Virus record (IMG/VR): IMGVR_UViG_3300030333_007203 | Span: 981-38,169 of that record | Origin: a virus | Length of the DNA: 37,189 nt | Strand: one strand, 5' to 3' | In this document: piece by piece, positions 1-37,189 of the stretch | Position numbering within the stretch: position 1 is the stretch's first letter | Layout of the letters: every line of letters begins with the position of its first letter | Program-made: the position numbers and the translations under genes | The notes under the pieces: model-generated | The model's input: the letters and a program-made list of their open reading frames with translations, nothing else | Database searches by the model: none | What the model was told of the DNA's origin: nothing

Positions 1-294
1 AATTATAATGATCTGATAACACATTATGGAAAACAAAATCAAGGTAAAATTGTAGATGGTGATAAGATTAAATGGGTGTATCTAAAGAATAATGAATTGG
101 GACTAGAATCTTGTGCATTAAAAGGTTACGATGATCCTGATGAAATAGTAGACTTTATAAAAAAGTATATCGACTATGATAGAATTTTTAGAGGTGAATT
201 AGAGAATAAATTATCAGCATTCTATGATGCAATGAAATGGGGAAGGTTACCAGAAAAAAATGCAAAAATTATTAGTAAATTCTTTGAATTTTAA
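1..294 (+). CDS. 43: Family B DNA polymerase (T4 gp43-like), C-terminal fragment
   Basis: The frame is open from base 1, so this is the 3' end (97 codons) of a gene that starts outside the window. The fragment reads K-I-K-W-V-Y-L-K, then an aspartate-rich stretch, K-Y-I-D-Y-D, a run containing F-R-G-E-L, and ends K-F-F-E-F. This matches the thumb and C-terminal tail of the T4/RB69 replicative polymerase, where K-x-K-(F/Y)-V-Y-L-K and Y-(V/I)-D-Y-D are followed by a D-A-(I/M)-x-W segment and a short aromatic tail; here it is D-A-M-K-W. The final F-F-E-F resembles the clamp-binding tail of gp43, and the clamp gene follows directly. The GTG at 76 is an internal codon and not a start. No catalytic motif falls in the visible part. 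Confidence 0.85.
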   Translation, partial: NYNDLITHYGKQNQGKIVDGDKIKWVYLKNNELGLESCALKGYDDPDEIVDFIKKYIDYDRIFRGELENKLSAFYDAMKWGRLPEKNAKIISKFFEF

Positions 295-311
295 TATATT
301 TTTTGTATATT
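284..311 (+). promoter_or_regulatory. Putative sigma70-like promoter before the clamp gene
   Basis: TTGAAT (284-289), a 16-base spacer, then TATATT (306-311). The -10 box sits in TTTGTATATTA (302-312), an 11-base string repeated exactly at 3208 and 11545. A start near 318 would leave a leader of about 24 bases carrying AAAAGG before the ATG at 342. Inferred from recurrence and spacing only. Confidence 0.5.
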
Positions 312-320
312 ATGAATAAT

Positions 321-328
321 TATAAATA
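321..328 (+). promoter_or_regulatory. TATAAATA, T4 late-promoter-like box
   Basis: The octamer is identical to the T4 late -10 consensus read by gp55 and lies 13 bases before the clamp start. The only other copy I found is at 28129-28136, also intergenic. A late start from this box would leave a leader of only about eight bases, which weakens the case, and AT-rich DNA gives such octamers by chance. Confidence 0.25.
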
Positions 329-341
329 GGAAGAAAAGGTT

Positions 342-1055
342 ATGAATAAAAAGACATTAACAGGTTTTATACAGAAATACTCGCTCGGCAATACAGTTGA
401 ATCGGTGGAATGGAAATGTGATAATAAAATATTATCTACAAATTTTGTATCCGAAGATAAGACAATGATGGGTGAGGTGATATTGAAAGATAGCGGATTA
501 GAAAATTGTTCAATTGGTATTTATACCACATCACAATTATTAAAAATGTTATCAATATTAGGAGATGATATTAAATTATCATTATCCAAAGTAGATGAAA
601 AATATACTGGAATTAAATTAAGCGATACAAATATGAATACGGATTATGTATTAGCAGATCCTGATGTCATACCAAAAGTTCCTACCCTAAAAGAACTACC
701 AAAATTTACAACAGAAATTACGATCGATGATAATTTTATAAATCAGTTTATAAAAGCTAAAAATGCATTATCAGATATTGATTATTTTACGATTGTAGAT
801 AAAGGAAACCCACAACTAATAATAGGTTATTCGGCTATTAATAGTAATAGAATAAAATATAATATTTTAACAAAAGGTGATTCTAACTTAGACCACATTT
901 CATTCTCAAGTGATTATTTTAAGGAAATCTTACTATCCAATAAGGATATGGAAAATGGGAAATTGGAAATAAGTTCTGATGGATTAGCTAGAATTACATT
1001 CAGTGATAGTAAGTATAAAACAACGTATTATTTAATACAAAAACAAATTAATTAG
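342..1055 (+). CDS. 45: Sliding clamp (T4 gp45-like DNA polymerase processivity factor)
   Basis: A 237-residue protein, close to the 228 residues of T4 gp45. It has the clamp layout of two similar halves: an N-terminal domain with a hydrophobic helix Y-T-T-S-Q-L-L-K-M-L-S-I-L, like the D-L-N-G-F-L-G-I-L-S-L helix of gp45, and a second domain from about residue 120 ending in K-T-T-Y-Y-L-I. A linker with V-I-P-K-V-P lies where gp45 has its proline-rich connector. The trimeric ring tethers the polymerase to DNA; in T4 it also activates late transcription with gp33 and gp55. It follows the polymerase gene by 47 bases and precedes groES by 9. The start is supported by AAAAGG upstream. Confidence 0.85.
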   Translation: MNKKTLTGFIQKYSLGNTVESVEWKCDNKILSTNFVSEDKTMMGEVILKDSGLENCSIGIYTTSQLLKMLSILGDDIKLSLSKVDEKYTGIKLSDTNMNTDYVLADPDVIPKVPTLKELPKFTTEITIDDNFINQFIKAKNALSDIDYFTIVDKGNPQLIIGYSAINSNRIKYNILTKGDSNLDHISFSSDYFKEILLSNKDMENGKLEISSDGLARITFSDSKYKTTYYLIQKQIN

Positions 1056-1064
1056 GAGAGAGTT

Positions 1065-1355
1065 ATGAACCCAATCGGAGACAGATTACTTATTAAACCA
1101 ATTGATGCTGCGGAAGTCACATCAGGGGGTGTTATTATGCCAGACTTGGCTCAGGAAGCAACAAATCAAGGAGAGGTGATTGCAGTAGGACCTGGAAAAT
1201 TATTAGAAAATGGTCAGAGAGGCCATATGCAGACTAAGGTAGGAGATATTGTTGGTTATGCAAAATTTGGAACAAATAAAATAACTATAGATGAAGTTGA
1301 TTATGTTACAATCAAGGAACAGGATACTTTATTAATTATTAAAGGAGATAAATAA
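1065..1355 (+). CDS. groES: Co-chaperonin GroES
   Basis: A 96-residue protein with the full GroES fold signature: the N-terminal P-I-G-D-R-L-L-I-K-P, a mobile loop (T-S-G-G-V-I-M-P, about residues 19-26) with a hydrophobic tripeptide for binding GroEL, Q-G-E-V-I-A-V-G-P-G, then G-D-I-V-G-Y-A-K-F-G and a C-terminal strand ending L-L-I-I-K-G-D. It caps the chaperonin and closes the folding chamber. A strong AGGAGAG site precedes the ATG, and its stop overlaps the groEL start. Many T4-like phages carry only a co-chaperonin (gp31); here it is a recognisable bacterial-type GroES paired with its own GroEL. Confidence 0.93.
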   Translation: MNPIGDRLLIKPIDAAEVTSGGVIMPDLAQEATNQGEVIAVGPGKLLENGQRGHMQTKVGDIVGYAKFGTNKITIDEVDYVTIKEQDTLLIIKGDK

Positions 1356-2971
1356 TGGCTAGAATTTTAACATTCGACGACGAAGCAAGAAAGAAATTAA
1401 AATCAGGTGTTGATCAATTAGCAAATGCTGTTAGTGCAACACTAGGACCTGCAGGTAGAACTGTAGTAATTGAAAAGGATCATGAACATGTATCAACAAA
1501 AGATGGTGTTTCAGTTGCAAAAGAAATCGACTTAGAAGATGCAGTTGAAAATTCAGGTGCACAGATGGTAAAGGAAGTTGCAAATCAAGTTAACGATGCA
1601 GCAGGTGATGGTACTACAACGGCAACTGTTTTAGCACAAGCTATATTCGCAGAAGGATTAAAAACATTATCCAGTGGTGGTAATGCTGTTGAAGTAAAGA
1701 GAGGTATAGATAAAGCTGTTAAGCAAGTTATTACAGACCTAGATACCATGAGTAATGAAGTTAAGTCATCTGAAGAAATCCAACAAGTGGGTAAAATTAG
1801 TGCAAATGGCGATGAAAGTATAGGTAATTTAATTTCAGCTGCTATGGATAAAGTTGGAAGAGAGGGTGTTGTTACTGTAGAAGAAAACAATGTGGCAGAA
1901 GATGAATTGGAAGTTGTAGAAGGTATGCAATTTGAAAGAGGCTATTTATCTCCTTACTTTATTACAAATCAACAAGAACTAAAAGTTCAAATGGAAAATC
2001 CTTGGATATTATTATATGATAAAAAGATTTCATCATTAAAGGATCTGGTAAAGGTATTGGAACAAGCCATCGCAGCTAACAAACCTTTATTTATAATTGC
2101 AGAAGATATAGAAGGTGAAGCATTGGCAGGACTTATTGTAAATAAAGCGAGAGGTACTCTGCAAGTGGCAGCTGTTAAGGCACCAGAATTTGGTGACAGA
2201 AGAACACAATGTTTGGAAGATTTAGCAGCATTAACTGGTGGAACGGTTATTAGTCCTAATAAGGGTCTTAAATTAGATAAGGTAACTGCTGATGATTTCG
2301 GAACATGTAAAATGATTACTGTAACTAATAAATATACAACAATTATAGATGGCGCAGGTTCAGTAGAAGATATTGAAGCAAGGTGCGAAGAAATAAAGAC
2401 AATGATTGATAATTCTACATCTGATTATGAAACAGAAAAAGCCCAAGAAAGGTTAGCAAAATTATCAGGTGGAGTAGCTATATTAAAAGTTGGTGCAGAA
2501 TCAGAACTTGAATTAAAGGAAAAGAAGGATAGAGTTGAAGATGCATTGAATGCCACAAGAGCAGCTCTAGATGAAGGAATTATTCCTGGAGGTGGAGTAG
2601 CATTAAAAAGAGCGGTTAATGGTATTGATTTTGGAACGTACGATAATTCGGATCAGAATGACGGTGCAATGATTGTATCTAGAGCATGTGAAAAACCATT
2701 TGATACAATTATGGGAAATGCTGGATTAAATTCTGAAGTAATTTGGAATAAAATAGAGGCGTCAAAATATAATGGTACAGGTGGTTATGACGCAAGAAAT
2801 GAAGTTGTAGTAGACATGTTTGATGCGGGTATTATAGATCCAACAAAAGTTACAAAGACAGCTTTACAAAAAGCAGCTTCTGTAGCAGGGACATTATTAA
2901 CAACAGAATGTGTAATTACGTCAGCTAAAACTGACAAAGAGGATTCGGCACCAATGATGCCGATGATGTAA
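1355..2971 (+). CDS. groEL: Chaperonin GroEL (Hsp60), full length
   Basis: A 538-residue group I chaperonin, near the usual 540-550. The nucleotide pocket is intact: L-G-P-A-G-R (30-35), D50-G-V, and G-D85-G-T-T-T, equivalents of E. coli D52 and D87. The apical domain has E-G-M-Q-F-E-R-G-Y-L-S-P-Y-F, and the ATPase region has R-V-E-D-A-L-N-A-T-R-A-A and G-G-G-V-A-L. The tail differs from the host form: instead of Gly-Gly-Met repeats it ends S-A-P-M-M-P-M-M, which should alter the floor of the chamber. It lies one base after groES and ahead of a small unknown. The likely role is folding the major capsid protein or other phage clients. AAAGGAGA precedes the start. Confidence 0.96.
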   Translation: MARILTFDDEARKKLKSGVDQLANAVSATLGPAGRTVVIEKDHEHVSTKDGVSVAKEIDLEDAVENSGAQMVKEVANQVNDAAGDGTTTATVLAQAIFAEGLKTLSSGGNAVEVKRGIDKAVKQVITDLDTMSNEVKSSEEIQQVGKISANGDESIGNLISAAMDKVGREGVVTVEENNVAEDELEVVEGMQFERGYLSPYFITNQQELKVQMENPWILLYDKKISSLKDLVKVLEQAIAANKPLFIIAEDIEGEALAGLIVNKARGTLQVAAVKAPEFGDRRTQCLEDLAALTGGTVISPNKGLKLDKVTADDFGTCKMITVTNKYTTIIDGAGSVEDIEARCEEIKTMIDNSTSDYETEKAQERLAKLSGGVAILKVGAESELELKEKKDRVEDALNATRAALDEGIIPGGGVALKRAVNGIDFGTYDNSDQNDGAMIVSRACEKPFDTIMGNAGLNSEVIWNKIEASKYNGTGGYDARNEVVVDMFDAGIIDPTKVTKTALQKAASVAGTLLTTECVITSAKTDKEDSAPMMPMM

Positions 2972-2983
2972 GAGAGGAATAAT

Positions 2984-3205
2984 ATGACAACAGAAATAAT
3001 TAATGCATTAACAGCTAAATATAATGCTGACAGATTAAGAGCAATAGCTAATTTAACCAACTATATGAATAAATCTGTAGGAGTTGGGGAACATCCGGAT
3101 ATAGTAGAGGAATGTGATAAATTAATATCAGTCATATCAGACGCTGATGGTAAACTTGAAACATTATCAAATATTTTACCTAAAAAAGTTGAAGAAACGA
3201 AATAA
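2984..3205 (+). CDS. Small conserved-looking protein of unknown function
   Basis: 73 residues, soluble, with no signal peptide or membrane segment. The sequence is mostly helical: an N-terminal helix (T-E-I-I-N-A-L-T-A-K-Y) and a second with A-N-L-T-N-Y-M-N, then a short turn G-V-G-E-H-P-D, which looks like a conserved feature, and a third helix. A GAGAGGAAT ribosome site precedes the ATG. It sits between groEL and the gp44 promoter and so ends the clamp-chaperonin transcription unit. I do not recognise a family with a known function. A small helical binding protein is possible, but this is only a guess. Confidence 0.75.
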   Translation: MTTEIINALTAKYNADRLRAIANLTNYMNKSVGVGEHPDIVEECDKLISVISDADGKLETLSNILPKKVEETK

Positions 3206-3217
3206 TTTTTGTATATT
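3189..3217 (+). promoter_or_regulatory. Putative sigma70-like promoter immediately before gp44
   Basis: TTGAAG (3189-3194), a 17-base spacer, then TATATT (3212-3217), inside TTTGTATATTAATATATGAC (3208-3227). The part TATATT-(A/T)-ATATATGA recurs at 6895 and 28158. Transcription would start at about 3224, on top of the gp44 ATG at 3223, implying a leaderless or nearly leaderless message. Confidence 0.5.
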
Positions 3218-3222
3218 AATAT

Positions 3223-4131
3223 ATGACACAAGAAAATACATTATGGGTAGAAAAGTATAGACCTGATACATTAGAAGGTTACGTGGGGAATGATACGTTA
3301 AAAAGTAAAATAGAAATCTATTTGAAAAATGGCGATGTTCCCCACCTACTACTTTATGGTAAAGCAGGAACTGGTAAAACTACTCTAGCCAAGATTGTTA
3401 CAAATAATATAGATTGTGATTATCTTTATATTAATGCATCTGATGAAAATAATGTAGATACCGTTAGAACTAAGATTAGAGATTTTGCAAGTTCTGTTGG
3501 GTTTAGAAAATATAAGGTTATTATATTAGACGAAGCAGATTATTTGACACCTAACGCCCAAGCCGCATTAAGAAATTTAATGGAGACTTTTTCTAAATCA
3601 ACTAGGTTTATATTGACATGTAATTATGTTGAAAAGATTATAGACCCAATACAATCTAGATGTCAGGTGTTTGGAATTACACCACCATCAAGAAAGGAAG
3701 TTGCTGTTAGGTTAGGCAATATATGTGCTGAGGAAGATGTGACAATGGACACGAACGCATTAGTTCAGATCGTAAATTCAACATACCCAGATATTCGTAG
3801 GAGTATAAATGCACTACAAAGACAGGTAGTAGATGGTAGAATTGTTATTGATAAACAGTCAATGTTAGAATCTAATTATATGGTTAAGATTCTAGAAGAA
3901 TTGAAAGGCAATAAGAGTTTTAACACAATACGAAATATCGTAGCAAAAAGCCAAGTAAAATCATTCGAAGATCTATACAGATTTTTATATGATAATATAG
4001 ATGATTTTGCTCCCGACAATATTGCGAAAACAATATTAATAATTTCAGATGCACAATATCAAGATGCATTTGTAGTAGATAAAGAAATAAACGTTATGGC
4101 AATGTTTAGTAAATTAATCGGAGAAATATAA
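3223..4131 (+). CDS. 44: Clamp loader large subunit (T4 gp44-like AAA+ ATPase)
   Basis: 302 residues, close to T4 gp44 (319). It opens with the clamp-loader signature W-V-E-K-Y-R-P (8-14). Walker A is G-K-A-G-T-G-K-T (46-53), Walker B is I-I-L-D-E-A-D (100-106), and the arginine-finger SRC motif is I-Q-S-R-C-Q (near 145). A C-terminal collar domain follows. It uses ATP to open the clamp and load it onto primer-template junctions with gp62. The start is fixed because the conserved W-V-E-K-Y-R-P lies only seven residues in, yet no Shine-Dalgarno site is visible and a promoter-like element abuts the ATG. Its stop overlaps the next ATG. Confidence 0.92.
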   Translation: MTQENTLWVEKYRPDTLEGYVGNDTLKSKIEIYLKNGDVPHLLLYGKAGTGKTTLAKIVTNNIDCDYLYINASDENNVDTVRTKIRDFASSVGFRKYKVIILDEADYLTPNAQAALRNLMETFSKSTRFILTCNYVEKIIDPIQSRCQVFGITPPSRKEVAVRLGNICAEEDVTMDTNALVQIVNSTYPDIRRSINALQRQVVDGRIVIDKQSMLESNYMVKILEELKGNKSFNTIRNIVAKSQVKSFEDLYRFLYDNIDDFAPDNIAKTILIISDAQYQDAFVVDKEINVMAMFSKLIGEI

Positions 4132-4397
4132 TGAAAAATATTAATCGAAAAGAAGATGGTCTAAAAATGAATGTAAGTTTAGATCAATGCGAAGATGTTT
4201 GTTGTGAAAAGTGTGGAAACCCAACATTCAGACAAGTTGTTATGTTCAAAAAAATATCAGCAGTATATTCACCAACAGGTAAAGCATCTTTAATACCTCT
4301 ACAAGTATTTGAATGTTCAGAATGTGGCCACGTTAATGATGATTTTATCCCGAAGGCTGGAGATAAGGCTGGTTCGGGTGCTGTAGATAATGGCTAA
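4131..4397 (+). CDS. Zinc-ribbon protein inserted between clamp-loader genes
   Basis: 88 residues with two CxxC knuckles, C-E-K-C-G and C-S-E-C-G-H, spaced about 40 residues apart, the pattern of a zinc ribbon. Two further cysteines (D-V-C-C) precede the first knuckle. The tail is glycine and aspartate rich and probably disordered. The start at 4131 overlaps the gp44 stop (TAATG) and has GGAGA upstream; an internal ATG at 4167 is an alternative that keeps both knuckles. Its place between gp44 and gp62, which are adjacent in T4, suggests co-expression with the replisome. It could be a DNA- or RNA-binding regulator, but the sequence does not say which. Confidence 0.75.
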   Translation: MKNINRKEDGLKMNVSLDQCEDVCCEKCGNPTFRQVVMFKKISAVYSPTGKASLIPLQVFECSECGHVNDDFIPKAGDKAGSGAVDNG

Positions 4398-4833
4398 AAA
4401 TATATTTGAACACTTAGCGGATATAACACATAAAAAAACGGATCCTAATACCTATTCGGAATCCGATTGGAAATCATATACACCATATATGATTAATAGA
4501 TGGATTAGCATGAATCCTGCTGCCATTGATATTGTAAATGTAATACAAAAACATTATAGTTTACCCAAAAAAATACATTATAAATTATACTCAGATATAT
4601 TTCCAAAACAAAAATTGTATACGAGATATATTAAAGCACCGAAAAATATAAAATATACACCAGAATTAATCAATATTGTTAGTTCGCATTTTGAGATATC
4701 AAAAACCGAAACAAAAGAGTGTTTAGATTTGTTTTTTTCAGATAATTTACGTATATTAGAATTAAAGAATATCTTAAAGAAGTATGGGCATACTGATAAA
4801 GATATAAAAAAGATAATAAAGGTTAAAAGATGA
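4390..4833 (+). CDS. 62: Clamp loader small subunit (T4 gp62-like)
   Basis: 147 residues, shorter than T4 gp62 (187). The N-terminal half carries the signature I recall for T4-like gp62 proteins: Y-T-P-Y-M-I-N-R-W-I-S followed by a run around D-I-V-N-V-I-Q-K and then a basic segment Y-T-R-Y-I-K-A-P-K. The C-terminal half is a helical region with Y-F-x-I-S-K-T-E-like spacing and a lysine-rich end. It is the non-ATPase subunit that joins four gp44 subunits in the clamp loader. It lies downstream of gp44 as in T4, separated only by the zinc-ribbon gene, whose stop it overlaps. The functional call rests on motif and synteny together. Confidence 0.8.
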   Translation: MAKNIFEHLADITHKKTDPNTYSESDWKSYTPYMINRWISMNPAAIDIVNVIQKHYSLPKKIHYKLYSDIFPKQKLYTRYIKAPKNIKYTPELINIVSSHFEISKTETKECLDLFFSDNLRILELKNILKKYGHTDKDIKKIIKVKR

Positions 4834-5168
4834 CAAATAATAGAGATAAGTTAAAAAAGGTATATCCTGAAATTGCCAAGGCATATGAAAGAGTCTCATT
4901 AGAGCAGTATGAATTGTTTGCAGGGAAGATGTTAGATTATGGTAAAGGAAATATCTCTGTTGGATCCAACTTAGATACTGAGGAAGAAGTCCATGTTGCA
5001 ATGACAGGATTGTGGTTTAGAATAAATGATAAAATTAATAGATTGAAACAATTAGTTTTATTAAATAAAAAGGCAAATGTAAAATCAGAATCAATAAAGG
5101 ATACATTCCAGGATTTATCGATTTATGGTATAATAGCACAAATAGTAAGCAACGGAAAATGGCGTTAA
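4830..5168 (+). CDS. DUF1599 / Nmad1-like protein, nucleotide-modification associated
   Basis: 112 residues. The pattern is that of the DUF1599 (nucleotide modification associated domain 1) family: a helix with F-A-G-K-M-L-D-Y-G-K-G-N-I-S, a central G-L-W-F-R-I-N-D-K-I-N-R-L-K, and the C-terminal E-S-I-K-D-T-F-Q-D-L-S-I-Y-G-I-I-A. Family knowledge: these small all-helical proteins resemble MazG-type nucleotide pyrophosphohydrolases and occur in phage DNA- and nucleotide-modification neighbourhoods. The acidic residues of the E-S-x-x-D-T-x-x-D-L segment could bind metal. No other base-modification gene is visible here. The start overlaps the gp62 stop (ATGA), and the 3' end overlaps the next gene by ten bases. 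Confidence 0.7.
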   Translation: MTNNRDKLKKVYPEIAKAYERVSLEQYELFAGKMLDYGKGNISVGSNLDTEEEVHVAMTGLWFRINDKINRLKQLVLLNKKANVKSESIKDTFQDLSIYGIIAQIVSNGKWR

Positions 5169-6094
5169 AATCAATATATGATCTAACAGGGGTAAAAGGT
5201 AAGCGGAATATATCATATTCTCAATACTCTATGTATGACCAATGTCCAAAACGTTGGAAGATAAATTACATGGATGGTAATAAGGAATTTACCCCTAATA
5301 TACACACAACCTTTGGAACTGCATTTCATGAGACATTGCAATCATATCTAGGTATAATGTATGAAGATTCTGCTAAGGCTGCAGATGAATTAGATTTGCC
5401 TAAACTATTAAAAGATTTTATGGCCAAGGAATACAAAAAGAATATGGCTATTACAGGCGGTAAACAATTCACCACACAAAGTGATATGGTTGAATTTTTA
5501 TATGATGGTATAGATATCCTAGAATATTTTGTAAAGAAAAGAGGTGCTTATTTTAGTAAAAGGGGAACAAAATTAATCGGAATTGAAATGCCGATTAAAA
5601 TGCCTATGGAATGCAATGAAAATGTTATAATGAAGGGATTCATTGATATTGTCATGTATGATGAAAGAACAGATAGATATAAGATATATGATATTAAGAC
5701 ATCTACTAGGGGATGGAATAAATGGCAGAAGGCAGATAAAAATAAAACATCACAGATGGTTTTATATAAAACATATTTTGCAAAACAATATAATATAGAT
5801 GTAGAGAAGATTGATTTAGAGTATTTTATTGTTAGAAGAAAAATAGCTCATGACACAGAATGGCCAATGAAAAGGATCCAAACATTTGTTCCAGCATCGG
5901 GCAAACCTACTAGGAATAAATTAGATAAAAGTATTGAAGCATTTGTAGCGAATTGTTTTAATGAGGATGGGTCATATAATACAGAAGGTAACTTCCCAGC
6001 AGTAGCAGGAAAGAATAATAAACACTGTAAGTATTGTGATTTTAGAACAGATGAAAATTTGTGTAAAAAAGCAGAAAGAATTTTAGAAAAATAA
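5159..6094 (+). CDS. PD-(D/E)XK nuclease, RecB/Cas4-like, with probable Fe-S cluster
   Basis: 311 residues. Motifs in order: C29-P-K-R-W; G-T-A-F-H57-E58; G-F-I-D163-I-V; Y-D178-I-K180-T; and Q-M-V-L-Y. The C-terminus has C-K-Y-C, then seven residues, then another cysteine. D163, D178 and K180 are the classic metal-binding and catalytic residues. One N-terminal cysteine and three C-terminal ones match the 4Fe-4S arrangement of Cas4 and AddB nucleases. Likely role: exonuclease in recombination or processing of DNA ends; related proteins are common in T4-like marine phages. No cas genes or repeats are nearby, so a CRISPR role is unsupported. The gene overlaps the DUF1599 gene by ten bases. Confidence 0.85.
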   Translation: MALKSIYDLTGVKGKRNISYSQYSMYDQCPKRWKINYMDGNKEFTPNIHTTFGTAFHETLQSYLGIMYEDSAKAADELDLPKLLKDFMAKEYKKNMAITGGKQFTTQSDMVEFLYDGIDILEYFVKKRGAYFSKRGTKLIGIEMPIKMPMECNENVIMKGFIDIVMYDERTDRYKIYDIKTSTRGWNKWQKADKNKTSQMVLYKTYFAKQYNIDVEKIDLEYFIVRRKIAHDTEWPMKRIQTFVPASGKPTRNKLDKSIEAFVANCFNEDGSYNTEGNFPAVAGKNNKHCKYCDFRTDENLCKKAERILEK

Positions 6095-6148
6095 GATATT
6101 TATTAATGAACATACCGATTATGAATTCAAGCATTTTATTAAACAATT

Positions 6149-6481
6149 ATGGACTACAAAGTTATATACGTTCCGCCTTCGGGAACAACGCAACATACTC
6201 AGCATGGCTGGATTGCAACACTTGGCGACGTATGTGTGGGACATATAAGAATGCAACAAGAATCGGGAAGAAGACTAAAATTTTTAGATGCCTGGGTTCA
6301 TGAGGATTATAGAAGAAAGGGCATATTTAGAAGGTTATGGGAAACACGTTGGAAATTTGTGCAAGAAAATTATAAAGGATTTAAAGCATATGCTTGGGCA
6401 AAGCCAATGAGTTTACCTCTATTAATAGAAAAAGGTTTTGATGAAGGTGATACATGCGTTTACGTAGAAAAAGAAATATGA
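6149..6481 (+). CDS. GNAT-family N-acetyltransferase
   Basis: 110 residues, short for a GNAT but with the core intact: strands to about residue 50 (H-I-R-M-Q-Q-E-S), then D-A-W-V-H-E-D-Y-R-R-K-G-I-F-R-R-L-W, whose R-R-K-G-I/F is the acetyl-CoA pyrophosphate loop (motif A), then A-K-P-M-S-L-P-L-L-I-E-K-G-F, the motif B helix-turn. The substrate is unknown. An in-frame TAA at 6140 fixes this as the first ATG of the frame, though no clear Shine-Dalgarno site precedes it. The stop overlaps the next gene's ATG. It could acetylate a sugar made downstream or a protein target; the sequence does not decide. Confidence 0.72.
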   Translation: MDYKVIYVPPSGTTQHTQHGWIATLGDVCVGHIRMQQESGRRLKFLDAWVHEDYRRKGIFRRLWETRWKFVQENYKGFKAYAWAKPMSLPLLIEKGFDEGDTCVYVEKEI

Positions 6482-6879
6482 GAATAGCAATTATAGGTAG
6501 TCGGGAATATGAAAATCGTAATAAAATAAAAAATACGATATTTGAATTAAAGAAAAGGATCGGTGATGAATTATTAATTGTTAGTGGTGGCGCAAAGGAT
6601 GGAGCAGATAAATACGCTAAAAAGTATGCATTAGAATTGGGATGCAAATATATGGAGTTTAATCCAGCTCACACGGTCCATAATTTATATTCTGCATGCA
6701 ATGAAAATTTTTATAGTAAACCATATTCGCCAAAAAATTTTTTTGTTAGAAATACGATGATGGCAAAGTATGTTGATAGAATTATAGCATTTATTCCAAA
6801 TAATACAAAAGCAAATGGTTCTCATCATACATTAAACGAGGCAAAAAAATATAGAAAAAAATGTGTAATTATTGACTGA
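6478..6879 (+). CDS. SLOG-superfamily protein (DUF2493-like)
   Basis: 133 residues from the ATG at 6478, which overlaps the GNAT stop (ATGA); an in-frame ATG at 6454 would lie deep inside the GNAT gene and add only a basic peptide. The fold signature is a Rossmann-type M-R-I-A-I-I-G-S-R-E-Y at the start and L-L-I-V-S-G-G-A-K-D-G-A-D-K-Y-A near residues 39-54, the G-G-A-x-G-(A/V)-D motif of DUF2493/YspA-like SLOG proteins, followed by R-N-x-x-M and a final C-V-I-I-D strand. Family knowledge: SLOG domains bind nucleotides or nucleotide-derived ligands, some in anti-phage signalling. The role in this phage is unknown. Confidence 0.72.
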   Translation: MRIAIIGSREYENRNKIKNTIFELKKRIGDELLIVSGGAKDGADKYAKKYALELGCKYMEFNPAHTVHNLYSACNENFYSKPYSPKNFFVRNTMMAKYVDRIIAFIPNNTKANGSHHTLNEAKKYRKKCVIID

Positions 6880-6900
6880 TTTTTCCTATATACGTATATT
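6872..6900 (+). promoter_or_regulatory. Putative sigma70-like promoter, best match in the window
   Basis: TTGACT (6872-6877), exactly 17 bases, then TATATT (6895-6900). The downstream context TATATTTATATATGA (6895-6909) is repeated identically at 28158-28172. A start near 6907 gives a 28-base leader with AGAGGAG before the ATG at 6935. The -35 box overlaps the end of the preceding gene. It would drive the ribbon-helix-helix gene and the first part of the glycan island. Confidence 0.6.
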
Positions 6901-6934
6901 TATATATGAATATATACATTAGAGGAGAAAAGTT

Positions 6935-7117
6935 ATGACAACAAAATTAACGTCAGTAAAAATAATGATCGACCTACAAAAAAAATTTAAAAGAGATTGC
7001 ATTGAGGAAGATATGAATTTACAAAAATTAGTAAACAGAGCACTGCATTTATATCTAAACGATACAAAATTTAGGAAGAAAATTAAAACAATAGATCATC
7101 TAGGATCTAAGTTATAA
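6935..7117 (+). CDS. Ribbon-helix-helix-like small DNA-binding protein
   Basis: 60 residues. It has the Arc/CopG layout: a short strand (T-S-V-K-I-M-I), a helix (D-L-Q-K-K-F-K-R-D-C-I-E-E), a turn, then M-N-L-Q-K-L-V-N-R-A-L-H-L-Y-L as helix 2, and a lysine-rich tail. Such proteins bind DNA as dimers through the paired strands. It is the first gene after the strongest promoter-like element and has an AGAGGAG site, so it could be an autoregulator of the glycan operon that follows by 14 bases; that role is inference. Similar small proteins occur in T4-like marine phages. Confidence 0.7.
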   Translation: MTTKLTSVKIMIDLQKKFKRDCIEEDMNLQKLVNRALHLYLNDTKFRKKIKTIDHLGSKL

Positions 7118-7131
7118 GGAGAAAAAAGGTT

Positions 7132-8520
7132 ATGGCAAAAAAGAAAATACTTTTATTGAGTGATGACATGCGCTTACATAGTGGTGTTGGGACTGTATCA
7201 AAGGAAATTGTTAGACAGACAATTCATCATTTTGATTGGGTCCAATTAGGTGGAGCAATAAAACATCCCGAAGAGGGTAAAATAGTTGATCTAGCCGAGG
7301 ACTTTAAAAAACAGGGTGCGGTAGACCCATATTGTAAGGTATATCCAACATCGGGGTATGGAAATCCTATGCTATTAAGACAGATTATCCAAATGGAAAA
7401 TCCTGATGCCATACTTCATTTTACAGACCCAAGATTTTGGATCTGGTTATATCAAATGGAACATGAAATTAGACAAATGATGCCATTGATGTTTTATACA
7501 ATATGGGACGATTTACCATTTCCAAGATGGAATGAACCATTTTATGAATCATGTGACCAATTAATGTGTATATCAAAACAGACTACAAATATTGTTAGAA
7601 ATGTTGTAAGAAAATATCCTAAAGATAAGTGGCAAATTAATTACGTGCCTCATGGTATAAATGAAAAGGTATTCTTTCCGATAGAAGAAACGCATGATGA
7701 ATATGGTCAATATTTAAATTTCAAAGATACCTTATTTGAAAATATTGAAGAACCAAGTTTTGTAGTATATTGGAACAATAGAAATATCAGAAGAAAAAAC
7801 CCAGGGGATTTAATATTAGCATTTAATGAGTTTGTTAAAACACTACCAGAAGACGAAAAAGATGATGCATTATTATTAATGCATACTGATAAAGTTGATG
7901 ATAATGGAACTGATTTACCTGCAGTAATAAAAGAACTATGCACTGGTAGAGTGATGTTTACAGGAAAGAAAGTTACCGAAAAGGAAATGAATTATTTATA
8001 TAATATAGCAGACGTGACTGTTAATATAGCATCCAATGAAGGATTTGGATTATCGGGAGCAGAATCTTTAATGAGCGGAACACCTATTATTAATAATGTT
8101 ACGGGAGGCTTACAAGATCATTGTGGATTTATGGATGATGATGGTAATTATCTTACTGAGGATGATTTCAATGCAGAATGGGGATCTAATCATGATAAGA
8201 GATACCAGAAATGTGGAGTTTGGGCAAAACCAGTATTCCCATCTAATAGATCATTACAAGGTTCGCCTGCAACACCATATATATTTGATGATAGATGTAA
8301 ATTTGAACATGTTGCTAAACGATTGAGAGAATGGTATGATACATCTAAAGACCAAAGAAGAGAATATGGATTGAGAGGAAGAGAGTTTGTTACAGATCCT
8401 AAAATCGGAATGTCCGCAACTGAAATGGGACATAGATTTATTAAGCATATAGATTCAACTTTAGATAAATGGACACCAAAAGCTAAACACACATTATATA
8501 ACGTAGGAGAGATGATATGA
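7132..8520 (+). CDS. Glycosyltransferase, GT-B fold, GT4-like
   Basis: 462 residues. The N-terminus has K-I-L-L-L-S-D-D followed by a glycine loop H-S-G-V-G-T-V-S-K-E, the acceptor-side opening of GT4 enzymes. The donor-side E-x7-E motif is E303-G-F-G-L-S-G-A-E311-S, then G-T-P-I-I-N-N-V-T-G-G. A C-terminal helix carries R-E-Y-G-L-R-G-R-E-F-V. It should transfer a sugar from a nucleotide donor with retention. It is the first enzyme of the glycan island, with AAGGAG upstream, and its stop overlaps the next glycosyltransferase (ATGA). Donor and acceptor cannot be read from sequence. The segment between the E-x7-E motif and the C-terminal helix, with many Asp and Asn, is longer than usual. Confidence 0.87.
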   Translation: MAKKKILLLSDDMRLHSGVGTVSKEIVRQTIHHFDWVQLGGAIKHPEEGKIVDLAEDFKKQGAVDPYCKVYPTSGYGNPMLLRQIIQMENPDAILHFTDPRFWIWLYQMEHEIRQMMPLMFYTIWDDLPFPRWNEPFYESCDQLMCISKQTTNIVRNVVRKYPKDKWQINYVPHGINEKVFFPIEETHDEYGQYLNFKDTLFENIEEPSFVVYWNNRNIRRKNPGDLILAFNEFVKTLPEDEKDDALLLMHTDKVDDNGTDLPAVIKELCTGRVMFTGKKVTEKEMNYLYNIADVTVNIASNEGFGLSGAESLMSGTPIINNVTGGLQDHCGFMDDDGNYLTEDDFNAEWGSNHDKRYQKCGVWAKPVFPSNRSLQGSPATPYIFDDRCKFEHVAKRLREWYDTSKDQRREYGLRGREFVTDPKIGMSATEMGHRFIKHIDSTLDKWTPKAKHTLYNVGEMI

Positions 8521-9848
8521 AACCGATATTACTAATACAGGGACCAATAGCAACTAGATCTGGGTATGGTGATCACACAAGGGATATAACTAAATCTGTA
8601 ATTGATTTATATAGTGATAAATATGATATCAAGATAATAAGTATGAGATGGGGTGATTGTCCTATGACAGGTTTAGATAAATCTAATCCCGATCATTTGA
8701 AGATGATACATCGTATTCTAAAACAGCCCACATTACCAAAACAGCCTGATGTATTTATTCAAGTATCTGTGCCGAATGAATTTCAAAAAGTTGGAAAATA
8801 TAATATAGGTGTAACTGCAGGTATAGAAACAACAGCATGCTCTATGCCATGGATTGAAGGATTGAATAGAATGGATTTAAATATAGTCCCATCAGTTCAC
8901 TCAAAACATGTTTTTGATTCAATAGCATTTGATCGAATAGATAGAGAAACTCAAGCAAAAGCTGGTACTCTTAAAGTAGAAACGCCTATTGAAGTTTTAT
9001 TTGAAGGCCTTGATACAGCTATATATAAAAAGACAAATGAAATTCCTGAAACAATTAAGGATTCATTAGGGGATATAAAAGAGCAATTTTGCTTTCTATT
9101 TGTAGGTCATTGGTTGCAAGGTGCACCTGGGCACGACAGAAAGGATATTTTTACTTTAATTGAAACGTTTTGTGAAGCATTTAAAAATAAACAAACAAAA
9201 CCAGCTCTTATATTAAAAACTAGCGGAGCAACATTTTCTATTATAGATAGGAATGATATGACACGAAAGATCAATTCAGTTATTCAAAAATATGGCAAAT
9301 CAGCACCATCAGTATATTTGTTACATGGTGATATGACACAGGAAGAAATTAATGGTTTATATAATCATCCGAAAGTTAAGGCGCATATTAGTTTTACTAA
9401 AGGAGAGGGTTTTGGAAGACCATTACTAGAAGCATCTGTAAGCCAAAAACCAGTAATTGCTACAAATTGGTCAGGTCATATAGATTTCTTAAAACATTCG
9501 ATAATGCTTCCTGGAGAGTTAAAAAATGTCCATAAAACTGTTGTATGGAAGGATGTGATAATTCCTGAATCAAAGTGGTTTTATGTGAATACTAATTTTG
9601 CAAAAAAGACGATGAAAGAAATTGTTAAGCATTATAAGAAATCACTTCCAGCAGCTAGATTGCAAGCAAAATATAGTAATGATAATTTTAGTTTAGATAA
9701 GATGACAGAAGAATTAAAGAAAATATTTGAAAAATATGTTCCTGAACCATCTGAACAAGTAAAATTAAATTTACCTAAATTAAATATGGGATCAACAGAT
9801 ACTAAAGTGCCTGGATTAAAATTACCCAAATTAAAAAAAGTAGAATAA
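8517..9848 (+). CDS. Glycosyltransferase, GT-B fold, GT4-like, with basic C-terminal tail
   Basis: 443 residues. The N-terminal loop R-S-G-Y-G-D-H-T-R mirrors the preceding enzyme, and the donor motif is E297-G-F-G-R-P-L-L-E305, followed by K-P-V-I-A-T-N-W-S-G-H. The two adjacent enzymes probably act in sequence on the same acceptor. The last 30 residues are an unusual low-complexity tail with two copies of L-x-L-P-K-L separated by a Gly-Ser-Thr-Asp linker; it is lysine and leucine rich and probably lies outside the catalytic fold, perhaps as a membrane or partner contact. The 5' end overlaps its neighbour by four bases. Confidence 0.85.
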   Translation: MKPILLIQGPIATRSGYGDHTRDITKSVIDLYSDKYDIKIISMRWGDCPMTGLDKSNPDHLKMIHRILKQPTLPKQPDVFIQVSVPNEFQKVGKYNIGVTAGIETTACSMPWIEGLNRMDLNIVPSVHSKHVFDSIAFDRIDRETQAKAGTLKVETPIEVLFEGLDTAIYKKTNEIPETIKDSLGDIKEQFCFLFVGHWLQGAPGHDRKDIFTLIETFCEAFKNKQTKPALILKTSGATFSIIDRNDMTRKINSVIQKYGKSAPSVYLLHGDMTQEEINGLYNHPKVKAHISFTKGEGFGRPLLEASVSQKPVIATNWSGHIDFLKHSIMLPGELKNVHKTVVWKDVIIPESKWFYVNTNFAKKTMKEIVKHYKKSLPAARLQAKYSNDNFSLDKMTEELKKIFEKYVPEPSEQVKLNLPKLNMGSTDTKVPGLKLPKLKKVE

Positions 9849-9851
9849 GTC

Positions 9852-10367
9852 ATGAAAGAAGAAAATATAGAAGAACAAATGAAAAGATTGGTTGCTGAGG
9901 AACCTGAAAAAATCATATCACCATTCACTGGTAAAAATAATTGCTTTGTGCAACGAATGAATGGATTGGAATCTTACCTATGCATGGATTCGGGTTATAC
10001 AACTAATACATCATATAAGAAAGGATCAGATGTTATAAAGGATGCAGAAAGCAAAGCTCCTAAACTAGTGCGAGATTTACAATATGAAGATACGGAACGT
10101 GGATTAATATGGTTCCCATCTGTCGTACAAGTTCCAGGAATTGGTATGATATTCCCGGACGGATCGAGCGTAGATGATTGGGGATATTCAGTAGCTAAGC
10201 AAATAGCCATACCTACAGAAGAACAAAAAAACTTTCCAGTTCCCGGAAAAGAAGGTGCATATTATCAATCAAGATTGGATATGGAAAATTTAAAAACATT
10301 TGATAAAATGAAATTTGAAGATGCATGTGAGGAGCTTAAAATTATAGAGGATGTAGAAAATGTCTAA
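9852..10367 (+). CDS. Unknown protein, 171 residues
   Basis: The N-terminus is acidic and helical (E-E-N-I-E-E-Q-M-K-R-L). A mixed globular part follows with S-P-F-T-G-K-N-N-C, G-L-I-W-F-P-S-V-V-Q-V-P-G-I-G-M-I-F-P-D-G and W-G-Y-S-V-A-K-Q-I, and the end is acidic again. The S-P-F-T-G-K start and the G-L-I-W-F-P strand look like conserved core elements, and two cysteines (C-F-V and L-C-M-D) might pair or bind metal, but I recognise no family. It starts three bases after the previous stop and overlaps the next gene by eight bases. It is soluble, with no membrane segment. Its position between glycosyltransferases does not prove a role in glycan work. Confidence 0.7.
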   Translation: MKEENIEEQMKRLVAEEPEKIISPFTGKNNCFVQRMNGLESYLCMDSGYTTNTSYKKGSDVIKDAESKAPKLVRDLQYEDTERGLIWFPSVVQVPGIGMIFPDGSSVDDWGYSVAKQIAIPTEEQKNFPVPGKEGAYYQSRLDMENLKTFDKMKFEDACEELKIIEDVENV

Positions 10368-10890
10368 ACTAAAGGAACATGTATTAAATGTAAATTATAT
10401 CGAAGCTGGTATGATTATCAGATTTAATTATAAAAAAGTCAATGGTCAAAAAAGGGATTATATGGTGGTTGTAGTGGATAAGAACCATGATGGAAAAATG
10501 CATGCAATTAATGCCCGAGAAGTATCGCCTGAACAGTTGGCCCAGGGAGGTGTAAAAATCAGCGAGCGCTTAAAAAGGGCAAGAAATATAGAAATTCCAA
10601 TTATTGAAAATATGGAACATGCACCCACACAGGGGTATAGAACATTTATAGTGGGTAACATAAATGACGTATTTGCTATAGAATGGCCATTTCCAAAACC
10701 ACAAATTGATGCAACCAAAGATCTTGATATACCTAAGAGTGCTATTGAAGGTCAAAAAACTATCGAAGCTGTTAAGGCCGGTGGTGCAGTTGATGAACAA
10801 GTAGAACAGGAAGTTAGAGCTACGAATGATGATGTTATTGTTCAGAAAATTAAAGAACAAATGAAGGACAAATTTAATTTAGAGGAATAA
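10360..10890 (+). CDS. Unknown protein, 176 residues
   Basis: The N-terminal half reads as a small beta-barrel-like domain: M-I-I-R-F-N-Y-K-K-V-N-G, R-D-Y-M-V-V-V-V-D-K-N-H-D-G-K-M-H-A-I-N-A-R-E, and later Y-R-T-F-I-V-G-N-I-N-D-V. That is a pattern of alternating strands with a D-K-N-x-D-G-K turn. The C-terminal third is charged and helical (E-Q-V-E-Q-E-V, K-I-K-E-Q-M-K-D-K-F) and may form a coiled coil. I recognise no family. It overlaps the preceding unknown gene by eight bases and the GT2 gene follows after four, so the pair of unknowns is translated with the glycosyltransferases. Confidence 0.7.
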   Translation: MSKLKEHVLNVNYIEAGMIIRFNYKKVNGQKRDYMVVVVDKNHDGKMHAINAREVSPEQLAQGGVKISERLKRARNIEIPIIENMEHAPTQGYRTFIVGNINDVFAIEWPFPKPQIDATKDLDIPKSAIEGQKTIEAVKAGGAVDEQVEQEVRATNDDVIVQKIKEQMKDKFNLEE

Positions 10891-10894
10891 AAAT

Positions 10895-11524
10895 ATGAAA
10901 ATAAGTTACGCGATACCAGTATGCAATGAGCATAAGGAAATAGACAAATTATTATCATTCTTATTTGAACATAAAAGACCAGAAGATGAAGTAGTAGTTC
11001 AGAAAGATAAGGATAACTGCACGGATGAAGTATGGGATGTTTGTGAAAGATATGAAAACAGACCAGCAATAGAATATTCACATAGCTGTTATGAATTAAA
11101 TAAGAATTTTGCAGCTTATAAAAATAATCTTAATAAGATATGCAAGGGAGATTGGATATTTCAGATAGATGCAGATGAAATACCGAATGAATATTTAATA
11201 AAGGCACTACCTTTTATTTTAGAAGCTAATCCGGAAACAGAAGCTTATTGGGTTCCTAGAGTAAATACAGTTGCAGGAATTACAGATGAACATATTGCAA
11301 AATGGGGATGGAAACTTAATGAAAATGGTTGGGTAAACTTTCCAGATTGGCAAATGAGAATATATAAAAACTCAGAAAATATTTATTGGATAAAACCAGT
11401 TCACGAACAATTAAAAGGTTATACTAAATTCGCGAATCTTCCAGCAGAAGAAAAATTTGCACTATATCACCCAAAAGATATAGGAAGGCAGGAGAAACAA
11501 AACGCATTTTATGATACTATATAA
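10895..11524 (+). CDS. Glycosyltransferase, GT-A fold, GT2-like
   Basis: 209 residues. It opens with the GT2 strand I-S-Y-A-I-P-V-C-N-E and carries the metal-binding D-x-D as Q-I-D92-A-D94-E at the end of a G-D-W-I-F strand. Downstream elements include W-V-P-R-V-N and V-H-E-Q-L. It is short for GT2 but covers the catalytic domain. Such enzymes invert the anomeric centre, using nucleotide sugars such as UDP-GlcNAc or UDP-Glc; specificity is not readable. It is the last gene of its transcription unit: a promoter-like element lies in the 44-base gap that follows. Confidence 0.82.
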   Translation: MKISYAIPVCNEHKEIDKLLSFLFEHKRPEDEVVVQKDKDNCTDEVWDVCERYENRPAIEYSHSCYELNKNFAAYKNNLNKICKGDWIFQIDADEIPNEYLIKALPFILEANPETEAYWVPRVNTVAGITDEHIAKWGWKLNENGWVNFPDWQMRIYKNSENIYWIKPVHEQLKGYTKFANLPAEEKFALYHPKDIGRQEKQNAFYDTI

Positions 11525-11525
11525 T

Positions 11526-11554
11526 TTGGATAATTGAAAAATAATTTGTATATT
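11526..11554 (+). promoter_or_regulatory. Putative sigma70-like promoter inside the glycan island
   Basis: TTGGAT (11526-11531), a 17-base spacer, TATATT (11549-11554), within TTTGTATATTA (11545-11555), identical to the strings at 302 and 3208. A start near 11561 leaves only about eight bases before the ATG at 11569, with no ribosome site. The -35 match is partial (TTG only). It would split the island into two transcription units. Confidence 0.45.
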
Positions 11555-11568
11555 AAAAATAAAAAGTT

Positions 11569-12546
11569 ATGGAAGATTATAATGGTAAGCCGACAATATT
11601 AATAACAGGCGGTACAGGATCATTAGGACAAGCACTTATTAAGCGACTTAAATCATCATGCACATTAATCGTATATAGTCGTGATGAAGGCAAGCAAGCT
11701 ATTATATTTAATGATAGTCCTGATATTGTCAGAGTCATTGGTGATATTAGAGATTATGATAAATTTAATGTTACATTAAAACGTCACAAGCCGGATTATA
11801 TCATCCACACTGCGGCACTTAAACGCATTGATGATATGGAAATTCATCCTGATGAATGTGTAAAAACAAATATACAAGGTTCGGAAAATGTTGCAAGAGC
11901 AGCGTTAGAAAACAACATTAAAAAGTGCATTTTAGTTTCAACAGACAAGGCATGCCAACCAGTTAATGTTTATGGTTCTAGTAAATTTATTGCAGAAAGA
12001 ATATTTACAAATTATGATTATAACTCTAACACAACTATATTCTCATCTGTTAGATATGGAAATGTAATTGCATCCAGGGGGTCTTTTATCCCATTATGGT
12101 TAGAAATGATTAAGGATGGTCAGGAATTAAGAGTAACCTCAGAAGAAATGACTAGATTTTTATTCACGTTAGATGACGCTGTAGACGCTGTTACAAGCGC
12201 ATTAAGCGCATCAATCGGTGGAGAGGTCTTTGTACCACAGATTAACTCTTACACTCTTCCGTCATGTATAAAAGCTTTAGAAACAATATTAGGTATGAAG
12301 GCTAAAACTAAAGTAACTGGTCTTAGGCCGGGTGAAAAATTGCATGAGGATATGCTAGCTAAAACTGAATTAGATTATACATACAAGGTCCCTGATATAA
12401 ATTTATTACAAATTAGACCTCAGTATACTAAAAAAACTTATCAGGATTGGGAATTGTATAAAGGATCTGAGTTTAACTCAGCGTTATATGTTAGTAATGA
12501 TAATGTAGAATTAATCGATTTGATAACAAGGGGATTAAAATGCTAA
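11569..12546 (+). CDS. NDP-sugar 4,6-dehydratase, PseB/FlaA1-like (extended SDR)
   Basis: 325 residues. The NAD-binding loop is G14-G-T-G-S-L-G20. The motif S-T-D126-K127-A with Y135-G-S-S-K139 is typical of PseB/FlaA1/CapE enzymes, where D-K replaces the usual S-S before the Y-x-x-x-K pair. Later elements M-T-R-F and R-P-G-E-K-L-H-E are also family marks. Known members remove water from UDP-GlcNAc to give a 4-keto-6-deoxy sugar, with C5 inversion in PseB, as the first step to pseudaminic acid or to FucNAc-type sugars. The RmlD-like reductase and the NeuB-like synthase follow directly. No ribosome site is visible and the leader may be very short. Confidence 0.85.
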   Translation: MEDYNGKPTILITGGTGSLGQALIKRLKSSCTLIVYSRDEGKQAIIFNDSPDIVRVIGDIRDYDKFNVTLKRHKPDYIIHTAALKRIDDMEIHPDECVKTNIQGSENVARAALENNIKKCILVSTDKACQPVNVYGSSKFIAERIFTNYDYNSNTTIFSSVRYGNVIASRGSFIPLWLEMIKDGQELRVTSEEMTRFLFTLDDAVDAVTSALSASIGGEVFVPQINSYTLPSCIKALETILGMKAKTKVTGLRPGEKLHEDMLAKTELDYTYKVPDINLLQIRPQYTKKTYQDWELYKGSEFNSALYVSNDNVELIDLITRGLKC

Positions 12547-13271
12547 TAACAGGAGCAAATGGGATGTTGGGGAAATCTTTATCAAAATTATTTCCAGAGT
12601 CTACCTTATTAAATGGGAAGAAAGACTTAGACCTAACAAATATAAAAGAAACTAATAAATGGTTTAAAGATAAGCACTTTGATACAATAATTCATTGTGC
12701 TGGTTTTACTGATTTAAATTATTGTGATGACAATCTAGAAGCTGCAAGAATACTGCATTCGGAAATAGTAGATCATTTATGTAAATATTGCAACAGACTT
12801 ATTTATATATCAACTAATCCTACAAAAGATACGAGAACATATTATCTGACTAAACAGGAGGGGGAAAAAAGAACTTTGCTAAACAGTTCCTCAAATATTG
12901 TTGTGAGAACTAATATATATGGAAAGGGTGGATTAGTAGAATGGGCTGTGTCAAATTTAAAGAATGATATTGCAATTAATGGTTATCCGAATGTATTATT
13001 TAATGCAGTTCATGTAAACCAATTATCTAGTGTAATAAAGGAATTACTTTCAAGCTCCTTTTTAAAGCAAAATCCGGGCGTAATAAATATAGCCGGAAAC
13101 TATGTTATATCTAAATATGACTTTATACGGGCAGTAGCTAATTATTTAAATTTAGATGATAAATTAATAGTAGAATCATTGTCTTCAAAGCCACAAGATT
13201 TGGTAATAGAGTCTTTCCGTGGTATATCATTAATTGAAGGCTTAAACATGTTAAAAAAAGATTATGAATAA
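12540..13271 (+). CDS. RmlD-like NDP-4-keto sugar reductase (SDR)
   Basis: 243 residues, a compact extended SDR, shorter than the ~290 residues of RmlD. The cofactor loop is T-G5-A-N-G-M-L-G11, and the catalytic pair is Y101-x-x-x-K105. Further RmlD features are D-T-I-I-H-C-A-G-F-T-D with Y-C-D-D-N, matching the A-x-T-x-V-D-x-(A/C) region, and V-H-V-N-Q-L. It would reduce the 4-keto group made by the upstream dehydratase, giving a 6-deoxy sugar. The start overlaps the dehydratase stop and the end overlaps the NeuB-like gene, so the three are tightly coupled. The exact sugar cannot be told. An epimerase or dehydratase activity is a less likely alternative. Confidence 0.78.
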   Translation: MLITGANGMLGKSLSKLFPESTLLNGKKDLDLTNIKETNKWFKDKHFDTIIHCAGFTDLNYCDDNLEAARILHSEIVDHLCKYCNRLIYISTNPTKDTRTYYLTKQEGEKRTLLNSSSNIVVRTNIYGKGGLVEWAVSNLKNDIAINGYPNVLFNAVHVNQLSSVIKELLSSSFLKQNPGVINIAGNYVISKYDFIRAVANYLNLDDKLIVESLSSKPQDLVIESFRGISLIEGLNMLKKDYE

Positions 13272-14286
13272 AACATATTTTATAGCAGACATAGCAGCTA
13301 ATCATGATGGTGATTTAGATAGAGCTAAACATTTATGCCTTTTAGCAAAACATGCAGGGGCTGATGCGGCTAAATTTCAACACTTTAATGCGCAGACTAT
13401 AGTAAGTGATAAGGGATTTAAGGATCTAAATTCACAACAATCACATCAGGCATCATGGAAAAAATCTGTGTTTGAAGTATATGAAGACGCATCAGTGCCA
13501 TTAGATTGGACACCTGAATTAAAAAAGTATTGTGATGAAATTGGTATAGATTTTTTTACTACTCCATATGATTTAGATTATGTTGATTACTTGGATGACT
13601 ATGTTAGTTGTTATAAAATAGGATCTGGAGATATTACATGGCATAAGATGCTTCATAAAGTTGCAACAAAGGGAAAACCTGTAATGATAGCTACAGGCGC
13701 AAGCACATTAATGGAAGTTACACAGGCTGTAGATTTATTACTTGCGTATGATATAGAAATATGCCTAATGCAATGTAATACTAATTATACCGGAAATGCA
13801 GAAAATTTTAAGTATATTAATTTAAACGTTCTGAATGATTATAAAAAATTATGGCCAAATATAAAATTAGGTTTAAGCGATCACACACCTGGAGACATAA
13901 CAGTATTAGGAGCTGTTGCTATGGGCGCAACTGTAGTTGAAAAACACTTTACAGACGATAACCTTAGAGATGGTCCCGACCATCCTTTTTCTATGGACCC
14001 ATTAAGCTGGAAAATGATGGTTGATAATACTAGAGTGCTAGAAAAAGCTTTAGGAAGTCCCCATAAGAAGGTGGAAGATAATGAATCAGAGACGGTAATA
14101 CTGCAGAGAAGATCTATAAGGGTCAATAAAGATTTATCTAAAAATCATATATTAACAGAAGATGATTTAATAGAACTTAGACCATGCCCTAAAGATGCAA
14201 TACCACCAAGTGAGGATTTAATAGGAAAGTCTTTATCTAAAGATATTAAACAAAATGATTATTTAACATATAAACACATCGAGTAA
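13264..14286 (+). CDS. Nonulosonic (sialic-type) acid synthase, NeuB/PseI/LegI-like, with SAF domain
   Basis: 340 residues, the usual family size. The TIM-barrel catalytic domain (to ~275) shows F-I-A-D-I-A-A-N-H-D-G-D at the start, A-D-A-A-K-F-Q, F-F-T-T-P-Y-D, Y-K-I-G-S-G-D, P-V-M-I-A-T-G-A-S, L-S-D-H-T-P-G and V-V-E-K-H-F-T. A C-terminal SAF (antifreeze-like) domain starts at about R-R-S-I (281). It condenses phosphoenolpyruvate with a 6-carbon amino sugar to make a 9-carbon acid. Neuraminic, legionaminic and pseudaminic synthases are hard to tell apart by eye; the PseB-like neighbour hints at the pseudaminic type. A CMP-sugar synthetase follows one small gene later. Confidence 0.92.
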   Translation: MNKTYFIADIAANHDGDLDRAKHLCLLAKHAGADAAKFQHFNAQTIVSDKGFKDLNSQQSHQASWKKSVFEVYEDASVPLDWTPELKKYCDEIGIDFFTTPYDLDYVDYLDDYVSCYKIGSGDITWHKMLHKVATKGKPVMIATGASTLMEVTQAVDLLLAYDIEICLMQCNTNYTGNAENFKYINLNVLNDYKKLWPNIKLGLSDHTPGDITVLGAVAMGATVVEKHFTDDNLRDGPDHPFSMDPLSWKMMVDNTRVLEKALGSPHKKVEDNESETVILQRRSIRVNKDLSKNHILTEDDLIELRPCPKDAIPPSEDLIGKSLSKDIKQNDYLTYKHIE

Positions 14287-14290
14287 AATT

Positions 14291-14485
14291 ATGGCAAAAA
14301 GAACAGATTTAGAAATAATAGACGAAGTACAACAAGTTAGAAAGAAAAATAATGTTAATTGGATGGATATTTTAAGATTAGCATTTAAACACGCACCAGA
14401 TGAAGCTAGAAAGCTTATGGGAAAGGTTAATGACTATGATGGAAAAATTTCAACTTTATTAAAAGAATTATCTGAAAATGAGTAA
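14291..14485 (+). CDS. Small helical protein between nonulosonate synthase and CMP-sugar synthetase
   Basis: 64 residues, with a pattern of I-D-E-V-Q-Q-V-R-K-K-N-N, V-N-W-M-D-I-L-R-L-A-F, P-D-E-A-R-K-L-M and Y-D-G-K-I-S-T-L-L-K-E-L. It is all helical, with a tryptophan in a conserved-looking N-V-N-W-M-D-I motif and no membrane segment. It begins four bases after the NeuB-like gene and overlaps the CMP-synthetase by eight bases. I recall small proteins of this type in marine nonulosonic-acid operons but cannot name a family. A helper or binding subunit for one of its neighbours is possible. Confidence 0.72.
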   Translation: MAKRTDLEIIDEVQQVRKKNNVNWMDILRLAFKHAPDEARKLMGKVNDYDGKISTLLKELSENE

Positions 14486-15161
14486 AAATATACATGATAT
14501 TTTATTTGTAACTCAGGCAAGATTGGAATCTGAAAGGGTTCCTGGAAAGATGATTCGACCATTTGCAGGATCTAATTTACTTGATATTTTAATTAATAAG
14601 GTTAAGAAATCAAAAATAATACCTCTAGCAAATTTTTATTTATCAGTGCATGATAAAGAATTAATAGATTTGGGAAATAGGCATGGGATAATGACTTTTC
14701 CGAGAAGTAAGGAATCAGCATTGGCTGAAAATAATATATCTTCTATGTTCGAATGGTGGAATAAATTAGAATTTAAATATGTAGTATTATTATCAGCTTG
14801 TAATCCTTTACTCACTATAGAGACTATAGACAAGTTTGTAGAGCATTTTTTAGATTCAGACAAAGAAGGATGTTTTGGTGTTATAGCAAAAAAACAATAT
14901 TTCTGGAATCATAGGGAAGAGATGATATCAGATTGGCCCGAACATCAAAAAATTATGAATACTAAGGACATGAACGTAACATATGAAGCAGCACATTGTT
15001 TATATGCTTCGCGAATGGATATTATAGGTCAGGGTTATTGGATGGATAAAAATACTCCACCCAAACCTGAATTATTTGTTATTGAAAATGAAATAGAAAC
15101 TTTTGATATAGATTATGAATGGCAATTCGAGGTAGGTGAACAATTATATTTAAGAAAATGA
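14478..15161 (+). CDS. CMP-nonulosonate (acylneuraminate) cytidylyltransferase, NeuA/PseF-like
   Basis: 227 residues, the size of bacterial CMP-sialate synthetases. The N-terminus has the nucleotide-binding loop T-Q-A-R-L-E-S-E-R-V-P-G-K-M, the family's A-R-x-x-S-x-R-x-P-x-K, and the C-terminus has I-E-T-F-D-I-D-Y-E-W-Q-F, matching the I-D-x-x-x-D-(F/L) metal-binding end. Central parts include A-C-N-P-L-L, in place of the usual (D/P)-T-(S/N)-P-L. It activates the 9-carbon acid with CTP to give a CMP donor. It is coupled to the NeuB-like gene by overlaps through a small gene, and the next gene may encode the transferase that uses the donor. Confidence 0.87.
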   Translation: MSKNIHDILFVTQARLESERVPGKMIRPFAGSNLLDILINKVKKSKIIPLANFYLSVHDKELIDLGNRHGIMTFPRSKESALAENNISSMFEWWNKLEFKYVVLLSACNPLLTIETIDKFVEHFLDSDKEGCFGVIAKKQYFWNHREEMISDWPEHQKIMNTKDMNVTYEAAHCLYASRMDIIGQGYWMDKNTPPKPELFVIENEIETFDIDYEWQFEVGEQLYLRK

Positions 15162-15943
15162 TATTAAAACAAACTCAAATATTAAAACAGCAGATAGGTT
15201 CTTTAGATTCAGTTGAAGAGCGATTAAATTTATTGAAGGATAAATATAAGAATAAAACTGCCTGTATATTAGCACCTGGACCTTCTCTGAAAGAACATGA
15301 ATTGAATGCACTACATAGAATACTAGATAGGGATGATTTGGTAGTTTTATCAATAAAGCAGGCATATAATTTTGCAGAAACTAATACAGATTTCCATATA
15401 CTCAATACTTGGAATTTTGATAAAGTAAATGGTTATGATTATAACGAGGATACTATAGTATTTTTTGGATTATCTAAATCATATGTAGAACAACAAATGG
15501 AAAAAATAGCTGTAAAACCTTCTGTATGTGACTTGTGGATCCCTATCACAAATCCTCCATTTATAAATGAAACCCAAACAATACAGGCATTAAGAAATTA
15601 TGATGTTTTTTGGGATTTAAATACAAAAATGGAAATGCCTTGGGGGAAATCAATATTCTATGAACAAGCTATTCCATTAGCATTACATTTGGGTTGCAGG
15701 GATATAGTAACTATAGGTTGGGATATTGGTGATCCTAAGTTAGGTGAAAATCAAGGCCATTCTTATTCATATGATAAGATAAATCCAATACCGGCAAATA
15801 TAAAAGACATACAGGAAGCTATAGATTCTACAAAAGAACTATATGACTGGCTTCAGTTAAACAATATAAATTTTAGAATACTTTCAAATACAAATCCAGC
15901 AGATGATAGATTTGAAAGAATTTCAGATTTGAAGGGTATATAA
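15158..15943 (+). CDS. Putative nonulosonyl/sialyl transferase, GT42- or DUF115-like
   Basis: 261 residues. After a helical start there is K-T-A-C-I-L-A39-P-G-P-S-L44-K-E, the G-P-S-L loop shared by the Campylobacter sialyltransferases CstI/CstII (GT42) and the DUF115/MptE-like family. Later come F-Y-E-Q-A-I-P-L-A-L-H-L-G-C-R-D-I-V-T-I-G-W-D-I-G, in the position of the CstII strand after its A-x-A-L-G-Y segment, and G200-H201-S202, where CstII has its catalytic histidine (Y-I-G-H-S). It overlaps the CMP-sugar synthetase by four bases. The sequence supports the fold; transfer of the CMP-activated acid is inferred from context. A DUF115 protein of other specificity is the alternative. Confidence 0.6.
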   Translation: MILKQTQILKQQIGSLDSVEERLNLLKDKYKNKTACILAPGPSLKEHELNALHRILDRDDLVVLSIKQAYNFAETNTDFHILNTWNFDKVNGYDYNEDTIVFFGLSKSYVEQQMEKIAVKPSVCDLWIPITNPPFINETQTIQALRNYDVFWDLNTKMEMPWGKSIFYEQAIPLALHLGCRDIVTIGWDIGDPKLGENQGHSYSYDKINPIPANIKDIQEAIDSTKELYDWLQLNNINFRILSNTNPADDRFERISDLKGI

Positions 15944-16710
15944 TGAAAAATATAGTATTTATACCAAATATAAACCTAGGGAATACAAGATCAAAGTCTT
16001 ATGAATACTCTATTAAGAGTTGGAAGGCTTTTTGTGATAATCACGGTTGTGAATTACTAGTATGGGAGGATTTATTATATCCAGTAGATCATATGAAAAT
16101 CACTTGGCAGCGATATTATCTTTTCGATATACTTGAAGGTAACGATATAGAATATGATCAAATTTTAATGGTAGATGCGGATACAATAGTGCACCCTGAT
16201 TGTCCTAACTTTTTTGAGCAGACGGATCATAAATATTGTGGTGTTATGAATGATGGATGTTATGAATGGGTAACAAGAAGTATAAGAACTTTTGGAGAGT
16301 ATCTATTTAAGGGAGATACTATACCTGTTTGGTCATATATCAATGGAGGATTTCAAATTGTAAATAAAGCTCATAAGGAGTTTTTTGATAATATGAAACA
16401 ATATTATTTAGATAATAAAACAGAAATCCAAAATGCTATTGAAAGAAGTAAGACAGCAACCGACCAGACAATTTTAAATTTTCTAATTCAACAAAATAAT
16501 ATAGAATTAAAAATATTACCATCATGCTATAATCTTCAAGATTTATTTAGAAAAAATTTATTACATATACCAGGACATAGCTGGTGGCAGGATAATTTGA
16601 ATCAAATGTATGATGCAGGATGGGTATACCACTTTAATGCTATACCGCAAAATGATAGGCATGCAAATTATTGGATTAAAAGAACTTATGAGGAATTATA
16701 TGAAAACTAA
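15943..16710 (+). CDS. GT-A fold glycosyltransferase-like protein (GT8/GT34-type)
   Basis: 255 residues. The D-x-D motif is I-L-M-V-D78-A-D80-T-I-V, preceded by a helix with W-Q-R-Y-Y-L-F-D-I-L, the layout of GT8/GT34-type retaining enzymes. Further elements are Y-I-N-G-G-F-Q-I-V-N and T-D-Q-T-I-L-N-F-L-I (acceptor and donor loops), and Y-H-F-N-A near the end, a usual metal-binding histidine position. The start shares one base with the preceding stop. The donor is unknown. It is the second of four consecutive genes with probable glycosyltransferase or sugar-handling roles. Confidence 0.78.
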   Translation: MKNIVFIPNINLGNTRSKSYEYSIKSWKAFCDNHGCELLVWEDLLYPVDHMKITWQRYYLFDILEGNDIEYDQILMVDADTIVHPDCPNFFEQTDHKYCGVMNDGCYEWVTRSIRTFGEYLFKGDTIPVWSYINGGFQIVNKAHKEFFDNMKQYYLDNKTEIQNAIERSKTATDQTILNFLIQQNNIELKILPSCYNLQDLFRKNLLHIPGHSWWQDNLNQMYDAGWVYHFNAIPQNDRHANYWIKRTYEELYEN

Positions 16711-17653
16711 ATTTGCAATAGGATGTTTGATACAATGGTATGAGTGTGATATTATTGGGGAATATATAGATTCATTAAAAGATGCGCTCGAAGCATATGA
16801 TGGAGAAGTTATAGTTGATTTTACAATATGCATGAATCAAGATTTGGAAAAATGTGTAACAGATAAACAGTTAAAACTATGTAAAGCTAAAATAAGTAGG
16901 CAGATTTTAGATATTAGATTTAAGACGACGATCACAGAAGATCTTATTACGATAGCTGATTATAGAAGACAGTTTAATACTGAATATTGTGATAAGGTTG
17001 ATGTTTTAATGTGGGGCGAATCTGATGCTATAATACCAAAGCAAACATTTATTATATTAGACAATTTACATAAAACGTCTATACAAAATCAAAACCCAAA
17101 ATATTTAGCATTTTTTGGAACATGTAAAATGTGGGACGAATCATGGAAAATGATTGAACATACAGACTTTACAGATAAACCTTTTATTGAGAATGATTAT
17201 GATAATTGGTGGAGCTTAAAATATACAATGAGTAAACATGAAATGAATAATATAAATGATAAGACAGATGAGTTGGATGTTAAGATAATGCCCCAACATA
17301 AGTTTAACGGGTGTGGACTGGTAATCTCTTCGGAGGTAATTCGAGCCGGCGTTAACATTCCAAAATCTGTTTTCTTTGTTCACGAAGATACTGCATTTAT
17401 GCATATGACAAATAGACTATTAGGAAATATACCACAATATGTAATAAAAAATATATTATTGGTTCATAATAGAAATCATCCTAATAAAAGAATGTATATT
17501 GCCGGCGAAAGAACGGATGGAACTATGAATGAAAAAAGACGTAGTAATGACTGGTATGTAACAGCAAATAAATTATGTGAACAAAATTGTTATAATATAT
17601 TCAATCCGAATTTTAAATCATTTACATGGGGAGACGTTTTCAATAATGGATAA
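16700..17653 (+). CDS. Putative GT-A fold glycosyltransferase-like protein
   Basis: 317 residues from the ATG at 16700, which overlaps the previous stop; the longer frame from 16610 would run 100 bases inside the upstream gene. The N-terminus I-G-C-L-I-Q-W-Y-E-C-D-I-I and D-A-L-E-A-Y look like a GT2-type opening, and V-L-M-W-G-E107-S-D109-A-I-I-P stands where the D-x-D metal site would be, with E-S-D instead of D-x-D. F-V-H-E-D-T-A-F resembles the acceptor-side E-D of GT2 enzymes. The resemblance is structural and weak. The gene is tightly packed among sugar genes, which supports the call. It could be an inactive relative or another enzyme. Confidence 0.55.
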   Translation: MKTKFAIGCLIQWYECDIIGEYIDSLKDALEAYDGEVIVDFTICMNQDLEKCVTDKQLKLCKAKISRQILDIRFKTTITEDLITIADYRRQFNTEYCDKVDVLMWGESDAIIPKQTFIILDNLHKTSIQNQNPKYLAFFGTCKMWDESWKMIEHTDFTDKPFIENDYDNWWSLKYTMSKHEMNNINDKTDELDVKIMPQHKFNGCGLVISSEVIRAGVNIPKSVFFVHEDTAFMHMTNRLLGNIPQYVIKNILLVHNRNHPNKRMYIAGERTDGTMNEKRRSNDWYVTANKLCEQNCYNIFNPNFKSFTWGDVFNNG

Positions 17654-18251
17654 TATAGAAAAAATAATTAATAAGACTCCTGATAAGCAGGGTAGGTGGA
17701 AAAGCACGACTAGCAGGTTGTGGAAAACAGATATGTGTTCATTTTTACAAGATAAGAATATAGAAAATTCTCTTGAGATAGGAACCAACCAAGGTTGGAC
17801 ATCATACGCACTATCATTTGTATCAAAGAATGTTTATACTATAGAATCTAGTGAGCATAATTTTATTAAAGCAAAGGAACATTGTAGCGAAAGAAATAAT
17901 ATTAAGTTTATTAAGGGCGATGCATACGATGATATGACATATAATAAACTTCCAGAACATTTTGATGTTGCAGTAATTGATTGTGTGCACACATATGAAA
18001 ATGTTATACTTGATATTAATAGATCGTTGGGATATTTCAATCCAAACAAAGGAATGTATTTAATATTCGATGATTATTCACATCCAACAAGTACGGGAGT
18101 TAAGGAAGCAATAGATGAATTTAAAAATTCAGGCGGTGTGAAGGTAGAGGCATATATAGGCCATAAAGATGGTCATGTAGTTACACGTCCGGATGAAACT
18201 TCATTTACACTAACAGGGCCTGAGGGAATAATATTGAGTTATGGAAAATAA
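17646..18251 (+). CDS. Class I SAM-dependent methyltransferase (Methyltransf_24-like)
   Basis: 201 residues from the ATG at 17646, which overlaps the end of the preceding gene by eight bases; a longer frame from 17577 only adds residues from inside that gene. The SAM site is S-L-E-I-G-T-N-Q-G-W-T-S, followed by an acidic strand end (V-Y-T-I-E-S-S-E), a G-D-A segment, and F-D-V-A-V-I-D-C-V-H-T-Y, typical of Methyltransf_24 proteins (the D-x-x-H acidic site). F-D-D-Y-S-H-P-T near residue 140 may bind a metal ion. It could O-methylate a sugar of the island's glycan. Its end overlaps the next glycosyltransferase by eleven bases. Confidence 0.8.
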   Translation: MDNIEKIINKTPDKQGRWKSTTSRLWKTDMCSFLQDKNIENSLEIGTNQGWTSYALSFVSKNVYTIESSEHNFIKAKEHCSERNNIKFIKGDAYDDMTYNKLPEHFDVAVIDCVHTYENVILDINRSLGYFNPNKGMYLIFDDYSHPTSTGVKEAIDEFKNSGGVKVEAYIGHKDGHVVTRPDETSFTLTGPEGIILSYGK

Positions 18252-18987
18252 ATATAATATATTATTTACGCTGAATTCGTCCTATATAGCATATGGGAAG
18301 CTTTTTATAAATTCATTATATGATAATAATGATATGGAAAAGGTAGATACTGTTTATTTAGCTGATACAGGATTAACAGAACCCGATAAGAAATTTTTCA
18401 GTAGATATCCACATGTAAAAATATTAGAAACTAATATATTTAGTGACTTTAATGAAGGTGGCACATGGGGAGAGGGCTGGTCTAGTTCAGTTGTTTCAAA
18501 AACACAATCACTTTATAATATATTATTAAAAACATCTATTCCCGTTATGATGATAGATGCTGATTGTATTATTTTAAAGGACCTTAGTTCTTTATTAACG
18601 CCAGAAATGAGTATCCAATTATGTTGTAGAAAACCGCATAATATTCCATATTTAGGATCATTTGTGATTATACATCCCGATGAAGATGGTAAAACGTTTG
18701 TGTTGGATTGGATTAACAATATTAATAATAGTCCGGGCACTAATGCAAAAGAAAGCCCAAACCTGGGAAGAACTGTTGCAACACATAGTCACATGAAAAT
18801 TGAAGATATACCGAGACTGAAAGTTAGTTGTTATAATAAGGAAGAATTTAATGCAGATGTTTATATTATTCATCTAAAGGGTAGTAGTTTATCTGATGAT
18901 ATAATGGAAGATCATAGAAAGAGGATTTTTGGTAACCATGGATTTGACTCACTAATAGAAAAATATTTAAAGAAGGAACAGTCATGA
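18241..18987 (+). CDS. Glycosyltransferase, GT-A fold, GT8-like
   Basis: 248 residues. Start strand Y-N-I-L-F-T-L-N-S-S-Y, then K-T-Q-S-L-Y-N-I-L-L before the D-x-D motif V-M-M-I-D106-A-D108-C-I-I-L-K-D-L, the classic GT8 context. Near the C-terminus V-Y-I-I-H-L-K-G provides the H-x-x-G that completes metal and phosphate binding in GT8. The central A-T-H-S-H region is unusual. It is a retaining enzyme by family. Genes on both sides overlap it by four to eleven bases, so it is part of the continuous operon. Confidence 0.82.
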   Translation: MENKYNILFTLNSSYIAYGKLFINSLYDNNDMEKVDTVYLADTGLTEPDKKFFSRYPHVKILETNIFSDFNEGGTWGEGWSSSVVSKTQSLYNILLKTSIPVMMIDADCIILKDLSSLLTPEMSIQLCCRKPHNIPYLGSFVIIHPDEDGKTFVLDWINNINNSPGTNAKESPNLGRTVATHSHMKIEDIPRLKVSCYNKEEFNADVYIIHLKGSSLSDDIMEDHRKRIFGNHGFDSLIEKYLKKEQS

Positions 18988-19757
18988 ATCCAGAGTTAAT
19001 TTCATTTAATGATAAAATTTTATGGTTATTAAAGAATGATCGTAATCCTTTAATTCCAGTATGCTGTGATAAATTAAAGGTTAAAGATTATATTAAAGAA
19101 AAAATAGGCGAGGGATTTACGCCAAAAACATATATGATTGCATCGTCATATAATGAGCTTGTTGATAAAATTCACAATGACCCAAATCATCCATCTACAT
19201 TTTTCATAAAAGCCAATAATGATTCAGGTGGAACAGTTTTAGTCGATAATGGTAGTTTTGATAAGTCAAAATTGCATTTGATAGAAAAGCATAGATACCA
19301 CCCATATGGTCAGGGCAAGGGCGAATGGTTTTATGCACCCATAAAATACCAATGTTTCACAGAAGAAAAATTGGGCGAGGAGTTATTAATTGATTATAAA
19401 TTTCATTGTTCAGCAGGAACACCAAGATTTTGTCAGGTAATTAGAGATAGGCATTTAGGTAATGGAAGAAAAGAAATTTCAGTTGATATGGAAGGTAATA
19501 TTTTAGATTTTCATTTTGAAGCTGATAGACAACTTGATACTCGTTTTGATAAACCAAAAAACTGGCAGTCAATGGTAGATATTGCAACAATGCTTTCCCA
19601 AGATTTTAAATATGTTAGGGTAGATTTATATAATTCGGATATAAACGATACAACAATGAATTCATTGTTTGTAGGTGAATTAACATTTGCACCGAGAGCA
19701 GGCAAGACACCCGGGCCCGGTCAAGTAGAAGCAGGCAAACTTTTAATAGGAGTATAA
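18984..19757 (+). CDS. TupA-like ATP-grasp protein of glycan biosynthesis
   Basis: 257 residues with the TupA-like ATP-grasp pattern (PF14305 type): I-S-F-N-D-K-I-L-W-L at the start, D-R-N-P-L and C-D-K-x-x-V-K-D-Y-I in the N-terminal domain, F-F-I-K-A-N-N-D-S-G-G-T as the nucleotide-binding strand, L-L-I-D-Y-K-F-H-C-S-A-G-T-P-R-F, then Y-V-R-V-D-L-Y and G-E-L-T-F-A-P. The first such protein, from polyglutamate-containing teichuronic acid synthesis, joins carboxylates and amines using ATP. Here it may add an amino-acid or other acyl-amide decoration to the glycan. It is full length and coupled to its neighbours. The function is inferred from family. Confidence 0.8.
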   Translation: MNPELISFNDKILWLLKNDRNPLIPVCCDKLKVKDYIKEKIGEGFTPKTYMIASSYNELVDKIHNDPNHPSTFFIKANNDSGGTVLVDNGSFDKSKLHLIEKHRYHPYGQGKGEWFYAPIKYQCFTEEKLGEELLIDYKFHCSAGTPRFCQVIRDRHLGNGRKEISVDMEGNILDFHFEADRQLDTRFDKPKNWQSMVDIATMLSQDFKYVRVDLYNSDINDTTMNSLFVGELTFAPRAGKTPGPGQVEAGKLLIGV

Positions 19758-19760
19758 TAA

Positions 19761-20606
19761 ATGGAAAGAAAATTATTGATATATTGTTCAGGTGGAATGG
19801 GAAACAGATTTAATAGTATAATTAATGGATTATATTTTAATGATAAATATTTTAAAGGAGATGTTATATTATATTGGCCAAACGAATTAACATGCGATTG
19901 TAATTTTACAGATTTATTTGAAATACCATCGAATATGTCAGCGATAAATACATTAGATAAATTAGGTGACTTTAATATTTTTGGGAAATATTCAAATACA
20001 AGACCTGAGGTTTCTCCTGTAGTTGGAACTTTTGATTCATTATTGAATAGTAATATAGAATATCCAAATAATATAGCTACGGTTACTGATACTCCCCATA
20101 ACAATATTTCTAATGAATATAGGGCAGATATATTAAAAAGATTTACTCCAACAAAATATATTAGAGATGAAGTAAATAAATTTTGCGAAGATAATAATAT
20201 AAGTTTAGATACATTAGGACTTCATATAAGAAGAACAGATGGGGAATTTTTACTGGGGAGACCTGACGAACATTTCATAAGCCAAATTAAAAATAGCAAT
20301 TCTAATTTTTTCATATGCTCAGATAGTTATGAGACTGAAAATAAATTGAAATCCCTATTTCCTGACAGAGTGTCATTTAGAAAAAAATTATCATACACAG
20401 AAAAAAGACATGAAGGCGGTTGGAATAATGCAAGAGTATTTGATAAGAATCAAAATAAAGAAATAAACGTTAAATATAATGTTAAAATATCAAAGCAAGC
20501 TGTTATAGATGGTTTAATAGATATTTTAATATTATCAAAAACAAATTTTAATAACAGCAAAAGTACATTTTGCAATGCAGCTTGGTATTTGAGGGACAAT
20601 AAATGA
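19761..20606 (+). CDS. Fucosyltransferase-like protein (GT-B, NodZ/O-fucosyltransferase type)
   Basis: 281 residues. Two motifs define the fucosyltransferase superfamily: an N-terminal S-G11-G-M-G-N-R-F17 loop and G153-L-H-I-R157-R158-T-D160-G, the peptide I motif (H-x-R-R-x-D) that binds GDP-fucose in NodZ, FUT8 and O-fucosyltransferases. F-F-I-C-S-D-S follows as the strand after it. The donor is probably GDP-fucose or a relative, in line with the GDP-mannose dehydratase gene 1.6 kb downstream. The last 50 residues are basic and Asn-rich. Known enzymes invert the anomeric centre. It overlaps the cupin gene by four bases. Acceptor unknown. Confidence 0.75.
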   Translation: MERKLLIYCSGGMGNRFNSIINGLYFNDKYFKGDVILYWPNELTCDCNFTDLFEIPSNMSAINTLDKLGDFNIFGKYSNTRPEVSPVVGTFDSLLNSNIEYPNNIATVTDTPHNNISNEYRADILKRFTPTKYIRDEVNKFCEDNNISLDTLGLHIRRTDGEFLLGRPDEHFISQIKNSNSNFFICSDSYETENKLKSLFPDRVSFRKKLSYTEKRHEGGWNNARVFDKNQNKEINVKYNVKISKQAVIDGLIDILILSKTNFNNSKSTFCNAAWYLRDNK

Positions 20607-21016
20607 AAAAAATATATTCAAAAGTAGACGGAAGATTATTACATATTGTAAATAGAATTCATGAATTTCAGGGCAGGAAAGAAATGATTCCTGAAGACAA
20701 TTTTTTACAATGTGCAACATTAAGAATGGAGAAGGGCAAAACCTTTCCACCACATAAACATATTACAAAGGATAGACATTATCCCGAACAAATTGCTCAA
20801 GAGTCTTGGGTTGTTATTAGAGGTAGTGTCAAATGTAAATTCTATGATATTGATGATACAATAATTGCTGAACCTGTATTAAAACCTGGAGATGCTAGCT
20901 TTACTTTATATGGTGGTCATACATATGAAATATTGGAAGATGATACATTGGTATATGAATATAAAACAGGACCTTATGAGGGGCAAAAATTAGATAAGGA
21001 ATTTATAAATGGTTAA
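20603..21016 (+). CDS. Cupin-fold protein, probable sugar-modification enzyme
   Basis: 137 residues: one cupin domain. P-P-H-K-H is the first metal-binding motif, followed by E-Q-I-A-Q-E-S-W-V-V-I-R-G-S-V-K-C, with a glutamate (E-S) in the third-ligand position, and L-K-P-G-D-A-S-F-T-L-Y-G-G-H-T-Y-E carries the second motif (P-G-D-x6-G-G-H). The product could be a sugar epimerase or isomerase, or a ligand-binding protein; similar cupins turn up in polysaccharide operons, including those of marine phages. Its stop overlaps the following methyltransferase by eight bases. The reaction is not readable from sequence. Confidence 0.78.
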   Translation: MKKIYSKVDGRLLHIVNRIHEFQGRKEMIPEDNFLQCATLRMEKGKTFPPHKHITKDRHYPEQIAQESWVVIRGSVKCKFYDIDDTIIAEPVLKPGDASFTLYGGHTYEILEDDTLVYEYKTGPYEGQKLDKEFING

Positions 21017-21548
21017 AATTAATTTAGGATGTGGTTGGAGAAATTTTGGAAGTGATTGGCATCATGTAGATGGTGGTGAATATGATCATCTAGACTCTAA
21101 TGATATTTTTAATTTACCATATGAAGATAATTCAGTTGATTTAATATATGCTAGTCATGTTATTGAATACTTTGATAGAGAAGAGATAATACCAATTCTC
21201 GAATCATGGAAAGCTAAATTAAAGCCAGAAGGTATTTTAAGATTGGGTGTGCCGAATTTTGAAGTTATCTCAAATTTATACCAAAATGGTAAATATTCAT
21301 TAGATGATTTCTTAGGCCCATTATACGGCAGAATGAAAATGGGCAATCAGACCATATATCATAAAACTACATATGATTATAATTCATTATCGAATTTATT
21401 ATACGGATTAAAATTTAATGAGGTGAGACGTTGGGATTGGAGAACAACTGAACATTCTGAACATGACGACCATTCGCAAGCATATTTACCTCACATGGAC
21501 AAGGTGAATGGAATATTAATTAGTTTAAATATGGAGGCAGTAAAATGA
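21009..21548 (+). CDS. Class I SAM-dependent methyltransferase (Methyltransf_11-like)
   Basis: 179 residues. The SAM site is K-I-N-L-G-C-G-W (3-10), with H-V-D-G-G-E-Y-D-H-L-D as the acidic loop, the strand D-L-I-Y-A-S-H-V-I-E-Y-F carrying the usual catalytic-loop histidine, and L-K-P-E-G-I-L-R-L-G-V-P-N-F after it. This is the pattern of small methyltransferases that act on sugars and lipids in glycan operons. It overlaps both neighbours by four to eight bases. Methylation of a sugar hydroxyl is likely given the setting; the exact site is unknown. Confidence 0.8.
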   Translation: MVKINLGCGWRNFGSDWHHVDGGEYDHLDSNDIFNLPYEDNSVDLIYASHVIEYFDREEIIPILESWKAKLKPEGILRLGVPNFEVISNLYQNGKYSLDDFLGPLYGRMKMGNQTIYHKTTYDYNSLSNLLYGLKFNEVRRWDWRTTEHSEHDDHSQAYLPHMDKVNGILISLNMEAVK

Positions 21549-22183
21549 GTTTTGAAACAGTAAAAGTATTTGAAGAAAGAATAGCAGAATTTTTTGGATC
21601 CAAATATGCAGTTGCAGTTGATTGTTGCACTCATGGTATTGAATTATGTTTAAGGTATGAAAAATTTAGTTATATAAAAGTTCCTAGAAGAACATATATA
21701 TCGATCCCCTTTTTAGCTAAAAAGATAGGAATTGAATTATTATGGAAAGATGAGGATTGGAAAGATTATTACTATTTAACTAATCATCCAGGATACACTC
21801 CAATCATAGATGCAGCGGTGCTTTGGAAAAGGAATAGTTATATTCCAAATACATTTATGTGTTTAAGTTTTCAATTTCAAAAACACTTAAGTTTGGGAAG
21901 GGGTGGAATGATACTGTGTGATAATAAGGAAGACTATTGGAATCTTAAGAAAATGGTATATGATGGAAGACATCCGGATATCCCATGGAGAGATCAAAAT
22001 ATATCATCTATAGGATATCATTATTATATGACCCCTGAAACAGCTCAGAAGGGATTAGATAAGTTAGATGAAGCTATAAAAACAAAACCAAAACAGTGGT
22101 CAATAAATGATTGGCCTGATGTATCGAAAATGGAAGTATTTAATAAAAAAGAAGGAATAGATCCTTATTTACAAACGAGGTAA
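21545..22183 (+). CDS. Short DegT/DnrJ/EryC1-type PLP aminotransferase-like protein
   Basis: 212 residues, about half the 370-400 of normal sugar aminotransferases. The N-terminal large domain is recognisable: F-E-E-R-I-A-E-F-F-G-S-K-Y-A-V-A-V-D-C-C-T-H-G-I-E-L and V-P-R-R-T-Y-I-S-I-P near residue 46. The PLP-lysine region is S-F-Q-F-Q-K113-H-L-S-L-G-R-G-G-M-I, equivalent to the usual S-x-x-x-x-K-x-(I/L)-x-x-G-E-G-G-x-(I/V). The C-terminal domain that helps bind the substrate is missing; the protein ends after a Y-H-Y-Y-M-T-P stretch and a short tail. It may be a cut-down enzyme or only part of one. It could transaminate a 4-keto sugar from the dehydratases. Confidence 0.65.
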   Translation: MSFETVKVFEERIAEFFGSKYAVAVDCCTHGIELCLRYEKFSYIKVPRRTYISIPFLAKKIGIELLWKDEDWKDYYYLTNHPGYTPIIDAAVLWKRNSYIPNTFMCLSFQFQKHLSLGRGGMILCDNKEDYWNLKKMVYDGRHPDIPWRDQNISSIGYHYYMTPETAQKGLDKLDEAIKTKPKQWSINDWPDVSKMEVFNKKEGIDPYLQTR

Positions 22184-22185
22184 TT

Positions 22186-23154
22186 ATGAAAAAAGCATTT
22201 ATAACAGGAATAGCAGGTCAGGATGGAAGTTATCTTGCAGAGTATTTAGTAGAATTAGGATATGAAGTTCATGGAATAGTTAGAAGAAACTCGACACCTG
22301 AACACCAAGATTCAAGAATATTACATTTAGATGGAAAAATCCATACTTATTACGGTGATTTATTAGATCAGGGTTGTTTAGAAAGACTACTAGACGAAAT
22401 ACAACCTGATGAGATATATAATATTGCAGCTCAATCTCATGTGAGAATTAGTTTCGATATACCACAATTTACAGTACAAACAAATGCGTTAGGTGTATTA
22501 AATATTTTAGAAGCATATAGAAGAGCATGTCCAACTGCGAAGTTTTATCAAGCAAGTTCTTCTGAAATGTTTGGACTATCAGTAGATGATGATAACGCGC
22601 AGAGGGAAACAACACCTATGAATCCTGTTTCACCGTATGGATGCTCAAAAGTTTTCGGATATAATATCGTTAGAAATTATAGAAGAGCATATAAATTACA
22701 TGCAACAAATGGTATATTATTTAACCATGAGTCCCCTAGAAGAGGTAGTAATTTTGTGACTAATAAGGTTGTAAAAGCAGCAGTAAGAATTAAATTAGGA
22801 TTACAAGATAAATTGGAGCTGGGTAATATGGATTCATATAGAGATTGGGGACATTCATACGATTATGTTAGAGCTATGCATTTAATGTTACAACATGACA
22901 ATCCGGGCGATTGGGTAGTTGCAACAGGAAAGACGCATTCAATAAGAGAAATGTGTGAATTAGTATTTAATTACTTAAATTTAGATTATAAAGATTATGT
23001 TGTGCAGAATCCAAAATACTTGAGGCCTGAAGAATTACCATACTTAAAGGGTGATTCTACAAAAATAAGAACAGAGTTAGGATGGAAGCCAAAATATACA
23101 TTTAAAGAAATGATGGAAGAAATGGTGGACTTTTGGATGGAGAAATATTCATGA
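22186..23154 (+). CDS. gmd: GDP-mannose 4,6-dehydratase
   Basis: 322 residues (usual ~345). Cofactor loop: T-G-I-A-G-Q-D-G-S-Y-L, with the Q-D-G typical of GMD. The family-specific H-G-I-V-R-R-N-S gives NADP preference. Catalytic residues: S124-S-S-E127-M-F-G and Y151-G-C-S-K155. R-D-W-G and F-N-H-E-S-P-R-R-G are also GMD signatures. It converts GDP-mannose to GDP-4-keto-6-deoxymannose, the precursor of GDP-fucose, GDP-rhamnose or GDP-perosamine. GMD is followed by no GDP-fucose synthase (fcl) here; the keto sugar may go to the fucosyltransferase-like protein after reduction by another enzyme. The start follows a TAA stop and ACGAGG. Confidence 0.93.
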   Translation: MKKAFITGIAGQDGSYLAEYLVELGYEVHGIVRRNSTPEHQDSRILHLDGKIHTYYGDLLDQGCLERLLDEIQPDEIYNIAAQSHVRISFDIPQFTVQTNALGVLNILEAYRRACPTAKFYQASSSEMFGLSVDDDNAQRETTPMNPVSPYGCSKVFGYNIVRNYRRAYKLHATNGILFNHESPRRGSNFVTNKVVKAAVRIKLGLQDKLELGNMDSYRDWGHSYDYVRAMHLMLQHDNPGDWVVATGKTHSIREMCELVFNYLNLDYKDYVVQNPKYLRPEELPYLKGDSTKIRTELGWKPKYTFKEMMEEMVDFWMEKYS

Positions 23155-24143
23155 AAATAGCATTCTTTACAGAGGGAGAATTGGAAGGAAAATGTCCTCG
23201 AGATTATTTAAATATGAGAACCGACATGGCATGGTTATGTTCACTCGATGCTATTAGAATCCCATACCATAAAATAAAAAATAATACTACTAAATTTGAT
23301 CTTGGTATATGTATAATACCCAAAAAATTAAATTATGTATATAGAGAAGACCCAACTCAAGAATTAGTATCGGAGGATCAATTATCACGTGGTGTAGTAA
23401 CACCTGAAATAATTAATTCAGCTAAACAACAATGTTTACAAATAGCTTCTATGCAAGAAGGACCGCATTGGAATTTTCAGGATTATCCTCTAGAAGATCA
23501 AATAAAATATTTTAATATACTACAAGAAATGGATTTCCTTTTTGTGCATAATGAAATTGATAGAAAATATTTTAAGGGATTAGTCGATAAAGAATGCAGA
23601 GTGTTACAAAGCTTAATGGTAGAAGATCCGATAAATACTGATACATTAACTAAAATGGAAGATAGGCAAAATGTAATTATAGGAGGCAATTTTTGTTATT
23701 GGTATGGTGGATTTGATTCATTTATAGTAGCACAGCAGTTTGAGAGTGAAATATATGCACCTAGTATGGGTCGAAAAATTGAAAATGAAGACCAAATGCC
23801 CGGATTAAATCATTTACCATATGTGCATTGGGCTGAATGGATCCAGCAACTGAGTAAGTTTAAATATGGCATTCATTTAATGAGAACCCATGCAGCAGGA
23901 ACATTTGCACTTAATTGTGCATATCTAGGCATTCCGTGTATTGGATATAGAGGTTTAGATACACAGGAAATATTACATCCAGAATGTTCTGTAGACATGG
24001 GCGATTTATCAACAGCAAAAAAAATAGCACAAAAACTTAGGAAAGATGAAGAATTTTATGTATATTGTTGTAATGAAGCAAGGAAGAGATATATGGATAA
24101 CTATGTAGAATCTGTTTTCAAGGAGAAGTTTTATAATGGATAA
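23151..24143 (+). CDS. Putative GT-B fold glycosyltransferase
   Basis: 330 residues from the ATG at 23151, which overlaps the GMD stop (ATGA). The first strand is M-K-I-A-F-F-T-E-G-E-L. The C-terminal half shows Y-G-I-H-L-M-R-T-H-A-A-G-T-F-A-L-N-C-A-Y-L-G-I-P-C-I-G-Y-R-G-L-D-T, where A-A-G-T-F-A-L-N-C-A-Y-L-G-I-P-C-I-G stands where GT4-like enzymes have their donor-binding E-x7-E and G-x-P-V-I; here the acidic E-x7-E is degenerate. A C-terminal helix with K-I-A-Q-K-L-R-K-D-E follows. It is a probable GT-B enzyme but divergent, or an inactive relative. The last four codons overlap the next glycosyltransferase. Confidence 0.62.
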   Translation: MKIAFFTEGELEGKCPRDYLNMRTDMAWLCSLDAIRIPYHKIKNNTTKFDLGICIIPKKLNYVYREDPTQELVSEDQLSRGVVTPEIINSAKQQCLQIASMQEGPHWNFQDYPLEDQIKYFNILQEMDFLFVHNEIDRKYFKGLVDKECRVLQSLMVEDPINTDTLTKMEDRQNVIIGGNFCYWYGGFDSFIVAQQFESEIYAPSMGRKIENEDQMPGLNHLPYVHWAEWIQQLSKFKYGIHLMRTHAAGTFALNCAYLGIPCIGYRGLDTQEILHPECSVDMGDLSTAKKIAQKLRKDEEFYVYCCNEARKRYMDNYVESVFKEKFYNG

Positions 24144-25308
24144 GATAACATTTGTAATACCCAGTAGAAATAATTTAGAATTTTTACAATTGGCATATAA
24201 GTCAATTCGTAATTTAGAAACTATTCATGAAATATTAGTATTGAATGATGGAAGTAAAGATGGAACATTTGAATGGATTGAAGAAACAAGAAAGGCAGAT
24301 GATAGTTTAATTGCTCATCATAATTTAGATACATCAAAAAGAGTTGGTATTGTAGGAATGTTTGATAAAGGTATAGAAATGGCCAAGACAGAAATTATAT
24401 TTGCATTCCATGCTGATATGGTAGCTGCACCCGATTTAGATAAATATATCTTAGAACATTTAGAAAGAGGCACTGTTGTATCGGCAACAAGAGTAGAACC
24501 ACCATTACATCCTCCAGGACCAGAAAAAATAATTGAAGATTTTGGATCGGAAGTAGAAGACTTTGATATTGATAAATTTTATGATTGGGCAAGACAACCA
24601 AAAATGGGTTCTGGTCAAGTAACAGAAGGTATATTTGCTCCATGGTGTATGTATAAAGAAGATTTTCTTTCTATAGGGGGCCATGATGAATTATTTGCAC
24701 CCCAATCTCGAGAGGATTCGGATTTATTTAATAGATTCCAGCTCAATGGGTATAAACTTAAACAGTCATGGGATGCATTAGTATATCATTTTACTAGTAG
24801 AGGTAGTAGATTTAATAAACATGCTGGGGGAGATACTATGAAAGATTCACCGGAATGGCAGAAAACAAATCATAAGAATGTGCGTAATTTTATTAGAAAA
24901 TGGGGAACTAATGTTCAACACGATGCCCTAATGAAACCCATAATTACTCCTAAATATGATATAGGATTTGTAGTTAAAAATTGTAGTTTGGATCACTTAT
25001 ACACATTAGAACCATGGTGTTCAACAATATATTCAGATGCAAGATATTTAGAATATATTTGTTCTGAACAACCTAATACTACATATAATTTAGCTAAAAA
25101 GGTGCTACCATTTGATAATGAAAAACATAATGATATTTTAATAGAATTTGATGCATCAAAATTAAACGAGGCACATTTTCATAATATAATAACAAAATTA
25201 AATCATATAATTAATGACTCTGGAGATATAGGAACTGCACGGTTAGACATATTTATAATAAACATACTAAGTATGAATACTTACGAAAAGGAGTTAATAC
25301 ATGCGTAA
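24136..25308 (+). CDS. Glycosyltransferase, GT-A fold, GT2-like
   Basis: 390 residues. I-T-F-V-I-P-S-R-N-N-L is the opening strand and E-I-L-V-L-N-D-G-S-K-D-G-T the UDP-binding region. Its D-x-D position reads F-A-F-H92-A-D94-M-V, with H-A-D instead of D-A-D. F-A-P-Q-S-R-E-D-S-D-L-F-N-R-F is the acceptor-side R-E-D of GT2 enzymes. An extra domain of about 130 residues follows the GT2 core from about residue 265, rich in Asn and His and resembling no domain I know. An AAGGAG site supports the ATG. Its end overlaps the GalE-like gene by eight bases. Confidence 0.83.
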   Translation: MDKITFVIPSRNNLEFLQLAYKSIRNLETIHEILVLNDGSKDGTFEWIEETRKADDSLIAHHNLDTSKRVGIVGMFDKGIEMAKTEIIFAFHADMVAAPDLDKYILEHLERGTVVSATRVEPPLHPPGPEKIIEDFGSEVEDFDIDKFYDWARQPKMGSGQVTEGIFAPWCMYKEDFLSIGGHDELFAPQSREDSDLFNRFQLNGYKLKQSWDALVYHFTSRGSRFNKHAGGDTMKDSPEWQKTNHKNVRNFIRKWGTNVQHDALMKPIITPKYDIGFVVKNCSLDHLYTLEPWCSTIYSDARYLEYICSEQPNTTYNLAKKVLPFDNEKHNDILIEFDASKLNEAHFHNIITKLNHIINDSGDIGTARLDIFIINILSMNTYEKELIHA

Positions 25309-26224
25309 GGCGATAGTTACAGGAGGCGCTGGTTTTATTGGATCTAATTTAGTTGACAGGTTAATAAAGGATAACATTGAAGTTATAGTATTGGATGACC
25401 TATCTACTGGTGATGTGAAAAATATAAATCCAGATGCAAGATTTAGAAGAATAGACATTTCAAATATGGATCCTGAATCGACCATATACAGAGCTATATT
25501 GTCAGATGCGATAGGGACTGATGTTATATTCCATACAGCTGCTAAAGCTAGAGTTCAACCATCTATAGAAGACCCAGTATCATTTAATAAAGCTAATGTA
25601 AGCGGAACATTAAATATGCTATGTTTGGCGAGAGAGTTGAAGGTAAAAAGATTTGTATATAGCGCAAGTAGTTCTGCATATGGAAATGTAACCAAATTTC
25701 CAACACCGGAAGAACATTCAACAAACCCACTATCACCATATGGTCTACAAAAATATATCGGTGAACAATACTGTAAAATGTTTAGTGAAGTATATAATTT
25801 AGATACAGTATCATTAAGGTATTTCAATGTATACGGTAATAGAATGAAATTAGATGGTGGGTATAGACTCGTAATACCGATATTTGCCAAGCAAATGTTA
25901 GATGGTGAACCATTAACTATAAATAATGATGGCGAACAAAGAAGGGATTTTACATATGTCGATGATGTAGTAAACGCAAATATATTAGCAGCAAAAAACC
26001 ATGATAATTTTGGTGGAGACGTATTCAATATTGGTAATGGAAAAAATTATTCAGTTAATGAAATAGCTGATATGTTTGGTGGTAGAACTGTAAAGGGCAA
26101 GAATGTACAGGAACCATTTGAAACATTGGCAGACAATTCAAAAGCACAATTAATATTGGACTGGGAACCAAAAGGTGATCTTCCAACATGGATTAATAAA
26201 TATAAAAGGGAATTAGGGTTATGA
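25301..26224 (+). CDS. NAD-dependent sugar epimerase, UDP-glucose 4-epimerase-like
   Basis: 307 residues, an extended SDR of usual size. Cofactor loop: T-G-G-A-G-F-I-G-S-N-L (7-17). F-H-T-A-A-K-A-R-V and S-A-S-S-S-A-Y-G lead to the catalytic Y147-G-L-Q-K151. L-R-Y-F-N-V-Y-G-N-R and Q-R-R-D-F-T-Y-V-D-D are the substrate and cofactor elements seen in GalE, WbpP and related UDP-sugar epimerases. It would invert C4 of a UDP-hexose or UDP-HexNAc or a UDP-uronic acid; the latter fits the UDP-sugar dehydrogenase gene right after it. AAGGAG precedes the ATG. Confidence 0.88.
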   Translation: MRKAIVTGGAGFIGSNLVDRLIKDNIEVIVLDDLSTGDVKNINPDARFRRIDISNMDPESTIYRAILSDAIGTDVIFHTAAKARVQPSIEDPVSFNKANVSGTLNMLCLARELKVKRFVYSASSSAYGNVTKFPTPEEHSTNPLSPYGLQKYIGEQYCKMFSEVYNLDTVSLRYFNVYGNRMKLDGGYRLVIPIFAKQMLDGEPLTINNDGEQRRDFTYVDDVVNANILAAKNHDNFGGDVFNIGNGKNYSVNEIADMFGGRTVKGKNVQEPFETLADNSKAQLILDWEPKGDLPTWINKYKRELGL

Positions 26225-27129
26225 AAAAAATAGGTATAGTAGGTAGAGGCTTTGTCGGCTCTGCTGTTCAATTCGGATTTTCAGCAGAAACAGGATGTGA
26301 TGCTGAGGTAAGGGTTTATGATAAAGATCCTTTAAAAAGCACACACACTTTAGAAGAAACAATTAATGAATCAGATTTTATATTCGTATCTGTTCCAACA
26401 CCATCAAATAGAAATGGTAGTATGAATATTGATATTCTAGAATCTGTATTAAGTGATATCCAAAAAGTTAATAGAAGAGGGGGTAACATAATATTAGTGA
26501 GATCTACAGTATTACCCGGCACGACAAATGCATTAGCTAAAAAATTTACTAAATTAAATATAGTATTTAATCCTGAATTTTTAACTGAAAGTTCTGCAAA
26601 GTTTGATTTTATAAACCAGTCTAGATTTATTATAGGTGGCCGCAAAAGATTTACTGCGAGAGTTGCTGATTTATTTAGATGGAGATTTGGTGATTCTATG
26701 CCAATTATAGAAACAACCTGGGAAACAGCAGAAATGGTAAAATATATGAATAATTGTTTCTTTGCAACAAAGGTATCATTTATGAACGAAATGAAGCTAG
26801 TTGCAGAAAAGCAAGGAAATATAGATTGGGATATGGCAGTTGAAGGATTCATTCGCGATGGAAGAGTAGGTCACTCCCACATACATGTACCAGGCCCAGA
26901 TGGTAAAAAAGGTTTTGGGGGAAGTTGTTTCCCTAAAGATATGCAGGCAATGATATCTTTTGGAGAAGATTTAGGTATGGATCTAAATACGCTCCAAGGA
27001 GCATGGGAAACTAATTGTGAAGTTAGACCTGAGAGGGATTGGGAAAAATTAGAAGGTAGAGCAATAGTAACGGAGACAAAAAATGGCGAAACAAAATATC
27101 GACAAGAGACCACCAAAAGGAGCAGTTAG
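26221..27129 (+). CDS. UDP-glucose/GDP-mannose dehydrogenase family, short form
   Basis: 302 residues, against about 390-440 for full enzymes. The NAD loop is G-I-V-G8-R-G-F-V-G13-S. V-P-T-P and R-S-T-V-L-P-G-T-T follow, then F-N-P-E-F-L-T-E-S-S-A, and the catalytic cysteine lies in G-F-G-G-S-C236-F-P-K-D-M. The C-terminal nucleotide-sugar-binding domain is absent; the chain ends in a basic, Thr-Lys-rich tail after W-E-T-N-C-E-V-R-P. That tail overlaps phoH by 47 bases. Normally the enzyme makes a uronic acid in two oxidation steps. Loss of the third domain may change substrate choice. It overlaps the epimerase by four bases. Confidence 0.83.
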   Translation: MKKIGIVGRGFVGSAVQFGFSAETGCDAEVRVYDKDPLKSTHTLEETINESDFIFVSVPTPSNRNGSMNIDILESVLSDIQKVNRRGGNIILVRSTVLPGTTNALAKKFTKLNIVFNPEFLTESSAKFDFINQSRFIIGGRKRFTARVADLFRWRFGDSMPIIETTWETAEMVKYMNNCFFATKVSFMNEMKLVAEKQGNIDWDMAVEGFIRDGRVGHSHIHVPGPDGKKGFGGSCFPKDMQAMISFGEDLGMDLNTLQGAWETNCEVRPERDWEKLEGRAIVTETKNGETKYRQETTKRSS

Positions 27130-27748
27130 ATTTTCTCTTTCTCTTTCACCGGAGCAAAAGAAAGCGAAGACTGAAATATTAAAACACCCATATAATTTTA
27201 TAGTGGGTAAAGCGGGTAGCGGTAAAACATTACTAGCAGTTCAGGTAGCATTAGATATGTTTTTCAAGAAACAAGTTAATAAAATTATTATAACAAGACC
27301 TACTATTTCCACAGAAGATAATGGATTTTTACCTGGATCTGAAAGAGAAAAAATGGAACCATGGTTAGTTCCAATTAGAAGTAATATGAGAAAGGTTTAT
27401 AATAAACCAATAATATTGGAAAAGATGGAAAAGGCAGAACAAATCGAATTAGTATCATTAGCACATTTTAGAGGCCGAACATTTGACCATTCTGTAGTGA
27501 TAGTTGATGAATTTCAGAATTTAACAAGATCACAATTGGCAATGGCTGTTGGAAGATTAGGTAAAGATTCCAAGATGTTATTTTGTGGTGATTCATATCA
27601 GATAGATTTAAAGGATAAAAATTATTCAGCATATCATGATATGGCTAAATTGATAAATTCACAATATGTTTTTAAAACAGTCTTAAACGATAGTCATAGA
27701 CATGATGCTATAGATGATTTATTAGAATTACTAAACGGATATCATTAA
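27083..27748 (+). CDS. phoH: PhoH-like P-loop ATPase
   Basis: 221 residues. Walker A is V-G42-K-A-G-S-G-K48-T49, Walker B is V-V-I-V-D-E-F-Q-N. The R-P-T (I-I-I-T-R-P-T-I-S) and F-R-G-R-T-F motifs between them are the PhoH signature, and L-F-C-G-D-S-Y-Q-I-D comes after Walker B. PhoH proteins are very common in marine T4-like phages; their function is uncertain, with RNA-binding or helicase/RNase-linked roles proposed. An ACGGAGA site supports the ATG despite the overlap with the dehydrogenase. The conserved domain begins at about residue 17, so the overlapped N-terminus is probably not essential for folding. Confidence 0.92.
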   Translation: MAKQNIDKRPPKGAVRFSLSLSPEQKKAKTEILKHPYNFIVGKAGSGKTLLAVQVALDMFFKKQVNKIIITRPTISTEDNGFLPGSEREKMEPWLVPIRSNMRKVYNKPIILEKMEKAEQIELVSLAHFRGRTFDHSVVIVDEFQNLTRSQLAMAVGRLGKDSKMLFCGDSYQIDLKDKNYSAYHDMAKLINSQYVFKTVLNDSHRHDAIDDLLELLNGYH

Positions 27749-27999
27749 TGAAATATTTTTTATTAGGACCAAAAGACACAGAAGAATCGGCACATTTTGA
27801 GGCAAACGAATTGGGCGAATCAAGTTTCGATTCATTCTATCCCGGTTCAGCACTGAAAGTATTGATGGAAGTAACCCATACTAGACCAGAATTATTGGAG
27901 CATTTTACTATATTAAACGAGCAGAAGGAAAAATTGTCTATAGCACAATTTTTAGAAAGGATTGATAAATTAAAAATTAGAAGGGATTATAATGGGTAA
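27748..27999 (+). CDS. Small unknown protein after phoH
   Basis: 83 residues. It starts with a strand (K-Y-F-L-L-G-P), then an acidic loop, a proline-glycine turn (F-Y-P-G-S-A), and two or three helices, with a basic end (K-L-K-I-R-R-D-Y). S-F-D-S-F-Y-P-G-S-A-L-K-V-L looks like a conserved core. Its ATG overlaps the phoH stop. I recognise no domain; similar small proteins sit beside phoH in other T4-like phages, from memory only. It has no membrane segment. Confidence 0.7.
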   Translation: MKYFLLGPKDTEESAHFEANELGESSFDSFYPGSALKVLMEVTHTRPELLEHFTILNEQKEKLSIAQFLERIDKLKIRRDYNG

Positions 28000-28123
28000 A
28001 TTGAATCTAAGGCAATTAGATAAATATCTTGAACAAGATCCATTAAAGGAAAAATTCAAAAAACGTAAAAAATTTCAAGAAGACGAGCCAAAACCGAAAC
28101 AACGTAAATCCAAACGCTCATAA
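27992..28123 (+). CDS. Small basic protein, 43 residues
   Basis: An ATG at 27992 overlaps the previous stop by eight bases and runs to TAA at 28121-28123. The product begins M-G-K-L-N-L-R-Q-L-D-K-Y-L-E-Q-D and continues into a lysine- and arginine-rich tail (K-F-K-K-R-K-K-F, then K-P-K-Q-R-K-S-K-R-S). Lys and Arg make up about a third of the residues and the end is unstructured, which suggests nucleic-acid contact. Tight coupling with the upstream gene and the clean fill of the space before the promoter at 28137 support it as a real gene. It is too short for family assignment. Confidence 0.6.
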   Translation: MGKLNLRQLDKYLEQDPLKEKFKKRKKFQEDEPKPKQRKSKRS

Positions 28124-28128
28124 AGTGG

Positions 28129-28136
28129 TATAAATA
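28129..28136 (+). promoter_or_regulatory. TATAAATA, T4 late-promoter-like box
   Basis: The octamer equals the T4 late consensus and lies in the 84-base gap before the transpeptidase-like gene. With late initiation near 28142 the leader would be about 65 bases. The other intergenic copy is at 321-328. It could serve the head-protein cassette, which would be expected to be late, but the support is a single octamer in AT-rich DNA. Confidence 0.35.
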
Positions 28137-28163
28137 TTGATCTTTCTGTGCTAACCATATATT
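28137..28163 (+). promoter_or_regulatory. Putative promoter before the head-protein cassette
   Basis: TTGATC (28137-28142), 15 bases, TATATT (28158-28163). The spacer is two bases short of ideal, but the -10 region TATATTTATATATGA (28158-28172) is identical to the one at 6895. A start near 28170 leaves a leader of about 38 bases with AAAGGAGAG before the ATG at 28208. Confidence 0.4.
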
Positions 28164-28207
28164 TATATATGACTAGAAATATAAAGTTTATAAAGGAGAG
28201 TAAGTCA

Positions 28208-28813
28208 ATGTCATACACTAGAGAACAAGTGGAAAAAGCCGTTAAATCAAAAGGCTACAGATGGTTCGAGAATGGTGACTATAATGTCAACATCGTTGGA
28301 ATCAGAAATTCAGAAACAGGTAATGAAGTAACAAATAAATTTGATGATCACATCACAGTATCATTTAAATGTGATGGAGAATGGGAATTTTATTGTTATG
28401 AGTGTACAACAGACCCGGGAACACATTGGGTAGAAAACATAATGAGAAAAGAAGGAGTCGCTGTGTTAAAACCAGGACAATATCCAGGTTCTCATAAAAT
28501 TAGATTACATCAGGGAAGATATGAAGCTTTGGGCCAAACAAAGCCAGTAACTGTTTACAGAGATAATAATCGTGATGATAAATATGACCTAGATGATAAT
28601 AATACACAAACAGGATTATTTGGAATTAATATCCACAGAGCTACTAAATGGGGAGGAAGAAAATCATCTCAGGTAGATAAATGGTCTGCAGGATGTCAAG
28701 TAATCGCAGCTAATGATGATTGGCATGAATTTTTAGATATATGTAGAGTTGCACGTGATAAGTGGAGTAATAGTTTTACATATACTTTATTAGAAAGTAA
28801 GGATATCGTGTAA
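28208..28813 (+). CDS. L,D-transpeptidase (YkuD)-like or related cell-wall enzyme
   Basis: 201 residues from the ATG at 28208, which has AAAGGAGAG upstream; the frame opens earlier (28148) but that ATG lies inside the promoter-like element. An N-terminal helical part is followed by beta-rich sequence and then G-I-N-I-H143-R-A with W-S-A-G-C163-Q-V-I-A, twenty residues later. This H ... S-x-G-C spacing is like the active-site H-G ... S-x-G-C of YkuD L,D-transpeptidases. G-Q-Y-P-G-S-H-K and Y-R-D-N-N-R-D-D-K-Y-D also look conserved, the latter possibly calcium binding. No signal peptide. It may act on peptidoglycan at entry or lysis. The match is by motif only. Confidence 0.6.
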   Translation: MSYTREQVEKAVKSKGYRWFENGDYNVNIVGIRNSETGNEVTNKFDDHITVSFKCDGEWEFYCYECTTDPGTHWVENIMRKEGVAVLKPGQYPGSHKIRLHQGRYEALGQTKPVTVYRDNNRDDKYDLDDNNTQTGLFGINIHRATKWGGRKSSQVDKWSAGCQVIAANDDWHEFLDICRVARDKWSNSFTYTLLESKDIV

Positions 28814-29871
28814 TGTATAGCAAAAATTTCACTAAAGGAAGTAACCCTAAAATTATTCAGGGAGAGGTATTTACTGATAAGGATATACCCCCATTCATGT
28901 CTATGAAAGAATGGAAGAAAAAATACAACCTTGGTGATAAGAAATGGCTTCAAGAAATGAAGAGTAATTTGCTAGCAGAACAAGATATGATAGGCGTAGA
29001 TGGATTTCAGGAACCCGATTGGAAGGATACACCTTTTTTAGATGCAGAACATTTTAGAGCTTATTATAATTCACATGTAGACCCCGATCATGATTGGAAG
29101 AATACAACTCACTGGGGACCACAGCATCAAGGTGCATTTGATAAGGCTGTAGAGAAAAAGAAAGGTCTTGATTTAGGGACAATTGATAGAGGTGTAACAC
29201 CAGCAGTTCAAGATTTTGGACCAACAGGAACAGGAGCCGGATCAATATTACAACCGGAACCAGAACATCATGGGGAATTTTATGAAATTCCTGATAAATT
29301 ACCAGTTGTGGAACCTGAAATGCAAGCTGCAATCCCATCAACTACACTATCGCCTGGTATAGAAATACCGGACGATCAAAATTATATGGAACAGCCTAAT
29401 ATAAAAAATCCAACAAGTTGGGAAGACACATCAGATGCAATTAAAGATTTAGATTGGTCCGATAATGTCGTAGCAAAGAAAAATATTCCAATTGTTAAAA
29501 ATGAATCTGTATTAGGTAAAATTTGGCAAACTAAAAATAGGAGATTAACAGAAATGAAAAAAAGAATGAAATATATAATTAATGAAATGGTTGATGATCA
29601 ATTAGATAATCAATTAGGTAATGGAAGAATGATCTCCGGTGAGCCAAAAAATATTAAATATAAAGCAGGTGACGAAGTGATGGATATCAATCCCGATTGT
29701 CCACATAGAGATTCTAGAGGAGTAGTAACAAAAGTTTCTAATGGAGAAGTAACGTATAAGGTAACAAATTGGGGAAGACACTTTCAACCAGGAGATGAAT
29801 TAACTAAATCAGCAGACCAATTAATTCCACTATCATCGGACGAAAAACCTTGGTATATTGCTGATAAATAG
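28813..29871 (+). CDS. Unknown, probably structural or virion-associated protein
   Basis: 352 residues. The N-terminal ~115 residues are rich in Lys, Asp, Trp and His (M-K-E-W-K-K-K-Y, D-W-K-D-T-P-F, W-G-P-Q-H-Q-G). A Pro/Glu/Gly-rich, probably disordered middle runs to ~230. A lysine- and methionine-rich helix follows, L-T-E-M-K-K-R-M-K-Y-I-I-N-E-M, and a C-terminal ~65-residue small barrel starts at Y283-K-A-G-D-E-V, with G-V-V-T-K-V-S-N-G-E-V-T-Y-K-V, like an SH3/KOW-type domain. It shares one base with the preceding stop. Its place before the capsid-targeted cassette suggests a head or tail role. It does not carry the targeting peptide. No family recognised. Confidence 0.6.
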   Translation: MYSKNFTKGSNPKIIQGEVFTDKDIPPFMSMKEWKKKYNLGDKKWLQEMKSNLLAEQDMIGVDGFQEPDWKDTPFLDAEHFRAYYNSHVDPDHDWKNTTHWGPQHQGAFDKAVEKKKGLDLGTIDRGVTPAVQDFGPTGTGAGSILQPEPEHHGEFYEIPDKLPVVEPEMQAAIPSTTLSPGIEIPDDQNYMEQPNIKNPTSWEDTSDAIKDLDWSDNVVAKKNIPIVKNESVLGKIWQTKNRRLTEMKKRMKYIINEMVDDQLDNQLGNGRMISGEPKNIKYKAGDEVMDINPDCPHRDSRGVVTKVSNGEVTYKVTNWGRHFQPGDELTKSADQLIPLSSDEKPWYIADK

Positions 29872-29881
29872 GGGTTATGAT

Positions 29882-30649
29882 ATGGCAATCAAGCTTACCA
29901 ATTTACTTATTGAAACTGTATTTAAGGAAGAATCAAACAATGATCCTGTCCTGGATACTTTGATACCTAATCCTGCCACAGGGAAAAATATCAAAGTAAG
30001 ATCTGCACTATCAAGAACTGATCACCCAGCATATAATGCGGCGAAGGAATTCATAGCAGGTAAAATGAGCGATGAAGACGCCACTGTAGCAACACAACAA
30101 CAACCTGCAGAAGAACAACCACCGGCAGAAGAACAACCACCAGCAGAAGAACAACCACCTACAGACGTAGCTACAGATGATGAAGCTATTTTAATGTCAA
30201 AGGGATTTGACGAAGAGCAAACAGCAGCTATGATAAGTATAAAAGATGAAGGATCGGCAATAGATTCAGAACTTGAGCGAATATCTAGCATAGATCCTGA
30301 TACATGGAGTAAATTATCAGACGAGAAGCAAAAAGAAATGAATGATAATTATACTGCTAAGATAGGTGAAAAGAGAGATAATTTACGATCTCAAATTGAT
30401 ACATATATAGAGAACGGATTAGAACCGGAACCAGAATTGGTTGATGAATTTAATGCATATGCTCAAGCTGCTGATGACAGAGAATTAGCAGGTATGACTG
30501 ATGAAGAAAGAGCATCTCATTATGAAGAAGAAGGTGAATCAGCTCTAGCCAAAAGATATCAACAGGGATTAGACATGATCAATATTGATCAGGAATTAGC
30601 GCAGGACGCAGGAGCCTTTGATGCTGAGGAAACTGCCACTGGAATATAG
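29882..30649 (+). CDS. Acidic internal head protein candidate with capsid-targeting peptide
   Basis: 255 residues from the ATG at 29882; an in-frame ATG at 29858 lies inside the preceding gene. The N-terminus is M-A-I-K-L-T-N-L-L-I-E11-T, the first member of a six-gene set sharing this decapeptide; prohead-protease cleavage after E11 is predicted from T4. The rest is very acidic, helical and low complexity, with three perfect 18-base repeats coding P-A-E-E-Q-P (30104-30157), then helices with many Glu and Asp. This resembles scaffold or core proteins, such as the acidic T4 gp67/gp68 or internal proteins, in character though not in sequence. Function is inferred from the peptide and composition. 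Confidence 0.72.
   Translation: MAIKLTNLLIETVFKEESNNDPVLDTLIPNPATGKNIKVRSALSRTDHPAYNAAKEFIAGKMSDEDATVATQQQPAEEQPPAEEQPPAEEQPPTDVATDDEAILMSKGFDEEQTAAMISIKDEGSAIDSELERISSIDPDTWSKLSDEKQKEMNDNYTAKIGEKRDNLRSQIDTYIENGLEPEPELVDEFNAYAQAADDRELAGMTDEERASHYEEEGESALAKRYQQGLDMINIDQELAQDAGAFDAEETATGI
30104..30157. repeat. Three tandem 18-base repeats in the acidic protein gene
   Basis: Units at 30104-30121, 30122-30139 and 30140-30157 differ by only a few bases and each encodes P-A-E-E-Q-P. A fourth, partial unit continues to about 30160. The reading frame is kept, so unit number can change without breaking the protein. Confidence 0.85.
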
Positions 30650-30651
30650 TT

Positions 30652-31194
30652 ATGATTAGGTTATTAGATCTGCTATTAGAAAATAAAGGAAAGATCCTAA
30701 GTGTATTTGATTTTGATGATACATTGGCTAAAACAGATAGTTGGGTTTATGTAAAAATGCCCAATGGAAAGGAAAAAAAATTAGATCCTGCAGAATTTGC
30801 AGTCTATAGAGCTAAGAAAGGTGAAGAGTTTGACTTTAGGGATTTTGATAGACAATTAAGAAATCCTAGAATTATAAAGAAAAATGTTGAATTATTAAAA
30901 AAGCAATTAGAAAAAGCCAAACGAGTATCTAGAGGTGCACGTAAAGTAACAATTTTAACTGCAAGAAGATTAGGAGCTCCAGTAAATCACTTTTTTAAGA
31001 CCATAGGAATGGATGTATATACCATAGCTTTGGGCAGTGCAAACCCACAACATAAAGCAGATTGGATAGAAAAGCAAATTAAAAAAGGATATGGAACTGT
31101 TTATTTTATGGATGATAGTGCAAAGAATGTTTCAGCTGTACTAGGTTTAAAAAGAAAATATCCAGATGTAAATATAGTAGCACAGAAAGTATAG
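30652..31194 (+). CDS. HAD-superfamily phosphatase with capsid-targeting peptide
   Basis: 180 residues. M-I-R-L-L-D-L-L-L-E10-N is the shared N-terminal peptide. Immediately after comes the HAD core: motif I F-D20-F-D22-D-T, motif II V-T-I-L-T-A-R-R, a lysine in the region K-A-D-W-I-E-K (motif III), and motif IV F-M-D154-D155-S-A-K-N. All four catalytic motifs are present, so the enzyme should be active. Substrate unknown; members act on nucleotides, sugar phosphates, DNA 3' ends or proteins. The tail is short and there is no cap domain except a small insert with D-P-A-E-F-A-V-Y. The gene starts two bases after the previous stop. Packaging in the head is inferred from the peptide. Confidence 0.8.
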   Translation: MIRLLDLLLENKGKILSVFDFDDTLAKTDSWVYVKMPNGKEKKLDPAEFAVYRAKKGEEFDFRDFDRQLRNPRIIKKNVELLKKQLEKAKRVSRGARKVTILTARRLGAPVNHFFKTIGMDVYTIALGSANPQHKADWIEKQIKKGYGTVYFMDDSAKNVSAVLGLKRKYPDVNIVAQKV

Positions 31195-31198
31195 CCAT

Positions 31199-31360
31199 AT
31201 GATCAAACTTAAAAAAATATTAAAAGAAAATAAGAAACCGATTAATGAATTAGTTTTAGCCTCAGCTACACTAGCTATGCTATATAAATTTATTAAAAGT
31301 TGGGCAAAGAAAAATCCTAGTATGGTCGGTAAATTAAAGGATATGGTTAAGGGTCTATGA
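31199..31360 (+). CDS. 53-residue peptide with capsid-targeting sequence
   Basis: ATG 31199 to TGA 31358-31360. It begins M-I-K-L-K-K-I-L-K-E10-N, the decapeptide of the set, and predicted cleavage would leave a 43-residue basic product. The middle (E-L-V-L-A-S-A-T-L-A-M-L-Y-K-F-I) is a hydrophobic helix long enough to sit in a membrane or pack as a coiled helix, and the end is lysine rich (W-A-K-K-N-P, K-L-K-D-M-V-K). The stop overlaps the next start (ATGA). Small size, shared peptide and clean packing between two related genes support it. Role unknown; a head-packaged membrane-active peptide is one guess. Confidence 0.65.
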   Translation: MIKLKKILKENKKPINELVLASATLAMLYKFIKSWAKKNPSMVGKLKDMVKGL

Positions 31361-31779
31361 TTAAATTAAAAGACATATTAACAGAAGCTATATCCAAGAA
31401 AGAAATAATGGATGTAGTAAATAAAGTATATCCACATATAGTAAAGGATTTAGGTGGTAAAAAACTACCGGTAGTAGTTCATAATAATATCTACAGACGA
31501 CTCAAAGCAGTTGGAGAGGAAGATTTAATGAAACAAAATAATCCATTTGCACAATATGATTGGGATACTAAAAAAATATATCTATATTCGTCGGCTATGA
31601 AAAATGTAGAAGAAATTATTAGATCATTATTACACGAACATACACATTCACTTCAGAATAAAAAGAAATTCGATGATGGATATGATTCTGGTAAATATAA
31701 TTATAAAACACATCCATATGAAAAGGCTGCAACAAAAGCAGAAAATAAGTGGAAAAACTATTTAAAGTATTTAAAATGA
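31357..31779 (+). CDS. Zinc metallopeptidase-like protein with capsid-targeting peptide
   Basis: 140 residues. N-terminus M-I-K-L-K-D-I-L-T-E10-A; predicted cleavage before Ala, as in T4. The catalytic site is L-L-H93-E94-H-T-H97-S-L-Q, a full H-E-x-x-H. A second acidic helix, H119-P-Y-E122-K-A-A-T-K-A-E, could supply the third zinc ligand in the gluzincin manner (E-x-x-A). The preceding part I-Y-L-Y-S-S-A and I-R-S-L-L-H-E fits the strand-helix order of minimal metallopeptidases. Mature size would be ~130 residues. It may process head proteins or act on host targets after injection. The overlap at both ends (ATGA) ties it to its neighbours. Confidence 0.78.
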   Translation: MIKLKDILTEAISKKEIMDVVNKVYPHIVKDLGGKKLPVVVHNNIYRRLKAVGEEDLMKQNNPFAQYDWDTKKIYLYSSAMKNVEEIIRSLLHEHTHSLQNKKKFDDGYDSGKYNYKTHPYEKAATKAENKWKNYLKYLK

Positions 31780-32468
31780 AAATAGATAATAATATTATAA
31801 TGGATAACTATGATAAGGAATGGTTAGAAAAATTAAAGGCTGATTATGAAAAAGCTATGCATTCCCGTCCCGATGATAAAAGATTTAATGATAAATTTTT
31901 CGTTCCTGGTAATAAACACAAAATGGGTGGATTAGGATCCTACATATGGAGAGGCGACAAATCCAGAAATGAACTATGTGGGATGAGTGAAATATCAGAT
32001 TATACAGAAAATTTATTATTTGCTCCAAATATTCCTTTTTTGGATTATATATTAAAAAATATGAATATATTCAAAAATAAGGAAATGATAGATAACGGAT
32101 GTGGTATGGGTATTTTATCTATATTCTTAAAACATATTAATATTAAATGTAATAATTTTGATAATATGTCTCAAATAGGAGATGTAAAACACAAATCATA
32201 TGAATCATTCTGGAAAAAATACGGAGTTACAGCACCATCAGTATCATTAGAAGCCCATAAGAGGAGTAAAGTTTTGCTATCTGCCGGAATATGGTTAAAT
32301 GATTCTTTTGAGAACGAAAGTTTTGATTATATATTAATGGATTCTTTATATACAAAAAAATCCAAATTTCCGTTTGAAAATTATGATCGCATAGATAGTT
32401 ATGATCTATCATGTCGGGATGAAGAAGTTGAAGTAACAATATATAGAAATAAAAATAATAATGATTAA
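31776..32468 (+). CDS. SAM-dependent methyltransferase-like protein
   Basis: 230 residues from the ATG at 31776, which overlaps the peptidase stop (ATGA); a frame from 31749 would add nine residues inside that gene. The SAM loop is E-M-I-D106-N-G-C-G-M-G-I-L-S, with C-N-N-F-D-N-M following as the acidic loop and F-D-Y-I-L-M-D-S-L-Y as the later strand. It lacks the shared N-terminal peptide, so it is either not packaged or not a member of the set. An early part, K-M-G-G-L-G-S-Y-I-W-R-G-D-K-S, is unusual. It might modify a protein, nucleic acid or sugar. The last bases overlap the next CTS-bearing gene. Confidence 0.68.
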   Translation: MKIDNNIIMDNYDKEWLEKLKADYEKAMHSRPDDKRFNDKFFVPGNKHKMGGLGSYIWRGDKSRNELCGMSEISDYTENLLFAPNIPFLDYILKNMNIFKNKEMIDNGCGMGILSIFLKHINIKCNNFDNMSQIGDVKHKSYESFWKKYGVTAPSVSLEAHKRSKVLLSAGIWLNDSFENESFDYILMDSLYTKKSKFPFENYDRIDSYDLSCRDEEVEVTIYRNKNNND

Positions 32469-33345
32469 ATTGACTGACATATTAGTTGAACAGATAGCAC
32501 CACAAAATAGTGTTGTGATATCCAAAAGGGATAGGCGAAAAAATAAAAGGAATAAGAATAAGCTTCCAAAGAATATAGAGCCCCAAGATTATCACTTGCA
32601 AGGTAATAGTAGAAAGAAGAGAATGACTAATCTATATCTTGATAAAATTAAACAAGAATATGAATTAAAGGGCACACCTGAAAAATGGGAAAGGTTTTTA
32701 ACAGTATATAAGGAAGCTGGATCGCCAAAAATAGTGGACCCTGAGCACGCAAGAGGATTACAAAAAATATTTAGTAAGAGAGGATTCTTTAATCCACTTA
32801 CTAAAACAATACACGGTGTAGAACCAATGTCTGATTTTGAAAGTGATATAGCTGATACTAATACATATATTCAATCAAGATTCCCAAATTTAACAGTAGA
32901 TGATATAGAAGGCAATCCTGAACTATATAATCAGTTTGTAGATGTTGAGCCATCTGATACTGTAACTGATGAATTAACCCATGCACTACAATTTCAGCCG
33001 GGCAATAAAAGAGGAAAACAAATTGCAAGATTCATAACAAAGGACCTTCCAATGCACATTAATCAAACAATATTAAAGGGCAAAAAGGATCCATATAAAA
33101 CACCAGGATCTACAGAACACCATGCACATACAGAAATCGGAATTCCGATGAAGCAATATATAAACACAGGAGATCGGGAATATTTAGATAAGGCTATAGC
33201 TATTGCAGGCGAAAAACCAGGCCATGATCACGATCACGATCACGATCATTCTACCCACCATGCATCTCGTAATGAAAGTATGATAAAAAGTATTGATTCA
33301 GAACTTGTGGAATATTTATATAAGAAAAAGGATGTAAGTGTATGA
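32461..33345 (+). CDS. Metallopeptidase-like protein (D-E-L-T-H) with capsid-targeting peptide
   Basis: 294 residues. M-I-K-L-T-D-I-L-V-E10-Q is the shared peptide. After a basic N-terminal segment, the middle has T-D170-E-L-T-H174-A-L-Q-F, which would be a H-E-L-T-H zinc site if the first residue were His; here it is Asp. A second segment, T-E-H-H-A-H-T-E-I-G, may supply other ligands. Near the C-terminus is H-D-H-D-H-D-H-D-H (residues 255-263), a metal-binding run. So it is either an altered-metal or inactive peptidase. It starts inside the end of the methyltransferase gene and overlaps the following gene by four bases. Confidence 0.68.
   Translation: MIKLTDILVEQIAPQNSVVISKRDRRKNKRNKNKLPKNIEPQDYHLQGNSRKKRMTNLYLDKIKQEYELKGTPEKWERFLTVYKEAGSPKIVDPEHARGLQKIFSKRGFFNPLTKTIHGVEPMSDFESDIADTNTYIQSRFPNLTVDDIEGNPELYNQFVDVEPSDTVTDELTHALQFQPGNKRGKQIARFITKDLPMHINQTILKGKKDPYKTPGSTEHHAHTEIGIPMKQYINTGDREYLDKAIAIAGEKPGHDHDHDHDHSTHHASRNESMIKSIDSELVEYLYKKKDVSV
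33223..33249. repeat. His-Asp dipeptide repeat in the D-E-L-T-H protein
   Basis: Six-base GATCAC-type units repeat to encode nine alternating His and Asp residues (255-263). Each unit contains GATC. Such runs bind divalent metals in other proteins. Confidence 0.8.
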
Positions 33346-34043
33346 TAAAGTATAAGCGAATAAATGGTGTAGAAAGCTTTGAAGAAGTATGCGAACATTG
33401 CGGAGAAAAGGTGAGAGATTTACATATTTCAGAAATAATTGTAAAGGCCAAAAATGACCCAAGAACAATTAGAGTAAAGAATTCATCTAATAAATATGAA
33501 GTGTTAAAAGATAAAGATGAGTATATTAGCGATAGGAGAGCAGACTGGGAAAGAAAGGGACTATTAGATTCAGGAGAAAAACTTAAATATAAGACCCGAC
33601 CCGAATCAATGTGCAGTGAATCTATAGATACAGAAACAGGAGTAACGTCCTCATTCTGTTATAAAACAGATAATACTAGATTTCTTGCAAAATATAGTTC
33701 TAGTTTTCATGCTGCATCCCAATTGAAAACAAATATAACAGGATCAAAGGTGGGGGTTGATAGAAAGGGTAATATTATAAGAATGAGATCAATAAAAAAT
33801 ATTAACCTATCTACTGGAGTAGCAGAAGCTGATTCGAGAGTAAAATATAAAGGACCAGATGAAACATTGTGGTGGAGAAAAACTGATTTGAGAACACGAA
33901 AAACATTTCTAGAGGCAGCACAGTCTTGTCCTACTTATATTGAAAGATATGGGAAAGAAGCAGTATATGAAGGTACAGTAGTATCAAGATATAAATCTGC
34001 AGATGAAATGAAAACAGATTTAGCTAAAAATAGATGTATATAA
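33342..34043 (+). CDS. Unknown cysteine-containing protein, 233 residues
   Basis: It begins M-I-K-Y-K-R-I-N-G-V-E-S-F-E-E, which lacks the [IL]-L-x-E of the set. An early C-E-H-C-G-E-K looks like half of a zinc site, and further cysteines (S-M-C-S-E, S-F-C-Y-K) lie around residues 90-107 and could complete it. The rest is basic, with L-W-W-R-K-T-D-L-R-T-R near residue 178. No family recognised. It overlaps the D-E-L-T-H gene (ATGA) and abuts the DUF192 gene with no gap. It may be a cofactor for one of the packaged enzymes, or a zinc-dependent nucleic-acid binder; both are guesses. Confidence 0.65.
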   Translation: MIKYKRINGVESFEEVCEHCGEKVRDLHISEIIVKAKNDPRTIRVKNSSNKYEVLKDKDEYISDRRADWERKGLLDSGEKLKYKTRPESMCSESIDTETGVTSSFCYKTDNTRFLAKYSSSFHAASQLKTNITGSKVGVDRKGNIIRMRSIKNINLSTGVAEADSRVKYKGPDETLWWRKTDLRTRKTFLEAAQSCPTYIERYGKEAVYEGTVVSRYKSADEMKTDLAKNRCI

Positions 34044-34901
34044 ATGATTAAACTAACAAACATATTAATAGAACAGATTATTAATGGTGCTCCATCACTT
34101 AAGAAAGTGAAGAAAGTGAAGAAATCATTGACCACTGATAGGGATTATGTATACAAACCTGTTCGTGAACAAGATACATATGAGATGGATCAACAAATTA
34201 CTAAATCTAAAAAAATGCCAATAGTTCAACGAATAGCATTAATCAATCAAATACGTAAAATGTTAGGAGAACAAAAGACATTAGATAAAATAAAACAATT
34301 TGCAAAAGATAACCTCCCATTTATTACACCCACAGACGAATTTGAAACCGATTCAGAAGCTTTTAGGGATGACATAAAAAAGGTTGTAAAAATAGCGACA
34401 CCAACTCATATTAAAGCTACAAAGGATCTTTACGATCTAGTTGCACCTAAAGTAAAAAAATATATGAAGAAGGATATTGAAGAAGGATCTATACAAGGAT
34501 TTCATACTATTAAAGAAAATGGAATAGCTAAAATAAATGGACATGAAATGGGAGTAGAAATACAATCCACACCAGAAGGTCTTCAAAAAGGATTAATGTT
34601 TAGAAAAGAAATACCTTCAGGAAAAGGTATGTTAATGAAATTCGGCAAGGATCAACCTGCAAACATCTGGATGAAAAACGTAAAACAGCCCTTGGACATT
34701 ATTTATATAAAAGATGATAAAGTAATAGATTTATTCAAAAATGCTATGCCTGATATGGGAGATGGCACGTTTGATAGTATAGGGGAAGTAATCTGTGACA
34801 TGGTATTAGAACTACCTGCAGGCGATATAGATAAATTTGATATTAAACCAGGCGATATGTTTGGGTTTAATGATTTAAGAAAAACAAACATAAATCAATA
34901 A
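34044..34901 (+). CDS. DUF192-domain protein with capsid-targeting peptide
   Basis: 285 residues. N-terminus M-I-K-L-T-N-I-L-I-E10-Q, then a lysine-rich stretch from a 9-base repeat (K-K-V-K-K-V-K-K, bases 34101-34124), a helical middle, and from about residue 165 a full DUF192 domain: G-L-Q-K-G-L-M-F-R, G-K-G-M-L-M-K-F, I-W-M-K-N-V-K-Q-P-L-D-I-I-Y-I, and L-E-L-P-A-G-D ... I-K-P-G-D. DUF192 is a small beta-barrel family of unknown function, usually secreted or free-standing in bacteria and archaea. Its fusion to a head-targeting peptide is unusual. It is the last gene of the cassette, followed by a 12-base gap with AAGGAG. Confidence 0.78.
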   Translation: MIKLTNILIEQIINGAPSLKKVKKVKKSLTTDRDYVYKPVREQDTYEMDQQITKSKKMPIVQRIALINQIRKMLGEQKTLDKIKQFAKDNLPFITPTDEFETDSEAFRDDIKKVVKIATPTHIKATKDLYDLVAPKVKKYMKKDIEEGSIQGFHTIKENGIAKINGHEMGVEIQSTPEGLQKGLMFRKEIPSGKGMLMKFGKDQPANIWMKNVKQPLDIIYIKDDKVIDLFKNAMPDMGDGTFDSIGEVICDMVLELPAGDIDKFDIKPGDMFGFNDLRKTNINQ

Positions 34902-34913
34902 GGAGTAATTAAA

Positions 34914-35195
34914 ATGGCAAAAAAAATTAAAAAAGCAGCCAAAAAAGTTGTGAAAAAAGTTTTAGACAAAACAGAATTAGATGAAAAAGTAATGGAACAT
35001 ATAGACGAAAATAGAAGTTTATATAATAAAATTTTATGTTACTGTAAATGTTACGGTGGTTATGTATTAGCTGTCGGAGCAGGATGTACATTTGGTGTAA
35101 GCTTATTATGGGGAACCATATTATTAGCAGGCGCTGCAGGATGGGCATATACAGTAAGAAGTTGCAAGACTAACTGTAAAAATGGGTCTTGTTAA
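34914..35195 (+). CDS. Small lysine-rich, cysteine-rich membrane protein
   Basis: 93 residues. The first 20 are an amphipathic lysine-rich helix (K-K-I-K-K-A-A-K-K-V-V-K-K-V-L), then an acidic helix, a run C-Y-C-K-C-Y-G-G, a long hydrophobic glycine-rich stretch (about residues 48-80; V-S-L-L-W-G-T-I-L-L-A-G-A-A-G-W-A) that should span a membrane once or form a hairpin, and a cysteine-rich tail (C-K-T-N-C-K-N-G-S-C). Six or more cysteines suggest disulfides or metal. AAGGAG supports the start. It could be holin-like, a membrane anchor or a virion peptide, but no family is recognised. The gene after it is exported. Confidence 0.65.
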   Translation: MAKKIKKAAKKVVKKVLDKTELDEKVMEHIDENRSLYNKILCYCKCYGGYVLAVGAGCTFGVSLLWGTILLAGAAGWAYTVRSCKTNCKNGSC

Positions 35196-35219
35196 TTAAT
35201 TAAATTTGGAGAAAAGAAT

Positions 35220-37189
35220 ATGAAAAGGTTTCTAATGTTATTGGCCGTAATATGGTCTTTTAGTTTATCAGCCCAAACAGATAGTTGGGTAAATTTTGCT
35301 GTTCAATATGACTATTGGGCATCACAAGAATCTGGATTCACCTTTGTATCAAATACAAATGGTGATACTATATTATATCACGAACCTACTCAACCTTGGG
35401 AGTATTTAGATACTATAGTAGATTGTAATTCAGGACCATATATTATTACATTAAATGATTCATATGGAGATGGTTGGGCATCATATCAATCAGGACAGTT
35501 AATGTCACCTTTTCCAGAATTCAAAATGTCTAATGATTGTCAAGGAATGATATTTTATGCTGATTCTACTGCATTAATAGGATTTTCAGTATTAGATACT
35601 TTAGTTAATATTAATCCATGTGCACCTCCTGTATCAGGTTGTATGGATACAAATGCACTTAATTATAATTCACTCGCCACTATAGATGATGGGTCTTGTA
35701 CTTATCCTCCATGTGGCGGTCTTATTTGGACTAATGTATATCAAAATTGTCAACCAAATGGTCAGGCATTAACAGTATTTGAATGGGAAACTGCAGCTAC
35801 TGATATAAATTGTGAAGTAACAAAGGTGTGGATTAGTAATGAAAATGGCTTAGGACCACTCCAGTTCCCAGGATATTGGCCTGCAGGAGGACCTCATAAT
35901 TTTGCATTTAATACAGGACCAGGTCAAATGCCACCAAATTGGTCAGAAGAGTTTTATTGTCAATTAGAATTTGCAGATGGATCAATGTCAGATACAATTG
36001 CATATACTCCATATGCATGTATCCCAGGCTGTTTGGACCCAGCTCAAATATCATACAATCCTTGGGCAACAATAGATGACGGATCATGTGCAGGAACAAC
36101 ATGTGATACAAATACACAATATCAAATATCTATTTCAATAACATTAGACAATTGGCCGGGCGAAACAAGTTGGCAATTTGTAGATGGATTAGGTAATACA
36201 TTTGATTATCCGGTAGGAACATATGACTTTAATGATATAGGACAAACATATACTTATACTTTCTGTGTAGACCAAAATGCTGCATTTGAAATGATTATCA
36301 ATGATAGTTATGGTGATGGTATGGCAGGTTCTACTTCAGGTGGTTCTATGGATGGCGAGATTTTTATATATGCTTGTAATGGAGATACAATTTGGTATAT
36401 GGATAATCCCGGATTTGGAAGTGTATTATATTCAGGCGCACAAACAGCAACACCTTGTCCTACTATTCCAGTAATAGATGGATGTACTGATGATGATTAT
36501 GTAGAATTTAATCCAGCAGCAAACAATGATGATGGATCATGTGCGACATTACACACTTACGGATGTACAGATTCTACAGCATTTAATTATAATCCAAATG
36601 CAACAATGATGGATTTAACACCAGACTGTGATTATGAATTATGGATCGGAGATGCTGGAGGAGATGGATGGGGTAACTCATTTATAGGAGTTTATCAAAA
36701 CGGTATAAATCTTGGAACTTATACAATGGGACCGGGTAATTACCAACAGACTTTCAATATTATATTAGACCCAGGAGTTCCAGTAGAAGTATTCTATTTT
36801 GAAGTAGGTGGACCACAACAACCACCAGAAGAGGTACAATTCCAAACTTGGCACAATTCATTCAAGTTAACAAATGCAGATGGAGTTGTTTTAATGCATG
36901 AAGGACAAAATCCTTTTGCAAATAATGGTCAAGGAGCACTTCAAGGATTTGAATCTCCATTCTGGACAAAATATATAGGGATACCATTCTGTGGAAATAC
37001 ATGTGAACCTGTAATTTTAGGTTGTATGGATTCAACGGCATTAAATTATAATCCTAATGCAAATACACCAGATACTTGTATTCCAACAATATATGGTTGT
37101 ACTAATGATTTAGCATTCAATTATGATCCAAATGCTACTGTAGATGATAATTCATGTATAGCAGTAGTAAATGGTTGTATGGATTCATT
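35220..37189 (+). CDS. Exported cysteine-repeat protein, N-terminal 656 codons (continues beyond window)
   Basis: Open from the ATG at 35220 to the window end. The N-terminus M-K-R-F-L-M-L-L-A-V-I-W-S-F-S-L-S-A-Q is a signal peptide whose A-Q end is typical of Bacteroidota. The mature chain is beta-rich, with seven copies (the last cut off) of a ~21-residue module, G-C-(M/T/L)-D-x-x-A-x-N-Y-N-P-x-A-x-x-D-D-G-S-C, at 35637, 36027, 36480, 36561, 37020, 37095 and 37173. Three D-(S/A)-(Y/G)-G-D-G-(W/M) segments lie at residues 79, 361 and 477. Such modules are common in secreted marine Bacteroidota proteins and may bind calcium. A tail-fibre adhesin or an exported surface protein are both possible. 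GGAGA precedes the ATG. Confidence 0.82.
   Translation, partial: MKRFLMLLAVIWSFSLSAQTDSWVNFAVQYDYWASQESGFTFVSNTNGDTILYHEPTQPWEYLDTIVDCNSGPYIITLNDSYGDGWASYQSGQLMSPFPEFKMSNDCQGMIFYADSTALIGFSVLDTLVNINPCAPPVSGCMDTNALNYNSLATIDDGSCTYPPCGGLIWTNVYQNCQPNGQALTVFEWETAATDINCEVTKVWISNENGLGPLQFPGYWPAGGPHNFAFNTGPGQMPPNWSEEFYCQLEFADGSMSDTIAYTPYACIPGCLDPAQISYNPWATIDDGSCAGTTCDTNTQYQISISITLDNWPGETSWQFVDGLGNTFDYPVGTYDFNDIGQTYTYTFCVDQNAAFEMIINDSYGDGMAGSTSGGSMDGEIFIYACNGDTIWYMDNPGFGSVLYSGAQTATPCPTIPVIDGCTDDDYVEFNPAANNDDGSCATLHTYGCTDSTAFNYNPNATMMDLTPDCDYELWIGDAGGDGWGNSFIGVYQNGINLGTYTMGPGNYQQTFNIILDPGVPVEVFYFEVGGPQQPPEEVQFQTWHNSFKLTNADGVVLMHEGQNPFANNGQGALQGFESPFWTKYIGIPFCGNTCEPVILGCMDSTALNYNPNANTPDTCIPTIYGCTNDLAFNYDPNATVDDNSCIAVVNGCMDS
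35637..37189. repeat. Seven GC-D...DDGSC protein modules, divergent at the DNA level
   Basis: Modules at 35637-35699, 36027-36089, 36480-36542, 36561-36629 (69 bases), 37020-37079 (60 bases), 37095-37157, and a partial one from 37173. Each begins Gly-Cys and ends with Cys, mostly 63 bases apart. The pairs are close in protein but not in DNA. The last three are nearly contiguous, so the array may continue past the window. Confidence 0.85.

Follow-up and report, generated by a model that had tools for sequence, protein, structure and literature searches.

A probable T4-type capsid-targeting propeptide heads unrelated proteins in uncultured T4-like phages

INTRODUCTION

Six genes lying close together in a fragment of a viral genome start with a similar short peptide and then encode proteins that differ completely. 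What is this peptide for, and why does it head such different proteins? To our knowledge, the phage proteins that enter the host together with the DNA are mostly unknown beyond a few model phages. A sequence-only reading of the locus had proposed a T4-like capsid-targeting peptide, cut by a gp21-type prohead protease, on a cassette of head-packaged and possibly injected proteins. The analysis reported here indicates that the common peptide is very probably a T4-type capsid-targeting propeptide that is removed by an S77 prohead protease.

RESULTS

Six genes of the window share an N-terminal leader

The window (the whole stretch analysed, 37,189 nucleotides) spans bases 981-38169 of a 38,993-base virus record, which is a fragment of a T4-like phage genome. 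According to our own reading of the translations, the cassette appears to be preceded by the end of a B-type DNA polymerase gene and by genes for a sliding clamp, GroES/GroEL, a clamp loader, a PhoH-like ATPase and sugar functions. Behind it lies the gene of a large repeat protein, cut off by the record end; this signal-peptide-like protein occupies window positions 35220-37189, continues to the end of the record, and contains many GCTDSTALNYNPxATxDDGSC repeats.

Re-reading the six starts between positions 29882 and 34901 reproduced exactly the peptides described earlier; they follow the pattern M-[IA]-x-L-x2-[IL]-L-x-E, with divergence afterwards (Table 1). The two interspersed genes, at 31776 and 33342, indeed lack the peptide, and the copies do use different codons (Leu4 is encoded by CTT, TTA, CTT, TTA, TTG and CTA). 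A scan of the entire 38,993-base record, which the sequence-only reading had proposed for the whole genome, found no further leader copies, and megablast of the window against isolate phages gave no match. No upstream motif was found that separated the leader genes from other genes, and a shared late promoter was therefore dropped as a candidate.

Pfam and PHROGs searches gave no notable match for leader gene 1 and did not reveal two recognisable domains in any one leader protein of the window. A search for relatives of leader gene 5 found none. The product of leader gene 6 matched PF02643 (DUF192) at 1.4e-24 in the Pfam search; few DUF192 relatives were found, and these lacked the MIKL leader.

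Table 1. Positions of the leader genes and interspersed genes of the window, and of loci with a longer leader in other records
Feature	Position	Strand	Description
Leader gene 1	29882..30649	+	MAIKLTNLLIE (29882-29914), then acidic low-complexity region of 244 aa
Leader gene 2	30652..31194	+	MIRLLDLLLE (30652-30681), then HAD-type phosphatase domain (DFDDT)
Leader gene 3	31199..31360	+	MIKLKKILKE (31199-31228), then basic 43-aa tail with hydrophobic segment
Leader gene 4	31357..31779	+	MIKLKDILTE (31357-31386), then zincin-like metallopeptidase domain (HEHTH)
Interspersed gene without leader	31776..32468	+	Possible methyltransferase (weak); starts MKIDNNIIMDNYDKEW
Leader gene 5	32461..33345	+	MIKLTDILVE (32461-32490), then orphan domain; 284 aa
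Interspersed gene without leader	33342..34043	+	Starts MIKYKRINGVESFEE; conserved near leader genes in relatives
Leader gene 6	34044..34901	+	MIKLTNILIE (34044-34073), then 160 aa of unknown type and C-terminal DUF192
Longer leader	L085:2700-3350		Ends in [LI]-x-E
Longer leader	L089:12872-13501		Ends in [LI]-x-E
Longer leader	immuto 102294		
Longer leader	immuto 113188		
Longer leader	G021 115680		

The leader matches the T4 targeting sequence at the mapped positions

In T4 IPIII, ten residues suffice as a targeting sequence; mutagenesis assigned targeting to residues 4 and 7 and processing to residues 8 and 10, and showed that Asp10 blocks processing but leaves targeting intact (PMC9026906). 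The same four positions are fixed in the leader (L4, I/L7, L8 and E10), a match that supports the T4-like capsid-targeting reading. MKTYQEFIAE aligns with MIKLTDILVE free of gaps, with a hydrophobic residue at 4 and at 7, I/L at 8 and E10, and all six window leaders end in the gp21 cleavage motif [LI]-x-E. The claim that T4 internal proteins begin with MKTYQEFIAE holds for IPII and IPIII, but not for IPI, which starts MKTFKEFTSTTTPVSTITE. T4 gp24, a head-vertex protein that gp21 cleaves, has a start (MAKINELLREST) that comes close to the window leader; its propeptide, MAKINELLRE/S (here and below, a slash marks a known or putative cut), is very like it. T4 Alt is cut at ITE-6.

As in the window, T4 IPI, IPII and IPIII have a ten-residue N-terminal leader with determinants at positions 4, 7, 8 and 10 and an [LI]-x-E end, behind which the mature parts are unrelated. 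The two sets differ in leader type (MIKLxxILxE in the window, MKTYQEFIAE in T4), and the window-type leader is found on a much larger number of families, including many enzymes; among the matches, no T4 internal protein was seen. The system is classed here as a variant of the T4 internal-protein system, with a different leader and a wider cargo.

The leader is widespread in viral contigs

A scan of public viral contigs with a degenerate DNA pattern for MIKL-x2-IL-x-E identified at least 151 leaders, all of those listed standing at the start of an ORF no shorter than 40 aa (median 148 aa). When the sequences after residue 14 of the gene-start occurrences, plus the Asp10 forms, were clustered (BLAST, single linkage), the mature parts fell into at least 75 clusters. 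Both in the window and among the scan matches, the leader sits on unrelated proteins with no common domain. Families seen among the matches listed were DUF192, NUDIX, HD, RNase T-type exonuclease and zeta/AAA kinases; others were RimK ATP-grasp, 5'-nucleotidase, M23 peptidase, phage lysozyme, LRR and ART-PolyVal (PF18760). Longer genomes had 2-10 leader genes each, partly in cassettes. Flavobacterium phage vB_FspM_immuto (immuto in Table 1) likewise bears the leader, on the products encoded at 24569, 109868 and 112261, and has an S77 protease. These sequence matches support the view that the leader idea extends well beyond the window. A Thr9 sub-pattern was present in at least 119 stretches; Thr makes up 6% of position 9, and the collection might hold roughly 2000 or more leaders, a figure that is only an extrapolation from this share. 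A literature search for the leader peptide strings found no paper.

The Pelagibacter phage HTVC008M lacks the MIKL leader (two loose matches among 198 genes), despite having S77 and related cargo. The same P-loop kinase follows MIPFILKE/G in HTVC008M (106562) and MIKLKDILNE/G in L013:4605; it may be noted in passing that this looks like lineage-specific leaders sharing one cut motif.

Asp10 variants and domain junctions point to proteolytic removal

The scan was repeated with Asp at position 10. Genuine Asp10 leaders were rarer than Glu10 leaders and nearly always contained another [LI]-x-E at residues 9-20. Among the matches listed, a shifted or downstream [LI]-x-E was present by residue 20 in 17 of 20 Asp10 leaders versus 27 of 138 Glu10 leaders (p = 1.6e-8); when the listed matches were compared by family, the values were 6/6 and 11/71 (p = 5e-5). 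A within-protein shuffle test of the six Asp10 family representatives gave a weaker result (p = 0.03). Examples with a replacement site are MIKLTEILQDIIAE/KK, MIKLKDILKDILLE/D and MIKLKEILE/D. Further, differing leaders placed before one cargo domain all end in [LI]-x-E.

The HAD family of the gene at 30652 showed the motif within a few residues of the domain in 15 of 16 N-terminally extended members, the window's own protein included; the extension of one relative (L260) ends in FKE, not [LI]-x-E. In a relative encoding a HAD-metallopeptidase fusion (L259:8001-8999), an arrangement that the window lacks, ILSE/G lies at the junction to the second domain (INAILSE/GMSKN). Another fused cargo protein (L262:7770-8504) has TKILKE/RKVLSVFDFDD at its domain junction. 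In both fusions, it is as if the protease also separated the domains.

These sites bear on the best-surviving alternative, in which no protease would remove the leader, and it would act either as a scaffold-binding helix that stays in place or as a docking tag for another part of the virion (tail, baseplate or neck). The leader is predicted to be a short helix, and among its bearers are peptidoglycan hydrolases and M23 peptidases, for which a different place in the virion is conceivable; the strict Glu10, with replacement [LI]-x-E motifs in the Asp10 variants, and the motif preserved at domain junctions point to proteolysis instead, making this alternative improbable. Together with the S77 genes of long relatives (see below), the replacement and junction sites favour the gp21-type cleavage that had been proposed.

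Still less credit can be given to the idea that the peptide has no role of its own and that the likeness stems from a preference in translation initiation or from a mobile DNA cassette upstream. The genes follow one another head to tail, and longer N-termini are common to some paralogues of a single phage (L027 and L036), as such a cassette would predict; against it, codons vary among copies, no common upstream element was found, and residues 4, 7, 8 and 10 are constant over at least 75 clusters while the following residues vary.

Significance was tested with the regular expression M-x(1-3)-[LF]-x2-[IL]-L-x-E. In the window record it matched 6 of 52 genes, none of 262 internal Met residues and none of 1040 shuffled N-termini; in eight phages taken together it matched 39/1403 gene starts versus 4/5614 internal Met (Fisher p = 2e-23). 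The leader is not due to chance: although I, K, L and N abound in AT-rich genomes such as this one, the idea that amphipathic N-termini merely converged is refuted by this test and has a negligible probability.

Long leader-bearing records encode an S77 prohead protease

No prohead protease was seen in the ORF lists of the 39-kb window record; this record has no head genes, and the missing protease therefore says nothing. Among 40 records with the leader, 19 gave a match to PF03420 (S77). These include all seven above 130 kb, and the tally above that size becomes nine of nine when two relatives with window-type cassettes, which carry the window's HAD gene and S77, are counted (G052 and G053; 134 and 138 kb). 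S77 is a core T4-like gene, so that its co-occurrence with the leader is necessary but not sufficient and may only reflect lineage. In G053 a metallopeptidase with the leader adjoins HAD, while the G052 metallopeptidase has a longer N-terminal extension. No S77 was found in the 129.6-kb record G047, nor in the 33 searched records whose HAD homologue lies inside a large leaderless protein. The S77 copies retain the GEL[DN]HP and G[VI]SSR motifs, common to T4 gp21.

HAD, metallopeptidase and ADP-ribosyltransferase-like cargo

A close HAD orthologue without leader (L073, MGRILRVFDFDD) indicates that HAD cargo need not always be packaged. In other phages, leaderless HAD homologues lie inside proteins of about 2300-2900 aa (L273-L335; for example, L278:3633-10511), a layout that matches the one described for polyvalent proteins, which are injected with several effector domains in one polypeptide (PMC5512222). 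Pfam and PHROGs gave no confident domain for two of these giant proteins, and in our own reading the adjoining genes look like those of internal virion proteins. The idea of injected enzyme domains is common to polyvalent proteins and the leader cargo, and ART-PolyVal was found here as a leader protein; the difference is that here each domain is a small protein in its own right, headed by its own leader. The T4-like phages analysed seem to deliver domains of the same kind as individually tagged proteins.

Orthologues of the metallopeptidase at 31357 retain the leader. The window protein matched DUF3920 below the cut-off (8e-5, Pfam). Its structural model had a mean pLDDT of 82, with 45 in the leader block versus 90-98 in the next blocks; Foldseek matches to solved zincins were weak (best E 0.05, the top ones being metallopeptidases) and only agree with the HExxH motif.

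An ART-like domain starting [AG]KQ(V/I)G-LYHF follows MIKLIDILRE, MIKLIDLIE, MIKLKDILLE or a longer MKxSxLKxLIKEE...LNE leader, with junctions such as MIKLIDILRE/AKQVGPLYHF, MIKLIDLIE/AKQVGILYHF and MKISELKLLIKEEINNVLNE/GKQIGTLYHF. Its model (mean pLDDT 74) aligned with Tpt1/KptA with Z 10.4 over 88 residues at 2.5 A, and with DarT with Z about 8. The modelled ART fold and ART-PolyVal PF18760 speak for a parallel with T4 Alt, an ADP-ribosyltransferase that is itself packaged and has a short [LI]-x-E propeptide; judged by the matches found, however, the present ART domains are closer to Tpt1/KptA/DarT or ART-PolyVal than to Alt. The longer leader, MKxSxLxxLIKEE..., constitutes a second class, found in front of the ART-like cargo that the MIKL leader also precedes (Table 1).

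Virion enzymes of a cyanophage bear an equivalent leader

The virion of the cyanomyovirus S-CREM2, a Synechococcus phage, has been analysed by mass spectrometry, and a SAM hydrolase, an APH/ChoK-like kinase and a cytidylyltransferase are among the non-structural proteins detected (PMC10665884). These start MKDFDSFLEE, MKRFDAFLTE and MKNFSSFLTE, respectively, and the detected ORF13 starts MKDLHSFLTE. The leader, M-x2-F-x2-FL-x-E (L at 4 in ORF13), is of the T4 type, as in the window, but has aromatic residues at positions 4 and 7. The loci of these proteins in OR473000 are 5081(-), 12846(-), 124608 and 10546(-).

The strict leader pattern was present in 3 of 40 detected versus 0 of 155 undetected ORFs (p = 0.008), a count in which ORF matching recovered three of the four leader proteins and lost the kinase. 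An early [LI]-x-E was found in 9 of 13 detected non-structural proteins encoded outside the tail region versus 21 of 149 undetected ones (p = 4e-5), the 13-protein subset having been chosen after the data were seen. The authors caution that the virion enzymes could be contaminants, and the main text of their report does not seem to mention a targeting sequence on them (PMC10665884). No virion proteome was found for the window's own lineage. The equivalent leaders on the virion-detected enzymes of S-CREM2, another T4-like phage, lend support to the idea of a head-packaged cassette.

DISCUSSION

With the common peptide read as a capsid-targeting propeptide, residues 4 and 7 would serve to dock the precursor into the scaffold core while the prohead assembles. 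A cut after Glu10 (P3 = L, P1 = E) by the S77 prohead protease would then free the mature protein inside the capsid, from which it would be ejected with the DNA. By analogy with T4, we infer that the proteins of the window lineage are packaged and cleaved; by analogy with IPI, IPIII and Alt, they would be injected into the host and act there, often against its defences. The window would represent one variable cargo cassette, comprising a HAD phosphatase, a metallopeptidase, a DUF192 protein and unknowns.

Over 70 unrelated proteins, including many enzymes, bear the leader, which suggests that these phages probably pack a large cargo for delivery into the bacteria they infect. On balance, it is likely that widespread uncultured aquatic T4-like phages use one lineage-specific, protease-removed head address, plus at least one alternative leader, to load a large and exchangeable repertoire of injected enzymes. 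If so, the leader would allow the effectors that a phage injects to be recognised by sequence alone. In uncultured T4-like phages, hundreds of 'hypothetical proteins' would become predicted effectors of the first minute of infection, among them ADP-ribosyltransferases, metallopeptidases, HAD, NUDIX, kinases and unknowns. The leader would also offer an explanation for the metabolic enzymes, such as cytidylyltransferases, in cyanophage virions.

A separate observation concerns the gp22-like scaffold homologues of four records (G012, G014, G029 and G031), which begin ..LLKE/AIADA and resemble the cargo leader ..ILKE. The cargo leader may mimic the N-terminus of the scaffold itself.
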